Positions 1 to 64,000 of a stretch of 64,000 nt of DNA are shown in pieces; the stretch's first letter is position 1; every line of letters starts with the position of its first letter. The notes below the pieces were generated by a model. The model worked only from the letters and a program-made list of their open reading frames with translations, ran no database searches and was not told the DNA's origin. The position numbers were made by a program, and so were the translations under genes. The DNA is from Methanobrevibacter gottschalkii DSM 11977 (GTDB taxonomy: Archaea; Methanobacteriota; Methanobacteria; Methanobacteriales; Methanobacteriaceae). The DNA is taken from contig NZ_RKRG01000001.1 in the NCBI RefSeq assembly GCF_003814835.1, positions 186,001 through 250,000 of the forward strand. Direction: 5' to 3'.

Positions 1-1
1 T

Positions 2-496
2 GGACTGGAGAATTTAAAGCTTGAAGATACTTCAAAAGTATTATATCTGGGTGCTTCAACTGGAACAACAGTTTCACACATTTCAGATGTCTTAATTAAC
101 GGAAGAATATATGCCGTTGAATTTTCACCAACAACAGCTAAAAAATTAGTTCAACTTTCACGTAAGAGATTTAATATTGCTCCGATTTTAGGAGATGCAA
201 CAAAACCTAAAGAATACCTTAACATTGTCGAAAAGGTAGACTTAGTATACTGTGATGTTGCTCAACCAACACAAAGTGAATTGTTTATGAAAAATATCAA
301 CATGTTCGCAAAAGATAATGCACAGGGACTTATAACAATTAAAGCTAGAAGTATTGATGTAGTACAAAAACCAAAAAAGATTTTCAAGGAACAAGAGAAG
401 AAATTGAAAGAAAAAGGTTTTAAAATTATTGAAAAAGTGAAACTGGAACCTTACGAAAAAGACCATATTGCATTATTAGTAGAGAAAAATTTTTAA
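2..496 (+). CDS. flpA: Fibrillarin-like rRNA/tRNA 2'-O-methyltransferase (5' truncated by window edge)
   Basis: This is the C-terminal part of archaeal fibrillarin, the SAM-dependent methyltransferase of box C/D ribonucleoproteins, which methylates ribose 2'-OH groups of rRNA and tRNA. The frame is open from base 2 and codes for about 164 residues. It contains the SAM-binding motif VLYLGASTGTTVSH, the acidic strand AVEFSP, and the later motifs LVYCDVAQP and ITIKARSID typical of the family. The N-terminal half lies outside the window. A box C/D-like tRNA-Trp intron in the same window (38.5 kb) is a possible substrate RNP of this enzyme. No frame damage is visible. The call is secure; only the start is missing. 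Confidence 0.95.
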   Translation, partial: GLENLKLEDTSKVLYLGASTGTTVSHISDVLINGRIYAVEFSPTTAKKLVQLSRKRFNIAPILGDATKPKEYLNIVEKVDLVYCDVAQPTQSELFMKNINMFAKDNAQGLITIKARSIDVVQKPKKIFKEQEKKLKEKGFKIIEKVKLEPYEKDHIALLVEKNF

Positions 497-1129
497 AAAA
501 AATCAGACAGTTTTCACCATCAAATAAGCTAAAAAATAGCTATGAGAAATATAAAAAATTACTACAAAAAAGCTGAAAAAGTATTACTTAGATAGCTTTT
601 TATACTAGAAAATTTAAAACTATATGTGCTAATGCAAATAAAATAAAAGTTCATTAAATTGTCCTTTAGGTTGATTCACTCTATTAATCACTCCATTTAA
701 TTAAAGCCTAAAGGCATGAACTTATTTTATAAAAATATTATTTTTTAAAAGATTTTATTTTAAAGACCATTTTACTAATTTTAATCGAAAAAAGTATTAC
801 TCTTAAGAGTTCGAATTCCCTACAGATTTATTTATTAAATTAGAAATTTAATTCATAGGAAAGGCAACAACCAAATTAATTTTTAATAAAACAAATTTTT
901 CAGATGAACAAACAAGATTACATGAAAAGATATTTATGAAAATAGCCCATTTCATTTGAAGTTCAATTTTTCATATAACTTAATAAACCAAAAATAATAT
1001 TAGAAAAAGATTTGATTAAATAAAAAATATACCTAATTAAATGAATAATAGATATAATATTCCATGATATAATTAGTTATAAAATAAAAATAATAAAATG
1101 AATTATATAAAAATCATCCAAAGTATATG
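497..1129. other. 633-bp intergenic region between convergent flpA and coaBC
   Basis: The region is very AT-rich and holds no convincing gene. It contains an imperfect long inverted repeat (638-730, listed separately). It also holds a short open stretch at about 860-958, reading roughly GKATTKLIFNKTNFSDEQ before a TGA. That stretch has no start codon and no recognisable family, so it may be a decayed gene remnant. The sequence GTTCGAAT near 809-817 looks like a tRNA T-loop but has no supporting stem. Confidence 0.5.
638..730. repeat. Imperfect inverted repeat / candidate structured RNA
   Basis: The left arm (638-654, ATAAAATAAAAGTTCAT) pairs with the right arm (716-730, ATGAACTTATTTTAT) apart from a two-base bulge. 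Inside it a second pair, CCTTTAGG (663-670) and CCTAAAGG (707-714), is perfectly complementary. The two nested helices enclose about 36 nt. Because the repeat sits between two converging genes it could serve as a bidirectional terminator, a small RNA or a miniature element remnant. The sequence does not decide between these. Confidence 0.4.
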
Positions 1130-1792
1130 TTAATATACATGTGAAGACAATTTTTTTGAAATTACATCGAAAATAACTTTTGCAATTTCCCTTTTTGAAG
1201 CTAGAGGAACAGTTAATACTTCATCATCAACTATAAGGACTTCATTATTGTCAGATCCGAATTGACACTCATTTTTAGAGATATCATTAGCAACAACAAT
1301 ATCCGTACCGGCATGTTCAATCTGCTTTCTAGCACAACAAATGATTTCTTCCTTTGATATATTAAATTCAGCTTTAAAACCAACCAAAAAAATATTAGGA
1401 TTTATTTTCTTAACTTGGCGAATAATTTTAGTTGCAGGTTTTAAATCCAATGATAAAGAACTATTTGAATCTATTTTTTTATCATTTTTCTTCTTAAATT
1501 CAAAATCTGAAACTGCAGCAGTAGATATGAATATATCAAAATCAGGAATTAGATTTAAAATAACATTATTCATCTCATTACCCGTTTCTACATGAATAAC
1601 ATCGAAAACAGAAGGAATCTCGACACTGACTTTAGCCACAACTAAAGTTAAATCCGCACCTCTAATATATGCTTCTTTTGCAAGTGCCAAACCCATTTTT
1701 CCAGAAGATTTATTTGTAATGCCCCTTACAGAATCAATAGGTTCATATGTTCCACCAAGACTTATTAAAACCTTTTTTCCTTTAATAAAATC
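1130..1792 (-). CDS. coaB: CoaB domain of phosphopantothenoylcysteine synthetase/decarboxylase (separated from the CoaC domain by a +1 frameshift)
   Basis: This frame encodes the phosphopantothenate-cysteine ligase half of the coenzyme A enzyme CoaBC. The conserved opening VLISLGGTYEPIDSVRG and the motif SGKMGLALAKEA are present, followed by the rest of the Rossmann-like ligase domain to a natural-looking C-terminus. The frame has no ATG, GTG or TTG before the Met at 1696. A start there would delete the GGTYEP and VRGITN nucleotide-binding elements. The frame is entered from the upstream CoaC frame by skipping one base (T at 1793). It is most simply the second half of one coaBC gene broken by a single-base insertion, a sequencing error or a programmed shift. 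Confidence 0.8.
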   Translation of the reverse strand, partial: DFIKGKKVLISLGGTYEPIDSVRGITNKSSGKMGLALAKEAYIRGADLTLVVAKVSVEIPSVFDVIHVETGNEMNNVILNLIPDFDIFISTAAVSDFEFKKKNDKKIDSNSSLSLDLKPATKIIRQVKKINPNIFLVGFKAEFNISKEEIICCARKQIEHAGTDIVVANDISKNECQFGSDNNEVLIVDDEVLTVPLASKREIAKVIFDVISKKLSSHVY

Positions 1793-2303
1793 AATCCTTC
1801 TTATTTAGATTAATAGTCCTTAAAGATTCAAGTACAATATCCTCTTTTGATGGGAATTTAGCTTTTCCTTCATCCATACGAGGTTTAATAAAACTAGCTG
1901 ATTTTTCTTGTTTAATTTTATCAATATTTCCCTTAATAGCTTTATACATTGAATCATGCATGGATGGAACAAATATTATTGGAGTATCATGACCATAAGC
2001 AGTTATTAAAAGAGTAGAAATTGCATCATCAGCGATTTTATATGCAAATTTAGAAATGGTATTAGCTGTTGCCGGAGCAACCAATATCAAATCTTCTTGA
2101 GAGTACTTAACATGCTCAATTTGACCTGTCAATTTAGTTACTACATCACTTCCCGTTGCGAACTCCATTGCATTTGGATGTATAATTTCACATGCAGCAT
2201 CACTCATAAAACATTTTATTTCAATATCATTACGTCTAAATTCACGAGCAAGTTTAATAGATTCGGTAGCTGCAATACTACCCGTGACACATAATATAAT
2301 CAT
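1791..2303 (-). CDS. coaC: CoaC domain: phosphopantothenoylcysteine decarboxylase (N-terminal half of split coaBC)
   Basis: This is a flavoprotein of the HFCD family that decarboxylates phosphopantothenoylcysteine in CoA synthesis. It starts with MIILCVTGSIAA, has the family His in GQIEHVKY, the APATANT motif near residue 76, and VPSMHDSMY, equivalent to the substrate-recognition PxMNxxMW clamp. The start is well placed: GGAGG lies six bases upstream of the ATG. The frame ends at TGA (1791-1793), right at the expected linker to CoaB. That 170-residue length is about half of a normal fused CoaBC. The CoaB half follows immediately in the +1 frame. Confidence 0.85.
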   Translation of the reverse strand: MIILCVTGSIAATESIKLAREFRRNDIEIKCFMSDAACEIIHPNAMEFATGSDVVTKLTGQIEHVKYSQEDLILVAPATANTISKFAYKIADDAISTLLITAYGHDTPIIFVPSMHDSMYKAIKGNIDKIKQEKSASFIKPRMDEGKAKFPSKEDIVLESLRTINLNKKD

Positions 2304-2333
2304 ATAATTCCTCCAAATAATTAAAAAAAATGA

Positions 2334-2882
2334 TTATGTAATTTGAATATCAGATAGTATATAATCAAATACATATAAGTTATCTTCAAAATCATTTACC
2401 GGTGCGCTATACAACATAACATAAGCCTGTCCACCTTTTTCAAACCAAACAGCCTTGTGCTCTTTTACAGTGCCATTTTGATTAGAAGAATACATATATT
2501 CATATGCATGAATATTACTTACCATGACTTCACCTGAAGAGGTTAAATTGAAAGAAGAATCTCTTTGCATTGACCTATAGGTGTTATTCAAATAAGTATA
2601 AAAATCTCCTTCAATAGCTTTTTTCTCAAAATTAATATTAACTTGACCTACACCAGCGGAATCAACTGAATCCAGTTTAGATATTGACATTATTGAATAA
2701 TTAGAATCGGACTGAGAATAACCCCAATTAGAAGGGTAATGAATAACAATACCTCCTTTAGATAAAGTCATCATAGTGATATCTGAGTTATCTTCCTGAG
2801 CATTAACACATGAAAATGCGCAAATAATTAAAAATATAAATGAAATGATTATTAGACTTCTTTTTAAAACATTATTTTTCAT
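2334..2882 (-). CDS. Secreted PsbP-like protein
   Basis: The 182-residue product has an N-terminal signal sequence: charged KNNVLKR, a hydrophobic core at about residues 10-25, and a possible cleavage near VNAQ. A small soluble domain follows. The pattern GGIVIHYPSNWGYSQSD resembles the opening strands of PsbP/DUF1795-type domains, which methanogens often carry as exported proteins of unknown role. A 14-bp gap separates it from the upstream Ser-rich membrane protein, so the two are probably cotranscribed. A protein at 45.9 kb has a similar layout (hydrophobic N-terminus, then a strand with an AYKIDY-type motif) and may be a distant relative. No function can be assigned. Confidence 0.6.
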   Translation of the reverse strand: MKNNVLKRSLIIISFIFLIICAFSCVNAQEDNSDITMMTLSKGGIVIHYPSNWGYSQSDSNYSIMSISKLDSVDSAGVGQVNINFEKKAIEGDFYTYLNNTYRSMQRDSSFNLTSSGEVMVSNIHAYEYMYSSNQNGTVKEHKAVWFEKGGQAYVMLYSAPVNDFEDNLYVFDYILSDIQIT

Positions 2883-2896
2883 AAAACCACCAATAA

Positions 2897-3622
2897 TTAT
2901 TCATCACTTCTTCCATTAGATTCGGAACCACCACTATTACTTGATGACCCACTACCTGATCCAGAATCACTACCTGAAGATCCGGAACCCGAATCACTAC
3001 CTGAATAAGTAGAATCACTTGAACCAGAATTTCTACCCCCATCAGAGTAATCAGAATCACTTGAAGAATCTTCAGTAGTTTTTACATTATAACTAGTAGA
3101 TGAATAATTAGTATTAGATGAAGAAGTAGTTTTTGTAGTATTTTTAATATCTTCAGTAATATCAGGGAATGCAGTATCATGAACCATAGCTACGGTAGAT
3201 GTTTCAGAAATATTGTTGAAATCTAAATTAAAGACACCATAACCTACACCAACAGTGAAAGCTACAACCAACACCAATAACAACACTAATTTAAATGTTC
3301 CACTACTCATTGATTTTTTTTCTTTTTTGTTATACTTAGCATCACCCTTTTTAGGGTTGATAATATATTTTTGAACTAAATCCTGTTCTTTTTCTTTTTT
3401 ATTTTTGGTAGGTTTTCTACTTCTTTTAATTGAAGTAGTTTGATTTGATTTACCCTGCATAGATCTAATTCTTTGAGTAGCTTCTTTTGCATCAATAGAA
3501 TTTAATTTATCTTCATATTTAGAACGAAAATAACTATATTTCTCTGGAGAAATCTTTCCAGAACGGTAATCAACTTCCAAACTATCCATAATTTTTAGAA
3601 GTTTATCTCTATCATTTGGCAT
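2897..3622 (-). CDS. Single-pass membrane protein with Ser/Gly/Asp-rich tail
   Basis: The 241-residue protein has three parts. Residues 1-60 form a helical, charged segment resembling a SHOCT-like or coiled-coil region. Residues 61-110 are strongly basic. A hydrophobic helix spans about 111-131 (KLVLLLVLVVAFTVGVGYGV). After it comes a low-complexity tail of Ser, Gly, Asp and Asn to the end. The basic side should be cytoplasmic and the Ser-rich tail outside, where it could act as a spacer through the wall. The start has GGGAGGG upstream. The family was not recognised. It precedes a secreted PsbP-like gene, suggesting an envelope operon. Confidence 0.65.
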   Translation of the reverse strand: MPNDRDKLLKIMDSLEVDYRSGKISPEKYSYFRSKYEDKLNSIDAKEATQRIRSMQGKSNQTTSIKRSRKPTKNKKEKEQDLVQKYIINPKKGDAKYNKKEKKSMSSGTFKLVLLLVLVVAFTVGVGYGVFNLDFNNISETSTVAMVHDTAFPDITEDIKNTTKTTSSSNTNYSSTSYNVKTTEDSSSDSDYSDGGRNSGSSDSTYSGSDSGSGSSGSDSGSGSGSSSNSGGSESNGRSDE

Positions 3623-3679
3623 TCCTACCCTCCCTGAATCATTATAATATAATTTTATATTAGAACAATAATTTATAGT

Positions 3680-4486
3680 TTACCTAAATTCAGGATAAGA
3701 ACCCAAAACTTTTAAAAAGTAAGTTTTTTCTTGGATTTCATTAATGATATTGCGAATAATATCATCATTTCTATGCCCATTGAAATCAACAAAGAAAAGA
3801 TATTTGCCCAAACCTTTTTTAGACGGTCTGGATTCAATTTTAGTTAAGTTAATATCATTTTTCTGGAAAATCCCCAAAACATTATATAACCCACCAGGCT
3901 TATCTTCATAAATAGAAAATATAATAGAAGTTTTATCACAGCCTGTTGGTTCATGATCATCTTTTGAGACCACGACAAACCTTGTTTCGTTATTATCACT
4001 ATCCTGAATATTTGGTTTAATTATTTCTAAACCATACAATTCAGCTGCTTTTGAATTTCCAATAGCTGCTTTAGTTTTATTACCAATAATATTTTTAGCA
4101 GCATTAGCAGTACTTACCGCATAATGAGGCTGAATTTTATTTTTAACAATAAACTCTTGACATTGGGCGATTGCTTGAGAATGAGAATAAACATCCTCAA
4201 TATCTTCCATTCGGGTTCCATGATTTACCATCAAATTCTGATTAATTGGAATAATAATTTCGTCAAATATTTTCAAGTCAAATTTATGAGCAAGGGAATC
4301 TAATGTGATTCCAACAGGCCCTTCGATTGAATTTTCAATCGGAACAACCCCATATAATGACTCTTCATTAACAACACTTTCCAAAACTGCAGGAATAGTG
4401 CAATAAGGAATTAAATTATCACCAATCATGTTTGCTGCTTCGTGGGTGAAAGTTCCTTTAGGTCCTAAAAATGAAATTACTGATAT
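3680..4486 (-). CDS. pheA: Prephenate dehydratase with ACT domain; start codon apparently non-standard
   Basis: The enzyme converts prephenate to phenylpyruvate in phenylalanine synthesis. The periplasmic-binding-like catalytic domain carries VVPIENSIEG and NETRFVVVS. The ACT regulatory domain follows, with KPGGLYNVLGIF, ESRPSK and FFVDFNGH. The first ATG (4429) lies after the conserved opening GPKGTFTHEAAN, which is in frame upstream, so translation must begin earlier. No ATG, GTG or TTG exists there. A purine-rich GGGGG (4494-4498) lies seven bases before an ATA codon (4486), with ATT at 4492 as the alternative. I annotate from 4486. The product call is secure; the start is inferred. Confidence 0.85.
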   Translation of the reverse strand: MSVISFLGPKGTFTHEAANMIGDNLIPYCTIPAVLESVVNEESLYGVVPIENSIEGPVGITLDSLAHKFDLKIFDEIIIPINQNLMVNHGTRMEDIEDVYSHSQAIAQCQEFIVKNKIQPHYAVSTANAAKNIIGNKTKAAIGNSKAAELYGLEIIKPNIQDSDNNETRFVVVSKDDHEPTGCDKTSIIFSIYEDKPGGLYNVLGIFQKNDINLTKIESRPSKKGLGKYLFFVDFNGHRNDDIIRNIINEIQEKTYFLKVLGSYPEFR

Positions 4487-4518
4487 ATTAATACCCCCGA
4501 AAAAAATAAAAAAAGATA

Positions 4519-5319
4519 TTAAGATTCTAATTTTGCAATTAATCTTAATATATCTGTTTGTGTTATAATACCAATGACCTTACCGTCTTCAACAACAGGC
4601 AAACCATTGAATCCTGTTTCAATCATGATTTTAGAAACATCACTGATTGACATTTTTTTAGATACAGAAGATGGATTTGAAGACATGATATCTTCAACAA
4701 GAACTTCTTTAATTTGAGATTTTTGATGTTTTTCAGGAACATTTTTTCTAAAGTCAATGAATGCCCTCATCAAATCTTTAGATGTGATTATTCCTTTAAG
4801 TTCATCTTCTTCAATAACAGGCACCCTTCCAATATGGGCATCAATCATTAATCTTCTTGCATGAATTAGCCTATCAGTTGGGGAAACTGCAACTACATCA
4901 CCAGTCATTATTTCTTTTACAGTTATCTTATCAAATGCAATTCCAACAGCAAGAGTTACAAAATCTGCTTTAGAAACAATTCCTATCATACCCTCACCAG
5001 ATACGACAGGGACTGATCCAATACCATTCTCCAACATTAATTCCGCTACATCACCTAATTGCATGGTTTCTAAAACTGTGATTACATCTTTAACCATTAC
5101 AGATGAAATATGAAACCTTGATGCAGGCATGCCTTCAGATTTTGAAGATCCAAGCTTGTTAGCGATATCCCTTTCAGAAACAATACCAACAAGTTCTTTA
5201 TTATTTGTTACAGGCAAACGAGAGATATTGTGTTTGCGTAATAATTTTAATGCATCAGAAAGATTTTGATCTTTGTCTATTGTGATTAAATTTTCAGACA
5301 TCAAATTCTTAATTTGCAT
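4519..5319 (-). CDS. Four-CBS-domain protein
   Basis: This 266-residue protein consists of four CBS modules and nothing else. Each opens with a motif like MSENLITIDKD, MVKDVITVLE, MTGDVVAVSPT or MSSNPSSVSK and ends with a GIVSERD, GIVSKAD, GIITSKD or GIITQTD turn. Stand-alone CBS tandems bind adenine nucleotides and act as energy sensors; the partner is unknown here. I prefer the fourth codon ATG (5319), because AAGGAG would abut the first ATG at 5328. A second four-CBS gene lies just upstream on the same strand, so the pair probably arose by duplication and is cotranscribed. Confidence 0.9.
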   Translation of the reverse strand: MQIKNLMSENLITIDKDQNLSDALKLLRKHNISRLPVTNNKELVGIVSERDIANKLGSSKSEGMPASRFHISSVMVKDVITVLETMQLGDVAELMLENGIGSVPVVSGEGMIGIVSKADFVTLAVGIAFDKITVKEIMTGDVVAVSPTDRLIHARRLMIDAHIGRVPVIEEDELKGIITSKDLMRAFIDFRKNVPEKHQKSQIKEVLVEDIMSSNPSSVSKKMSISDVSKIMIETGFNGLPVVEDGKVIGIITQTDILRLIAKLES

Positions 5320-5349
5320 TATTATCATCTCCTTATTAATTATACAATA

Positions 5350-6285
5350 TTATGCTCTTCTAACTGAGTTTAAAACATCTCTTTCAGTAATAATACCAAC
5401 TATTTCATCATCTTTAATAATTGGTACGCCACCTATATTTTTTTCAGCGAATAATTGGCATAATTCACCAATAGTCATTGTTTGTTCTACTGTAATTGGG
5501 TCTTTAACCATAATTTCTGATACAGTAATTTTTAAAACATCAGAAGCTAAATTTGAATTTAAATTATCGAACAACTCTTTTGCATTTAAGAACCTAATAA
5601 CATCAGTTGATGTTAAAATACCTAATAATTTTTTATTTGCTTTAGAAATGTCTGCTTCTCCACCAACAATTGGAATTCTTCTTAATCCATTCCTAACCAT
5701 TATTTTACATGCACTTTCTAATGGTGTTCCAGGGGTAGTGGTGAATACTTTAGGACTCATATATTCATGCACAGTTTCTTTACCTGCCATGCCTGCTAAA
5801 GATAATGCAATATCTCTTTCAGTTACAATTCCTGCAAGTTTTCCATCCGCATCAACAAGAGGAATAGCCCCTAATTGATTGTCCAGCATTGTTTTGAGAG
5901 TATCACCAATTGAAACTTTTGTAGATAATGTAATTAAATCACGAGTCATAATTTCTTTAACAGGTTCATTAATTGCTGCTAAAAAGTTATCTTCATATTT
6001 TTTCTCAATAATGTTGAATTTTTTTCCTCCACCAAAGAAATCTAATATATCCATTACTGTTACAATACCTAACAATTTACCAGAACCAGGATCGGTAATT
6101 GGTAATCTTCTAAATTCATGTTCCATCATTACTTTAGCAGTATCTTTAATAGATTTAGTTGGAGGAATAGAAATAACTTCTTTAGTTGCAAGAGCCATTA
6201 TGTCCCCTTCCCTATCGTGAACTTTAGTCACATGTTCAACTGCACCAGTATTTGATTTTCTATTAATGGATGTTTTATCTTTCAT
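5350..6285 (-). CDS. Four-CBS-domain protein (paralogue)
   Basis: The 311-residue protein carries four CBS domains after a short polar N-terminus. Domain landmarks are IMALATKEVISIPPT, IMTRDLITLSTK, YMSPKVFTTTPGT and IMVKDPITVEQT, each followed by a GIVTERD- or GILTSTD-type segment. The third domain has an insertion (GGEADISKANKK) before its last strand. It belongs to the family annotated in methanogens as IMP-dehydrogenase-related CBS proteins but lacks any catalytic barrel. Only 30 bp separate it from the next four-CBS gene, suggesting coexpression and perhaps a hetero-assembly. The ligand and effector are unknown. Confidence 0.9.
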   Translation of the reverse strand: MKDKTSINRKSNTGAVEHVTKVHDREGDIMALATKEVISIPPTKSIKDTAKVMMEHEFRRLPITDPGSGKLLGIVTVMDILDFFGGGKKFNIIEKKYEDNFLAAINEPVKEIMTRDLITLSTKVSIGDTLKTMLDNQLGAIPLVDADGKLAGIVTERDIALSLAGMAGKETVHEYMSPKVFTTTPGTPLESACKIMVRNGLRRIPIVGGEADISKANKKLLGILTSTDVIRFLNAKELFDNLNSNLASDVLKITVSEIMVKDPITVEQTMTIGELCQLFAEKNIGGVPIIKDDEIVGIITERDVLNSVRRA

Positions 6286-6348
6286 TTACACACCTCTACT
6301 ATCAAATCACACATCAAAAAAATAAAATCAAAATATTAAAAACAAAAT

Positions 6349-7047
6349 TCATTCAATATCCAAAATTTTATGGATTTGAGGAATGGTGGAAACATCAAAA
6401 TATTGTCCAACAACTTCAGAATATTCAAATAATCTAAAATTAATATCTTTCCAATCTTTCAAAGGACTAGAAGGCTGGATAATTATTTTAAGGTTACTTT
6501 TGTTTGAAATATTTTTTGATAATTTTTCAATTACCTCTTTAAATGATTCTATTTTTGTTGAAGGCAATATGACCACTTTACAATATACACTTATGGACTT
6601 CTCCCTTAATAAATTTACTGATTTAATCTCATTTAATAAAATATCCTCATTAAAATTGCCATTAAAATGTTCAGGCAACTTAATATCTAAAGAAACAACA
6701 TCTAATTGTTCAATTTTATTAATATTATCTGGTAATGTACCATTAGTTTCAAGCATTATATTTAAATTAAAATTTTTGCTAACCTCTGAAATAAACTCAG
6801 GATATAAACTCGGTTCACCACCTGTGAATGAAATAGTGTTACAATCAGGAGTTAAAATTTTATTAATTTCTCTGCAGACTTCATCAACCGTCATTAATTT
6901 TCCTGATTTTTCAGATTTGCTATCTTCAGTATCACAGTACTTACAATTAAGATTACATCCAGCGAATCTGACAAAAATTTGCCTTTCACCAATTAAAAGA
7001 CCTTCGCCTTGAAAACTTGAAAAGATTTCAATAACTGGAGCTTTCAT
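6349..7047 (-). CDS. queE: 7-carboxy-7-deazaguanine synthase (radical SAM)
   Basis: QueE converts 6-carboxytetrahydropterin to 7-carboxy-7-deazaguanine on the route to preQ0, which archaea insert into tRNA as archaeosine. The 232-residue protein has the family opening FSSFQGEG, the radical-SAM cluster motif C31-x3-C35-x2-C38 (CNLNCKYC), and the SAM-binding FTGGEPSLYP. Its start overlaps the stop of queD, so the two are translationally coupled. queD supplies its substrate. QueC, the next enzyme, is not in this window. Confidence 0.93.
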   Translation of the reverse strand: MKAPVIEIFSSFQGEGLLIGERQIFVRFAGCNLNCKYCDTEDSKSEKSGKLMTVDEVCREINKILTPDCNTISFTGGEPSLYPEFISEVSKNFNLNIMLETNGTLPDNINKIEQLDVVSLDIKLPEHFNGNFNEDILLNEIKSVNLLREKSISVYCKVVILPSTKIESFKEVIEKLSKNISNKSNLKIIIQPSSPLKDWKDINFRLFEYSEVVGQYFDVSTIPQIHKILDIE

Positions 7048-7562
7048 TATAACTCTTTCCTATATTCTGCACCTTGACCAATACCTTCATTAACACAAAC
7101 TGCAACATATTTTAAGTTATCATAAGACTCAGATAATTTTTCTGCCAAACCTTCAGCAAAATATTTTGACAATTCTTCAGCAGAAGTATACGGAAGAGGC
7201 AACAATACACAATCCACAGAAGGAATTGAATATCCTTTACCGTCAATTTTAAATTGAATTGTTTTATTTTCCTTTAATCCATCAATTGAATCAGTTTTTT
7301 TATCAAAATCTTTGAATTCAATTAATTCATTGAAAACAGGAATCAATAATCTGTGATCAAGTTCATTGCAAAATTCTTTTGTAAATCCTTTTACATCTTT
7401 AAAATCAACAACAAATTCGAATTTTCCTGTTCTTTCACCTTCAATTTCAACATCTACAAAGTAAGAATGACCATGAATAAATCCGCAAGATTCATGGCCA
7501 GGAATTACATGAGCAGATGAGAACCTTAAATTTGATTGAATTCCATTAACTAAAATTTTCAT
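7047..7562 (-). CDS. queD: 6-carboxytetrahydropterin synthase
   Basis: QueD makes 6-carboxy-5,6,7,8-tetrahydropterin from dihydroneopterin triphosphate in deazapurine synthesis. The 171-residue protein shows the zinc-binding histidines in [10 protein letters not shown] and IHGHSYFV, with the catalytic Cys between them ([11 protein letters not shown]). ELDHRLL and [12 protein letters not shown] are family motifs near the middle and end. An insertion of about 40 residues (around [14 protein letters not shown]) is longer than in minimal bacterial QueD. The gene overlaps its neighbours on both sides by one to four bases, forming a tight operon with queE and a DUF366-like gene. Confidence 0.92.
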
Positions 7563-8155
7563 CCTAACACCTTTGTTTTACTTATATCATTTTCAATTGT
7601 TTGTAACTCATCAATGAATCTGGATGCAGTTTCATTGATTAAATCTGACAAATTATCTTTATTAAATATTTGAGTTCCATTTTCATCTTTAATATCAAAT
7701 AACCCAATTGTTTCAACATCATCCGGAGTTCCCTTATCTTCCAAGTTAAGTGCAAAGTGTATTTTTGCAGAGCTTAATGAAATACTAGCTATTGAAATAG
7801 ATAATTTCCCATCATCCACAAAAATATCATCACCTTCCCTTTTAGTTTTAATTCCATACTCAGTAAGGATTTCTCTAAAAATCATTACAATAAGTCTTTG
7901 TCTTAAATAAGCAATCCTCATATTTGGAGGTTGTTGATCAAAGAATTCACAAATAAAATTAACCATATAGTTAGATTTTATCTCAAGTCCAACATCAGCA
8001 AAATCTTTTAAGTTATCGGGAGTGATATTAACCGGACCAATCCAAGTTATAATCGAAGAACCATAAACTCCAAATTCCTGAAAAGCCCAAGATGGATTGA
8101 TTTGGCTTCCATCATATTCAAATATTTCATCAATATGTTTATGAATAATAGACAT
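7559..8155 (-). CDS. Probable DUF366 family protein, first gene of the preQ0 operon
   Basis: The 198-residue protein matches my memory of the archaeal DUF366 (COG2029) family, which often sits beside queuosine/archaeosine genes; this is recognition rather than a search result. It has no membrane segment or metal motif that I can name. Visible features are an aromatic opening ([18 protein letters not shown]) and the segment [20 protein letters not shown]. It overlaps queD by four bases, so a role in preQ0 or tRNA deazapurine metabolism is a reasonable guess from context only. The short 98-bp gap to the divergent nucleotidyltransferase gene should hold both promoters. Confidence 0.65.
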
Positions 8156-8253
8156 AAACTAATTTAAGATTATATTTTTATATAAATATTAAGATTAAAT
8201 GAAAAATTAATTTAAAGATGTATTATAAAATAACTTAATTAGGAGATAATAAA

Positions 8254-9327
8254 ATGGAACAAGTAAGAACAAGAGACTTTATTTACACAAGTGACGATTT
8301 ATATTTTGCATCAACAAATTATATACATCCAGAAGACAGAGTGATTTCATTTTTAAGATACATTCCAGATCCAGAAGGAGATAGGGAAAAAGATGGTAAA
8401 AAATACAGAAAAGTGGGATCTGCAGAAGCTTATGAATACTTAAGAGAAAATCATCCTGATTATTTATATTTCTGTGATGTTACAAATGTTGAAATGATGG
8501 GAGTTCCATTAGATAAAGTTAAAAGAATAATAAAACCTGAAAAAAGACTTTTAGGTCTTAAAGATACTTTTGACAATGGAGGGGAAGTTAAAAATCCAGA
8601 ACTTATTGCAAAATTAATGGATGTTGCTGACTTTTTCCATTTCATGGCAAATATTCCTTATGATCACTTAGGAATCTCAGGTTCCATTTTACCGGGACTT
8701 CAAAAAAGTGATGTTTCTGATTTGGATTTTGTCGTATATGGTCTTGACAACCATAGAAGGGCAATTTCTGCTTTTAAAAAACATAGAGGAAAAGAAGTAT
8801 ATATCAAAGAAGTTGACAAACACATCACGGTTGAAGGCATTACAAATGATTATTGGGATTTTGTATACAATAAAAGAATGAGTGATGAAAGTTTAACTAA
8901 AGAAGAATTCAGATGGTATGAAAATAGAAAAGCAAATAGGGGAACAATAAATGGAACTTTATTTGATATTCTAGCTACTAGAGACTATGATGAAATTGAA
9001 GGAACTTGGGGAGACACTGTTTATGAACCTCAAGGCATTGCTCAAATTGAATGTGATATCGTAAGTTCTCTTGGTGCATTCGATAACCCTTCATCTTACA
9101 CTATTGAAAATTTAAAAATATTGGAGGGTGTTGAAGCACCTATCAAAGAAATTGTTTCATTTACACACACTTATGCAGGTGAAGTAATTGATGGAGAACA
9201 TATAATAGCAAAAGGAAAAGTAGAAAAGGTAACTATCCAAGGAAAAGAAGATTATTACAGAATAGTTGTTGGAACCACACGTGAATCAATTGATGAATAT
9301 TTAAAGCTTAAAGAAAGTCCTGCTTAA
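8254..9327 (+). CDS. Predicted nucleotidyltransferase (COG1665-like)
   Basis: The 357-residue protein contains a polymerase-beta-type nucleotidyltransferase signature: GISGSILPGL followed by SDLDFVVYG, giving the GS...DxD metal-binding pattern around residues 144-165. A long N-terminal domain precedes it and a beta-rich C-terminal domain follows (GEVIDGEHIIAKGKVEKV). This layout matches an archaeal family of predicted nucleotidyltransferases with no established substrate. The start has AGGAGAT seven bases upstream. A strong hairpin terminator follows the gene, so it is probably monocistronic. Function beyond nucleotidyl transfer is unknown. Confidence 0.75.
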   Translation: MEQVRTRDFIYTSDDLYFASTNYIHPEDRVISFLRYIPDPEGDREKDGKKYRKVGSAEAYEYLRENHPDYLYFCDVTNVEMMGVPLDKVKRIIKPEKRLLGLKDTFDNGGEVKNPELIAKLMDVADFFHFMANIPYDHLGISGSILPGLQKSDVSDLDFVVYGLDNHRRAISAFKKHRGKEVYIKEVDKHITVEGITNDYWDFVYNKRMSDESLTKEEFRWYENRKANRGTINGTLFDILATRDYDEIEGTWGDTVYEPQGIAQIECDIVSSLGAFDNPSSYTIENLKILEGVEAPIKEIVSFTHTYAGEVIDGEHIIAKGKVEKVTIQGKEDYYRIVVGTTRESIDEYLKLKESPA

Positions 9328-9671
9328 ATGAGATCTAGCATTCAAATTTTTAAATATAATGCAATTCAACAAAAATAAAAGGAAATAATTAACTATTTAA
9401 TTATTTGCTTTTTACTCCATTTTAATTTCCATGAATGAAAAATATTCACAGCATGATTTTTAAACAAAATAATAATATGTAATAAACTTATTACATATTT
9501 TTTAAAAACTTTCTAATTTTCTAATTGAATAATATTTAATATCATAAAATACTTTAAACAATTATTCAGCATTTTTAAATGAAAACCAAACAAAATAAAG
9601 CAAAATTAATTCAAATAATTTATAAACTTCAAGTTACAAAATACTAATGTTATATAATGTAATGTGATAAA
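9328..9671. other. 344-bp intergenic region
   Basis: It contains the terminator of the upstream gene (listed separately) and the promoter of the sodium symporter. A TATA-like AATTTATAAAC lies near 9617-9627, and a second AT-box TTATATAAT lies close to the gene. GTGAT just before the ATG at 9672 serves as ribosome-binding site. I see no other gene or repeat. Confidence 0.4.
9383..9413 (+). terminator. Hairpin plus T-run terminator
   Basis: AAATAATTAA (9383-9392) and TTAATTATTT (9397-9406) form a perfect 10-bp stem with a CTAT loop, followed by GCTTTTT. It lies 56 bp after the nucleotidyltransferase stop. Confidence 0.65.
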
Positions 9672-11150
9672 ATGAGTGAGAAAAGAATAGAATGGAATAG
9701 TAATTTTGCATTCATGATGGCTATGATCGGTTCAGCTGTCGGACTTGGAAATATTTGGCGTTTCCCAAATGTTTTATATTCCAACGGTGGAGGATCTTTC
9801 ATGATCCCTTACATCGTTTCATTATTCTTATTAGGAATATCATTTGTTCTAGTAGAATATGCAGTTGGATTTAGATTTAAAAAATCAATTGGAAGAATAC
9901 TATTCTCAATTAGTAAAAAATTAGAACCAATAGCATGGTTTATTGTATTAATCGTATTTTTAATCACAACATACTATGTTTGTGTTGTTGGATGGGATTT
10001 AATTTATGTTGTTTTAAGTTTCACAAAAGCATGGGGTGCAAACCCAGATACATTCTTTGCAAGCAACGTATTGCAAGCAACAGATTCAATATCTGGAATA
10101 TTCCAAATTGTACCAATTGTGCTTGCATCAGTATTTGCTATTTGGTTTATGATATGGTTTATTGTTAAAAGAGACTTGAATGATGGAATTGGAAACGTAA
10201 GTAAAATTTTATTACCAACACTTTGTTTAATGGTAGTGATAATTGTTGTATTTTCATTAACCTTACCAGGAGCATCAATTGGATACACACAGATATTTAC
10301 CCCTGATTGGAATGCACTAACTAACTTAAATGTATGGTTAGCAGCATTTGGACAAATTGTATTCTCCCTTAGTTTAGGTATGGCAATTGCAATGACCTAT
10401 GCAAGTTACTTGCCGGAAAAATCAAGGTTAATTGACAGTGCAGTAACAGTTGCATTCTCAAATTCCGCTTTCGAAGTATTTAACTCAATTGGAATATTCT
10501 CCATTTTAGGATTCATGGCCTTATCTACAAAAATTCCATTTGATCAACTAGTAACTGAAGGAACAGGACTTGCATTTGTAGTATTCCCACAAGTATTCAA
10601 CACTATGGGACCAATGGGATCAATTATTGGACCATTATTCTTCATATGCATATTATTTGCAGGAATTACATCAGCTATAGCTCTTCTTGAAGTAGTCACA
10701 TATGCAATTTCTGAAAAATTTAATATTGAACGAAAAAGAACAGTTACAGTGATTTGTATTGTAGGATTTTTAATCTCAACCATGTTTGCAACCGGAATTG
10801 GAAGTACAATACTTGGAGCATTCGATGCATTCTTAAACAACTTTGCATTATTACTCGGAATCCTTATTGAATGCATAATCTTCGGTTGGATTTACGACTT
10901 TAACAAGTTAATAGAAACATTAAACAAAGATTCAAGAATCAAAGTAGGTAAAACTTGGAAAGCAGTAATTAAATACATTTTACCAATTTGTATTGCTGTT
11001 TTATGGATACAAGGAGTTTACTCCACAATTACAAGCTCAGATAATTTAAGTTTAACAATTATGGGAATACTAACTGTAATATTAATTGTATTGCCAATCG
11101 TTTTCGCCAAATTACCTGCAAAAAATGAAGATTACTACAAAGTAGACTAA
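9672..11150 (+). CDS. Sodium-dependent transporter, neurotransmitter:sodium symporter (SNF/NSS) family
   Basis: The 492-residue integral membrane protein has about 12 hydrophobic helices. The first carries the family signature: NFAFMMAMIGSAVGLGNIWRFP, then NGGGSFMIPYI. This unwound helix 1 binds Na+ and substrate in LeuT-like carriers. Prokaryotic members import amino acids or related compounds; the actual substrate cannot be read from the sequence. The gene has its own promoter and a clear terminator hairpin, so it is probably a single transcription unit. No damage is visible. Confidence 0.92.
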   Translation: MSEKRIEWNSNFAFMMAMIGSAVGLGNIWRFPNVLYSNGGGSFMIPYIVSLFLLGISFVLVEYAVGFRFKKSIGRILFSISKKLEPIAWFIVLIVFLITTYYVCVVGWDLIYVVLSFTKAWGANPDTFFASNVLQATDSISGIFQIVPIVLASVFAIWFMIWFIVKRDLNDGIGNVSKILLPTLCLMVVIIVVFSLTLPGASIGYTQIFTPDWNALTNLNVWLAAFGQIVFSLSLGMAIAMTYASYLPEKSRLIDSAVTVAFSNSAFEVFNSIGIFSILGFMALSTKIPFDQLVTEGTGLAFVVFPQVFNTMGPMGSIIGPLFFICILFAGITSAIALLEVVTYAISEKFNIERKRTVTVICIVGFLISTMFATGIGSTILGAFDAFLNNFALLLGILIECIIFGWIYDFNKLIETLNKDSRIKVGKTWKAVIKYILPICIAVLWIQGVYSTITSSDNLSLTIMGILTVILIVLPIVFAKLPAKNEDYYKVD

Positions 11151-11153
11151 ATG

Positions 11154-11183
11154 AATAGCTAACAATTAGCTATTTACTTTTTT
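11154..11183 (+). terminator. Hairpin plus T-run terminator
   Basis: AATAGCTAA (11154-11162) pairs perfectly with TTAGCTATT (11166-11174) across a CAA loop, followed by TACTTTTTTT. It lies directly after the symporter stop codon. Confidence 0.75.
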
Positions 11184-11272
11184 TATTATTTTATTTTAAA
11201 GCAAGCACAAAATTATAATATCAAAAATTTTAAAAAAAAGATAAGTAGTGGATTAAAGAATCCACCACCGAA

Positions 11273-12016
11273 TTAACACTCAAATCCACCATCACATCTG
11301 ATGATTTGACCATCAACAAATTCAGACTCATCAGAAGCAAGGAACAATGCAAGTGCTGCAATATCTTCTCCTTGACCTACGCGTTTCATTGGTGCACCGT
11401 CAACCATCATTTGTAATGCTTCAACTCCACCAATACTATCAACCATTGCAGTGTGGATAGCACCCGGTGCGATACCATTACATCTTATTTCTGGACCAAG
11501 TTCAAATGCCATTGATTTTGTAAGACCTGCAATAGCATGTTTAGAGCTAATGTAACCCACAAAACCAAAGTGAGCAGCATAAGATGCGACTGAACAAGTG
11601 TTAATAATAGTACCTTTTCCTTTTTCTTTCATTACAGGAGCTACTAATTGAGTTAAATATAATGCAGCATAAACATCTACATCAAATACTTTATCCCATT
11701 CTTCTTTAGTCATTTCTAAAAGAGGAGTGACACTTAATAAACCTGCATTGTTGAATAAAATATCAACAGTACCATATTCTTCCATAGTAGTATCGAAAAC
11801 TTTTTTGATATCATCAACATTGGCCATGTCAGCAATAACATAAATTGCTTCATTTCCCTCTGATTTAATATCATCAACAACAGCTTTAGCTCTTTCTTCG
11901 TTTCTTCCAGTTACAACAACTTTTGCACCTTCTTCAGCAAAGAGTTTTGCGGAATCACGACCCATACCTGAGGTTGAACCGGTAACAATTGCTACTTTAC
12001 CATCTAGTTTTCCCAT
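11273..12016 (-). CDS. Short-chain dehydrogenase/reductase
   Basis: The 247-residue classical SDR has the NAD(P)-binding TGSTSGMGRD (residues about 12-21), the NNAG motif (FNNAGLL), a Ser in the position of the catalytic serine (CSVAS) and the catalytic YxxxK (YISSKHA). The C-terminal PGAIHTAM and DGGF elements are also typical. Members act on ketones, sugars or 3-oxoacyl thioesters; the substrate here is unknown. AAGGAAGTG lies upstream of the start. It is flanked by unrelated genes and looks monocistronic. Its better-balanced codon use (more GC-rich codons than its neighbours) could mean high expression or transfer. Confidence 0.85.
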   Translation of the reverse strand: MGKLDGKVAIVTGSTSGMGRDSAKLFAEEGAKVVVTGRNEERAKAVVDDIKSEGNEAIYVIADMANVDDIKKVFDTTMEEYGTVDILFNNAGLLSVTPLLEMTKEEWDKVFDVDVYAALYLTQLVAPVMKEKGKGTIINTCSVASYAAHFGFVGYISSKHAIAGLTKSMAFELGPEIRCNGIAPGAIHTAMVDSIGGVEALQMMVDGAPMKRVGQGEDIAALALFLASDESEFVDGQIIRCDGGFEC

Positions 12017-12356
12017 GATAACACTTCCTTTAATTGATTATCTATGATCTCTTTATCAAATATGGCATATATTCAATAATGAATTCTTGGTATGTTATAA
12101 TATATTTTAAATAATATTTAAAAATTTATAATTGAATTTAATATTTATCGAACAAATGTTTGAAATATTAACATGAAATGAATTTTATTTAATAATCAAC
12201 AATTATAATCTTTCATTGAAAAAATTACCTAAAATTGATCTAATTAATCCTAAAAAAAATATTCATAGATATTGACTAAATTTAAATGATTCAAAACTTG
12301 TAATTATTTATATTAACAGTTTATAACTAATTATACAGAATTTAAGAGGTAAAAAT
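12017..12356. other. 340-bp divergent intergenic region
   Basis: It separates the divergent SDR and Cas4-like genes. It is AT-rich with several TATA-like boxes and short AT palindromes. AGAGGT precedes the Cas4-like start at 12357. I see no RNA gene or repeat of note. Confidence 0.35.
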
Positions 12357-13151
12357 ATGATAAATTTATCTTCAATAAAAATGCACATGTATTGTCCAAT
12401 GAGTTTATATCTAAAAACACATGTTGATATTGATGAAAATGACATGTACAATTGTTATTTGGAAATTAAAAACTTAAAAATAGATATTCAAGATTTAATG
12501 CAAAAAAATATTCGTAAAATCAAAAGAACAATGAGTTTAGAAGAAATTGAAAAAATATTATCTCAAAATATTTATGAATACATAGAAAACACAACTAAAT
12601 CAATGAAATCTTCAAATATTGAAATCACTTCAGAACAGATTAGCGAGATAAATGATGAAACATACTTCAACATAAAAATATTAAGCATTAAATCAAAAAA
12701 AGCAATGACAATATTAAATAAAGATGGATTTGGCATTACAGAAATGTTTTTCCCAAATTGCCTTTATTCATATTTAATTAAAGATACACAACTTGAATTA
12801 ATCGGAATATGTGATAAAATAGAGATAATTGACGGTCGATATTATCCAATAAGCATTAAAAGCTCAAATCCACCAATAAAAGGAGTTTGGGATCAGGATG
12901 CAATAGAACTTGTTGCTAATGCAATACTTCTTGAAGAAGAATTTGATACAGAAATATTTGTAGGATTTGTCGATTATAAAAAAATTGGTGACAGACGACC
13001 TGTAATAATGGATGTGAATCTTAGAAAATCATTATTTAGTGTGATAAGGGAAGTTAAAGAAATAATTGAGAATAAAAAACTTCCAAACATTAAAAGAAAT
13101 TCTAAAAAATGTAGAAACTGTGAATATGAAAATATTTGTATGAAAAAATAA
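12357..13151 (+). CDS. Cas4-like PD-(D/E)XK exonuclease, not in a CRISPR locus
   Basis: The 264-residue protein has the Cas4/DUF83 layout. An early Cys lies in MYCPMSLYL (residue about 13). A nuclease core has GICDKIEIIDGRYYPISIKSS, where D and the K of the ExK-like motif sit; the usual E is replaced by I or S. The QDAIELVANAILLEE helix resembles the RecB QxxxY motif. A C-terminal CRNCEYENICMKK supplies the remaining iron-sulfur cysteines. Cas4 proteins resect DNA ends during CRISPR adaptation, but no cas gene or array lies in this window, so this is a solo homologue. Whether it is active is uncertain given the ExK deviation. Confidence 0.75.
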   Translation: MINLSSIKMHMYCPMSLYLKTHVDIDENDMYNCYLEIKNLKIDIQDLMQKNIRKIKRTMSLEEIEKILSQNIYEYIENTTKSMKSSNIEITSEQISEINDETYFNIKILSIKSKKAMTILNKDGFGITEMFFPNCLYSYLIKDTQLELIGICDKIEIIDGRYYPISIKSSNPPIKGVWDQDAIELVANAILLEEEFDTEIFVGFVDYKKIGDRRPVIMDVNLRKSLFSVIREVKEIIENKKLPNIKRNSKKCRNCEYENICMKK

Positions 13152-13172
13152 GTTAGCAATATCTTAATTTAT

Positions 13173-13832
13173 TTAAAAACGAATATTGCCATCTAAACGT
13201 TTAATATTAAATACTGCAGTATCTGCAATAGACATTACCGCCAAAACACCAGCCTGAATTGGATCAGTGATAATTAAATCAGCATAATCAGTAACACTAC
13301 CAGGCATATTAAGTGAAATTACAATTAAATTACTCTCTTCTTTAACTTTTTTAACCGCACGAGTAATTTCACCACCCATAAGCGAACCTGCTAAAACTAA
13401 AGCACTAACACGAGGAAGTCTTGAAATAGCCTCAATAGCTTCAGCTAATGATTTTTCACCAACTAATGGAATAGTATCAATACTAATACGTTCACCACGT
13501 ATATTATGCCTATCTGCCTCCGTGATTGCACCCATAGCTACTTGAGATACTTGTGCACCACCACCAATAATAATTATACGTTTACCATAAATATCTAACT
13601 GAGAACCATGCAATTCAACGGATTTAATTTCTTTGATTTTTTCTAAATCCTTTATTAAATCTTCAATATTTTCAACATGTTCAAGTTCAAGATTAATGGA
13701 ACCCATGTTATTTTTTTCAACAAAAAGATGAACATAACTAATATTAGCACCATATGCAGTGATAACATCAGTAATATCATATAATACACCTTTTTTCTCA
13801 TCAGATTTAATCGTTAATGTATAATCATTCAT
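13173..13832 (-). CDS. ehbQ: EhbQ: ACT-domain protein at the end of the ehb operon
   Basis: The 219-residue protein starts with an ACT domain (residues 1-75, [20 protein letters not shown]). A domain with a Rossmann-like glycine motif follows ([18 protein letters not shown]). ACT domains bind amino acids, so this subunit looks regulatory rather than redox-active. In Methanothermobacter the last gene of the Ehb cluster is of this type, and here it overlaps ehbP by eight bases, supporting the same name. It contains no cysteine motif for a cluster. It ends 22 bp from the convergent Cas4-like gene. Confidence 0.75.
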
Positions 13833-14088
13833 TTTTTGGCCTTATCTTATCTAATTCAGCATGTGCTTTTTTCCACATACTCAAATAATTATCATATTTA
13901 TTAACTGGAATGATATCCAGTCCTAAATCCCTATGTTCTTGAATCCATTCTTCATTAAAAACAGGAATTTCAATTTTAATTGGTTCAGAGGTTTTATTAA
14001 CAACAATAAGATTTCTATAAGGGAAATCCCATTCAACAATGTATCCTCCAAGACTTATTATGTGATACGGCCTCATAACAAATTTCAT
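13825..14088 (-). CDS. ehbP: EhbP: small soluble subunit of energy-converting hydrogenase B
   Basis: The 87-residue protein has no membrane helix or cysteine. It starts [20 protein letters not shown] and matches the small ORF found after the NuoH-like subunit in Ehb operons of Methanobacteriales. Its function is unknown. The call rests mainly on position: 12 bp after ehbO and overlapping ehbQ. Confidence 0.75.
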
Positions 14089-14100
14089 AAATAATTCCCC

Positions 14101-15099
14101 CTATAATAACCCAAGTGCAATAGCCAATATACCAAGCAGAGTTGTTCCCAAAATTGTTGGCAATAACTGTTTGTTTGTAAATACTGGTGCAAATGCTGAG
14201 AAAATACCCATCATAAATACAAATATTAAAGCAACAGCAATATTAACAAGAATTCCTAATGAAAATATACTTGGTGGAACTCCAATGAACAATACGGAAA
14301 ATACAGAACCCAATACAAACATGAAAAATCCTCTTGTTATAAAGACAATAGACCTGTATTTAGCAGCATATTCCATATATGGTCCTTCAATAACATCCGA
14401 TTTAGCTTTAATAATTGAAAATGGATATTCATTCAAAATTATCATATATCCTATAAAAAATACAATAGCTGCGATTCCACCAGCTACAGTAAATAAAAAT
14501 GGCCCATGAACTTGTTGAAATGCAACTATATCCTTTAAGAAAATACTTCTAGCAGCAGTTACCGGAGCAAACAATGCTAAATACAATGGGAACGATCCAT
14601 AAGTAATCATTCTTAAAGATCTTTTTGCACTTATATCTTCAATAAATGACAATGGAGCTTTAATATGTGCTGCTCCTTTTATACGATCCGGAAACGGCAT
14701 TCTAACTGACATTACAGATTTAGATAATGCTCCCATTAAAACATAGCATATTTCTTCTACTTTTAAAAAACCAACAATGGCCACTAAACTTGAAAGTGCT
14801 GGAATTTTGTAAGCTTGAGGAGTTAATGCAATGAATACACATAAAATCACAATGAAACATAAAATCGGCAAGATTTTATATAACTTTGGAACAGGAGATG
14901 AAACTTCAACATTTTCCTTAAATAAGAATTTTAATGGAGCCATAATACCCGGAGCAAATACCAATGGTCCCACTCTTTGTTGGATTCTTGCATGAACATA
15001 TTTTCTTTCAATGCCTGGAAGCAATGTCGAAATTACAAAACAAACAATAACTGTAAGAATTACTGCAACTATTGAGTTTGTAAGTATATTTGAATACAT
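14101..15099 (-). CDS. ehbO: EhbO: NuoH-like membrane subunit of energy-converting hydrogenase B
   Basis: The 332-residue protein has about eight to nine hydrophobic helices and belongs to the NuoH/HyfC family, which anchors the hydrogenase arm to the ion-translocating membrane part. The family loop is clear at residues about 38-65: RIQQRVGPLVFAPGIMAPLK then FLFKENVEV. It follows ehbN directly, with only three bases between them, so it is part of the same transcript. No frame damage is visible. Confidence 0.9.
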   Translation of the reverse strand: MYSNILTNSIVAVILTVIVCFVISTLLPGIERKYVHARIQQRVGPLVFAPGIMAPLKFLFKENVEVSSPVPKLYKILPILCFIVILCVFIALTPQAYKIPALSSLVAIVGFLKVEEICYVLMGALSKSVMSVRMPFPDRIKGAAHIKAPLSFIEDISAKRSLRMITYGSFPLYLALFAPVTAARSIFLKDIVAFQQVHGPFLFTVAGGIAAIVFFIGYMIILNEYPFSIIKAKSDVIEGPYMEYAAKYRSIVFITRGFFMFVLGSVFSVLFIGVPPSIFSLGILVNIAVALIFVFMMGIFSAFAPVFTNKQLLPTILGTTLLGILAIALGLL

Positions 15100-15102
15100 A
15101 AT

Positions 15103-16233
15103 CTATCTCCTAATTACTTCAATTGCCCTATCAGTACAAGTGAAACATGGGTCACATTGCACAATACATAATTGACCATCTGTAAGATGGTTTCCAATGC
15201 AGGCATATTGCATTGCACCAATGTTTGCCATTGATGGGGTTCTGATAATACAATGTCTTATTCTACCTGTTTCCAATGCATAAGAATGATACAATGTTCC
15301 TCTTGGAACTTCAATATAACTTTCAGCAATATCCTCAGTATCAACCATATCCCAATCATTGTTAACTAATTTACCATCAGGAATATTTGCAATAGCCTGT
15401 CTTATAATCTTAATTGATTCAAAAGATTCTAAAACCCTCATTAATAAATTAGATTTTACATCACCATCTTGTTGTGTTACAATATTATAATCAAAATTAT
15501 CATATTCAAACATAGTAGTCCTTAAATCTCTTGCGATGCCTGTAGCTCTAAGAGATGGTCCGGTTACAGCTAATTTAATAGCTTGTTTTTGTGGTAATAC
15601 TCCCACACCCGTAATTCTTGATAACACAATAGGATCTGCAACAAATCTATCAGCAAAATCTGAAAGACCCCCTTCTAGTTTATCCATATCATCTTTAAGC
15701 CTTTGTATTTTGTTAGCATCTAATTCACATCTAGGTCTTACTCCTCCTAAAACAGAACAACCATATTGAACTCTGTTTCCTCCAATCATTGCAAGTAATT
15801 CCATGACAATTTCTCTTAAATAAAACACTCTCATTGAAAATGTTTCATGAGCTAGTACCTCACAACCATGAGCCAAATACAAAAAGTGTGAATGTAATCT
15901 TTCAAGTTCCCCCATAATTACACGAATATAAGTAGCTCTCTCTGGAATTTCAATGTCTAAACCTATTTCTGCAGTTCTGCATGAATTCCATATATGTGAA
16001 TTAGAACAAATTCCACAAATTTTTTCAGTGAGTGAATTTGCCTTCTGAACAGGAAGGCCTTCCATAATTCTTTCTATTCCCCTATGATTAACACCAATTG
16101 TAATTTCGGCTTCTTGAATTATCTCATCTTCAACAAAAAACCTTACTTTATATGGTTCCAATGCAGCAGGGTGAACTGTACCCATTGGAATTTCTGTTTC
16201 AATTATATTATTTGTTGGTAATTTTTCATCCAT
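15103..16233 (-). CDS. ehbN: EhbN: [NiFe]-hydrogenase large subunit
   Basis: The 376-residue catalytic subunit holds the nickel-iron site. The proximal cysteine pair is in [13 protein letters not shown] and the distal pair in [10 protein letters not shown] near the C-terminus, the full CxxC...CxxC ligand set. The sequence ends only seven residues after the second motif (AIEVIRR), as in Ech/Ehb-type enzymes with a short or absent processed tail. It is homologous to NuoD. Ehb is a membrane-bound, ion-driven hydrogenase that reduces low-potential ferredoxin for anabolic carbon fixation. Maturation would need HypF, which is encoded at 50.3 kb. Confidence 0.95.
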
Positions 16234-16245
16234 ATAATCCTCTCC

Positions 16246-16692
16246 CTAATCCGCATCCAATAATGTAGGTAAAAGTGACACAACACCAGCTAAAACATCT
16301 TGTGGCCTTACAGCACAACCTGGAACTTTTGCATCAACAGGTATAATTTTATCAACAGGACCTTCAATTTCTTCAGAAGGAATATCTCCATGGCAATTCT
16401 TATAAACACCACCCATTAAAGCACAACTTCCTGCAGCTACAACTAATTTTGGATTAGGAATAGCATCATAAATTGCCTCCAATGGTTTCCTATTTAAATG
16501 TGTGACAGGCCCAGTCACAACTAAAACATCAGCTTCACGAGGATTCCAAGTTAAAAACACATTATATTGTTCAGCATCAAATCTTGGTGATAATATTGAA
16601 TTAACAATTTCAATATCGCATCCATTACATCCACCAGTATAAACCAACATGACATGTATTGCCCTTGCTCTTGAAAATGATTTGATTCCCAT
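16246..16692 (-). CDS. ehbM: EhbM: [NiFe]-hydrogenase small subunit
   Basis: The 148-residue protein is a NuoB-like small subunit that carries the proximal [4Fe-4S] cluster. Visible ligands are in [13 protein letters not shown] (two Cys), [10 protein letters not shown] and [11 protein letters not shown]. It lies 12 bp before ehbN and one base after ehbL, as expected for a core operon block. Electrons pass from the ferredoxin-like subunits through this cluster to the NiFe centre in EhbN. Confidence 0.95.
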
Positions 16693-17184
16693 TTAATCAC
16701 CATCCTCTTTATTTTTTAATACTGTTTTATCTGACAGATACTGTGCAATAATTTTAAGTTTATCATCGGATATTTTAAATGGCTGTTCAAGGAATTCTGA
16801 AACATCGACTTCCTGATCACCAACACAAGATGGATGAATAGCGCCTTTTTGTCCATAAAGTGAAAATATTGGACAAAAATCATGACAATAATAACATACA
16901 ACACATTTTTCAAGGATAATTTCAGGTACTTGATCTTTAACCCAACCCTCAGTCAATTTAACTGGATGGGCTAATGGTTTCATTACAATCGCATTAGTTG
17001 GACATACATTAGCACAACCAGAACATCCAATACATGCACTTTCATCAACTCTATCATCTACTTCTACTGAAAGAGTTGCAATTTGCTTTTTCATATCCAT
17101 ATCTGTAACTCTATCAGCTGCAAAAAAGATTCTTTTAAAGTTAGTAAATGCTCCTTCTAAAGCTATTTTAATTAAATTTCTCAT
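16693..17184 (-). CDS. ehbL: EhbL: two-[4Fe-4S] ferredoxin subunit
   Basis: The 163-residue protein has two complete cluster motifs, CIGCSGCANVCP (residues about 52-63) and CVVCYYCHDFCP (about 94-105). It resembles the NuoI-like electron-input subunit of group 4 hydrogenases. The linker between the motifs is longer than in simple ferredoxins. It abuts both ehbK and ehbM without a gap. It probably passes electrons between EhbM and the polyferredoxin EhbK or soluble ferredoxin. Confidence 0.92.
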   Translation of the reverse strand: MRNLIKIALEGAFTNFKRIFFAADRVTDMDMKKQIATLSVEVDDRVDESACIGCSGCANVCPTNAIVMKPLAHPVKLTEGWVKDQVPEIILEKCVVCYYCHDFCPIFSLYGQKGAIHPSCVGDQEVDVSEFLEQPFKISDDKLKIIAQYLSDKTVLKNKEDGD

Positions 17185-18591
17185 TTAAATACCCTCTAGT
17201 GAATCTTTAAAATTTCTTTCAAATAAAAATGCTCTTGCAGGACATGCATTTTTACATGCACCACAGTATGTACAATTTTCTTCATTAACAACAAATTCAT
17301 CATTAATTTTTTCAATTGCATCATATGAACAGGTTTTATAACATAAACCACAATGCATGCATAATTTTTGTTCAATGAAATTGAATCCATCTTTGATTTC
17401 ATTTTTATACATTGTAGATTTAGGAATCACATCAACTGGACAATGCACAGCACAATTTTCACATAATATACACTTGTCCAAATCAACAGAAATACTTCCC
17501 CTGTGAAGTGTGATTGCTTCTTCCTGACATACTTCAGCACAAATTCCACAAGATATACAATCCTCTGAAACTTTCCCATCCCATGACTGGGTCATAGATT
17601 GACGTGCACCATATTCATTACACACCTGAACACAATTTCCACAAGATACACAGAATCCGGACAATATAGGTAACTCCTCATCATTAAATTCATCATAAAT
17701 GAACATTTCATCATCTTCAGTTAAGGTGTGAACAGGACAATGACTAATAGCCACATCATGATTCACATTCTCCATATCCAATGTTGGATCATACCTTAAT
17801 TTACCATCAACCTTTTTATGAGATTCATTTTCACATAAATCAGCACATAATCCGCAATTTAAACATGAAATAATCGAACCATTAGGTTTTTGGTTCAATT
17901 TATTGACAACAATTGATGAATCCTCAACAGAAATTGCATTATGAGGACAAGCCTTCATACAATTAAGGCAGAGAGTACAAGATTTTTTATTAACAATTTG
18001 ATGTTTATTCATTGAATCATTAGGACAAACATCTTCACATAACCTGCATCCACTACAAATTCCTTCATCCCAATCTATTTTAACATGAATAGCTCCAGTA
18101 GGACAATACTCCTGACATCTTCCACATAAAATACAATTCTCCACATCAGTTCCGAAGTAATTTCTTGTGACTACCTTAGTTTCGCTTTCTTTTTTGTATG
18201 GAACGTCATTTAATGGAGGATTGAGAATTTGTAATGATCTAATTAAATTTAATTGTTTATCTTTTTCAAGTTCATACCCATCAACACGATTTGAACAAAC
18301 TTCATGACAAACTCCACAACGGGAACAAATACCATATACAATTCCATCTTCAATAGTAATATTGTTTGTAGGACAATTGTACATACACATTCCGCAGCCA
18401 TTACATTTAGCCCTGTCTACAACATACCCCCCATAGCTATTTTGGAATATTGCATCATTTGGACAGTTTTTATAACATATTCCACAAGTAAGGCAACTAA
18501 ATGCCCTCCCATTTATAAATTTAATAGCTTTTGTAGGACACTGATTAATACATTCTCTTTTTCCTTCACATGTACTAGTTGTTAAAAACAT
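17185..18591 (-). CDS. ehbK: EhbK: polyferredoxin of energy-converting hydrogenase B
   Basis: The 468-residue protein is almost entirely iron-sulfur modules. I count twelve complete CxxCxxCxxxC motifs, from CLTCGICYKNCP near residue 33 to CTYCGACKNACP near the C-terminus. A thirteenth, irregular set lies at the N-terminus (C8-x5-C14-x3-C18), and an extra lone CP lies in ISHCPVHT. Several motifs end in S, E, N or Q instead of P. Such polyferredoxins act as electron wires or stores. In Ehb it likely links the hydrogenase core to soluble oxidoreductases of CO2 fixation. It abuts ehbL exactly. Confidence 0.93.
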   Translation of the reverse strand: MFLTTSTCEGKRECINQCPTKAIKFINGRAFSCLTCGICYKNCPNDAIFQNSYGGYVVDRAKCNGCGMCMYNCPTNNITIEDGIVYGICSRCGVCHEVCSNRVDGYELEKDKQLNLIRSLQILNPPLNDVPYKKESETKVVTRNYFGTDVENCILCGRCQEYCPTGAIHVKIDWDEGICSGCRLCEDVCPNDSMNKHQIVNKKSCTLCLNCMKACPHNAISVEDSSIVVNKLNQKPNGSIISCLNCGLCADLCENESHKKVDGKLRYDPTLDMENVNHDVAISHCPVHTLTEDDEMFIYDEFNDEELPILSGFCVSCGNCVQVCNEYGARQSMTQSWDGKVSEDCISCGICAEVCQEEAITLHRGSISVDLDKCILCENCAVHCPVDVIPKSTMYKNEIKDGFNFIEQKLCMHCGLCYKTCSYDAIEKINDEFVVNEENCTYCGACKNACPARAFLFERNFKDSLEGI

Positions 18592-18603
18592 TATTATAAC
18601 TCC

Positions 18604-18855
18604 TTATTTACTCCTTGCAAATAGTAGTTTGCCTACAAAAATTCCTATTAATGCAGATACAAATGCAGTTGAAATTGGTAAATCTGTATAAAACGGATAA
18701 TTGCCAGATTGCCATGCAATAATGATTCCTGCAATAATGATTATTACAAATGATGTCCAAGTAAAATTTGAATCGCAACATTTAAGTTTGATTTGGGATC
18801 CAATAATTACACCCAATATTATTCCGAATATGATTGGTCCTAAACTTAACATCAT
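18604..18855 (-). CDS. ehbJ: EhbJ: small membrane subunit
   Basis: The 83-residue protein has two to three hydrophobic helices (IIFGIILGVIIG, FVIIIIAGIIIAW, STAFVSALIGIFVG) and no cofactor motif. It is assigned by operon position between the MnhB-like ehbI, with which it overlaps by four bases, and the polyferredoxin ehbK. Its role is unknown. Confidence 0.8.
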   Translation of the reverse strand: MMLSLGPIIFGIILGVIIGSQIKLKCCDSNFTWTSFVIIIIAGIIIAWQSGNYPFYTDLPISTAFVSALIGIFVGKLLFARSK

Positions 18856-19328
18856 TTACTCTCCTCTGTAATTTTTTTAAATCCTGCAAATGCGATAACA
18901 ATTGCAGATAATCCTACAAATACTTTTAATCCAACAAATATATTGAGGTATGGAATAATACCTGCATTAGTAACATCGGGATAATGTAATACGTTTTGAA
19001 TTGTAGGCGGCACCACATTCAATAAATCGGTACCCACATTGTATAAGAAAAATCCACTTACAAACAATCCAATTAATCCTAAAATAATAAATCCTAATGC
19101 CCCGATAGATTCAAGAACTTCAATGTATAAATGTGAGAATTCCAACGGAGAATTATCTAATCCATACACAAGGACAGATAATATAACACCGCCTGCTATC
19201 ATAGCACCACCTTGGAAACCTCCCCCAGGAGTAATATGACCGCCAAGAATAGTCATAATACCTAAACAAATCAATATCATTGAAATTGGTAAAGAAACTA
19301 ATTTTAAAATAATACTACTTTGACTCAT
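18852..19328 (-). CDS. ehbI: EhbI: MnhB-like membrane subunit
   Basis: The 158-residue protein resembles MnhB of Na+/H+ antiporters: the motif GGHITPGGGFQGGAMIAGGV (residues about 28-47) is characteristic. About four hydrophobic helices are visible. MnhB-type subunits form part of the ion-translocation module, which in Ehb couples ferredoxin reduction to an ion gradient. It overlaps ehbH and ehbJ by four bases each. Confidence 0.9.
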   Translation of the reverse strand: MSQSSIILKLVSLPISMILICLGIMTILGGHITPGGGFQGGAMIAGGVILSVLVYGLDNSPLEFSHLYIEVLESIGALGFIILGLIGLFVSGFFLYNVGTDLLNVVPPTIQNVLHYPDVTNAGIIPYLNIFVGLKVFVGLSAIVIAFAGFKKITEESK

Positions 19329-19615
19329 TGTTTGTCCCCCAATAATCCTCTACCAAATATAAGTAAAACAACTAAACCAGCAGTTAATAAAATAATTGAT
19401 TCACCCAAGGTATCATAAGCTCTGAAATCAAAAATAACAACAGTGACCATATTTGGAGCTATTTTAGTTCCTAAAACATTGTAAATATTACTTACACCTG
19501 CATTAATCATGCTACTTAAATGAAATACAGCATCAAGTAAAGTAACTGAAAATATTGCTGCCATTACTGATGCGATTAAATTACGAACAGTTGTGTGACT
19601 AGACAAGATTACCAC
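19325..19615 (-). CDS. ehbH: EhbH: MbhE/MnhB-like membrane subunit
   Basis: The 96-residue protein has a first hydrophobic helix (residues 10-30) and a C-terminal one (IILLTAGLVVLLIFG). VVIFDFRAYDTLGESI is the hallmark of MbhE-like subunits, where FDFRAxDTxGE lies before the last helix. It overlaps ehbG by 17 bases and ehbI by four. Confidence 0.85.
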   Translation of the reverse strand: MVILSSHTTVRNLIASVMAAIFSVTLLDAVFHLSSMINAGVSNIYNVLGTKIAPNMVTVVIFDFRAYDTLGESIILLTAGLVVLLIFGRGLLGDKQ

Positions 19616-19934
19616 CCCAATACATGACTACGCCTATAATTGCAAGTGTTACAATTGCATAAAATAACATTTTATCTAGAGAATCTTCTTGTTCAATTTT
19701 AAACTTAGGAATAAGTGGAATATTTATAATTAAAACAACAGCAACAAATAAAATAACTAATCCTGCAAGTAAAACACTAATATGCCTCAATAATATAGTT
19801 GCTAGAACTAATGAAACGATTAAAAATATTTCCGCCGTAATACTACCAGAAACATCTGCATTAGTTACAGGCCCCGGTGAAAACAATTTTCTGAATTGTT
19901 TCACAACATCAAATATTTTGTCATATAAGCTCAT
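19599..19934 (-). CDS. ehbG: EhbG: small membrane subunit
   Basis: The 111-residue protein has about three hydrophobic helices (IFLIVSLVLATILL, VLLAGLVILFVAVVLIIN, MLFYAIVTLAIIGVVMYW). It has no cofactor motif. The name comes from its place between ehbF (four-base overlap) and ehbH (17-base overlap). Confidence 0.8.
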   Translation of the reverse strand: MSLYDKIFDVVKQFRKLFSPGPVTNADVSGSITAEIFLIVSLVLATILLRHISVLLAGLVILFVAVVLIINIPLIPKFKIEQEDSLDKMLFYAIVTLAIIGVVMYWGGNLV

Positions 19935-21388
19935 AATATTCCTCCTACAAAGCTAGAAATTCCATGTATAATAAGATTTGGGAATAAACCTAAGAGCACG
20001 ATTATAATTAATAATATTCCCATTACAAATACCATAGCACGAGGAACCTCTTTATTTTCAACATCCAATTCAACTGGTTTTGGTTTTAAAAACATTGTAT
20101 AGAATGTTTTTACGAACACTACAAATGTAGCTATGCTTACCATAATGGCCAATATAGATAATTCAGGGAATCCGCAACTTAAAGAAGCTTGAACAAGCAT
20201 TAATTTAGATTGAAAACCACTTAATGGTGGAACTCCTGCCATTGCCAAACCACCAATTAAAAGCATGATACTTACTTTTGGATGGTAAGCTAAAAGACCC
20301 CCAAGTTTACGTGTATCAACTTCATTTGTTGCTTCAACTATTGCACCAAATCCAATAAATAATAATGCAGTAATTATGATTTCATTTAATGCTTGGAAAA
20401 GTCCTGCAGTAATTGCAAAATTAGTTCCAAGACCAATACCTAAACCAATGAAACCTAATTCACCAACAGCTAAAAATCCAATCATTCTTCTGAAGTCTGT
20501 TTGAGTTAATGCGAGTGAAACACCCAATACCATAGCTAAGATAGAGAAAAATACTATGAGAACTTCGAATATTGGCAATACAGAATAGATTCTGTACATG
20601 ATCAATACGATTGAAATCATGGAAATAACAGTAAATGATTGAAGTAAAGCTGCTCCATGAGGTTCTGCTTTTGAATAAATTCCAGATTTTATAGTATGGA
20701 ATGGTGGTAAACCAGATGCGTATAACCAACCAAAGAAGATTAATCCGAGTGATAATAAAAATACTGGAGATTTGGCATTAACTAAACCATTATGAACTGC
20801 AGTAACAATATCAGTTATATTTACACTACCCGTTAATGCAAGTAAGAATCCAATTCCTAAAAGCATTATCGGACTTCCAATTGATCCCAAAATCATATAC
20901 TTTAAAGCCATTTCATAACTGTAATCAATTGATGATGCTGCAACTATACCAACTTGTGCAAGTGCCAAGATTTCGAAAAATACAAACATGTGAAATATGT
21001 CATCAGTTAAAATCATTGCAGTAACCGCTGCAGTACCTAAGAACAACAAGAATAAATAAGGTCCAGAAATCTCTTTATATTTAGTTAAATAGACAAATAC
21101 AACTAAAAATGTTAAAAGACCAATCATTGCAATGAATATCTGTTGGAAGAATGTGAATGAATATGTAATTGCAGGATGATACACAACATTTGTCACATTA
21201 TCCAAAATTGGTTCATATCCTCCAAAGTAATGGAGGCCATAATTTGACAATAATGGAATTAATGGAAGGCAAATCGCAATGACAAATGCAAAAATCTTAG
21301 TTGCTTTATTGAATTTTGAAAAGGCACTAATAATTAATGCTGCCATTAATGGAACAATAACCATAAGTGGAATTAATTCATTCATCAT
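19931..21388 (-). CDS. ehbF: EhbF: antiporter-like (NuoN/MnhD-type) ion-translocating subunit
   Basis: The 485-residue protein has about 13-14 transmembrane helices and belongs to the complex I NuoLMN/MrpD family. The conserved Glu of helix 5 lies in [14 protein letters not shown], the Lys of helix 7 in [10 protein letters not shown], and the discontinuous helix region in [14 protein letters not shown]. These residues form the proton or sodium half-channel. It is the main ion-pumping unit of Ehb. It overlaps ehbE by 11 bases and ehbG by four. Confidence 0.93.
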
Positions 21389-21764
21389 ATTCCTCCTGTT
21401 TTGATGTATCTGCTAACATTACACTAGTGCTTAAAGTACCATACCTTTTGTAAAGAACCATTACTAAAGCAAGCATTACAGCTAATGTACTTGCACCAAT
21501 TACAATACTAGTAAGTACTAAACCAAAAGGTAATGGATATGCCGCATTTGAAGCAAACCATGATGTGTCCATACCCGGCATTATAATAGGTACAACACCA
21601 CCTGCTTTATAACCAATAGCAACAATGAATAAATTAGCCCCTTCTTCAATGAAACTAATACCAATTATTTTTTTTATGATATTATCAATAAAAATTGCAG
21701 AATAAAGTCCGACAATGACCAATGCAACTGAAGTCAACAATATCGCAAGTTGAGTTTGTGCCAT
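21378..21764 (-). CDS. ehbE: EhbE: NuoK/MnhC-like membrane subunit
   Basis: The 128-residue protein has three hydrophobic helices and the MnhC/NuoK-type segment [18 protein letters not shown] (its Glu pair sits in the middle helix), then [20 protein letters not shown]. NuoK-type subunits carry buried acidic residues for ion transfer. It overlaps ehbF by 11 bases and shares one base with ehbD. Confidence 0.88.
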
Positions 21765-22015
21765 TAGTTATCCACCCTCTGAGTTTTCTTAACAGCTAAA
21801 GCAATAAATACCGGTACAATTGCAGCACCCACAATAGCTTGAGTTAAAGCAACATCAGGTGCCAATAATATTTGGAAAAGAACTGCAAGAGCTCCTCCTG
21901 AAAATCCTGTTAAAATTGCTGCTTTTAATAAATCTTTTTGGATGAGAGCAAGAATAGCACTTAAAACTGTTATTAAACATAATATGAATTCAATCATCTT
22001 ACTCATCCTCTTCAA
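21764..22015 (-). CDS. ehbD: EhbD: MbhD/DUF4040-like membrane subunit
   Basis: The 83-residue protein has three short hydrophobic helices and the signature [20 protein letters not shown], which marks the MbhD/MnhA C-terminal (DUF4040) family. It is part of the antiporter-like module. Overlaps with ehbC (17 bases) and ehbE (one base) indicate translational coupling. Confidence 0.88.
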
Positions 22016-22421
22016 TTTCCAATGTAGTTACTGAAAACCTTTCGTCCACCTTAAATTTTTCTGAATCCTCACATTCTAAAGCTTGAATTTTTTCTTTAGG
22101 ATGTAAAAATGGATGATCTTCACCTACATCTTCTCCAATATTTTGTAAATCTAAATTATTCTCTCTATCTTCTTTTTTCCAATAAGCATTAGCGATTGCA
22201 TGTGCTATAAAAGGTGCTAGAATAAAGTAAATTCCAGCAAGTAAATACTGACCTATTGCAATCATTGCAATAACACAAGCAATATCGAAAACACCTACAA
22301 TATGAATTCTTGCATAAACAACATCCTTTGTATTCTTATCCAAACTAATAAGGCCTATTGCAGAAATTATGGTTAAAATAGCAGATATGATGAGAAGAGC
22401 TGATTGAATATACTCCATCAT
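21999..22421 (-). CDS. ehbC: EhbC: MnhG-like membrane subunit
   Basis: The 140-residue protein has three N-terminal helices like MnhG ([22 protein letters not shown], where the usual DxxxRxHA pattern is changed). An acidic cytoplasmic tail of about 55 residues follows, rich in E and D, which minimal MnhG proteins lack. It overlaps ehbB by four and ehbD by 17 bases. Confidence 0.85.
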
Positions 22422-22684
22422 TCATCATCACCTCCTAAAACTACAGCGAAAGCAACAGTGCCCACAAAACCAAAGAATATTAAAGCTAATGATATATCTC
22501 TAAAGAATTCAAGGTTGTATAATCCACCGATGATTAATAATGCAACTGCAAATGCGTTTACCACAATTGAACTTCCTAAAAGCCCCATAGATGTGGATTC
22601 ATATGCACTTGCCCTTAATGCAGCCAACATCATTATCATCAATGCAATAACCACAATATAATTTGAAACAAATAATATATCCAT
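22418..22684 (-). CDS. ehbB: EhbB: MnhF-like membrane subunit
   Basis: The 88-residue protein is made of three hydrophobic helices with the MnhF-type centre MGLLGSSIVVNAFAVALLII and the end DISLALIFFGFVGTVAFAVV. It lies 44 bp after ehbA and overlaps ehbC by four bases. Confidence 0.87.
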   Translation of the reverse strand: MDILFVSNYIVVIALMIMMLAALRASAYESTSMGLLGSSIVVNAFAVALLIIGGLYNLEFFRDISLALIFFGFVGTVAFAVVLGGDDE

Positions 22685-22728
22685 ACTATCTCACTCGATT
22701 ATTTAATAAGAAAAATGTTAAAACTAAC

Positions 22729-23043
22729 TTACTCTAACATTTTCTTTATATACTGCTCAAAAGGAATAACATCCTCTTTTTTTCGTGGAGAAATAGTAGC
22801 TACTTTGATAATGTTATTTTCACTGTCTAAATCAACAGACAAAGTACCAGGAGTTAAAGAAATACTATTTGCCAATATTGTCTGTGAAACAGGTCTCTCC
22901 AAAACCGTTTCAATGTCAAAGACAACAGGATTAATATTTCTTCTCATAATTCCATTAAATGCAACATCAAATGTTGATTTAAGGATTTCATAAATAAGGT
23001 CCAAGAAATAAATAATTCCATAACCAATTCTAGTCAAAAACAT
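22729..23043 (-). CDS. ehbA: EhbA: MnhE-like subunit, first gene of the ehb operon
   Basis: The 104-residue protein carries the MnhE-type motif ANSISLTPGTLSVDLD and an amphipathic N-terminus. It opens the 17-gene operon (ehbA to ehbQ, about 9.9 kb). GGAGC lies seven bases before the ATG, and AT-rich TATA-like sequence lies further upstream in the gap shared with the divergent transporter gene. The close packing downstream suggests one long transcript. Confidence 0.87.
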   Translation of the reverse strand: MFLTRIGYGIIYFLDLIYEILKSTFDVAFNGIMRRNINPVVFDIETVLERPVSQTILANSISLTPGTLSVDLDSENNIIKVATISPRKKEDVIPFEQYIKKMLE

Positions 23044-23404
23044 TAAATAAGCTCCATTTCATTAATAATTAAAAAGTCAAAATACTGACTATATTAATAA
23101 CAGTATTATTTATCATGATTATTTATTATAAATGTTATGTATTTAATCAAAAAATCTACTAAAATATAAATAACATGCGTAATATTTTTTTAAAAAAATT
23201 AAGGAACACTCCAAAAGCAAATCCAACAATACAAAACATTTTTTATTTAACAATTGAAACATTATTTGAATTTATTGAAAAATATTTTTTGAGTTCTTGC
23301 CGATACCCATAGAATAATTATCATGCCAATTAACAAAAAATATCACAATTGAAAAGATTATATAATATGACTTATAAATTTAGGTATACCTAAAAGGTGT
23401 GCAT
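23044..23404. other. Divergent intergenic region with ehb promoter and transporter promoter
   Basis: This 361-bp region lies between ehbA (minus) and the ACR3/BASS-like gene (plus). It is AT-rich. TATA-like TTATATAATATG lies near 23357-23369 on the plus strand and precedes a perfect 12-bp palindrome (listed separately). TATA-like boxes on the minus strand near 23100-23130 could drive ehb. I see no RNA gene. Confidence 0.4.
23381..23392. promoter_or_regulatory. Perfect 12-bp palindrome, candidate operator
   Basis: TAGGTATACCTA is its own reverse complement. It sits between the probable TATA box (about 23357-23369) and the ribosome-binding site AGGTG (23395-23399) of the transporter gene. That places it close to the expected transcription start, where a repressor would block initiation. 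Confidence 0.45.
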
Positions 23405-24370
23405 ATGAATTTAGTTGAAAAATTAGAACCGATAATAATCTTTTCTGCAGTATTAATTGGAATTCTTGCAAGTAATATAAATATAGCTCAGCATACCAAT
23501 TATTTAATAAATATATTCTTATGTTTAATGATATACGGATTATTCTTAGAGGTTAATCTTAATGAATTAAAAAATAGTTTTAGGAATATTAAATTCACAT
23601 TAACCAGCCTAATAATTAACTTCATATGGACTCCATTATTCGGATATTGGATTGGTTCAATATTTCTAAATGGAAATCTAGACATTTTAATTGGATTTTT
23701 TATGTTAATTATAACTCCATGTACTGATTGGTATTTAGTATTTACAAAGCTTGCAAAAGGAGATTTGAATTTAAATTTATCAATACTGCCATTAAACTTA
23801 ATTTTACAAATAATATTACTCCCAATTTATCTAATAATCTTCTTTTCAAGTAAAAATTCAATAGACTACACACAAATCATTTATTCAATTTTAATAATAA
23901 TCATAATACCATTTATTACAGCACAAATTACAAAATTTGTTTTGATAACATCATTAAAAGAAAGAGCGATAAATATAATCTCCGATTTAGAAATTTGGTT
24001 TTTATCACTTGCAGTTTTTTGCATATTTTCAAGTCAAGGAAAACAATTATTTGAAAATCTAAACTTCTTAATTACAATATTCCTGCCATTAATCATATTT
24101 TTTATTGTAAATTCTCTGGTGGACTTATTAATATCTAAAAAAATAAACTTCACATATCCCGAATATGTTAGTTTAACAATGACAACATTAGCACGAAATT
24201 CACCATTAGCGTTAGCTATTGCAATAATTTCATTCCAAAATCATGAATTAGTATCCATTGCACTTGTAATTGGGCCTTTGATAGAATTACCTATTTTATA
24301 TATTATCTCTAAATTCTGTTTATGGATCAAAAACACCAAATTATTTTCATTTCATGATTATACTATCTAA
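23405..24370 (+). CDS. ACR3/bile-acid:sodium symporter-like (BASS) permease
   Basis: The 321-residue protein has about ten hydrophobic helices. The motifs ITPCTDWYLVFTKLAKGD and TTLARNSPLALAIAI match the two crossover motifs of ACR3 arsenite exporters and related BASS carriers. ACR3 normally has a catalytic Cys in the PCT motif, and it is present here. The substrate could be arsenite or an organic anion; no ars gene is adjacent. I start at the ATG at 23405 because AGGTG lies five bases upstream; a GTG two codons earlier overlaps that site. A 12-bp palindrome precedes the gene. Its 3' end overlaps the convergent hydrolase gene by four bases. Confidence 0.75.
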   Translation: MNLVEKLEPIIIFSAVLIGILASNINIAQHTNYLINIFLCLMIYGLFLEVNLNELKNSFRNIKFTLTSLIINFIWTPLFGYWIGSIFLNGNLDILIGFFMLIITPCTDWYLVFTKLAKGDLNLNLSILPLNLILQIILLPIYLIIFFSSKNSIDYTQIIYSILIIIIIPFITAQITKFVLITSLKERAINIISDLEIWFLSLAVFCIFSSQGKQLFENLNFLITIFLPLIIFFIVNSLVDLLISKKINFTYPEYVSLTMTTLARNSPLALAIAIISFQNHELVSIALVIGPLIELPILYIISKFCLWIKNTKLFSFHDYTI

Positions 24371-25071
24371 TATTTAATATACATTTCAAACAATTTAAAT
24401 AAAGATGATGCATGATAAAATATAGATAAAATTGCCAAAATAAAAATTACTGTTAGTCCAAAATTTTTATAAACTTTTTTTGAAGACAATGGAGCAAAAA
24501 GTTTAATTCCCGATGGAGTAAATGAATCAAGAACAATATGTGAAAATATGCCTAACAATAAACTTAAAACTATTTCAGTATATGCAATATCTCCTGTTTT
24601 AATTACAAACAAAGAAATGAAAAATATTGGTAAAAAAACCATCAATAATTTTTTATTTAAGAATAAAAAGCTCAATAAAGAAATCAATATTGCTAAAATC
24701 AGATAATGATTATTTAATGTAGTAACTATTGTTATTAATTGTAATGCCCAAATCAATATTAAACTAACAGCAGCAGTTAATGTCAATACTCCAAAAAGTG
24801 AATGTGTAAAACTACGATGTTCAGAGAAATAAAATGTTATACCTAAAAATACAATAATCAGACCAATATAATAAGGTAATTTAAGAATATAAAGTGATAT
24901 AAAAATTATTAACCCCAAGATAATCATCTTATATACATTATCCTTTTTGAATTTATGATCAAAATCTGGAATATTTGCACCTATTAATGTCAAAGAAATT
25001 AACAGAGGATTGTGAAAAAACATGCACGCAAGTAAAAATGCAAATATAGAATGCCCCTTATAAGACGACAA
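24367..25071 (-). CDS. Membrane-bound metal-dependent hydrolase (YdjM/DUF457 family)
   Basis: The 234-residue protein has about seven hydrophobic helices. The family's metal-binding motifs are visible: SYKGHSIFAF near the start, ANIPDFDHKF, EHRSFTHSLFG and GIFSHIVLDSFTPSGIKLF. Members are predicted zinc hydrolases of the inner membrane, with unknown substrates. The start is TTG with AGGTGATT upstream. It lies 73 bp after the aspartoacylase-like gene and may share its transcript. A copy of a 19-bp repeat (25125-25143) lies in that gap. Confidence 0.85.
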   Translation of the reverse strand: MSSYKGHSIFAFLLACMFFHNPLLISLTLIGANIPDFDHKFKKDNVYKMIILGLIIFISLYILKLPYYIGLIIVFLGITFYFSEHRSFTHSLFGVLTLTAAVSLILIWALQLITIVTTLNNHYLILAILISLLSFLFLNKKLLMVFLPIFFISLFVIKTGDIAYTEIVLSLLLGIFSHIVLDSFTPSGIKLFAPLSSKKVYKNFGLTVIFILAILSIFYHASSLFKLFEMYIKY

Positions 25072-25124
25072 CTTAAATCACCTTACAAATATTATTTTAA
25101 TATAAAATAAAAATAATTAATCCA

Positions 25125-25143
25125 AGAGCATTTGAAAAGTAAT
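25125..25143. repeat. 19-bp dispersed repeat, copy 1
   Basis: AGAGCATTTGAAAAGTAAT also occurs exactly at 39170-39188. This copy lies between two minus-strand genes, about 54 bp upstream of the hydrolase start. Confidence 0.4.
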
Positions 25144-25144
25144 A

Positions 25145-25885
25145 TTAAATTCCAAAATAAGATAAAAAACTTATCATTTGATTAAAAGATGTCTCAACAG
25201 TACCCCTACCAACATTGCCAAATGGAGATAAAACTTCACAAGTAACAGATGGAATTCCATTTAAATTACAAACATCTTCAATAGCTCCTTTATACATAGA
25301 ACCTGCAAAATCAAAAGAAATCAATTCAGAACCAACATTCCTTGAAATATAATTTGCCATTAAAAAACTTTCAGGAGAAGGAGATTTAGATGAAAAAATA
25401 GACTCGCAACCAGGATTTGAATTAAAAGAAGTTGAATGAAAATCACCAACAGCGACAATGCCTAATTGTTCAATAGCCTGCATGATTAAATTACTTACTG
25501 AATTTTTAATGTGAGATGCTCTATTTAAATCAAGTTCATTAAAAGTTCTTTCATTATTCATGGAAGATTTTGGAGCTGCAAAAGGGATTAAATAAACAGT
25601 ATTAGTTAATTTTTTATTTAACAATTCATTTATCAAATATACATTAGCAATTTGAGGAGGTAATTCATTCCCATGGATTCCAGATAGAACCAGTATTTTC
25701 TTTCCACCATTACCTAATTTAAAAATTGGAGTACCATAAACAGATTTTTCTAAAATAAACTGATTAAGAGACGATAATTCCAAATGATTTAAAATATCTT
25801 TATTTCTTGAAATATAACCACCGGAAAAATCTGAGATATAACCCATTTTTAAATTTTCAAATTGACCTATCTTTTTTAAATGCAT
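25145..25885 (-). CDS. Succinylglutamate desuccinylase/aspartoacylase-like zinc hydrolase
   Basis: The 246-residue protein belongs to the M14-like aspartoacylase superfamily. The zinc ligands are visible as the H and E of SGIHGNELPP and the H of GDFHSTSF. The arginine-containing NNERTFNELDLNRA resembles the substrate-binding region. The catalytic Glu is probably in VTCEVLSPFG. Methanogen members have no proven substrate; an acylated amino acid or a short peptide bond is likely. The start region has no strong ribosome-binding site. Confidence 0.78.
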   Translation of the reverse strand: MHLKKIGQFENLKMGYISDFSGGYISRNKDILNHLELSSLNQFILEKSVYGTPIFKLGNGGKKILVLSGIHGNELPPQIANVYLINELLNKKLTNTVYLIPFAAPKSSMNNERTFNELDLNRASHIKNSVSNLIMQAIEQLGIVAVGDFHSTSFNSNPGCESIFSSKSPSPESFLMANYISRNVGSELISFDFAGSMYKGAIEDVCNLNGIPSVTCEVLSPFGNVGRGTVETSFNQMISFLSYFGI

Positions 25886-25928
25886 AATTAATTATACATA
25901 AAACTCTTATTTAAAAATAGGGATTAAA

Positions 25929-27851
25929 TTGAAGAAATATATTAAGAGATTAATCAGACTTGTTAACTATGAAAGAGATGCTGAAATAGACTTAATGACA
26001 CATGAAATAAGTACAATGTCTGGTAAAAAACGAGAAGAATTAGGAAGGGCAATAAATAAAGTTAAAGGAAAAATTATAGGCAAAGAATTAGGTTTACAAA
26101 TCGTTCAATTCGGAAGATCTGAGAGAATTGAAACTGAAATATCTGTGGGAGACATGGTTTTGATTAGTACCGATAATCCCCTTAAAAGCGATTTAACTGG
26201 AACTGTTACCGAAAAGGGAGCCAGATTTATAAAAATTGCATTTGATAAAAAAATCCCCAAATGGGCGATGAAAAAGAAAGTTCGTATAGATTTATATGCT
26301 AATGATGTTACTTTTAAAAGAATGGAAGATAATTTAAGACATTTAAATTTAAGGGGAAAAGATGCGCTAGAATATATTTTAACTGAAAGAGATCCAAGAA
26401 AAAATAAACAAATTCCTTATATTGATTATATTGATAAATCTCTTAATGATTCACAAAAACAAGCTATTAAAAATGCTCTGTCTTGTGAAAATTTCTTTTT
26501 AATACACGGACCCTTTGGAACTGGAAAAACAAGAACTCTAGTTGAATTAATATCACAGGAAACAAGACAAAAACACAAAGTATTAGCTACAGCCGAAAGT
26601 AATGCTGCAGTAGACAATATCTTAGAAAGATTAATGAATAATAAACAATTAAATCTAACAAGACTTGGACATCCGCAAAGAGTATCAGAACATAATATTA
26701 CTCAAACTTTAGCATACAAAGTTGAGAAACATGAATTAAATAAAAAAATTAAAAAAATTCACAGAAAAATTGAGAAATTAATAGAAACCAGAAATACCCA
26801 TACAAGACCAACACCCCAATTCCGTAGAGGCTATGGAGACTATGACATATTACATAATGCTTCAAAAGGAAAAGGCGGTCGTGGAATTAGTCCTGAAAAA
26901 ATGAAATCTATGGCCAGTTGGATTGAATGCAATCAAGAAATTAATGAATCATATGACGATATAAAGAGAGTAGAGAATAAAATGATTCGCGATATTATCG
27001 AATGCAGCGATGTTATTCTATCAACAAACTCATCAGCTGCTCTTGATTCAATAGCTAAAACTAAATTTGATGTTGCAATTATTGATGAATCATCTCAAGC
27101 CACAATACCTAGTATATTAATCCCAATAGCTAAAGCTAAGAGATTCATACTCGCAGGAGACCATAAACAACTCCCTCCAACAATTATAAGTGCTAAATCT
27201 AGAGATTTAGAAAAAACATTGTTTGAAGAGTTAATTAAACTTTATCCATACAAATCTCAACTATTAAATGTCCAATATAGAATGAACAAAGCACTTATGA
27301 AATTCCCAAACAAAGAATTTTACAATAATGGATTGAAAAGTGATCCAAGTGTTGAGGAAATAAAAATAGATGACCTACTCGACCATAATCATCATGAAGA
27401 AGCCTTGCTTTTCATCAATACATCAAATGTATATAATAATAAAGAAAAACGTTTAAAAGATTCAAAATCAATAATAAATCCAGTAGAATCCGAAATTACA
27501 ATTAATATTGTTAAAAATTACTTAGAATCTGGAATTGATAACGAAGATATCGGGATAATTAGTCCATATGCCGACCAGGTTAAAGTAATACAGGATAATA
27601 CTCCAGTTGAAGTAAAAACTGTTGATGGATTTCAGGGAAGAGAAAAAGAAATCATTATCATATCAACCGTTAGAAGCAATAATAATGGAAATATAGGATT
27701 TTTAAAAGATTTAAGACGATTAAATGTTGCAATAACACGAGCAAAGAGAAAATTAATAATAGTTGGAAACAAAGAAACTTTAAAAAATAGTCCCACATAT
27801 AAAAGACTTATTGAATTTATTGAAAATGAAAATTTACTAATTGATTTATAG
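25929..27851 (+). CDS. SF1 DNA/RNA helicase, IGHMBP2/Upf1-like
   Basis: The 640-residue protein has an N-terminal beta-barrel region (ISVGDMVLISTDNPLKSDLT) followed by two RecA-like domains. Motif I is GPFGTGKTRTLVE, motif II is VAIIDESSQAT, motif III is ILAGDHKQLPP, and motifs V/VI are TVDGFQGREKEII and NVAITRAKRKLII. This matches archaeal homologues of IGHMBP2, 5'-3' helicases of unclear cellular role. Domain insertion 1B with charged coiled residues (KLNKKIKKIHRKIEKLIE-type) is present near residues 270-290. The start is TTG with GGG shortly upstream; a later start is possible. Confidence 0.9.
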   Translation: MKKYIKRLIRLVNYERDAEIDLMTHEISTMSGKKREELGRAINKVKGKIIGKELGLQIVQFGRSERIETEISVGDMVLISTDNPLKSDLTGTVTEKGARFIKIAFDKKIPKWAMKKKVRIDLYANDVTFKRMEDNLRHLNLRGKDALEYILTERDPRKNKQIPYIDYIDKSLNDSQKQAIKNALSCENFFLIHGPFGTGKTRTLVELISQETRQKHKVLATAESNAAVDNILERLMNNKQLNLTRLGHPQRVSEHNITQTLAYKVEKHELNKKIKKIHRKIEKLIETRNTHTRPTPQFRRGYGDYDILHNASKGKGGRGISPEKMKSMASWIECNQEINESYDDIKRVENKMIRDIIECSDVILSTNSSAALDSIAKTKFDVAIIDESSQATIPSILIPIAKAKRFILAGDHKQLPPTIISAKSRDLEKTLFEELIKLYPYKSQLLNVQYRMNKALMKFPNKEFYNNGLKSDPSVEEIKIDDLLDHNHHEEALLFINTSNVYNNKEKRLKDSKSIINPVESEITINIVKNYLESGIDNEDIGIISPYADQVKVIQDNTPVEVKTVDGFQGREKEIIIISTVRSNNNGNIGFLKDLRRLNVAITRAKRKLIIVGNKETLKNSPTYKRLIEFIENENLLIDL

Positions 27852-27944
27852 AAAATCCAAACTTTTTTAAATTATTATAAATACTATTAGAAACATAATT
27901 ATTGAATGTATACTTATTCTTATTAATTATAACGGTGATTAAAT

Positions 27945-29123
27945 ATGACTGAAAAAGTAGTTTTAGCATTCAGTGGAGGATTAGATACCTCTGTTTGTGT
28001 TAAATTATTAGAAGAAAAATACGATGTGGAAGTAATAACTGCATGCGTAGATGTTGGACAAGGTGAAGAAGAAATGGAAAGAGCAAAAACCATGGCTTCT
28101 AAAATTGGTGGACTAAAACACTACAACATTGATGCAAAAGATGAATTTGCAAATGAATACATCGCACGTGCAATTAAAGCAAATGCAGAATATGAAGGAT
28201 ATCCATTAAGTACTGCACTTGCAAGACCACTTATCGCTCAAAAAATTATCGATGTAGCTGAAAAAGAAGGTGCAACTGCAATTGCACACGGCTGTACTGG
28301 AAAAGGAAACGATCAATTCAGATTTGAAGCAGTTATCCTTGCAATGTCTGATTTAGATATTATTGCTCCAATCAGAGAATTAAACTTAACAAGAACTGAA
28401 GAACAAGAATATGCTGCATCTAAAGGAATTGAATTAAGCTCCGATAAACTTTACAGTATTGATGAAAACATTTGGGGAAGATCTATTGAAGGAGATATTT
28501 TAGAAGACCCATCAAATGAACCTCCTGAAGAAATCTATGCATGGACCAAATCTTGGAAAGATTCAAATGATGAACCTGAAAAAGTAACAATTGAGTTTGA
28601 AGAAGGTGTTCCAGTAGCAATTAATGGAGAAATGATGCCTTTAATAGACCTTATTAGAAAAGCAAATGAAATTGCTGGAAACAATAGTGTTGGAAGAGTG
28701 GATACTATTGAAAACAGAATGATTGGTCTTAAAAGTAGAGAAAACTATGAAGTTCCCGGTGCTAAATTATTAATTGCAGCCCATCAAGCTTTAGAAGAAC
28801 TAGTTTTAACTACAGATGAATTAAGGTTTGCCGAATATATGTCTACACTTTATGCTGACTTAGTCTACAGAGCATTATGGCAAGAACCATTAAGAGAAGA
28901 TTTAGATCAAGCATTTGATAAAATGCAAGAAAGAGTAAGTGGAGAAGTTGTAATGAAACTCTTCAAAGGTTCCATCCAACCTTTAGTAAGAAAATCCCCT
29001 TTCAGCCTACATAGTATTGAACAAATTACTTTTGAAGACAAAGAAACTGACCAAAGAGAAGTTGAAGGTATGATTAAATACCATGGTCTTCAAGCAGCAA
29101 ATTATCAGAAATTAAACAGATAG
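27945..29123 (+). CDS. argG: Argininosuccinate synthase
   Basis: ArgG joins citrulline and aspartate with ATP in arginine synthesis. The 392-residue protein begins with the PP-loop [15 protein letters not shown], then [10 protein letters not shown], the citrulline/aspartate-binding [14 protein letters not shown], and [14 protein letters not shown]. Length and motifs are complete. It has its own promoter region (GGTGATTAA before the ATG) and a hairpin terminator overlapping its stop, so it is probably monocistronic. Confidence 0.96.
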
Positions 29124-29148
29124 CTTTAATGCTATCCCCCCTTTTTTT
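29120..29148 (+). terminator. Hairpin plus T-run terminator of argG
   Basis: ATAGC (29120-29124) pairs with GCTAT (29131-29135), followed by six C and seven T. The left arm includes the argG stop codon. Confidence 0.6.
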
Positions 29149-29179
29149 ATAGCTTAAAGAATAATATTCTTATAACATT

Positions 29180-29268
29180 CATCAACTGCAAAATTAAATT
29201 ATTGATGAGCATGATTTGACTGTTACAAGGAACATGCCCTTTTAAAGGCCGAATACTCACCTAATGAG
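29180..29268. other. Candidate structured RNA between argG and the sirtuin gene
   Basis: This 89-bp block is less AT-rich than the surrounding spacer and has several complementary pairs in order: CATCAA/TTGATG (29180-29185 with 29202-29207), GCATG/CATGC (29209-29213 with 29233-29237), CCTT/AAGG around 29238-29248, and CTCA/TGAG (29256-29259 with 29265-29268). TGATGA at 29203-29208 looks like box C, but no CTGA box D follows. Strand and function are unknown. Confidence 0.22.
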
Positions 29269-29391
29269 ATTAAAATTATTACTTTGAATATATTTATTCA
29301 TTATACTTCACTCAAGTTTAATAATATATTTAAAACTTTATTTAATAAATTAAGAAAAAAATTAATATTATTTGATAATATAAACTAAATT

Positions 29392-30117
29392 ATGTCCAAA
29401 CTTAACCAATTACAAGAAATTATTGATTCATCTGACAATATAGTATTTTTCGGAGGGGCAGGCGTTTCAACAGAAAGCGGAATTCCAGATTTCAGATCTG
29501 AAAACGGAATATTTGAAAGTTTAAATAAATATGGCAAAACACCCGAAAATATTGTTTCACATAGCTATTACATAGACCATACTGCCGAATTTTTCAAATA
29601 TTATAAAGACAATCTTGTTTTTAAAGATGCTAAACCTAATCCTGCACATATTGCACTAGCTAAATTAGAAGAAATTGGAAAATTAAAAGCTGTAGTGACA
29701 CAAAACATCGATGGACTTCATCAAAAAGCAGGAAGTAAAACTGTTTTAGAACTTCATGGAAGTATTCACAGAAATTATTGTCAAATATGCGGAAAACAAT
29801 ATGAATTAAATTCCGTTTTAGAAAGTGATGGAATACCAAAATGTGAATGTGGAGGAACTATAAAACCGGATGTTGTTTTATACGAAGAACCTCTAAACAG
29901 TGCAGTTTTAAATTTTTCAATAGATTACATCTCAAATGCAGATACATTAATCGTTGGAGGTACTTCTCTTGTTGTTTATCCTGCAGCAAGCCTTATAAAT
30001 TATTTTAATGGAAAAAATCTTGTTTTAATTAATAAAAGTGAAACACAATATGATAATCTTGCATCACTTGTCATTAACGATGCCATCGGTGAAACTTTTT
30101 CCCAGATCAAAATCTAA
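29392..30117 (+). CDS. cobB: NAD-dependent protein deacylase (sirtuin)
   Basis: The 241-residue Sir2-family enzyme removes acyl groups from lysines using NAD. The NAD motif GAGVSTESGIPDFRS lies near residues 21-35, the catalytic region reads TQNIDGLHQKAG and LHGS, and a four-Cys zinc site is present (CQICGKQY and PKCECGG). GGTSLVVYPAASL is the second NAD motif. In archaea such enzymes deacetylate Alba or metabolic enzymes. The last 54 bases overlap the 3' end of the convergent sfsA gene. The symbol is a generic family name. Confidence 0.92.
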   Translation: MSKLNQLQEIIDSSDNIVFFGGAGVSTESGIPDFRSENGIFESLNKYGKTPENIVSHSYYIDHTAEFFKYYKDNLVFKDAKPNPAHIALAKLEEIGKLKAVVTQNIDGLHQKAGSKTVLELHGSIHRNYCQICGKQYELNSVLESDGIPKCECGGTIKPDVVLYEEPLNSAVLNFSIDYISNADTLIVGGTSLVVYPAASLINYFNGKNLVLINKSETQYDNLASLVINDAIGETFSQIKI

Positions 30118-30780
30118 AGCTTCTGGAATTAAATTTATACCATCTAACTGATTATCACATCTATAAACAAGAATTTCAACACCCTTTTCATATGCTTCAT
30201 TTAGAGTTTGTGAAAATTTAGGATCATTTTCCCAATTTGGTCTAAAAAATTTTCCAACAGGATGTTGAATTAAAAAGAATACAACACAACGATTCCCTTC
30301 TTTTTTAAGTTTTATTAACTCTTTTAAGTGTTTTGAACCTCTCTCAGTTGGTGCATCAGGAAATCTAGCTTCCCCATCAACAATTAATGTTACTCCTTTT
30401 ACTTCAACATAACATTCTTCGGTTTCATTTTCAAGATATATATCAATTCTTGAATTATCAATAGTTTTTTCTCTTTGATAAATAGAGTAACCATTAAGTT
30501 CTTTTATTTTACCCTCAATAACTGCATCATACACAATTGTATTCGCTTGTTGAGAGTAAAGTGATACTAACACATTTTTGTTTTCTACAAAATGAAGTGA
30601 AAATCTAGTTTTTCTTTTTGGATTATCAGCAACTTTAAGCCAAACAACAGCATCATCAACTAAAAGCTCCTTACACCTACCAGTATTTGGCACATGAGCT
30701 ATTTCCAAATTACCCCCAACTTCAACCTCGGCTATGAACCTATTAGGACGATTTTTAAAAATTCCCTTAACATAATCCAT
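30064..30780 (-). CDS. sfsA: SfsA-like DNA-binding/sugar fermentation stimulation protein
   Basis: The 238-residue protein has the SfsA landmarks FIAEVEVGGNLEIAHVPNTGR and LLV near the N-terminus, the PD-(D/E)XK-like core with ECYVEVKGVTL and FPDAPTERGSKHLKEL, and FFLIQHPVG. The fold suggests a nuclease ancestor, but the cellular role is unclear. Its start overlaps the end of the nnr gene by 14 bases and its 3' end overlaps the sirtuin gene by 54 bases on the other strand. Confidence 0.92.
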   Translation of the reverse strand: MDYVKGIFKNRPNRFIAEVEVGGNLEIAHVPNTGRCKELLVDDAVVWLKVADNPKRKTRFSLHFVENKNVLVSLYSQQANTIVYDAVIEGKIKELNGYSIYQREKTIDNSRIDIYLENETEECYVEVKGVTLIVDGEARFPDAPTERGSKHLKELIKLKKEGNRCVVFFLIQHPVGKFFRPNWENDPKFSQTLNEAYEKGVEILVYRCDNQLDGINLIPEALDFDLGKSFTDGIVNDK

Positions 30781-32308
30781 CTTTAATCACATTACCAACA
30801 AAAGACACTAAATCAGTGGCTGAAAACCCATTTCCTTTCTCATCAAATGCCCTGTCACCTGCAAGACCATTAATAAAAACAGCTAACGAAGCGGCATCAA
30901 AAGCATTTAAACCCTGAGCAGATAAACTAACCACAATACCAGAGAGTGCATCACCAGTACCTCCAACAGTCATTCCAGAATTTCCACTTTTATTAATTTT
31001 AAAATTATTTTCAGATAAAATTAAATCATATTTTCCTTTAACAATGACTGTTCCTTTAATTTGGTTAGTGATAAATTGGATTTCAGTGATATTCTCATCA
31101 ACTTTTTTAAAATCATATGAATCAATATCTAATTTCAAATCATTTTTAACCTTGAAAAATGATTTAAACTCAAAAATATGTGGAGTTAAAATAATATCTT
31201 CACGATTCCTAATTAAAGACAGTTCAACTTGTTTTAATGCATCAGCATCCAAAACAATTGGCTTTTTAATTTTTGCTACAAGCAGATTAAATAATTTAGA
31301 AGTACTATCAGATATTCCTGCTCCAGGACCAATTAAAATTGCATCAACATTTTCAGATAATCTGATTATCTCTTCACCATGTTCCAGAGATAATTCATCC
31401 CCTTCAAGAGAGTTAACTATTAAATCAGGAGATGTCGCCTTTATAGCTTCAGCAGCTTTTTCAGGTGCTGCAACATGAACCAAATCTGCGCCTGCACCAA
31501 TTGCAGCCATTCCTGCAATTGCAGGAGCACCAGAATAATTAGCAGATCCTCCTACAATAAGTAAACGACCATTATTTCCTTTATGTGAATCAGAATCCCT
31601 ATTTTTAAGTCTTAAAAAATCCCCATAATTAACAAAATATTCCGCTTCAAATGGAATTCCAATGTCTGCAGTTATTATACCGCCAACCGCTTCTTCATCA
31701 GCATTCCTAACTCCTGTTTTGATTTTATGAAAACTAATAGTATAATCTGGAATAACCGCCAAATCATCCACCACACCTGTTAATGGATTCATTCCGGAAG
31801 GAACATCAACACTTATTTTAAGCCCATTAGATTCATTAATTACTTCAATGGCTCTTTTAATATTAGTTTGTAAATTCCCATCAATTCCAGTTCCCAAAAG
31901 ACAATCAACTATTATGAAATCACTAGTTTCATCACTAACAACTTCACAATTATTAATATCATCCAATGTTTTTAAATTAAAAATATTCAAACGAGACAAA
32001 CGTGGCTTCATATTCTTTAAGATTTCAAGATTAGTTTTTGCATCTTCAGAGCGAATGTTATCTTTTAACATGTAAATATCAACATCATAACCCCTATTTA
32101 GTAAGTATCTTGCTGCTACAAAACCATCTCCACCATTTCCACCAGAACCAGTGAAAATAACAACTTTTATAGGCTTTGCAAATGTGTATACTGCAATTTT
32201 ACCAACTTCTTCTGCTAGAGACTTCCCTGCAGATTCCATCAAACATAATCTAGACAATCCTAAATATTCACAATTATAATCCGTAACCATCATATCAAGT
32301 GGATCCAA
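30767..32308 (-). CDS. nnr: Bifunctional NAD(P)H-hydrate repair enzyme (epimerase/dehydratase)
   Basis: The 513-residue fusion repairs damaged NADH and NADPH hydrates. The N-terminal epimerase part (YjeF_N) has TGSGGNGGDGFVAARYL near residue 54 and CLLGTGIDG. The C-terminal ADP-dependent dehydratase (YjeF_C, ribokinase-like) has GGSANYSGAPAIAGMAA, GPGAG and the terminal NSGMTVGGTGDALSGI. Both catalytic halves appear intact. A weak ribosome-binding region precedes the ATG. It is followed by sfsA with a 14-base overlap, giving a two-gene operon. Confidence 0.94.
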   Translation of the reverse strand: MDPLDMMVTDYNCEYLGLSRLCLMESAGKSLAEEVGKIAVYTFAKPIKVVIFTGSGGNGGDGFVAARYLLNRGYDVDIYMLKDNIRSEDAKTNLEILKNMKPRLSRLNIFNLKTLDDINNCEVVSDETSDFIIVDCLLGTGIDGNLQTNIKRAIEVINESNGLKISVDVPSGMNPLTGVVDDLAVIPDYTISFHKIKTGVRNADEEAVGGIITADIGIPFEAEYFVNYGDFLRLKNRDSDSHKGNNGRLLIVGGSANYSGAPAIAGMAAIGAGADLVHVAAPEKAAEAIKATSPDLIVNSLEGDELSLEHGEEIIRLSENVDAILIGPGAGISDSTSKLFNLLVAKIKKPIVLDADALKQVELSLIRNREDIILTPHIFEFKSFFKVKNDLKLDIDSYDFKKVDENITEIQFITNQIKGTVIVKGKYDLILSENNFKINKSGNSGMTVGGTGDALSGIVVSLSAQGLNAFDAASLAVFINGLAGDRAFDEKGNGFSATDLVSFVGNVIKDGLC

Positions 32309-32380
32309 AAAATCACCTTTAAATTAAAATATAACTACTTAATATAAATATAATTATCTTAATTTCAAGGAAACAAACCT

Positions 32381-33514
32381 ATGAGAAAAATAACAATAAG
32401 ACTTTTAACCAGATTACCCACAAAATATGTGACAATCGGACTACTATTAATTATCGCATTATTTGTTTATGGAATATTAGGTTCATATTTTATAATGCAC
32501 CTGAATATTATTGATTCTATTTATTATTCTATTATTACCATGGCAACTGTAGGTTATGGAGATTATACACCACATACAGGAATTCAGAAGATTTTTGCAA
32601 CAACATTAGCTCTTTCAGGTGTTGCATTACTCGCTTATGTATTTAATATCATGTTAACAAGTTTCCAGGAAAAAATGAGCACATATTCAAAAGGAGCAAG
32701 AAAAATGAAAACAATCGAGGATATGGATGATTATTATATTATTTGTGGATTTGGCAGAGTTGGAAAAGTAGTATTTGATGAATTAAATAAAAGAAAACAG
32801 AACATTATTGTAATTGAAAAAAAAGAAGAAATTTGTAATAATATCGAAGAGAGTAGTTCTGTAGTTAGTATTCATAAAGATGCAAGTGAAGACAATTTAA
32901 TATCAAAATTAGCTGGTGAAAGATGCAATAGTGTGATTGTAAGTACTGGAGATGATGTAAACAACTTATTTATTGTATTAACAATCCGTGAAACAAACCC
33001 TGATGCTTGGATTGTAACAAGAGCCAGTAAAGTTGAAAACATTCCTCGTCTTAAAAAAGCAGGTGCAGATAAAGTTGTATCCCCTGAAATAAGCGGAGGA
33101 CAAGATATGTTTTTCGAATCTACAAACCCTTATCTTTTAAGAATAACAGTAAAACACACTGTAGACCAAATATATGATGAATTTAAAGTTATTAACAAAT
33201 ATGATTGCAGTTTAGAAACCATTGATTACCACATTCCAGGAGTTGAAACCCCACTCACCCGTGAAATATATGTAACTAGACTTGCAGATGGCAAAAAATA
33301 TTATAACTACCTACAAACACATGATGATCAAAGACAAGCATTAGACACATTATACAGAACTACAAATAATATACATTCACATTTAATCCTAGGTCAAGAT
33401 AAAGAGTCTTTCGAGAATTTAATAAAAGATTTAAAAGAAATAGAAGAAATTATTGGAATTAACTTAACTAATGAAGAAATAGCTAAAATAACTAGAAAAG
33501 AAGATTCTAATTAA
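32381..33514 (+). CDS. MthK-like potassium channel with RCK (TrkA-N/TrkA-C) domains
   Basis: The 377-residue protein has two transmembrane helices (about 17-39 and 70-95) around a pore loop with the selectivity filter TVGYGD at residues 56-61. The cytoplasmic part is an RCK ligand-gating domain with the Rossmann motif CGFGRVGK at about 118. The architecture is that of the calcium-gated MthK channel. An internal Met (MKTIEDMD, residue about 109) lies near the site where MthK makes a separate soluble RCK protein, so an internal start is possible here too. Trk uptake genes lie 2 kb downstream. Confidence 0.9.
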   Translation: MRKITIRLLTRLPTKYVTIGLLLIIALFVYGILGSYFIMHLNIIDSIYYSIITMATVGYGDYTPHTGIQKIFATTLALSGVALLAYVFNIMLTSFQEKMSTYSKGARKMKTIEDMDDYYIICGFGRVGKVVFDELNKRKQNIIVIEKKEEICNNIEESSSVVSIHKDASEDNLISKLAGERCNSVIVSTGDDVNNLFIVLTIRETNPDAWIVTRASKVENIPRLKKAGADKVVSPEISGGQDMFFESTNPYLLRITVKHTVDQIYDEFKVINKYDCSLETIDYHIPGVETPLTREIYVTRLADGKKYYNYLQTHDDQRQALDTLYRTTNNIHSHLILGQDKESFENLIKDLKEIEEIIGINLTNEEIAKITRKEDSN

Positions 33515-33570
33515 CTTATAATAAATAAATCCAAAGAAATGAATAAAAAAAGAAAAGAGAATAAAATTCT

Positions 33571-34461
33571 CTAGAATAATTCTTGTAAGTTCATGATGTA
33601 GGCACCTAATTTACCGTCAAAGTTACCTGCACTAATTTCAAGTACACCATCAACTTCACAAGCTGCTTCAATACCCGCTTTCATAGCTGCTTTGACAGAT
33701 TCTTCATCTACACCATCAATAACAATTTCAAATACACCATCAGCATCATCCCTGATATCAGAATCCACTTCACCTTTTAATGTTACACACATTTTTTCAT
33801 TAGTGGACGCATTTAAGAATTTTGAGTATTTGTTGGATCCTACTTTAGAACCAGAAGCAACCATACCACCAGGGAATGGAGTAATTACACCTTCAACTTT
33901 AGAAATAGCTTCAACAGCAGCTTGTGCTGCTTCTACTCCAGTCATTTGATCTTTTGCTAAAATGAAGAAGTTTCCACCTGCCACACCATCCTTATAACCA
34001 AATTCAGATTCTACTAAGAAATCCCCAGACATAATTGGAATAGAGTGAATTTTTCTTCCATCAATTTCACATTCTTTTTCAAAACCGTCACCGAAGAACT
34101 TTAATTTGTTACCGGTTTTTAAGGTAGTTTCTGATTCAAGACAGTTGAATGCAGCTGCAGTAGGAGCTGTTAAAATACACATTCCAACTCTTTCCATTAA
34201 TTCATGATCAAGTGCTTTTTTACCACCTTGACAGATCATAATAACATAACCCGGTCTTCCATCAGGAGTATTTTCTGCCGGTACAAAGCAATCAATACCA
34301 GCTTCTGCAGGACATCCAATAACAGAAGTTCCATAACCTGTTGCTTCAGTTGCTGCGATTTTTGCCAATTCTTCAGTTGCTGCAGTAACTAAAATTCTAG
34401 TTACTTTAATTCCGAAACCTTCTGCATATGTATCTTTAATTTCTACACCATTAATTTCCAT
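33571..34461 (-). CDS. ftr: Formylmethanofuran:tetrahydromethanopterin formyltransferase
   Basis: Ftr transfers the formyl group from formylmethanofuran to H4MPT in the CO2-reducing pathway of methanogenesis. The 296-residue protein begins [20 protein letters not shown] and has the conserved [23 protein letters not shown] and [18 protein letters not shown] start at 34461 because GGTGA lies four bases before this ATG and the length then matches the family; an upstream in-frame ATG (34485) would overlap that site. The gene is a strong marker of a methanogen. Confidence 0.97.
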
Positions 34462-34544
34462 GATTTCACCAAAATTAATATACAAAAAATAAATTTTTTG
34501 CTATACTAAAATCTATGTGTATAAATTAAAATAAAGTTTTCTAT

Positions 34545-35606
34545 TTAATTATCAATTTCATTTTCAAGAGCTTCTTCAATTTCATCATTTGATGAACCGA
34601 ATGAAATTTTATCCAAAATTGAAGATCCATAATGAGGTAAAATAATCATTCCTAAAATAGTGGCCATCCAAAATGAAATTAATCTCTCAATAACAGTTGC
34701 AGCAGCACTTATTGAAGCAGATATTCCTGCAACAGAATAAAATACAACCATAATTCCATCAACAGCACCCAGTCCACCCGGAAGAAGTGGTATCATACCA
34801 ACCAGTGAAGCAATAATAAATACTTCCCCAATAACAATAGGACTAATATCCGCTCCAAAAGCTAAAAATACAATATAAACCCTTAAAATTTCAAAAATCC
34901 AGATGATAAATGATAATGGCAATGCATAATATGTGACTTTTTTACTTGAAATAACAATTTTCATTGTACTTTGGAAATCTAAAATTACAGCATGAATTTT
35001 ATTTTCCAATTCCTCAGAATTCTTCTTATAAAACCTTCTAACTAACTTAATTATCCATCCATCTACACGTTTACCAAAATTAGGGTTAATAGACATGTAT
35101 ATAATCATCAGTAAAAAAGCAACAATACATATTACAGCTGAAATCATTACAATAAGTAACCATAAATCAAAATTAAAATAAAAAGTCATACCAATAATTG
35201 TTATAACTGTCAGCACAACAAATGGAAAAGTATCTAAAGCTCTATCAGCAACAACAGTAGCAAATGTCTCCCTCATCGGATAATCTTCTTCTTTAGATAA
35301 AATATATGCTCTAACAGGCTCTCCCCCACCACGTCCAGATGGAGTTATATTATTTACGGCAAGACCTACCAAAATCATCGGAAGTAATTTTTTAAAACTG
35401 GTATTAATATCTGCTAGATTATTAAGTATTTGCCAACGTAATGTGTACAAAGCATATGTAAATATTTGTACACCAATAGCTAACGCTATTAATTCTAATT
35501 TAGCTACATTAAGAGCATCAATAATATCTTCTATCCCAACCAACCACAACATTATGATTAATATAAAGACACTTATTCCAAGAAAAAATACTGATTTTTT
35601 ATCCAT
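34545..35606 (-). CDS. Flippase-like membrane protein (lysylphosphatidylglycerol synthase TM region/UPF0104)
   Basis: The 353-residue protein has about eight hydrophobic helices and the family motifs NNITPSGRGGGEPVRAYILS near residues 85-105 and LLPGGLGAVDGIMV near 270. Homologues include the membrane part of bacterial MprF and archaeal AglD-type proteins, suggesting movement or use of lipid-linked intermediates. The soluble aminoacyl transferase domain of MprF is absent. Its acidic C-terminus ends in EEALENEIDN. A short promoter gap separates it from divergent trkH. Confidence 0.85.
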   Translation of the reverse strand: MDKKSVFFLGISVFILIIMLWLVGIEDIIDALNVAKLELIALAIGVQIFTYALYTLRWQILNNLADINTSFKKLLPMILVGLAVNNITPSGRGGGEPVRAYILSKEEDYPMRETFATVVADRALDTFPFVVLTVITIIGMTFYFNFDLWLLIVMISAVICIVAFLLMIIYMSINPNFGKRVDGWIIKLVRRFYKKNSEELENKIHAVILDFQSTMKIVISSKKVTYYALPLSFIIWIFEILRVYIVFLAFGADISPIVIGEVFIIASLVGMIPLLPGGLGAVDGIMVVFYSVAGISASISAAATVIERLISFWMATILGMIILPHYGSSILDKISFGSSNDEIEEALENEIDN

Positions 35607-35674
35607 AATTAGTATTATAATTATATTTCAATACTTATAAATTTATATAGAAATTTATCCAAATTAATACATTA

Positions 35675-37108
35675 ATGAGATATATAACAAAAACTGACTT
35701 ATTGGTTATTGGATTAAATTCCGGATATTTATTAATAGGAATTGGAATAATGTGTTTAATTCCATTAATATTTGATTTAATATATTTTGAATTTGATTTA
35801 ATTAGCTTTATTCTGCCTGGAGCAATATCAATATGTCTTGGATTCTTTTTAACAAAATATCTCGATGAATATTCAAATAAAAATGTTCGACTTAAACATG
35901 GTATGATTATTTCATCTCTTGGATGGATATGGGCAGCTCTTATTGGCGGATTAGTTTTTATGCTTGCAACCAATATGCCCCCAATTGATGCTATCTTTGA
36001 AAGCATGTCTGCTCTAACAGGGACTGGAGTGACAATGTATACAAATTTAGAAATATTACCTCATAGCATACTCTTTTTTAGAGCTTTTGAACAATGGATT
36101 GGAGGTTTAGGAGTTGTAGTCATGGTAATTAGTGTTTTAGCAAAACCGGGTACTGCAACCTCAACGTTATATCATTCAGAAGCACATGATGAGCGTATAA
36201 AACCAAGTACTAAAGCAACCCTTGAAAAAACAATAGAAATTTATATAATTTATACTGTTGTAGGAATTGTATTATATGCAATAGCTGGAATGCCACTTTT
36301 TGATTCCCTATGCAATACATTTTGCATAATTTCAACTGGAGGTATGAATGTTAAAAATGCAAACATGGGCTATTACCATAACGACTTAATTTATTTCATA
36401 TCCATTGTTTTAATGATACTTGGTGCTACAAGTTTTTTAGTACATTATAAAGTTATAAAAACAAAAGGAAAATCATTGTTGGAAGATTTGCAATTTAAAA
36501 TAATTATCTGTGTGATTGCAATTGTAACATTGATGCTTTATTATGTATCAAATATTGTCCCGATGGAATTATTATTCACAGTTGTATCAGCAATTACAAC
36601 AACAGGGGCCAGCATCTCCTCATCTTTAACAATGGCGAGTTGGCCATCTTTTGTAATAATCTGTTTAATCTGTTTAATGTTATCTGGAGGTTCTAATGGA
36701 TCTACTGTAGGAGCTATTAAACTTATCAGATTAATAACATTTTTCAAGGGAATCTACAGAAATATACGTGAAATCTTATCACCGAGTGGTAGAGTTGTTC
36801 CCATAAAATTACAAGGCAGACCATTACCTGAAAATGCATCAGAACAATCTGGAAATTATATCACATTATATCTAATGTTTATAATGTTTACATGGGCATT
36901 ATTCTGTTTCTTCGGCCATGACCCATTTGACAGTTTATTTGCAACTGTATCACTTCAAGGCAACAATGGTTTAGACCTGGGGATTATTACCAATCAAATA
37001 CATCCTGTCTTAAAAATAGTAAGTATGCTCAATATGTGGATTGGAAGATTAGAAATATACCCAGTTTTAATCACATTAAGAACTGTTTTTGAAATTTTCA
37101 AAAGATAA
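35675..37108 (+). CDS. trkH: TrkH-type potassium uptake membrane subunit
   Basis: The 477-residue protein has four repeated M1-P-M2 units. Filter loops are recognisable as MSALTGTGVTMYT, CIISTGGMN, ITTTGASIS and SLQGNNGLDLG; the last deviates most, as usual in this family. It forms the K+ translocating subunit, gated by TrkA, which is encoded 48 bp downstream. No Shine-Dalgarno sequence precedes the ATG, and a TATA-like TTTATATAG lies about 30 bases upstream, so the mRNA may be leaderless. Confidence 0.92.
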   Translation: MRYITKTDLLVIGLNSGYLLIGIGIMCLIPLIFDLIYFEFDLISFILPGAISICLGFFLTKYLDEYSNKNVRLKHGMIISSLGWIWAALIGGLVFMLATNMPPIDAIFESMSALTGTGVTMYTNLEILPHSILFFRAFEQWIGGLGVVVMVISVLAKPGTATSTLYHSEAHDERIKPSTKATLEKTIEIYIIYTVVGIVLYAIAGMPLFDSLCNTFCIISTGGMNVKNANMGYYHNDLIYFISIVLMILGATSFLVHYKVIKTKGKSLLEDLQFKIIICVIAIVTLMLYYVSNIVPMELLFTVVSAITTTGASISSSLTMASWPSFVIICLICLMLSGGSNGSTVGAIKLIRLITFFKGIYRNIREILSPSGRVVPIKLQGRPLPENASEQSGNYITLYLMFIMFTWALFCFFGHDPFDSLFATVSLQGNNGLDLGIITNQIHPVLKIVSMLNMWIGRLEIYPVLITLRTVFEIFKR

Positions 37109-37156
37109 ACTTTATAATACTTAAAAATATATATTGATAAAGTTAGGTGATTTATA

Positions 37157-37816
37157 ATGGATTATGTAGTAATTATGGGAGGAGGTCGTGTAGGGCTTGC
37201 TCTTGCAAACTTATTAATTAATGAAGGATATGACATTACATTAATTGAAAGTGATACAAAGTTATGTGATGAAGTTGCATCAGAACTCGATGCATTAGTT
37301 ATTTGTGGAAATGGAACTAATTCTAAAATACTTGAAGAAGTGAACATTGAAGATGCAAAATATTTCATTGCAACAACTGGAAATGATGAAGCAAACTTAC
37401 TTTCATGCATACTTGTTAGAAAATATAATGTTGAACATATTATTGCACGCGTAAGTAATCCGGATCACGAAGAAGCGTTTAAAGAAGTTGGAATCGAACA
37501 AGTAATAAGTCCAGAAAGAGCTGCTGCATCATATCTGCAAAAAATTGTTACAAGACCTAACACAGCGGAATTAATGACAATAGGGCAAGGAGATGGAGAA
37601 ATTTTAGATATGACCATAACCAATAACAAAATTGTTGGTAAAAAATTTAAAGATGTTTCACCAACAAAAGATTTTATGATTATAGCTACTTATCAAAATG
37701 GAACACTAATCATCCCCCAACCTGACAACATTATTAGCCGTGGAGAAAAGGTTTCTGTTCTTGTTAAAAGAGGATCATTTAGTAAAGTATCCAAAAAATT
37801 AGAAAATAAATCATAA
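37157..37816 (+). CDS. trkA: TrkA-type potassium uptake regulatory subunit
   Basis: The 219-residue protein has an N-terminal NAD-binding RCK domain (GGGRVGLALANLL, residues 8-20, then LIESD and TGNDEANLL) and a C-terminal TrkA-C domain (residues about 135-219). It controls the TrkH channel according to nucleotide state. AGGTGATTT precedes the ATG. It forms an operon with trkH. Its last six bases overlap the convergent MBL gene. Confidence 0.93.
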   Translation: MDYVVIMGGGRVGLALANLLINEGYDITLIESDTKLCDEVASELDALVICGNGTNSKILEEVNIEDAKYFIATTGNDEANLLSCILVRKYNVEHIIARVSNPDHEEAFKEVGIEQVISPERAAASYLQKIVTRPNTAELMTIGQGDGEILDMTITNNKIVGKKFKDVSPTKDFMIIATYQNGTLIIPQPDNIISRGEKVSVLVKRGSFSKVSKKLENKS

Positions 37817-38422
37817 ATATGAATATGATAATTTAATGTGTTCTTTTCCATTATTTTCAACGATTGGTCCATGACCTGGAAAAATTCTTTTGACATTTAA
37901 CGCCATTAATTTTTCAACACTATTTTTCATATCATCATAATTTCCTCCAATATCCATTCGACCAACACCTCCACCAGCAAAAATGGTATCTCCACAAATT
38001 AGGTTTTCACCATCCCAAAGAGAAATTCCTCCACTTGTGTGTCCTGGAGTATGAATTACTTCAAAATCTGCTATTTTATCCCCTTCTTCTAATTCAATAT
38101 CAACACGGGAATTATTTATATTATCAAAACCAAAAGCAGTGCCGGCAGTGCCTAATGTATCCTCATTTCTAATTGGAGTTGCATCCAATTTATGAACAGC
38201 AATTTTAGCATTTGGAAAAAGATAATTACCTCCAATATGATCAAAATGACAATGAGTATTAACTACTAACTCAATATCATCCGGTTCAACACCATTTTCA
38301 CGCAGTTTAGAAAATAGATAATCTCTGTTTTCACCCGCGCCAGTATCAACTAAAATTTTATCATCGATTAAATAACAATTTGAATCATAATTATATCCTA
38401 AAATAAAAACAATTTTTGACAT
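37811..38422 (-). CDS. MBL-fold metallohydrolase (glyoxalase II-like)
   Basis: The 203-residue metallo-beta-lactamase fold protein has the metal motif THCHFDHIGG near residues 55-64, a further His in IHTPGHTSGG, an Asp in LICGDTIFAG and a final His in IFPGHGP. This complete two-metal ligand set indicates an active hydrolase. Glyoxalase II and other thioesterases share the pattern, and the substrate is unknown. It lies downstream of tRNA-Trp on the same strand, with a 59-bp gap. Confidence 0.88.
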   Translation of the reverse strand: MSKIVFILGYNYDSNCYLIDDKILVDTGAGENRDYLFSKLRENGVEPDDIELVVNTHCHFDHIGGNYLFPNAKIAVHKLDATPIRNEDTLGTAGTAFGFDNINNSRVDIELEEGDKIADFEVIHTPGHTSGGISLWDGENLICGDTIFAGGGVGRMDIGGNYDDMKNSVEKLMALNVKRIFPGHGPIVENNGKEHIKLSYSYL

Positions 38423-38481
38423 GAAAAATAATATTAATCCAGTAGTAATTAAAATTTTTGAAAAAAAGTTTTATATAAAAA

Positions 38482-38629
38482 TGGGGTCACAGGGATTTGA
38501 ACCCCGATCCTGGGATTTCTCTTGCCTCAGTACTCCAATTGTTCATCACAACAAGTACTGTTCAGTTACGCGTATATTTCTTCAAAGACAACTGGAGTCC
38601 CAGATGATGCCAGGTTACACCATAACCCC
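38482..38629 (-). tRNA. tRNA-Trp (CCA) with 75-nt intron
   Basis: The mature 73-nt tRNA folds with acceptor GGGGTTA/TGACCCC, a T-loop TTCAAAT and an anticodon stem TGGGA/TCCCA around CTCCA-G-A. The gene is interrupted after position 37. No CCA end is encoded. The exon-intron junctions can form a relaxed bulge-helix-bulge: the anticodon-loop CUCC faces AGAG of the intron, with the helix TGTC/GGCA next to it. Splicing there leaves G37 joined to A38. Confidence 0.93.
38517..38591 (-). ncRNA. tRNA-Trp intron resembling a box C/D 2'-O-methylation guide RNA
   Basis: The 75-nt intron carries, in order: TTGAAGA (38579-38585, a one-mismatch box C), CTGA (38562-38565, box D'), GTGATGA (38543-38549, perfect box C') and CTGA (38527-38530, box D). 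The guide before box D, CAATTGGAGT, pairs with A31-G37 of the tRNA plus the first three intron bases. The fifth base before box D is opposite C34, the classical methylation position. Known euryarchaeal tRNA-Trp introns guide modification of C34 and U39. The guide before D' (TATACGCGTAA) does not match U39. Confidence 0.8.
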
Positions 38630-38684
38630 GTATATAACATACAACAATAATAAATTTATTTTAATAATATATAAAGATTACCAT

Positions 38685-39095
38685 TTATTCAAATTTCATT
38701 TGTCTATCAATACCAGTTATTTCATCAATTTCCAAACCTTTTTCAAGTGCATAATCTTTTTCAACACGATAATTGCCTTTTTTAGTACGGGGAGTATTAT
38801 CAGGCTCTAAAAATAACCATTTAGTATATTTAAATCTAACACCGATATACGGTTTAGCTCCAAAAATATTTGAGAATTCGCATAACTCCTCAATTTGAAT
38901 AGAATCAATATATATTTTATCTTTTGTAGTTGTTTTAACTTCAATAGCTAAATATAATTTACCATTTCCAGCAACAACATCAGGTAAGGACTTTTTAGTA
39001 GCCCCTCCAGATGCTGGAGCCCTCATAGCTGCAAAATTCCTTTCCCAAAGTTTATGTACTAACTCTCTTTCTTCAGCCGATCCTTTTTTAGCCAT
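38685..39095 (-). CDS. hjc: Holliday junction resolvase Hjc
   Basis: Hjc cuts four-way DNA junctions during recombination repair. The 136-residue protein begins MAKKGSAEERELVHKLWE with the catalytic Glu, then RAPASGG, the catalytic Asp of SLPDVVAGN, and the ExK of YLAIEVKTT. I start at 39095, where MAKKGS matches the family; an in-frame ATG lies five codons earlier. The C-terminal tail is longer than in the smallest Hjc proteins. It lies within the tRNA cluster, between tRNA-Glu and tRNA-Trp, on the same strand. Confidence 0.92.
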   Translation of the reverse strand: MAKKGSAEERELVHKLWERNFAAMRAPASGGATKKSLPDVVAGNGKLYLAIEVKTTTKDKIYIDSIQIEELCEFSNIFGAKPYIGVRFKYTKWLFLEPDNTPRTKKGNYRVEKDYALEKGLEIDEITGIDRQMKFE

Positions 39096-39158
39096 AACAA
39101 CACTCAACAAAGATAATAATTCATCTATAATACTAATTTTATATTAACATGATATATA

Positions 39159-39188
39159 ATAAGAATGCGAGAGCATTTGAAAAGTAAT
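39159..39188. repeat. 19-bp repeat copy 2 fused to a tRNA-Leu 3'-end-like remnant
   Basis: The exact 19-mer shared with 25125-25143 spans 39170-39188. Its left part, read on the minus strand as TGCTCTCGCATTCTTA, matches the 3' end and flank of the nearby tRNA-Leu (TGCTCCCGCATTCTTA) at 15 of 16 bases, and it is preceded by TTCAAAT like a T-loop. It looks like a decayed tRNA 3' end. Confidence 0.4.
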
Positions 39189-39208
39189 CATGAAAAATAA
39201 ATATCTAA

Positions 39209-39286
<78 letters not shown>

Positions 39287-39353
39287 ATAAGAACAACATA
39301 CAAAATGCAAATTACATTAAATAATCTTAAAAAATCAAAAATAGATTTATAAA

Positions 39354-39429
39354 TGGGGCCGGAGCCGAGATTCGAACCCGAGTCCCGGGATCCACAGTCC
39401 CGGAGGATGACCACCTACCCTACCCCGGC
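39354..39429 (-). tRNA. tRNA-His (GUG), CCA end encoded
   Basis: The acceptor GCCGGGG pairs with CTCCGGC, followed by discriminator C and an encoded CCA. Anticodon loop CTGTGGA gives GUG. Position -1 is T in the DNA, so the essential G-1 would have to be added after transcription (Thg1-type). It is the only tRNA in this cluster with an encoded CCA. Confidence 0.95.
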
Positions 39430-39459
39430 AAATGAAATAGATTAAAAAGTTGTAAGAAT

Positions 39460-39541
39460 GCGGGAGCAGGGATTTGAACCCTGGTAGACCTGCGTCAACA
39501 GGTCCTAAGCCTGTCCCCTTTGGCCTCTCGGGCACCCCCGC
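39460..39541 (-). tRNA. tRNA-Leu (UAG)
   Basis: The 82-nt class II tRNA has acceptor GCGGGGG/CTCCCGC, anticodon loop CTTAGGA (UAG), an extended variable arm after the anticodon stem (TGACGCAGGTCTA region) and T-loop GTTCAAATC. CCA is not encoded. Confidence 0.95.
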
Positions 39542-39593
39542 TTATGAAAACAAAGGATACATAGAAACCATAAAAAATCTTAACAAGTTTTTA

Positions 39594-39671
<78 letters not shown>

Positions 39672-39698
39672 ATATGAATATAAACTGTTTAATCAACA

Positions 39699-39772
39699 TG
39701 GGCCCAATGGGGTTCGAACCCATGGCCTTCCGGTTATGAGCCGGACGCTCTACCTGGCTAAGCTATGGGCCC
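39699..39772 (-). tRNA. tRNA with CAU anticodon (elongator Met or Ile2)
   Basis: The 74-nt gene has acceptor GGGCCCA/TGGGCCC, discriminator A and anticodon loop CTCATAA. The G1-C72 pair and the absence of initiator-type features exclude initiator tRNA. GGGCCC acceptors are common in archaeal Ile2, whose C34 is changed to agmatidine, so Met versus Ile2 is not settled by sequence reading. Confidence 0.9.
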
Positions 39773-39777
39773 AAAAG

Positions 39778-39850
<73 letters not shown>

Positions 39851-40040
39851 ATATGACACCCATCTCACTTAGTCAAATATAACCCATGTTTAAAAATCGA
39901 AAGATTTTAAACAGTAATAAGTAGTTTGTATAATACACTATATAAACCTTTGGGTTTTTATAACCTCAAACTAATAAAATCAGTTCTATTAAGTAAATTA
40001 AACTAACTACTATATAAACTTTAAGTCCATATATAAATAC
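39851..40040. promoter_or_regulatory. Divergent promoter region: tRNA cluster (minus) and radical SAM gene (plus)
   Basis: On the minus strand TTATATTTG lies about 25-30 bp before tRNA-Asn and fits the tRNA promoter. On the plus strand two TATA boxes occur: CTATATAAAC (40010-40019) and CATATATAAATAC just before the ATG at 40041. No Shine-Dalgarno sequence precedes that ATG, so the radical SAM mRNA is probably leaderless. A third ACTATATAAACC lies near 39938-39949. Confidence 0.5.
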
Positions 40041-41021
40041 ATGGATTCTAACATATTTGATTTAATAAAAAAAGCTAATGAAGTCACATTAAACAAACAT
40101 GGCGATTTAATTACATTAGAGCGAGCAGTATTTTTATCTTGGTGGTGCGATAAAGGAGATTGTGCCTTTTGTTATATGTCCACACAAAAAGATAAAATTA
40201 GAGATCCGACCAAAGCGAGACGAAACATTAATAACATCTATGCTGAAGCTGAAATGTGTAAACGTCTTGATTGGAACATTGAATTTTTATCTGGAGGATA
40301 CGAATCTTATACAACACAAGAAATAAAAGAAATAGCCACAACAATAAAAGATATAACTGGAGATGGTGTATGGTTAAATACTGGAATAACAGATGAATTA
40401 GAAGAATATGGTTCTGAAATAAAAGGAATAACCGGCGCTGTTGAAGTAGCAAATCCAAAAATCCATGAAAAGGTATGCCCTTCAAAAAAATTAAGTGATA
40501 TAAGTAATATGTTAGATACCGCAAACGATTTAGGATTTAAAAAAGCAATCACAATTATATTGGGACTTGGTGAAACACTATCTGATGTGGACTACATAAT
40601 AAATTATATTCAAGCCCACAAAATCGATAGAGTAATCTTTTATTCATTAAATCCCCACAAAGAAACAATATATGCAAATTCTTCACAGCCCGCTTCTCTT
40701 TATTATGCGCAAATAGTAGCTCAAGTTAGATTAGCATTCCCAGATATTGAAATAATCTGTGGAACTTGGATTGATAATCTTGCAAATATAGGCATATTAA
40801 TATTAAGTGGAGCAAATGGAATTACAAAATTCCCACTATTCAAAATGTTTGGAACAAAATATGGAAAAAGGGTTGAAGAAGAAGTAAAATGGACCGGTAG
40901 AAAATTAAAGGGAACATTTACAGATAAAAATCAGTTAGGTCCTAAAAAAAGTGAAATTTCACCAGAATTAGATAAATTTATTAAAAGATATGTGAAAGAA
41001 TCTCTTAAAAATAAATATTAA
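40041..41021 (+). CDS. Radical SAM protein with C-x4-C-x2-C cluster motif
   Basis: The 326-residue protein has a radical-SAM-type barrel, but its cluster motif is WWCDKGDCAFCYM, which reads C-x4-C-x2-C (residues about 36-44) rather than the common C-x3-C-x2-C. Nearby FLSGGYESYTTQEI fits the SAM-binding GGE-like motif. The rest resembles BioB/HydE/HmdB-like proteins (GLGETLSDVDYIINYI). HmdB, which helps build the [Fe]-hydrogenase cofactor, also has an unusual motif spacing, so a cofactor-synthesis role is possible but not shown. The gene is probably leaderless. Confidence 0.75.
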   Translation: MDSNIFDLIKKANEVTLNKHGDLITLERAVFLSWWCDKGDCAFCYMSTQKDKIRDPTKARRNINNIYAEAEMCKRLDWNIEFLSGGYESYTTQEIKEIATTIKDITGDGVWLNTGITDELEEYGSEIKGITGAVEVANPKIHEKVCPSKKLSDISNMLDTANDLGFKKAITIILGLGETLSDVDYIINYIQAHKIDRVIFYSLNPHKETIYANSSQPASLYYAQIVAQVRLAFPDIEIICGTWIDNLANIGILILSGANGITKFPLFKMFGTKYGKRVEEEVKWTGRKLKGTFTDKNQLGPKKSEISPELDKFIKRYVKESLKNKY

Positions 41022-41162
41022 ACTAAATACGATCCGAAATCATCATCTATAAATTAAAATATTTTATAAAAAATTAAATAAAATAAGTTCTATTTTAATA
41101 ACCTTTATAAATCTAATATACTAAACATAATTATAATATAAATTACTAGTGGAGGAATTATT

Positions 41163-42533
41163 ATTAACGATGATGTCGATATGATGTGTGGACTTGAAAT
41201 CCACGTACAGCTAGAAACTGAATCAAAATTATTCTGTGATTGTCCTACAAATTATCAGGATGCTCCAGCAAATACAAATATCTGTCCAGTTTGTCTTAAC
41301 CAACCCGGAGCAAAACCACATCCCACCAATAAAAAAGCATTAGAAAATGCTTTAATGATTGCTTTGATGCTTAACTGTGAAATTGATCAAGATGTAATCT
41401 ATTTTATGAGAAAACATTACGATTACCCAGATTTATCTTCTGGATATCAGAGAACTTCTGTCCCAATTGGAATTAAAGGTGAATTAAACGGAATTAGAAT
41501 TAGGGAAATTCACGCAGAAGAAGACCCGGGTCAATACAAACCGGATAGAGGTATTGTTAACTTCAACCGTTCAGGAATTCCACTGGTTGAAATTGTTACA
41601 GAACCGGATATAAAATCTCCTGAAGAAGCAAGAAACTTCTTAAAAGAATTAATTCGTGTTTTACAATACAGTGGAGGGGCTCGTGGAGAAGGAACCATGA
41701 GAGCAGATGTAAATATTTCTATCAATGGTGGAAACAGAGTAGAAATGAAAAACGTTAACTCCATTAAAGGAGCTTACAAAGCATTGAAATTTGAACTTGT
41801 AAGACAAAAAAACCTTATGAAAAGAGGAGTGGAAGTTAAACAGGAAACTCGTGCTTATTTAGAATCCCAAATGATTACTGTGGGAATGAGGATGAAAGAA
41901 GATGCAGATGATTACAGATTCATCACAGACCCTGATTTACCACCAATGCAAATTTCTGATGAAACAATTCAAAGAATTTTAGATACAATGCCTGAAGCAC
42001 CCCACAACAAAGTAAAGCGATTTGTTGAAGATTATGGTATTGATGCGGAATCTGCAAAAGTTTTAACTTCAGAACTTGATTTGGCTATTGCATACGAAGA
42101 AGTTGTAAAAGAAATTGAACCAATATTTGCATCCAAATGGATGAGAGATGAACTTAAAAGAGTTTTATCTTATAATAAATTAGATTTTGCAGATAGTGGA
42201 ATTAGTGTTGCAAATTTAATTGAATTCTTAAATATGATTCAAACAAAAGAAATTACACAAAAAGCAGCTAAAAAAATCATTGAACAAATGCCAAATAATG
42301 AAAAAACACCTAAGGCAATTGCTGAAGAATTAGGATTACTAGGTGTTGTAAAAGATGACGAAGTGCTTGCAGCTGTAAAACAGGCAATCGAAGAAAATCC
42401 AAAAGCTGTTGAAGATTACCTGGCTGGTCAAAAAGCTTCAATTAATTTTTTAATGGGACAAGTAATGAAATTAACACGTGGAAAAGCTGATCCTGGAGAA
42501 ACTGTTAAATTATTAAGAGAGAATATAGAATAG
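41163..42533 (+). CDS. gatB: Aspartyl/glutamyl-tRNA amidotransferase subunit B; possible ATT start
   Basis: GatB with GatA and GatC converts misacylated Asp-tRNA-Asn (and in other lineages Glu-tRNA-Gln) to the amidated form. Core motifs are CGLEIHVQLETESKLFC, CPVCLNQPGA, HYDYPDLSSGYQ, GIPLVEIVTEPDI and EMKNVNS; the C-terminal GatB/YqeY domain ends with the expected FLMGQVMKLTRGKADP. The first ATG (41181) lies 25 bases after GGAGG (41151-41155). An in-frame ATT at 41163 lies seven bases after it and would add six residues (INDDVD), as longer family members have. An in-frame TAA at 41139 bounds the choices. The start is inferred, the product certain. Confidence 0.93.
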   Translation: MNDDVDMMCGLEIHVQLETESKLFCDCPTNYQDAPANTNICPVCLNQPGAKPHPTNKKALENALMIALMLNCEIDQDVIYFMRKHYDYPDLSSGYQRTSVPIGIKGELNGIRIREIHAEEDPGQYKPDRGIVNFNRSGIPLVEIVTEPDIKSPEEARNFLKELIRVLQYSGGARGEGTMRADVNISINGGNRVEMKNVNSIKGAYKALKFELVRQKNLMKRGVEVKQETRAYLESQMITVGMRMKEDADDYRFITDPDLPPMQISDETIQRILDTMPEAPHNKVKRFVEDYGIDAESAKVLTSELDLAIAYEEVVKEIEPIFASKWMRDELKRVLSYNKLDFADSGISVANLIEFLNMIQTKEITQKAAKKIIEQMPNNEKTPKAIAEELGLLGVVKDDEVLAAVKQAIEENPKAVEDYLAGQKASINFLMGQVMKLTRGKADPGETVKLLRENIE

Positions 42534-42545
42534 GGAGGAAATAAT

Positions 42546-43352
42546 ATGGTGGAAAAAAAATCTTTTGTTAAAGATTATATGACAAAAAATGTTATCTGCG
42601 TTTCCCCAAATACTCCTACTGAAGAAATTATTGAATTAATGAGAACAAGTCGGCACAACAGTTATCCTGTTGTTGTAAATGATAGACTTGTTGGAATGGT
42701 AACTGCATTTGATGTTGTATCTAAAAAATGGTCAGACACGGTTGAAGGGTTGATGAGCACTAAATTAGTTGTTGCTAACCCTGAATTATCCATAAATGAT
42801 GCATCTAGAGTAATGTTTAGAAGAGGAATCTCCAGAATGCCTGTTGTTGATGAAAATAGAAAAATTGTTGGAATTATAACAAATACGGATATGGTTAGAT
42901 CACATATCGAAAGGTCAACACCAAATAAAGTTGAATATTTCAAAAAAACTCTAGAACAATTATACGATATCAAAGCTACATTAAGACACATGCCTGTTGA
43001 AACTAATAAATTACGCCCAACACAAGATAGAGTCTATGCGGATGAGCTTGAAGGAAGAACTTATGAATTAAAAAGAGGATTAGCAGAACCTGCAATTGTT
43101 GTAAAAACTGGAAATAGATGGATTCTGGTTGATGGGCATCACAGAGCTGTAGCTTCATCACAGCAAGGTTATGAAACAGTTGATTCATATGTTATTGATT
43201 TAGGACAAGACATAAAATTAGGTATGGAGAAAACTGCAGATAAAGCGGGAATTAAAACATTTTCAGATATTGAAATTATTGATGATGATAAACATCCTCT
43301 GATAGCACTTACAGAAAGCCTTCAAGATCAAGAACGTAAAAGTGATGATTAA
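42546..43352 (+). CDS. CBS-pair protein fused to a ParB/Srx-like domain
   Basis: The 268-residue protein starts with two CBS domains (residues about 5-125; YMTKNVICVSPNTP and GLMSTKLVVANP). A ParB/sulfiredoxin-like domain follows, with KLRPTQDRVYADELEG, RWILVDGHHRAVASSQQ and VDSYVIDL. GHHR is the characteristic motif of this fold, which in ParB proteins binds CTP and in Srx binds ATP. A nucleotide sensor coupled to a nucleotide-dependent switch is a fair inference; chromosome partitioning is not implied. It follows gatB by 12 bases with GGGAGG upstream and abuts hisE. Confidence 0.85.
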   Translation: MVEKKSFVKDYMTKNVICVSPNTPTEEIIELMRTSRHNSYPVVVNDRLVGMVTAFDVVSKKWSDTVEGLMSTKLVVANPELSINDASRVMFRRGISRMPVVDENRKIVGIITNTDMVRSHIERSTPNKVEYFKKTLEQLYDIKATLRHMPVETNKLRPTQDRVYADELEGRTYELKRGLAEPAIVVKTGNRWILVDGHHRAVASSQQGYETVDSYVIDLGQDIKLGMEKTADKAGIKTFSDIEIIDDDKHPLIALTESLQDQERKSDD

Positions 43353-43640
43353 ATGAATGATAAAATTATAAGAGAAGTATATGAAGTTTTAGAATCACGC
43401 CGTGACAATCCTATTGATTCATACACCTCAAAAATCATGCAAAATAGTGATAAAAAAGCAGAAGACAAAATACTTGAAAAAATTGCCGAAGAAGCAGGAG
43501 AAGTATTAATAGCTTCTAAGAATGATGAAAATTTAGTTTATGAATCCGTTGATTTGATTTTCCATACATTATTGCTTCTTGCATACAAAGGCATAGACCT
43601 TGATGATGTGTTTGATGAATTTGCAAGAAGAAGAAAATAA
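43353..43640 (+). CDS. hisE: Phosphoribosyl-ATP pyrophosphatase
   Basis: HisE hydrolyses phosphoribosyl-ATP to phosphoribosyl-AMP, the second step of histidine synthesis. The 95-residue all-helical MazG-like protein has the metal-binding [17 protein letters not shown] and [15 protein letters not shown] with the expected E..E and D residues. Its ATG follows the previous stop codon immediately, so translation is coupled. No other his gene is nearby. Confidence 0.95.
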
Positions 43641-43670
43641 AATATATTAATTCAGATACTGGTTGAAAAC

Positions 43671-44438
43671 ATGTTTGACACATTCACAGAAAAGAAATTT
43701 TTATTAAAAGAATTGGTTAAAAAAGATTTGACTTCAAAATATAAAGATTCTGTACTAGGAATACTTTGGAGTTTTTTCAATCCCCTTTTAATAATGTTAG
43801 TATTTACAGCAATTTTTTCAATGCTATTCGGACGTCAAATTGAGAATTATCCAGTTTATTTCTTATCCGGAAGAATTATTTTTGATTTTTATAACAGTGG
43901 GACAAAAGGTGCTATGAAATCAATAAAAAGAAATGCAAACTTATTAAAAAAGATTTATGTTCCCAAATACATGTTTTCAGTAAGTACAATTTGCTATGAA
44001 TTTGTTAACTTTTTAATTTCATTTGTGATATTATTCATTGTAATGATACTTACAGGAGCTACATTCCATTGGACTATAGTTTTATCAATCATTCCAATGT
44101 TTTTCTTAGTTTGCTTAATATTCGGAGTTGGGTTAATTTTAGCTGTATGTAACACTTATTTTAGTGATATCGGACACTTATACAATGTATTCACTCTCGT
44201 ATTAATGTATGCATCCGCATTATTCTATCCTATGGAGATAGTTCCAGCAATAGTGCAAAGAATATTTACATTAAATCCAGTTTATTCAGCAATTTCTTGT
44301 TTCAGAGAGTGTATTAGCTATGGAATTTTTCCGAATACTTCTACTTTAGCTTATCTAGCCATATTTTCATTTACAACATTAGGAATTGGATTATATCTCT
44401 TCAAAATTTATGAAAAGAAATTAGTATTAGAAATATAG
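43671..44438 (+). CDS. ABC-2 type polysaccharide/teichoic acid export permease (TagG/Wzm-like)
   Basis: The 255-residue membrane protein has six hydrophobic helices after the typical LKELVKKDLTSKYKDSVLG interface segment and the LGILWSFFNPLL start of helix 1. FFNPLLIML and LNPVYSAISCFRECI are recognised motifs of ABC2 permeases that move lipid-linked polymers. The ATPase gene begins nine bases downstream. Together they form a complete exporter. The cargo is inferred from the adjacent polymerase-like gene as a phosphate-linked surface polymer. Confidence 0.88.
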   Translation: MFDTFTEKKFLLKELVKKDLTSKYKDSVLGILWSFFNPLLIMLVFTAIFSMLFGRQIENYPVYFLSGRIIFDFYNSGTKGAMKSIKRNANLLKKIYVPKYMFSVSTICYEFVNFLISFVILFIVMILTGATFHWTIVLSIIPMFFLVCLIFGVGLILAVCNTYFSDIGHLYNVFTLVLMYASALFYPMEIVPAIVQRIFTLNPVYSAISCFRECISYGIFPNTSTLAYLAIFSFTTLGIGLYLFKIYEKKLVLEI

Positions 44439-44447
44439 GAGATTACC

Positions 44448-45872
44448 ATGAATTTAATTAATAAAATAAGGAATTTATTTAATGATAATACTAAACAAGA
44501 AAAAAACAAACATATTCCTCTTGATGCTAAATTTCAGAGCAGTAGATTTAAGAATATCAAAATCCATGCACCGGATTATGTAATGAGTACTGAAAACAGA
44601 TACCATATGCAAATATTGGATAATTCTAACAACCCTATTAAAAATGAAGCAATAACTTTGGTTATTAATGGAAAATGTTATGAAAAAATAACCAATAAAG
44701 ACGGATATGCATCAGCCAAAATTTCACCCAATAAAAAGAAAAAGGAAATGAAAATATATTATCTATCAAATGAAGAGTATTGTCCTTGCATAATTGCCAA
44801 ATTGATACACCCAGATAACATAAATCCTGAAGAAAATAATGAAAACCCAAAATTATATGCTCCAGATATGAGCATCTATTCAAAAGATGAACCAGAATAC
44901 AATGCTAGATTGCTTGATAGTGAAGATAATCCAATGATTGGTGAAACACTAATATTCAATTTTAATAACCAGACATATGAAAAAATAACTGATGAAGAAG
45001 GATTTGCTAGCATAGATTTAAAATTAGATGAAGGAACATATTCAATTGAAACAATATTTAAAGGTGAAAAAGACTCAAATCCTATTACTAAAACATCAAC
45101 AATAAATGTTAAAACCAGAAATATCGATCGGAAAATAATGATCGAAGTCAAACATCTTGCAATGGAATTTAAAATTTCAAAAGACAAGATAGATACATTA
45201 AAAGAATATGTTATTCGAACTATTAAAAGAACCAAAAAAGAACATGAGAAAATTAGAATATTAGATGACATTTCCTTTAACATTTACCAAGGAGAAAGAG
45301 TGGGCATATTAGGATTTAATGGTGCTGGAAAAAGTACTCTTTTAAGAATAATAGCAGGAATATATGAACCTACTGAAGGAGAAGTAATAATCAATGGGAG
45401 AATTGCACCATTACTTGAATTAAGTGCAGGATTTGATAAGAATTATACTGGAAAGAATAATATCTTTTTGAATGGTGCTCTTTTAAGCATGGAAGAAGAC
45501 TTCATCAAAGAGAAATATGATGAAATAGTTGAATTTTCTGAACTTGGAGAACATATTAATTATCCAGTTAAGAATTATTCAAAAGGTATGAGGGCGAAAT
45601 TAGGTTTTTCAATTGCTACTCTTGTAAATCCGGAAATTTTAATTATTGATGAGATTTTAGCTGTTGGAGACATTAAATTCAGAAAAAAAAGTTCTGAAAA
45701 AATTAAATCAATGATGAAAGAAGGTGTTACAGTACTTCTTGTATCCCATTCTATAAGTCAAATAAGAAACATTTGCGATAGATGCATTTGGATTGAAAAT
45801 GGCCATGTTTACATGGAAGGTCCAGCTAAAAAGGTTTGTGATGCATATGTTAAAAGTGCTAAGAAGAAGTAG
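44448..45872 (+). CDS. ABC exporter ATPase (TagH/Wzt-like) with two N-terminal Ig-like domains
   Basis: The 474-residue protein is unusual. Residues about 38-120 and 136-223 are two homologous Ig-like beta-sandwich repeats. Each begins with a (H/Y)APD motif and carries a (T/N)YEKIT...EGFAS-type strand, close to the Ig-like modules of methanogen adhesins. The ATPase domain fills residues 230-474: Walker A GFNGAGKST (289-297), signature YSKGMRAKL, Walker B LIIDEIL, and the LKEYVIRTIKR segment typical of TagH/Wzt. Bacterial Wzt proteins have a carbohydrate-binding Ig-like domain, but at the C-terminus. Here it is N-terminal and doubled, suggesting cargo recognition in the cytoplasm. Confidence 0.85.
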   Translation: MNLINKIRNLFNDNTKQEKNKHIPLDAKFQSSRFKNIKIHAPDYVMSTENRYHMQILDNSNNPIKNEAITLVINGKCYEKITNKDGYASAKISPNKKKKEMKIYYLSNEEYCPCIIAKLIHPDNINPEENNENPKLYAPDMSIYSKDEPEYNARLLDSEDNPMIGETLIFNFNNQTYEKITDEEGFASIDLKLDEGTYSIETIFKGEKDSNPITKTSTINVKTRNIDRKIMIEVKHLAMEFKISKDKIDTLKEYVIRTIKRTKKEHEKIRILDDISFNIYQGERVGILGFNGAGKSTLLRIIAGIYEPTEGEVIINGRIAPLLELSAGFDKNYTGKNNIFLNGALLSMEEDFIKEKYDEIVEFSELGEHINYPVKNYSKGMRAKLGFSIATLVNPEILIIDEILAVGDIKFRKKSSEKIKSMMKEGVTVLLVSHSISQIRNICDRCIWIENGHVYMEGPAKKVCDAYVKSAKKK

Positions 45873-45880
45873 TGATTAAA

Positions 45881-46399
45881 ATGGATAAGAGATGGATAAT
45901 GATATTAATATTTTTAATTATAGGGTGCTGTTGCCTATTTTATGTTGTTGAAACATCAACCACTGTTGGGAATGCGATTACTGTAGTAAATAAAACTGTT
46001 GTCACATTACCAAACGAATTCTCAATTGAAAGTAGAGAAACTGGCTATGGAACATTAATTAATAAAAATACAAAGGAAAAAATTACCATTAAAGATTTAG
46101 GTAAAGGAAATTTAGCATTAACTAAGTTTAAAAATGCATTAACAGATTTAACTAAAAATCCCGATATCGATCATGTTAAAAATTCAACATCAAACATTAA
46201 TAATATCACTGCATATAAAATTGATTATCAGGATATTACAAAAGAGAATAATTCGGATTTGAGTAATGTTTATGTATTTACTTGCAATCACACATTCTTA
46301 ATTAAATTAGAAAATTATAATAATAACGTTAAGTCAGATAATGATTTGGATTATGTAATTACACATATGACCCCTGACTTTAAACAATCTCAAGATTAA
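45881..46399 (+). CDS. Small membrane-anchored protein of the polymer cassette
   Basis: The 172-residue protein has an N-terminal hydrophobic helix (WIMILIFLIIGCCCLFYVV), either an anchor or a signal peptide, followed by about 145 polar residues facing outside. The extracytoplasmic part has a beta-strand pattern (NEFSIESRETGYGTLINKN, YKIDYQDITKEN) reminiscent of PsbP-like proteins, including the one at 2.3 kb. I start at ATG 45881, with GTGAT four bases upstream. It is embedded between the ABC ATPase and the polymerase, so it likely assists export or attachment, but nothing in the sequence proves it. Confidence 0.6.
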   Translation: MDKRWIMILIFLIIGCCCLFYVVETSTTVGNAITVVNKTVVTLPNEFSIESRETGYGTLINKNTKEKITIKDLGKGNLALTKFKNALTDLTKNPDIDHVKNSTSNINNITAYKIDYQDITKENNSDLSNVYVFTCNHTFLIKLENYNNNVKSDNDLDYVITHMTPDFKQSQD

Positions 46400-46413
46400 A
46401 CAACGTGATAAAA

Positions 46414-48948
46414 TTGGATGAAATTGAATTTTCAGTTATAATACCAACTCATAATTCAGAATTGGGAATAAAAAAATCAATCAAATCCATACTTAATCAA
46501 ACACTAAACTTTGAGAATAATATTGAAATAATTATTGTGGACAACAATAGTGAAGATAAAACTCAAGACATTTGCTACGATTATATTTCCAAATACCCGA
46601 AGAACATATCTTATATCCAATTAGACACAGTTAATCTGCATAAATCAAAAAATACAGCAATGAAACATGCTTATGGGAAATTCATTACATTTTTAAAACC
46701 TCATGACTATTTATCAAAAGATTCATTATCACATCTTTTAAAATTTATCAACACTCATGAAAACATTGATTTAGCAATACTTCCGATTTTTTATTATAAA
46801 AATAACAGAAAAGAACGTTACATAAATTATAAAATTAAAAACAATAAAAAAATCAATTTAATAGAACAACCACAATATTCCCAATTAATTGGTTTATCCA
46901 CATTCTTTAAAAAAGAGTCTATTAAAAACATTGAGTTTTTAGATACTACTAATGAAAATATTACTTTTTTCAGCGAAATGTTGATAAATAATCCTTATTT
47001 AGGTATTTGCAGCAAAGGAGCATATTTTGCAAAGAATATTGAAGAAAGAATTTATCCTTCAGACACTACCATTTATTCAACAAAAGAATATGAAAAATTT
47101 ATCAAATATAATTTTAATAATCTGAAAAATAAATGTTTCAACAAATTTTCTAAAATACCCGAATTCATACAATTTAGCTTTATAAATCATTTAAGATGGT
47201 TATTATCTATAAAAAAAACAGAAGAAAAGATTGATTTGAAAAGTTTAATTGATACTATATCATATATAAACAATGATATTCTTTTAGAAAACAGATTACT
47301 TAAACAGGAACTAACGATTACCACTTTTTTATTAAAATACAACAATGACTTAAGCAATGATTTAATGGAAAAATTAGATTTGAATACACTTTTTATTGAC
47401 ATATATGATATTATCGACAATAAGATCCACATTTTAGCAAATATCAAAAATATCACAACAGGAGATATTAATATATTAGTCAATAACAAAAAGATTAAAT
47501 TTAAAAAATTAACATTTCCTCACAAATATGCTCCTAGTTTAGGTTATAATCTATTACAAGATTATTCAATAGAATGTATTATTCCAATTAAAACAAATGA
47601 AAAATTCAAACTTGAATTTAAACAAAAAGACAAATTGTTACATATTGATTTTTCAAGACCTTGTAATTTCTCAAAAAGTGTCGGTTATGCAAAAACTAAA
47701 CATTACTTAAGTATTTTAAAAGATGACCACATATCTATTGAGAAAAAAACAACATTAAAATGGATAAAACAAGAATTAAAAAGTTTAAAGACTATGTTTA
47801 AAAATCATGAAACTGGATTTATAAAAGCAGTTCCCTTTAGAGTAGCTTATATGATAAGTTATCCATTTTTAAGAAATAAAAAAATATGGTTTTTTATGGA
47901 TCGCCCCGATGAAGCAGATGATAATGGATTAGCATTATTTAAATATGCTGTCAAACAAGAGGATGATATATCTAAATACTTTATTTTAAGCTCAAAAAAT
48001 AATGATTTCAATAATATAAAAAAGATAGGGAAAGTTATTAACTATAAATCCCTCAAACATAGATTTTTAGGAATGTTTGTTGAAAATATTATCACATCAC
48101 ATCCTGACAATGGAATTATTTATCCATTTTGGGGAGGTTATCCATTTTTTGCAGGCCTTTTAAGATCAAGCACTATGTTTTTACAACATGGTGTTGCAAA
48201 GGACGATATTTCCTATTGGGCGAATAAAGCAAACATGAATTTATCTTTATTTTTAACATCGACTATTCAAGAGTATGAGTCAATATTAGAAAACCATTAT
48301 AACTATGATGATTATGTTGTTCAATTGCTGGGGTTGCCCAGATTTGATAATCTTAAAAATCAAGAAGAAAAAAGACAAATCCTTATTATGCCTTCTTGGA
48401 GACGGGATTTGAATTATAAATCAAAAGAGTATATTAAAAAGAATGGATTTTTCAAAAAATTCAATTCATTAATAAATAATAAAAGATTAATAGAAACGGC
48501 ACGTGAAAATAACTATGAGATAATCTTTAAACCACATCCCAATGTTTATAAATTCATTGATTTGTTTGATAAAAATAATTATATTGAAATTGATTATGGT
48601 AAAACAAAATATCAAGAATTATTCAATAGCGGATCTTTAGTAATTACAGATTACTCGTCTGTAGCCTTTGATTTTGCATATCTCTACAAACCAGTCCTAT
48701 ACTACCACTATGATAATGATTATCATTTTAATTTAGAAGAAGGATATTTTAATTATGAAACTATGGGATTTGGAGAAGTTGTTAAAAAAGAAGATGAATT
48801 GGTTGATTTGGTCATTGAATATATTAAAAATGATTGTAAAATCAAAGAAAAATATTCCAATAGAATTAAAAATACTTTCAAATTTAATGATAAAAAAAAT
48901 TGTAAAAGAACATATGATAGAATTAAAGAGATTACATTAAAGGATTAA
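46414..48948 (+). CDS. GT2 glycosyltransferase fused to CDP-glycerol:glycerophosphotransferase-like domain (TagF/TagB type)
   Basis: The 844-residue protein has two enzyme domains. The N-terminal GT2 (residues about 5-110) has SVIIPTHNSE and IIVDNNSEDKT, though the usual DxD is replaced by the weaker FLKPHD. The middle is helical. The C-terminal half matches the glycerophosphotransferase family with FLQHGVAKDDISYW (about residue 590), FKPHPNVYKF (about 705) and ITDYSSVAFDFAYLYKPV (about 745). In bacteria such enzymes build teichoic acid chains. The start is probably TTG (46414) with GTGAT upstream, mirroring the preceding gene; GTG at 46405 is the alternative. The last 12 bases overlap the convergent GNAT gene. 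Confidence 0.85.
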   Translation: MDEIEFSVIIPTHNSELGIKKSIKSILNQTLNFENNIEIIIVDNNSEDKTQDICYDYISKYPKNISYIQLDTVNLHKSKNTAMKHAYGKFITFLKPHDYLSKDSLSHLLKFINTHENIDLAILPIFYYKNNRKERYINYKIKNNKKINLIEQPQYSQLIGLSTFFKKESIKNIEFLDTTNENITFFSEMLINNPYLGICSKGAYFAKNIEERIYPSDTTIYSTKEYEKFIKYNFNNLKNKCFNKFSKIPEFIQFSFINHLRWLLSIKKTEEKIDLKSLIDTISYINNDILLENRLLKQELTITTFLLKYNNDLSNDLMEKLDLNTLFIDIYDIIDNKIHILANIKNITTGDINILVNNKKIKFKKLTFPHKYAPSLGYNLLQDYSIECIIPIKTNEKFKLEFKQKDKLLHIDFSRPCNFSKSVGYAKTKHYLSILKDDHISIEKKTTLKWIKQELKSLKTMFKNHETGFIKAVPFRVAYMISYPFLRNKKIWFFMDRPDEADDNGLALFKYAVKQEDDISKYFILSSKNNDFNNIKKIGKVINYKSLKHRFLGMFVENIITSHPDNGIIYPFWGGYPFFAGLLRSSTMFLQHGVAKDDISYWANKANMNLSLFLTSTIQEYESILENHYNYDDYVVQLLGLPRFDNLKNQEEKRQILIMPSWRRDLNYKSKEYIKKNGFFKKFNSLINNKRLIETARENNYEIIFKPHPNVYKFIDLFDKNNYIEIDYGKTKYQELFNSGSLVITDYSSVAFDFAYLYKPVLYYHYDNDYHFNLEEGYFNYETMGFGEVVKKEDELVDLVIEYIKNDCKIKEKYSNRIKNTFKFNDKKNCKRTYDRIKEITLKD

Positions 48949-49506
48949 TTCCATATTATACATTCCTCTTTCAAAATTTCCAATTTTAACTCTTTTTTTA
49001 TTAAAAATAGTAAAACCAATTCTTTCATAAAGTTTTCGAGCTCCAACATTTCTAAAATCAGCATCGATAATTACACGATTTAAATTTTTAGAGCGAGCAT
49101 AATCAATAACATCAAGTACAACTTTACGGCCTAATCCCTGGCCTCTTAATGATTCATCAATTGCAAGTTCTGCAAGATACAGATCATCTTTTTTAACATC
49201 ACACAATACAAAATAATCCAATATGTCAACGAGGATTAATCTTAATGATTTTAACCTTAAATCAAATGATTTTTCAGAAATATACATTATTAAAACACCA
49301 ATTATTTGCATTTCATCATTTAAAATTACTTTAAAAGTATTTTCAGGTCCATGTTTCCTTAAATCGTTCTCAATTGTTGAAATAGCTTCTTTTGGAGTTT
49401 TAAATAACAAATCAAAAGTTCTAAAATCAACATCATAAACCAATTCGGCGACTTTATAAGTATCATGAATGTGAGGATTAAAATTTACGTATCTCAAGTT
49501 AATCAC
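48937..49506 (-). CDS. GNAT family N-acetyltransferase
   Basis: The 189-residue protein has the acetyl-CoA binding motif [18 protein letters not shown] near residues 133-150 and the later [13 protein letters not shown] motif of the GNAT fold. The substrate is unknown. It overlaps larB by eight bases, suggesting an operon of larB then this gene, and overlaps the convergent transferase gene by 12 bases at its 3' end. Confidence 0.88.
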
Positions 49507-50260
49507 TATTTACAATAGTAAGTGCAAATACACCAGCACCAAAACCATTATCAATATTTACAACTGCAATTCCAGGAGCGCATGATTGAAGCATTGCATC
49601 AAGAGCAACTCTTCCACCTTCACCAACACCGTAACCTACAGAAGTAGGAACAGCAATGACCGGAACATCCACCAAACCTGCAACAACAGAAGGAAGAGTT
49701 CCTTCCATTCCGGCACAAACAATAATTGCACGAACATTTTCTTCAACCATCCGAGCAATTTGAGGAAATAGCCTATGAATTCCGGCCACACCAACATCAT
49801 ATGAAGTGATAGCTTCACAACCACCTTCTTCTACAATCACACGAGCCTCTTCAGCAATATTGACATCTGAAGTTCCAGCAGTCATAATGCCAACTTTTGC
49901 AATGGCTGGTTTTTCTACAATCTCTTTTCTTATAATTAAAATTTGAGCCCTTCTATTATATTCAAAAACAAATGAGTTTTCACCCAAATCATTTAGAATA
50001 TTTTCATATCTTTCTTTAGATAATCTTGTAACAATCAAATTATCATTATTAGATTGCATGTATTTTTTTATTATTAAAAGTAAATCTTCATATTCTTTAC
50101 TTTGTGCAAAGACAGCCTCTGGAAAACCAGCCCTATTCTTTCTTTTAGAATCAAATTTAGCAACTTCATTAAATTCTAAAATATTATCCGCATTAATCAA
50201 TCTTTCAGCTTCATCAATATTAATTTCGCCATCAACCAATCTTTCAAGAATATCTTTCAT
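49499..50260 (-). CDS. larB: LarB: pyridinium-3,5-biscarboxylic acid mononucleotide synthase
   Basis: The 253-residue protein has the LarB layout: an N-terminal helical segment ([20 protein letters not shown]) and a C-terminal PurE/AIR-carboxylase-like domain with [46 protein letters not shown] and VGYGVGEGG. LarB carboxylates and hydrolyses nicotinic acid adenine dinucleotide in synthesis of the nickel-pincer cofactor. LarC and LarE are not in this window, so the cofactor's presence cannot be judged here. Confidence 0.92.
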
Positions 50261-50315
50261 GATATAATATTTAAGATAAAATTATATAAAATTTAACTTA
50301 CAATAATATAACTTA

Positions 50316-52556
50316 ATGAAAGCTTTAAAGATTTTAACACAAGGAATAGTGCAAGGCGTAGGATTCAGGCCATATGTTTATAGACTAGCAGTTGACCTGA
50401 ATCTTAAAGGATATGTTAGAAACCTTGGAAATGTAGTTGAAATCATTATTGAAGGTCAGAATACTGAATTATTTGTTGACAGACTCCCAAAAGAATTACC
50501 GCCAATAGCAAAAATTAATTCAATGAACGTAGAGGAAATTGAGAAAACAAATTATACTGATTTTAAAATAATCGAAAGTGGAAATTCATATTCTGGAATT
50601 AGCGTAGTTCCACCAGACATTGCAATATGCGATAAATGTCTTGAAGAAATACGCAATCCTACTGATAGACGTTATAAATATGCATTTAATGCATGTACTG
50701 ATTGTGGTCCAAGATTTACAGTGATTGAAAGTGTTCCCTATGACAGGATAAGAACTTCAATGGATGAATTTCCATTATGTGACGATTGTTCAGTAGAATA
50801 CGAAGAACCATTAAACAGACGTTACCATGGTGAAGCAATATGCTGTAGTGAATGTGGACCCCAAATGGAAATATATGAAGGTAAACATAAAATAAATACA
50901 GATAATCCAATAAAAGTAGGTGCAAATAAATTAAAAGATGGTAAAATATTAGCCATTAAAGGAATTGGTGGAACACACCTTGTTGTTGATGCTTATAATA
51001 ATAAAGCAATTAAAGAATTAAGAAAACGTCTTAATCGTCCAAATCAAGCTTTCGCAGTAATGTGTAAAGATTTAGAAAGCCTTCAAAATTATGCAGAATT
51101 AAGCAAGAAAGAAATTGATACAATATCATCAAATAAAAGACCCATTGTTATTTTAAAGAAAAAAAACAATTATCCTTTCCCTGAAAGTTTATCCCCTAGA
51201 CTTCACAATATTGGTGTGATGCTTCCTTACTCTCCAATGCATTATTTACTATTTGACGAAGGGGATATTGACACATATGTTATGACTTCTGCAAACATTC
51301 CTGGAGAACCTATGATGATTGAAAATGAAGATATCATCAATGGAATTAATGATTACTCATTAATCCATAATCGCCGAATACTAAACCGATGCGATGATTC
51401 GGTGATTCGATTTAGAAACAATGAATTGTCATTTATTAGAAGATCACGCGGATACACACCAGAACCCTATACAATAAATTACGAAGTGAACGATTTGAAT
51501 ATACTTGCATTAGGTCCAGAACTTGATGTTACATTCTCAATTGCAAAAGACAATATTGCATATCCCTCCCAACACATTGGAAATACAAATAAACCAAAAA
51601 CATTAGCATTTTTAAGAGAAGCTATTGAAAATATGCAGAGAATTACAAAAATAAACGAATATGATATAATCGCTTGTGATATGCATCCTCATTTTTTCAC
51701 AACAAAGCTTGCTTATGAACTTGCTGAAAAATATGATGCTGAAGTTCAGCCAATCCAACACCACCATGCGCATTCTGTCGCTCTTTCAAACGATAATGCA
51801 ATTGACGAAATGATTGTGATTGCTGCTGATGGAGTAGGTTATGGAAGTGACGGAACTAGTTGGGGTGGTGAAATTCTCTACACCGATATAAAAAATTTCG
51901 AAAGACTAGGACACTTACAAACCCAGCTAATGCCGGGTGGTGATATTGCTACAAAATATCCTGCCAGAATGCTTGCAAGTATATTGAATGATGAAAATTT
52001 AATTAAAAATTATTCAGATTACTTCAAATATGGAGAAATAGAAATAAAGAACATTTTCAAACAGATGGATGCGGGAATAAATGTTGGTAAAACAACAAGT
52101 ACCGGAAGAGTTCTTGATTCAATGGCTGTTGCTCTTGAAATATGTAATGAACGCACCTACGAAGGAGAATGTTCAATGAAGCTTGAATCAGCAGCATACT
52201 ATTCAAATAAGAATATAGAAATCCCATTGAACATTGAAAATAATATTTTAAATACAAGTGAAATATTAAAAGAAGTTGTAAAATTATATCAGGATGGTGA
52301 AAAGAAAGCAGATGTTGCTGCTGCTGGTCAAAATGCTATCGCACGTGGTTTAAGCCAACTTGCAATAAATGCTGCAAGTAAAAAAAGTATTCAGGAAATT
52401 GGTGCTACGGGAGGAGTATTTTACAATGAAGCTATTACAAACACAGTTAAAAATTACGTAGAAAATAATGGATTCAATTTTATTCAGCATAAAAATACTT
52501 GTGCTGGAGATGGATCTGTATCATTAGGCCAAGCCATAATTGCTAAAAAAGTATAA
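50316..52556 (+). CDS. hypF: Carbamoyltransferase HypF, [NiFe]-hydrogenase maturation
   Basis: HypF makes the thiocarbamate precursor of the cyanide ligands of [NiFe] hydrogenases. The 746-residue protein has an acylphosphatase domain (GIVQGVGFRPYVYRLA), two zinc fingers (CDKCLEE with ACTDCGPRFT, and CDDCSVEYEE with CCSECGP), a YrdC-like domain (residues about 200-380) and a Kae1-like carbamoyltransferase end (QHHHAHSVALSND, AADGVGYGSDG, TGGVFYNEAITN). All parts appear intact. It should serve Ehb and the other NiFe hydrogenases of the cell. Confidence 0.96.
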   Translation: MKALKILTQGIVQGVGFRPYVYRLAVDLNLKGYVRNLGNVVEIIIEGQNTELFVDRLPKELPPIAKINSMNVEEIEKTNYTDFKIIESGNSYSGISVVPPDIAICDKCLEEIRNPTDRRYKYAFNACTDCGPRFTVIESVPYDRIRTSMDEFPLCDDCSVEYEEPLNRRYHGEAICCSECGPQMEIYEGKHKINTDNPIKVGANKLKDGKILAIKGIGGTHLVVDAYNNKAIKELRKRLNRPNQAFAVMCKDLESLQNYAELSKKEIDTISSNKRPIVILKKKNNYPFPESLSPRLHNIGVMLPYSPMHYLLFDEGDIDTYVMTSANIPGEPMMIENEDIINGINDYSLIHNRRILNRCDDSVIRFRNNELSFIRRSRGYTPEPYTINYEVNDLNILALGPELDVTFSIAKDNIAYPSQHIGNTNKPKTLAFLREAIENMQRITKINEYDIIACDMHPHFFTTKLAYELAEKYDAEVQPIQHHHAHSVALSNDNAIDEMIVIAADGVGYGSDGTSWGGEILYTDIKNFERLGHLQTQLMPGGDIATKYPARMLASILNDENLIKNYSDYFKYGEIEIKNIFKQMDAGINVGKTTSTGRVLDSMAVALEICNERTYEGECSMKLESAAYYSNKNIEIPLNIENNILNTSEILKEVVKLYQDGEKKADVAAAGQNAIARGLSQLAINAASKKSIQEIGATGGVFYNEAITNTVKNYVENNGFNFIQHKNTCAGDGSVSLGQAIIAKKV

Positions 52557-52582
52557 AAAGATGGATTATAACCAACCATCCA

Positions 52583-53158
52583 TCATCTATTTTTTAAAGT
52601 TCTTTCAAGAATATATTCTGCTCTTTCTTTAAGATTGCCATATAATCTTATTTGATTTTTCAACTCATCAATAGCCTCCAGTTGTCCATCATCTATTCTT
52701 TTTTCAATATCCAATAATCTAGACCATTCGTCACCTGATGGAAGTTGTAATGTATTGAGCATATCCTCAGACAAGTTAACATCAAAAGTATTCCTATTAA
52801 TAGTAATATGAATATTAACTTCATTTTGTAAATCATAATATTTACGTGGGCGTCCTCTTAAAATCTTTTTATAAGAAGAATTCAATATACCTATATCCTC
52901 CATTGCACGTAAATGAGCTATAATTGCTTTTTGACCAATATCCAGTTCATTTGATATTTCACTAACAAACATAGGCTCTTCCCTTAAAAGATTTATAATA
53001 TCTCTTCTAGTCTTACAACCCATTACATCAAGGATGTCCTCTTTATCAATCCCTCCTAATTGGTCATTATAGTTTCCTCTAATTTCTATGTGGCCATTAG
53101 AAGAATTGACATTTTTACGATTTTTTTTAATATTATCAATGTCATCATTTCTAATCAT
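52583..53158 (-). CDS. ArsR-family winged-helix regulator next to grpE-dnaK-dnaJ
   Basis: The 191-residue protein has an N-terminal polar arm and a winged helix-turn-helix (residues about 40-110; MFVSEISNELDIGQKAIIAHLRAMEDIGIL, wing RGRPRKYYDL). The C-terminal helical part probably dimerises. It has no cysteine-rich metal site, which argues against metal sensing. Its gene is divergent from the hsp70 operon, as in Methanothermobacter, and a 16-bp direct repeat overlaps its own promoter. A heat-shock repressor role is a strong inference from this arrangement. Confidence 0.85.
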   Translation of the reverse strand: MIRNDDIDNIKKNRKNVNSSNGHIEIRGNYNDQLGGIDKEDILDVMGCKTRRDIINLLREEPMFVSEISNELDIGQKAIIAHLRAMEDIGILNSSYKKILRGRPRKYYDLQNEVNIHITINRNTFDVNLSEDMLNTLQLPSGDEWSRLLDIEKRIDDGQLEAIDELKNQIRLYGNLKERAEYILERTLKNR

Positions 53159-53185
53159 GATTATACATTATATCGAAACCTTTAT

Positions 53186-53236
53186 ATAACTTTTTGTTAC
53201 TATAATAATGTAAGAGAAAGATAACTTTTTGTTACT
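53186..53236. promoter_or_regulatory. 16-bp direct repeat, candidate operators of the heat-shock regulator
   Basis: ATAACTTTTTGTTACT occurs at 53186-53201 and again at 53221-53236, 35 bp apart. The first copy runs into the minus-strand TATA box (TTATATAAAG, about 53181-53190) of the regulator gene, so binding there would block TBP/TFB. The second copy lies upstream of grpE. The spacing is about 3.3 helix turns. Confidence 0.6.
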
Positions 53237-53399
53237 TTAATATCTGGTTCAGAAAAACTTAATGTAATAACTTTAAATGAATGAACCATTTTCCTATATA
53301 TCCATAAATTCCCAAAAACCTATATTAAAGAACATAAAGTTCAAATTCTCGCAATATAGTTATTACAAAAGTTTTTCAATAAACCTAAAAGGTGCAAAT

Positions 53400-53951
53400 A
53401 TGACTGACGAAAATAAAAGCGAAACTGAAGCTGAAACTCAAGACTTTCAAGAAAAATATGATGAACTTCTTGAAAAATTAGCTCTTAAGGAAGAAGAGCT
53501 GAAAGAAGTCAAAGAAAATCTTGAAAAGCAAGAAGCAGAAACTCAAGAGTACATTTCACTTTCACAAAGACTTCAAGCAGATTTCGAAAATTTCAAAAAA
53601 ATTACTGATAAAAGAAACAAAGAGTTTATTAAATTCGCAAATGAAGATATTATAAAAGATTTTCTTGATTGCTACGAAGATTTCGGTAGAGCTTTAGAAA
53701 TTAAGAATAATGATGACTTAAAAGAAGGTGTAGAACTCATATATAATAAATTCAAAGATATTTTAACAAAAGAAGGAATTAAGGAAATTCCTACAAAAGG
53801 AGAAAAATTTGACTTGAACAAACATGAAGCAATGATGGTTCAAGAATCTGAAGATGTTGAAAACGATTATATTATAGAAGAGTTAATGAAAGGCTACATG
53901 TACAAAGATAAAGTCCTTAAATACTCAAAAGTTATTGTTTGTAAAAAATAA
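53400..53951 (+). CDS. grpE: GrpE nucleotide exchange factor
   Basis: GrpE releases ADP from DnaK. The 183-residue protein has an acidic N-terminus, a long coiled-coil (residues about 15-65), the family segment LQADFENFKKITDKRNKEF, and the C-terminal beta-wing with KFDLNKHEAMMVQESED and DKVLKYSKVIV. I start at 53400, where AGGTG lies six bases upstream. The frame is open further upstream to 53277, but that part is promoter-like and not GrpE-like. It is the first gene of grpE-dnaK-dnaJ, a set acquired from bacteria by some archaea. Confidence 0.95.
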   Translation: MTDENKSETEAETQDFQEKYDELLEKLALKEEELKEVKENLEKQEAETQEYISLSQRLQADFENFKKITDKRNKEFIKFANEDIIKDFLDCYEDFGRALEIKNNDDLKEGVELIYNKFKDILTKEGIKEIPTKGEKFDLNKHEAMMVQESEDVENDYIIEELMKGYMYKDKVLKYSKVIVCKK

Positions 53952-53991
53952 TATTTATTAATTTATTTATGAAAAAAATTAGGTGATAATT

Positions 53992-55863
53992 ATGTCTGAT
54001 ACTAAAAAAGAAAAAATTATTGGAATTGATTTAGGAACAAGTAACTCTGCTGCATCTGTGCTTGTAGGGGGTAAACCAACTACAATCCCATCTGCAGAAG
54101 GAGCAAGTCAATATGGTAAATCTTTCCCAAGTTATGTTGCATTTACTCCAGAAGGTCAAATGTTAGTAGGTGAACCGGCAAGAAGACAAGCTGTAACCAA
54201 CCCAGAAAATACTATTAGTGCAATTAAAAGAAGTATGGGTACTGATCACAAAGTTACAGTAAATGGAAAACAATACTCCCCTCAAGAAATCTCTGCATTC
54301 ATCTTACAAAAAATTAAAAAAGATGCAGAAACCTTCCTAGGAGAACCTATCGAAAAAGCTGTAATTACTGTACCTGCTTACTTTGATGATAACCAAAGGA
54401 CCGCAACTAAAGATGCAGGAACAATTGCAGGACTTGATGTTGTAAGACTCGTAAACGAACCAACAGCTGCAAGTCTCGCATATGGTCTTGATAAATCAGA
54501 AGATGATGACATGAACATTATGGTTTACGATTTAGGTGGAGGTACCTTAGATGTAACCATTATGGAATTCGGTGGAGGAGTATTTGAAGTAAAATCAACC
54601 AGTGGGGATACCCAACTTGGTGGTACTGATATGGATAATGTATTAATCAAATACTTAGCCAGTGAATTCAAAACCCAAGAAGGTATTGATTTAATGGATA
54701 ACGATCAAGCAGTGCAAAGATTAAGAGAAGCTGCTGAAAAAGCAAAAATAGAATTATCCACCACTACAACTACCCAAGTCAATTTGCCATTCATTGCAAT
54801 GGGGTCTGATGGAACACCTAAAAACTTAATTATTGATCTTACAAGAGCAAAATTAGAAGAATTGGTCGACAGTATTGTAGAAAAATCTGGTAAACCTATG
54901 CAACAAGCATTAGATGATGCTAAAATGAATAAATCTGAGATTGATAAGATTATTTTAGTTGGTGGACCTACCAGAATGCCAATTGTACAGAAATTCGTTG
55001 AAAAATTCATAGGTAAACCAGTTGAACGTGGTATCGATCCGATGGAATGTGTATCCATGGGTGCTGCTATCCAAGGAGGAGTATTGGCTGGTGAAATTAA
55101 AGACATCGTTCTTTTAGATGTAACTCCATTATCTTTAGGTATTGAAACCTTGGGTGGAGTGTCAACTACTTTAATTGAAAGAAACACAACTATTCCTACT
55201 AAAAAAAGTCAAGTATTCTCCACAGCTGCAGATAACCAACCATCTGTAGACATTAATGTATTGCAAGGAGAAAGAAAAATGGCGGCGGACAACACTTCAC
55301 TTGGACGTTTCCAACTTGTAGGTATTCCACCTGCACCAAGAGGTGTTCCGCAAATTGAAGTAACTTTTGATATTGATGCAAACGGTATTATTAATGTAAC
55401 TGCTAAAGACAAAGGAACTGGTAAAGAACAAGCAATCACTATTACTTCCTCAACCAAATTATCTGATGAAGAAATCGAACAAAAAATCAAAGAAGCAGAA
55501 ATGAATGCTGAAGCTGATGCTAAAAGACAAGAAGAAATCGAAATCAGAAACAATGCAGACTCATTAATCTACACTTCAGAAAAAACTTTAGATGACCTCA
55601 AAGATCAAGTATCTGAAGATGAAAAAACAAAAGTCGAAGACCTTGTTAAAGAATTAAGAGAACTTATAGCCGGCGATGACGTTGATGCCATTAAAGCAAA
55701 ATCTGATGAACTATCTAATGTAGTTCAAGAGATTGGTGCAAAAATCTACCAACAAGCACAAGCTGAAGCACAAGCACAACAACAAGCAGGTGCTGACCCT
55801 AATGCTGGTGCTCAAGACAAAGATGATGACACAATTGATGCAGACTATGAAGTAAAAGACTAG
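53992..55863 (+). CDS. dnaK: Chaperone DnaK (Hsp70)
   Basis: The 623-residue chaperone has the ATPase opening [48 protein letters not shown] and LVGGPTRMP, then the substrate-binding domain and a Gln/Ala-rich tail ending in the acidic [14 protein letters not shown] take the ATG at 53992 because AGGTGAT lies shortly upstream; an in-frame GTG at 53983 overlaps that site. The N-terminal domain lacks the 20-25 residue insertion typical of proteobacterial DnaK, as in archaea and Gram-positives. Confidence 0.97.
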
Positions 55864-55992
55864 ATTAAATAATAAAGTTTTATTTTCATTGTTAGGTTAA
55901 TAACAATCAGAATCAAAAAATAAACTAGCAATAGATAAAACTATTATTTTTTCTATCTATTTTTTAAAAATTATTTTTATTAAGGTGAATAA

Positions 55993-57138
55993 ATGGCAGA
56001 CAAGCGTGATTATTATGAAGTTCTTGGAGTAGATAAATCTGCTGATGAAAAGACAATTAAAAAAGCTTATCGTAAATTAGCTAGAAAATACCATCCGGAT
56101 GTTTGTGACGAGCCGGATGCTGAAGATAAGTTCAAAGAAGTAAGTGAAGCTTACGCTGTCTTGTCCGATGATGATAAACGCCAAAGATACGATCAATTTG
56201 GTCATGCAGGAATGGATGGATTTAGTGCTGAAGATTTCTATCAAAATGTAAACTTTGAAGATATATTCCAAGGATTTGATATAGGAAATATCTTTGATAT
56301 GTTCGGTTTTGGTGGAGGAGCACGTTCTAGAGGTGGAAGAACTGGTCCTCAAAGAGGTTCAGATATTTACACAGAAATACCAATTACTTTAGAAGAAGCA
56401 TTCAACGGATGCGAAAAAGAAATAAAAATTACTAGAAGTGAATTATGTCCTACCTGTAAAGGATCTAAATCAAAACCGGGTTCTAATCCAGAAACATGTA
56501 AAACATGTGGAGGAACAGGACAAATTAAAGAAGTCAGTAACACTTTCCTTGGACAGATGGTTAATGTAAGACCATGCAGAGAGTGTGGAGGTACGGGTAA
56601 GATTATTACAGATCCTTGTGATGAATGTCACGGAAGAGGTAGTGTGAGAAAAACTAAAACAATTAAAATCGAAATTCCAGAAGGTGTTGACGAAGGAAAC
56701 CACTTAAGAGTTTCACGCGAAGGAAACTGTGGTGATAAAGAAGGTCTTGAAGGAGATTTAATTGTTACAGTACATGTTAAAAAACATAAAAAATTCAAAC
56801 GTGAAGGAGATCACTTATACTTGGAACAGCAAATCAGCTTCCCTCAAGCAGCACTTGGTGATGTGCTCAGCATCCCTACTATTGAAGGGAAAGAAATTGA
56901 ATTCAAAGTCACTCCAGGTACACAAAGCGAAACTGTTTACAAATTAAGAGGACAAGGTATGAACTCTGTTAGACATAACAGCAGAGGAAATCTTTATGTG
57001 AATGTTACAGTTGTTGTTCCTAAAAAATTAAGTTCAAAACAAAAAGAATTGCTTAAAGAATTCGCCGAGGTCAGCGGAGATGAAATTAAGCATGTTGAAA
57101 AAGGACTCTTTGATAGAGTTAAAGATGCAATGAAGTAA
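55993..57138 (+). CDS. dnaJ: Chaperone DnaJ (Hsp40)
   Basis: The 381-residue type I J-protein has the J domain with HPD (KYHPDVCDEPDAEDKF, residues about 32-47), a Gly/Phe-rich segment, four zinc-finger repeats (CPTCKGS, CKTCGGT, CRECGGT, CDECHGR) and the C-terminal substrate domains. It stimulates DnaK ATPase and delivers clients. A 129-bp gap separates it from dnaK, so it may have an extra promoter. GGTGAATAA precedes the ATG. Confidence 0.97.
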   Translation: MADKRDYYEVLGVDKSADEKTIKKAYRKLARKYHPDVCDEPDAEDKFKEVSEAYAVLSDDDKRQRYDQFGHAGMDGFSAEDFYQNVNFEDIFQGFDIGNIFDMFGFGGGARSRGGRTGPQRGSDIYTEIPITLEEAFNGCEKEIKITRSELCPTCKGSKSKPGSNPETCKTCGGTGQIKEVSNTFLGQMVNVRPCRECGGTGKIITDPCDECHGRGSVRKTKTIKIEIPEGVDEGNHLRVSREGNCGDKEGLEGDLIVTVHVKKHKKFKREGDHLYLEQQISFPQAALGDVLSIPTIEGKEIEFKVTPGTQSETVYKLRGQGMNSVRHNSRGNLYVNVTVVVPKKLSSKQKELLKEFAEVSGDEIKHVEKGLFDRVKDAMK

Positions 57139-57503
57139 ATTGGTTAAATGCTAATTTACTTTACCCCTATTTTACTGAATACCTGATTAATTTATTTTAT
57201 AAATTTTTAATAGCTATTTTTACATGATTATATCAACACATGCTATTTTTCAATATATAATAGCAAAACTAGATAATAAACTAACATTTTATCTGACCAG
57301 TAATTTCAAAAAATAGCAGAAATTAATATCAATTTTAACTACCGAATAATCAGAAATAGCTAAAATTAAATGAATAATTATGAAATATACTCAAATATTA
57401 AAATAACAATGATGCAATATAATTAATTCATATCTTAAAAATGATAAAAATGAATTAAGTAATCTACATGAAAAAATAAAAATAGGATAGAAATTGAAAA
57501 TTT
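57139..57503. other. 365-bp intergenic region between dnaJ and an adhesin-like gene
   Basis: The region lies between convergent genes and is AT-rich. TGCTATTTTT (57241-57250) is repeated in inverted form as AAAAATAGCA (57309-57318), and several further (T)AGCTATTT-like words occur. These could form terminator-like structures for either gene. No gene or RNA is recognised. Confidence 0.35.
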
Positions 57504-60500
57504 CTATCGTTTAACTGAAATTTTAACAGATTTTGAAGATACTTTATAATATTTATTACCTGCAAATTTAACATAAGCTTTATAAGTACCTTTTTTAGCT
57601 AATTTGGTAATTTTAAAAGTAGCTTTACCTTTAGAATTGGTAACTGCTTTGTATACTTTACCTTTAACTTTAATAGTAACTTTGGCTTTTTTAATTGCCT
57701 TACCTTTATTGTCTTTTAAAGTAATAGTGTACTTTTTAACTTTAGTTTTAGCTTTAAAAGTCTTTTTAGCAACAGTTAATTTAGTTGCTTGTTTAATGAC
57801 TTTGATTTTTGCAATTGCAGTAGATGCAGTATAGTTCTTATCCCCAGCAAATTTCATTTTTAATTGGTAATTACCTATTTTATTAGCAGAAAGTTTGAAT
57901 TTGATTACTCCTAATGAATTTGTTGTGTAACTCTTAGTCTTACCATTGAAGTAAATAGAAACTTTTTTATTTGCTAAACCTTTACCGTTCACATCCTTTA
58001 CAGCTATATTAAAGTATGAACCAGATTTAACTGAAGTTAAATAAACAGTTGTAGATGTTTTTGCAACGATTTTACTTGCAGATGCATCAACAGAAATAAT
58101 ACTATTTACTGATTTAGGACCATATACCTCATTACCATTAAATGAGACCACAACATTATGAATACCTGAATCAGGATTAAGTAAAAATGCTGCATAGCCG
58201 TTTGCATCAGTAGTTACATTATAAACAATACCGTCCATTGTTAAAAAGAGAACAATATCTGAAATTGGATCTCCATTTTCATCTAATGCAGCAACTGGGA
58301 ATACAGCACCTTTAATATATTCAGTAAATATATTTGGTGCAGATATAATAGTTTTTAATGCAGGAGTATTATTAGCAGATATAACTTCCTTATCTGAAAC
58401 AATGGAATCAGTACCTACGGCTTTTTTAGATACCAAATAATTATTTTTTACAGTTAAATTAGAATTTATAGCCTCAATAGTGTGATTACCAGTAGTTCTA
58501 ATGTCATTACCTAGAATATCAACATTTCCTTTTAATGTTTTAACACCAATCCCTGATGTAACAATCTCATTATCTTTAATTATCACATCACCTTTAGTGC
58601 TGATAGCTAAAGAATTTAAAGGTAAAATTGAATCTCCAGTACCATTAGTACCATTATTATTTCCTAAAGAAGATATTGAATTATTAGAAATAGTACCATT
58701 ATCCCTAATACTTGCAACAACACCAAAAGTATAATTACCAGCAGCAATTATTGTGTTATCAAAAACATAAGGATTTGGCTCCATTAATTCCATAGCACAA
58801 GCAGCATAAGCATTTACTCTAATTGTATTATTATCATAAGTAATATTTTCAATAGGACCCATAAAATTTGCAGAATAAACACCATAAACAATAATATCAG
58901 CATTCACAATAACATTATTATTTTTTATAACACCATTACTTGACAATGCATCAACATTAACACCATTAGCATATTTACCATCAGAAGAAATATTTACAAA
59001 ATTATCACCAACAGTAAAATTCTCCGCAGAAATATAAATACCATAAGTATAATTATTACCCAGAGCATTGACCGTGTTATTAGAAATTAAAATATCAGAA
59101 CTGACAATTGAATAAATTATATTGTCTTCTTCATCAAAAACATAATTATAAGGATTACTTCTTACACTAACAACATAAATAGTATCGAAACTGCCACTAA
59201 AATTATTATATTTTAAATCAACACGATTATCTATAAATTTTACATCCTCACAATAATAGAAAACAATACCTTCAGAATAAACAGTTGCCTCATAAGTTAC
59301 AGGATTATAACTCACATCAATAGAAGGAATATTAATATTGATATTATTATTGTCAACAATAATGTTTTTAGCAATTATTTTTTTATTTTCATCACCATTT
59401 ACACGAATAGCATTATTAACCATAGTTCCATTGGTATTTCCAGTAAATAAGATATTATTATTAGAAATAACTAAGTTACTTAATTTATCAGAGTAAATTG
59501 CATAACTTTCAACACCACCAGTCGTATTAACATTAATATTATTATCATTAATAGTAATATTGCCTTTTTCGACAAGGTTTAAACCAATACCCCCAGAGTT
59601 AATTTTATTTTTTTCAATTAATACACTACCCTTTACACTAATACCTAATGAATTTAAAGGCAATAAAGGATCACCAGTACCATCAGTACCATTATTATTT
59701 CCTAAAGAAGATATTGAATTATTAGAAATAGTACCATTATCCCTAATACTTGCAACAACACCAAAAGTATAATTACCATTCATGATTATGAGGTTATCTG
59801 CAATGTATGGATTGCATTCAACAATTTCCATACCGCAACCAACATAAGATTTACCTATAATTGTATTATTTACATATGAAATATATTCAATGGGACCATT
59901 CATTTGGTAAGAATAAATACCATAAACATCATATGGTGATTCAACACTTATCAAATTATTACTTACAATACCTTCAGATGCAGGACCATCAATATTAATA
60001 CCATTAGCATAATAAAAATCAGCTGTTGAATTAATTACATTATTAAAAAGTTTAAAATCATTAGCAGACAGGAAAATAGTGTAAATATAATTATGTCCAT
60101 TAGCATTTATTGTATTATTAATAATTTCAATGTCAGAAGAAACAATTGTATTCTCAAAGTTATAAGGATTTCCTCTTACACTTAATGCATAAATAGTATC
60201 GAAACCACCACTAAAATTATTATATTTTAAATCAACACGATTATCTATAAATTTTACATCCTCACAATAATAGAAAACAATACCTTCAGAAAAAACTTTT
60301 GATTCCCAAGTAACAGGATCATAACCCACATCCACAGAAGGGATTTTTATATTAATTACATTACCTTCAACAATAATCTTTTTTGAAGCAATTGCAGAAT
60401 CTTCATCACCAGTTACACGAATAGCATTATTAACCATCGTACCTTTAGTATTACCAACATAATTTATAGTATTATTGATAATTTTAAAATCATTTACAGT

Positions 60501-61034
60501 ATTGGCAAAAATAGCATAACCCTCTGTCCCTTCAAGTGTTTTGAAATTAATTATATTATTAGATAAAGTTACACCATTTACATTTTCTATATCAAATAAA
60601 TAAACATCAGAATGATCAAGAACAAACCCATCAATCACCACATTATCTGCACCAATAATGAAAGTAACATTATTAAGAGTAGTATTACCACCAGATAACT
60701 TAACAGATTTACCAATTGTCATATAACTGACATCGATTCCAGTAAAATCTCCTTTAAATATTAACTCATCACTAGAAACATTATCTAATAATGTACCATC
60801 ATTTCCAAAATAATTATGGAAAGTATCTTTAGTTACAACATTAGTTTGTGTTTCTAAAACATCAGCTTCTGATAAATCCGAATCATCAGAACTTACTTCT
60901 AGAACAGTCTCATTAACAATACCCACATCATTACTTACAGCAACATCATTTTCAGAAATAGCAAAAGCAACACCAGTAGATAATAAAACCACTGAAAGTA
61001 AAATTAATGAGATAATTAAACTCTTTCTTTTAAT
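57504..61034 (-). CDS. Adhesin-like protein: beta-helix repeats plus C-terminal Ig-like domains; apparent ATT start
   Basis: The roughly 1176-residue exported protein belongs to the adhesin-like proteins of gut methanogens. After the signal peptide (IIKRKSLIISLILLSVV, ending near GVAFA) comes a long pectate-lyase-type right-handed beta-helix of NNTI/DNxI repeats, including an internal duplication of about 1 kb. Three Ig-like repeats follow at the C-terminus (NGKTKSYTTNSLGVIKF, KGKVYKAVTNSKGKATF). No sortase motif or C-terminal membrane helix is visible. The first standard start is GTG at 60992, which would remove the charged signal-peptide head. ATT at 61034 follows GAGGTG (61040-61045) at proper spacing, and an in-frame TGA lies just upstream. 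Confidence 0.88.
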   Translation of the reverse strand: MKRKSLIISLILLSVVLLSTGVAFAISENDVAVSNDVGIVNETVLEVSSDDSDLSEADVLETQTNVVTKDTFHNYFGNDGTLLDNVSSDELIFKGDFTGIDVSYMTIGKSVKLSGGNTTLNNVTFIIGADNVVIDGFVLDHSDVYLFDIENVNGVTLSNNIINFKTLEGTEGYAIFANTVNDFKIINNTINYVGNTKGTMVNNAIRVTGDEDSAIASKKIIVEGNVINIKIPSVDVGYDPVTWESKVFSEGIVFYYCEDVKFIDNRVDLKYNNFSGGFDTIYALSVRGNPYNFENTIVSSDIEIINNTINANGHNYIYTIFLSANDFKLFNNVINSTADFYYANGINIDGPASEGIVSNNLISVESPYDVYGIYSYQMNGPIEYISYVNNTIIGKSYVGCGMEIVECNPYIADNLIIMNGNYTFGVVASIRDNGTISNNSISSLGNNNGTDGTGDPLLPLNSLGISVKGSVLIEKNKINSGGIGLNLVEKGNITINDNNINVNTTGGVESYAIYSDKLSNLVISNNNILFTGNTNGTMVNNAIRVNGDENKKIIAKNIIVDNNNININIPSIDVSYNPVTYEATVYSEGIVFYYCEDVKFIDNRVDLKYNNFSGSFDTIYVVSVRSNPYNYVFDEEDNIIYSIVSSDILISNNTVNALGNNYTYGIYISAENFTVGDNFVNISSDGKYANGVNVDALSSNGVIKNNNVIVNADIIVYGVYSANFMGPIENITYDNNTIRVNAYAACAMELMEPNPYVFDNTIIAAGNYTFGVVASIRDNGTISNNSISSLGNNNGTNGTGDSILPLNSLAISTKGDVIIKDNEIVTSGIGVKTLKGNVDILGNDIRTTGNHTIEAINSNLTVKNNYLVSKKAVGTDSIVSDKEVISANNTPALKTIISAPNIFTEYIKGAVFPVAALDENGDPISDIVLFLTMDGIVYNVTTDANGYAAFLLNPDSGIHNVVVSFNGNEVYGPKSVNSIISVDASASKIVAKTSTTVYLTSVKSGSYFNIAVKDVNGKGLANKKVSIYFNGKTKSYTTNSLGVIKFKLSANKIGNYQLKMKFAGDKNYTASTAIAKIKVIKQATKLTVAKKTFKAKTKVKKYTITLKDNKGKAIKKAKVTIKVKGKVYKAVTNSKGKATFKITKLAKKGTYKAYVKFAGNKYYKVSSKSVKISVKR

Positions 61035-61188
61035 AATTCCACCTCATTTACTAATTATTAAATTAAAAAATAGTCTAAATTATTTGATAAAAATTTTAAT
61101 TTATTGACTATAATAATGATTATTTAATAAATAATATTTAAAATTTGTTAAATTAAAATTGAAAAAAAAGAAAAAAAGAAGAATGCAA

Positions 61189-64000
61189 TTATCTCCTAAT
61201 AGTTATTGTATTTGATATTGTGCAACCACCATAAAATGATGTAATAGTATTTTTACCTATTTTTAAGTTTTTAATAGATAATATAGCAACACCATGACTG
61301 TTTGTTTTTGCACTATATTTTTTATTTTTAATCTTAAAAATAATTTTTTTGTATTTTAATATTTTACCATGCTTATTAACTAACTTAACCGAGAACTTAA
61401 TTTTTTTAGATTTCTTTTTAACAATGTTTTTAGCTATTAAAATTGGCTTAAATTTAATTTTACTTGAAACTTTAGTAACCCCATATTGAGCAGTTACTTT
61501 ATAAGAACCTGCTTTTAATTTAATGGATTTATATGCCTTACCATATTTATCAGTTTTAACCCTGTAGGTTTTTCCGTTAACTTTAATAGTTACAATTTTA
61601 CCCCCAGCAACATATTTACCATCAATACCCTTAACACGAACCGTATATTTTATAGTATTACCATAATAAACAGCTTTAGTTTTATATTGATAAATTGAAG
61701 GTTTATAAGCCACAATCAAATTAGCTTTACCACTGTTTGACTTAAAATTGTCATTTTCAACAACATCTGCACGTAATTTATAATTACCAAGTGAAGGTAC
61801 TTCAGCAACAAGAGTAGCTACACCATTTTTATCAGTTTTTACTTTACCTATGAAAACATCCCTTCCTTGAAGTCTATAAAATTTAACAGTAATTCCAGAT
61901 ACAGAATTTCCAAAAATATCTTCTACAACAACTACAAATTTTCCCTTAGATGTTGGAATTGCAGTTACATCATTATAATTAATATTAAGAAGACCTTTTT
62001 CAATAGTTAAATAAGAAATGAACTCTTTAGTTAAGTAATCCTTTTTAGATGCAATAGCTTTAATCGAATAACCCGCAGGAGTATAACTATCATCAAATTT
62101 ATATCTTAATTTTGCTACACCATTTGAAGAAGTTGCATTACCAATTTCTTCCCCACAAATATAAAATTTAACCAATACCCCATCAACACCAACATTCAAA
62201 ACAATATCTGCAGTACCCAAATAATTAATCGTTACTTCCGGAATTAATCCATTTAAAATATAGATGTAATTACCTTTAACAAAATTATTATTTGTGTTAT
62301 TAATAGCTTTATCACCAATACCCATTTCAGAATTTAAATAATTGTAAAATAAATTATTTTTAATTGCTAATTTATCAATAACAATTGCATAACCTTTTTT
62401 AGAAGTTATATTATTGCCAGATATATTATTACTAGAAGAATTAAATTTAAGACAGATTCCAGCAACCCCAACACCTAATGAATCACACACATTATAAGTT
62501 ATTTCCTCACCAGTAACATTATTCATTACAATATTATTAAGGATAATATTATTCTCAGCATTTGAAAGTGCAATAGCATATGCCTGCTTAGCTTTTATAT
62601 CAAGATTATTCCCTTTAATAAAATTACCATTCGACCTAAAAACTTCAAGTCCATAAACAATATCTGAAGTTAATTTTAGATTATTATCTTTAATAATTGA
62701 TTTTTGAGACCCTTCTAAATTAATACCATATGAAAAATTATTAGATTTAGCATTAACAGTATTTGAAATGAGAGTTGTGTTTTTTGATTCATGGCCAATA
62801 ACTAAACCTTGAACAAAATAATCTCCTTCCAAAACAATATTATTGTTAATAAATTGATTATTAGATGCATCTTTTCCTTCAGGAGCATCATGCCCAGTAT
62901 TAGAACCTAATACACCCATACCATAAATATAATTATCATTAGACTTTACATAAATATTATTATTTGAAAAGGTATTATTATGACTATTAAAATATAAATC
63001 TATACCAACAATAGAATTTGTAGATATATTATTATGATAATTATTTCCCCAACTTGAATTAAATGTATTAGATGTTTTATTAAGCTTAGAAGTTGCATTT
63101 ACTTTATTTCCAGAAATATTGCAACCAGAAGAATAAGCCATCAAAATACCATAAGTCCTATAAACCTCATTTAAAACATGATTTCCAGTTATAGTATTCC
63201 CACTTGTACAAACAGTATCTCCACCAACACAAGTAGAACCATCTATACAATTAGAATTGCCATCAACACAATGACTATTTTCAAATACATGCTCAATACC
63301 AGTTCCAATGGTATGAATACTATTATTGATAAAATTACAATCATAGACACTTATAGCAAGTAATGTATAAGTTAAATAATTACCATTAGATGTAAGGTTA
63401 TTATTCAAAACATCAATATCGCTTGATTCTACAACATAAATTGCATATGCTGCGTTTGGATCTGTTACTTCAATATTGCAATTAGAAATTATCGCTCCAC
63501 CAGTATTATATACAAGGATTCCCCATGCATTTATTCTTTCAGAATCTTTATTTTTAATTGTTAAATTTTCAATCCAGACACCTTCAGATATCCTAAAAGT
63601 AGCATTATAAAAATTCGGATTTTTACCAGTAATTTTGACTGCAGAATTAATATATATTACACCCTTATTCTCAAAATTACCATCGAAATATAAAATATCT
63701 CCATTTTTAACAACTGAATTTAAAGTACCTCCCACATCAAAATAATCATCATAATTTTCAGGAGTAATACTATAAGTTGTTCCCTTAAAGATATAACGTG
63801 GTTTTGATGGATCATATGACCCTTCAGGAGTTGCAACAATACCTTTACCCTTAGGAATAGTATTATTTTCAATAACATAACTAGTATCTGCATTAACCTC
63901 AATTGCATCAATTGCATACTTATTTCCAGTAGAAATATAGTTATCAACAATAGTTATATTCCCTGGCATTTTTTTAACACTTTCTTTTTTAACTAAAACA
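61189..64000 (-). CDS. Adhesin-like protein, N-terminus beyond window edge
   Basis: At least 936 residues are visible, and the frame is open to the right edge, so the gene starts outside the window. Most of it is beta-helix repeat sequence rich in Asn, Ile and Gly (NNxI and SNNxF patterns). The C-terminal third has Ig-like repeats (TDKNGVATLVAE, NGKTYRVKTDKYGKAYK, KKYSAKTNSHGVAILS). A Cys-rich insert with four cysteines (about 63205-63275) is unusual for these proteins. The predicted location is outside the cell. It lies 155 bp upstream of the other adhesin-like gene on the same strand, so the two may be coexpressed paralogues. Confidence 0.88.
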   Translation of the reverse strand, partial: VLVKKESVKKMPGNITIVDNYISTGNKYAIDAIEVNADTSYVIENNTIPKGKGIVATPEGSYDPSKPRYIFKGTTYSITPENYDDYFDVGGTLNSVVKNGDILYFDGNFENKGVIYINSAVKITGKNPNFYNATFRISEGVWIENLTIKNKDSERINAWGILVYNTGGAIISNCNIEVTDPNAAYAIYVVESSDIDVLNNNLTSNGNYLTYTLLAISVYDCNFINNSIHTIGTGIEHVFENSHCVDGNSNCIDGSTCVGGDTVCTSGNTITGNHVLNEVYRTYGILMAYSSGCNISGNKVNATSKLNKTSNTFNSSWGNNYHNNISTNSIVGIDLYFNSHNNTFSNNNIYVKSNDNYIYGMGVLGSNTGHDAPEGKDASNNQFINNNIVLEGDYFVQGLVIGHESKNTTLISNTVNAKSNNFSYGINLEGSQKSIIKDNNLKLTSDIVYGLEVFRSNGNFIKGNNLDIKAKQAYAIALSNAENNIILNNIVMNNVTGEEITYNVCDSLGVGVAGICLKFNSSSNNISGNNITSKKGYAIVIDKLAIKNNLFYNYLNSEMGIGDKAINNTNNNFVKGNYIYILNGLIPEVTINYLGTADIVLNVGVDGVLVKFYICGEEIGNATSSNGVAKLRYKFDDSYTPAGYSIKAIASKKDYLTKEFISYLTIEKGLLNINYNDVTAIPTSKGKFVVVVEDIFGNSVSGITVKFYRLQGRDVFIGKVKTDKNGVATLVAEVPSLGNYKLRADVVENDNFKSNSGKANLIVAYKPSIYQYKTKAVYYGNTIKYTVRVKGIDGKYVAGGKIVTIKVNGKTYRVKTDKYGKAYKSIKLKAGSYKVTAQYGVTKVSSKIKFKPILIAKNIVKKKSKKIKFSVKLVNKHGKILKYKKIIFKIKNKKYSAKTNSHGVAILSIKNLKIGKNTITSFYGGCTISNTITIRR

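Follow-up and report, generated by a model that had tools for sequence, protein, structure and literature searches.

The intron of the tRNA-Trp gene studied here carries a box C/D guide aimed at C34 of its own pre-tRNA, and the second guide of the same intron, next to box D', lacks a match to U39 and is complementary to itself. Sequence comparisons across the order Methanobacteriales suggest that this D' guide has evolved order-wide as a self-pairing sequence, through which two intron copies would stick together. Our preferred reading, which we hold with slightly less than even confidence, is that the intron functions as a Cm34 guide and that its D' arm brings two RNA copies together by pairing in the cell. 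The gene lies in a 64,000-nucleotide stretch of DNA (the window) from an archaeal genome of 1.88 Mb in 6 contigs; unless stated otherwise, positions are those of the window.

The tRNA-Trp gene scored above the Rfam cut-off of 29 bits (Table 1), and ARAGORN, run with introns allowed, gave a mature tRNA of 73 nt and an intron of 75 nt. The intron reads UUGUC-U-UUGAAGA-AAUAUACGCGUAA-CUGA-ACAGUACUUGUU-GUGAUGA-ACAAUUGGAGUA-CUGA-GGCAAGAGAA, that is, stem, box C, D' guide, box D', spacer, box C', D guide, box D, and stem with splice region. A first-pass annotation of this DNA had put the intron length at 75 nt and listed its boxes in the order C-like, D', C', and D; both the sequence and the ARAGORN length bear this out. 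The order of the boxes and the guide lengths of about 12 nt are those of an archaeal box C/D guide RNA. Box C is among the weaker ones (5/7), and its assignment is supported by relatives that have UUGAUGA (G064 and G118) or AUGAAGA (G084) at the same site. The intron sits at the canonical 37/38 position, and the genome encodes a splicing endonuclease (one gene found), as expected of an archaeal tRNA intron; by eye, the central helix of the bulge-helix-bulge looks like 3 bp. A pattern for C34-guided tRNA-Trp introns recovered the same architecture in 121 of the 151 genomes of the order, covering 17 of 19 genera, and for this reason we do not regard the architecture as a product of chance.

Table 1. 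Features of the tRNA-Trp gene and its intron, in window positions.
Feature	Position	Strand	Basis or remark
tRNA-Trp(CCA) gene with intron	38482..38629	minus	Rfam RF00005, 37.7 bits; ARAGORN tRNA-Trp(cca)
5' exon of tRNA-Trp	38629..38592	minus	
3' exon of tRNA-Trp	38516..38482	minus	
75-nt box C/D guide RNA intron, after G37	38517..38591	minus	Sequence, ARAGORN length, order-wide conservation
UUGUC, terminal stem 5' strand of C/D K-turn	38587..38591	minus	Pairs with GGCAA; sequence and predicted fold
Box C-like UUGAAGA	38579..38585	minus	Matches RUGAUGA at 5/7
D' guide AAUAUACGCGUAA, without U39 match	38566..38578	minus	Genus-conserved
Self-complementary D' guide core UACGCGUA	38567..38574	minus	Perfect 8-nt self-complement
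Box D' CUGA	38562..38565	minus	Sequence
Box C' GUGAUGA	38543..38549	minus	Sequence; kept in relatives
D guide ACAAUUGGAGUA, aimed at C34	38531..38542	minus	11-bp duplex, C34 at D-5
Box D CUGA	38527..38530	minus	Sequence; C34 partner five bases upstream in 23/23 pre-tRNAs
GGCAA, terminal stem 3' strand	38522..38526	minus	Pairs with 38591..38587; predicted fold
Anticodon CCA	38593..38595	minus	C34 (predicted Cm34) at 38595
U39, without guide in the tRNA-Trp intron	38515	minus	At most 3 bp over U39

Several features of the surroundings and of copies elsewhere were recorded alongside. Upstream of the tRNA-Trp gene, on the same strand, six tRNA genes are clustered at 39211..39850 (minus), including two equal-scoring copies of tRNA-Glu(TTC), and a gene for the Hjc resolvase (38685..39110) lies between this cluster and tRNA-Trp. 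One genome of genus g7 has two tRNA-Trp genes on a single contig (G010:C87, at 24803 and 43285; L195) that are identical from the anticodon to box D. The tRNA-Trp introns of two genus g8 genomes (L196 and L197) contain a duplicated C'-spacer stretch (CAGUAUGAUGAUCAA...UAGUAUGAUGAUCAA), which creates an extra C'-like box.

The guide before box D forms a duplex of 11 bp, made of A31-G37 and the four intron bases UUGU, with one G-U pair. The pairing with A31-G37 and the placement of C34 opposite the fifth base had been proposed before and held; the number of intron bases had been put at three and is four. The survey took in 23 pre-tRNAs of 10 genera (nine of the order plus the sister lineage G151), and each had a C34 duplex of 10–13 bp that obeyed the +5 rule. 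Because exon and intron bases both take part, the duplex suits the unspliced pre-tRNA, on which the D guide would direct 2'-O-methylation of C34. Genes for Nop5 and fibrillarin are present and adjoin one another. By homology, the intron is very probably a working Cm34 guide. The fibrillarin gene, directly downstream of Nop5, runs into the window start (1..about 484; L281:346-2142), about 38 kb from the guide RNA. We also observed that the D'-C' spacer contains CAGUACU (38554..38560, minus), complementary to AGUACUG (38528..38534) at the D guide 3' end and box D; through this complementarity, the free pre-tRNA is predicted to fold into a hairpin that would mask the C34 guide. A shorter version of this pairing, CAGUA/UACUG, is readable in several genera.

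The second guide expected of such an intron was missing. Across the same 23 pre-tRNAs from 10 genera, the intron offered at most 5 bp over U39, with 3 bp in the present case, and U39 itself was there in all 23. Of the two guides that define a Haloferax-type intron (Cm34 and Um39), the C34 guide was found, and a U39 guide across the 3' splice junction was not; nor did we find a U39 guide at an unusual position in the intron. The U39 guide is thus absent order-wide as sampled, and also from G151, which makes this more than a local loss. A 2001 abstract on these introns reportedly called both duplexes, over C34 and over U39, conserved in euryarchaea. When a U39-guide pattern was run on a different archaeal phylum (147 genomes), it returned only scattered matches unlike tRNA introns, and the positive control for the U39 guide comes from the literature. 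A loose intron pattern run over contigs mostly matched bacterial sequence, and the four archaeal loci that we read were not tRNA introns. The first-pass annotation had stated that the D' guide is complementary neither to the U39 region nor to any other part of this tRNA; the first half of that statement stands, and the second is true only if the guide itself is excluded, since UACGCGUA is its own complement.

Within the genus, the D' guide is strongly conserved. Counted from the pattern rows, UACGCGUAACUGA was present in 54 of 55 own-genus matches, and the remaining match (G082) differs by one A-to-G change, whose effect on the palindrome is to replace an A-U pair with G-U. It had been proposed earlier that the intron was retargeted to another RNA or lost its second function, with conservation of the D' guide among close relatives as the test; on this point the proposal survives. 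Beyond the genus, the letters change and the self-complementarity stays. The D' segments fell into 36 distinct sequences, nearly all with a palindrome of 6–10 nt despite altered letters. Core variants across the order were UACGCGUA, ACGCGU, AGCGCGCU, GUGCGCAC, AGUGCGCACU, UGCGCA, UUGCGCAA, GUGCAC, and UGUACA, the core of G151 was AGGCGCGCUU with one G-U pair, and CGCG alone was retained in two genera (G010 and G105). In the sister genomes G127 and G129, the core letters have changed, and the palindrome of each, again perfect over 6 nt, lies in a different register. For 15 of 16 genera, the self-duplex was on average stronger than the duplex formed with the guides of other genera, and the D' guide was unpaired in the predicted pre-tRNA fold.

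We compared the frequency of palindromes with a null based on a tree of EF-2 proteins from 28 genomes. Eight columns of the core, aligned by us on CGCG as the anchor, entered the comparison. The simulation treated the columns as independent, with rates matched to parsimony counts and a root that was itself self-complementary. A Watson-Crick palindrome of at least 6 nt was present at 25 of 28 tips, compared with a simulated expectation of approximately 4 to 12 palindromic tips (p < 0.001 in every setting), although we note that the anchoring was our own choice and that the palindrome hypothesis was drawn from the same data on which it was tested. When G-U pairs were allowed, p ranged from about 0 to 0.03. 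The excess was unchanged when the two most divergent cores were left out or when nearly every genus was represented by one tip. As judged by this post hoc test, the D' guide has the covarying palindrome expected of a self-complementary RNA element. A 6-nt palindrome, CAAUUG, is likewise present in the D guide of this intron, where it is explained otherwise.

These palindromes could be of less consequence if the D' guide were an orphan without a partner, retained for a C'/D' half that needs a guide of about 12 nt, with its GC-alternating core owed to inertia or protein contacts. Palindromes arise more readily by chance where purine and pyrimidine letters alternate, and shuffles that keep purine/pyrimidine order often yield palindromes too, leaving most single guides unremarkable (median p 0.17). 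Box spacing is also kept, with D' segments of 10–16 nt, and, according to PMC7994747, tRNA-targeting guide RNAs often lack a target for one of their guides. However, an unused guide should drift, and the core is invariant in 54 of the 55 genus matches, where variation is seen in the spacer and at the segment's 5' end; the palindromes also exceed the tree-based null. We therefore consider an orphan guide rather unlikely. The broader suggestion that the intron lost its second function is unlikely as well, because one would not expect a covarying palindrome to persist in a guide without function.

A D' guide that is conserved and of normal length and position could instead have been retargeted to another RNA, for example 16S rRNA or an unlisted small RNA, where it would direct 2'-O-methylation. 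The search for such a target spanned 31 own tRNAs, which include all but a few isoacceptors, and the 23S rRNA, from about model position 400 on, of G114, the one of 12 relatives in which LSU was recovered. None of the 31 tRNAs paired with the D' guide better than the intron itself, which does so at 8/8 Watson-Crick positions, and the next best, tRNA-Cys, was rejected as a target at 7 bp including three or four wobbles. The G114 23S rRNA was rejected in the same way, as its best match to the D' guide studied here was, within the span covered, only 8 bp, below the average of shuffled guides. With other parts of the pre-tRNA, the D' guide paired over at most 5 bp here, and in two species of genus g9 over as many as 8 bp, wobbles included. 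A search of the readable genome for UUACGCGUA gave just two sites: one is the intron itself read on its opposite strand, and the other is palindromic. The latter (L002:1501-1510, equivalent to G000:C3:40529-40538) is the 10-nt palindrome TTACGCGTAA, in a locus without an Rfam match. Taken with the UUACGCGUA search, these scans leave the earlier proposal of retargeting unsupported. From genus to genus, the guide also varies in its letters and in its register to box D', and even sister genomes differ (UGUACA and GUGCAC), with the self-complementarity kept throughout; this is unlike a guide held to a fixed rRNA or tRNA target. We regard retargeting as improbable.

The pattern is better accommodated by guide-to-guide pairing, in which the self-complementary D' guide would occupy the place of the U39 guide and its core would pair with its counterpart in another copy of the intron or pre-tRNA. 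Such pairing could hold two guide RNAs together, plausibly inside a dimeric C/D particle; it may also stop the D' arm from engaging other RNAs and favor methylation in trans of each partner's C34. Most archaeal C/D particles free of substrate are dimers that contain two guide RNAs, and the guide sequence affects their oligomeric state (PMC7089733). Excised tRNA-Trp introns are circular RNAs in Thermococcus (PMC9014305) and Haloferax (PMC7714728). We put forward only tentatively, giving it about one chance in three, the fuller scheme for Methanobacteriales, in which two introns or pre-tRNAs are held to each other by the self-complementary guide that replaces the U39 guide, each methylates the C34 of the other in trans, and the guide-to-guide dimer is a working part of the box C/D particle.

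A palindrome might also act in DNA, as the site of a dimeric DNA-binding protein within the tRNA gene, since a dimer site is likewise palindromic and could drift as a palindrome. This is very unlikely, in that the G-U variants (G009, G082, and G151) preserve RNA pairing and break DNA symmetry, and in every match the core occupies the guide position, with box C before it and box D' after it. We give still less credence to self-targeted methylation, in which 2'-O-methylation of the D' guide in one intron would be directed by that of a second. The guide does find its in-register 8-bp match in the intron itself, and in many sequences the palindrome is centered at -6/-5, spanning the guide. The register nevertheless shifts in several genera (to -5/-4, -7/-6, or -8/-7), so the base methylated by self-targeting would not be constant.

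Whether the dimeric archaeal box C/D particle plays any part in the cell is described as an open question in the literature (PMC7089733). If guide-to-guide pairing is correct, the intron would be a natural guide RNA selected for self-pairing of its second guide, and mutating it would offer a direct test of whether the dimer matters there. It would also mean that an order of methanogens does without one of the two guides usually quoted for euryarchaeal tRNA-Trp, with the arm kept for something else. Should the palindrome be due to chance, the order-wide absence of the U39 guide would still qualify the general statement about these introns.

Short, GC-rich, single-stranded palindromes can join two copies of an RNA, as in palindromic kissing-loop dimer elements. 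The likeness to those elements is one of mechanism only and not of homology; here, the palindrome lies in a methylation guide and is not presented by a hairpin, and dimer formation is what we propose from it. The closest relative among known systems is the pre-tRNA-Trp intron of Haloferax volcanii, a box C/D RNA that guides Cm34 and Um39 (Clouet d'Orval 2001 and Singh 2004, as cited in PMC11408192, PMC7714728, and PMC4090602) and, by the accounts in PMC11408192 and PMC4090602, acts in trans for methylation of both C34 and U39. The two introns share the tRNA, the intron position, the box C/D architecture, and the C34 guide spanning the splice junction. In contrast to the Haloferax intron as summarized there, the present one lacks a U39 guide, has a self-complementary second guide, and is 75 nt long rather than 103 nt. 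Pyrococcus sR50, in the description given in PMC7994747, is similarly an intron-encoded C/D guide aimed at the anticodon of its own pre-tRNA; the second guide of the sR50 group is described there as aimed at position 39, whereas the one studied here is not. The arrangement also resembles the tRNA-targeting C/D sRNAs of Lui 2018, as cited in PMC7994747, in which one guide is directed at the wobble base and the other is without a known target. Unlike the orphan guides of those sRNAs, as they are presented in that source, the second guide of the tRNA-Trp intron is kept order-wide as a covarying palindrome.
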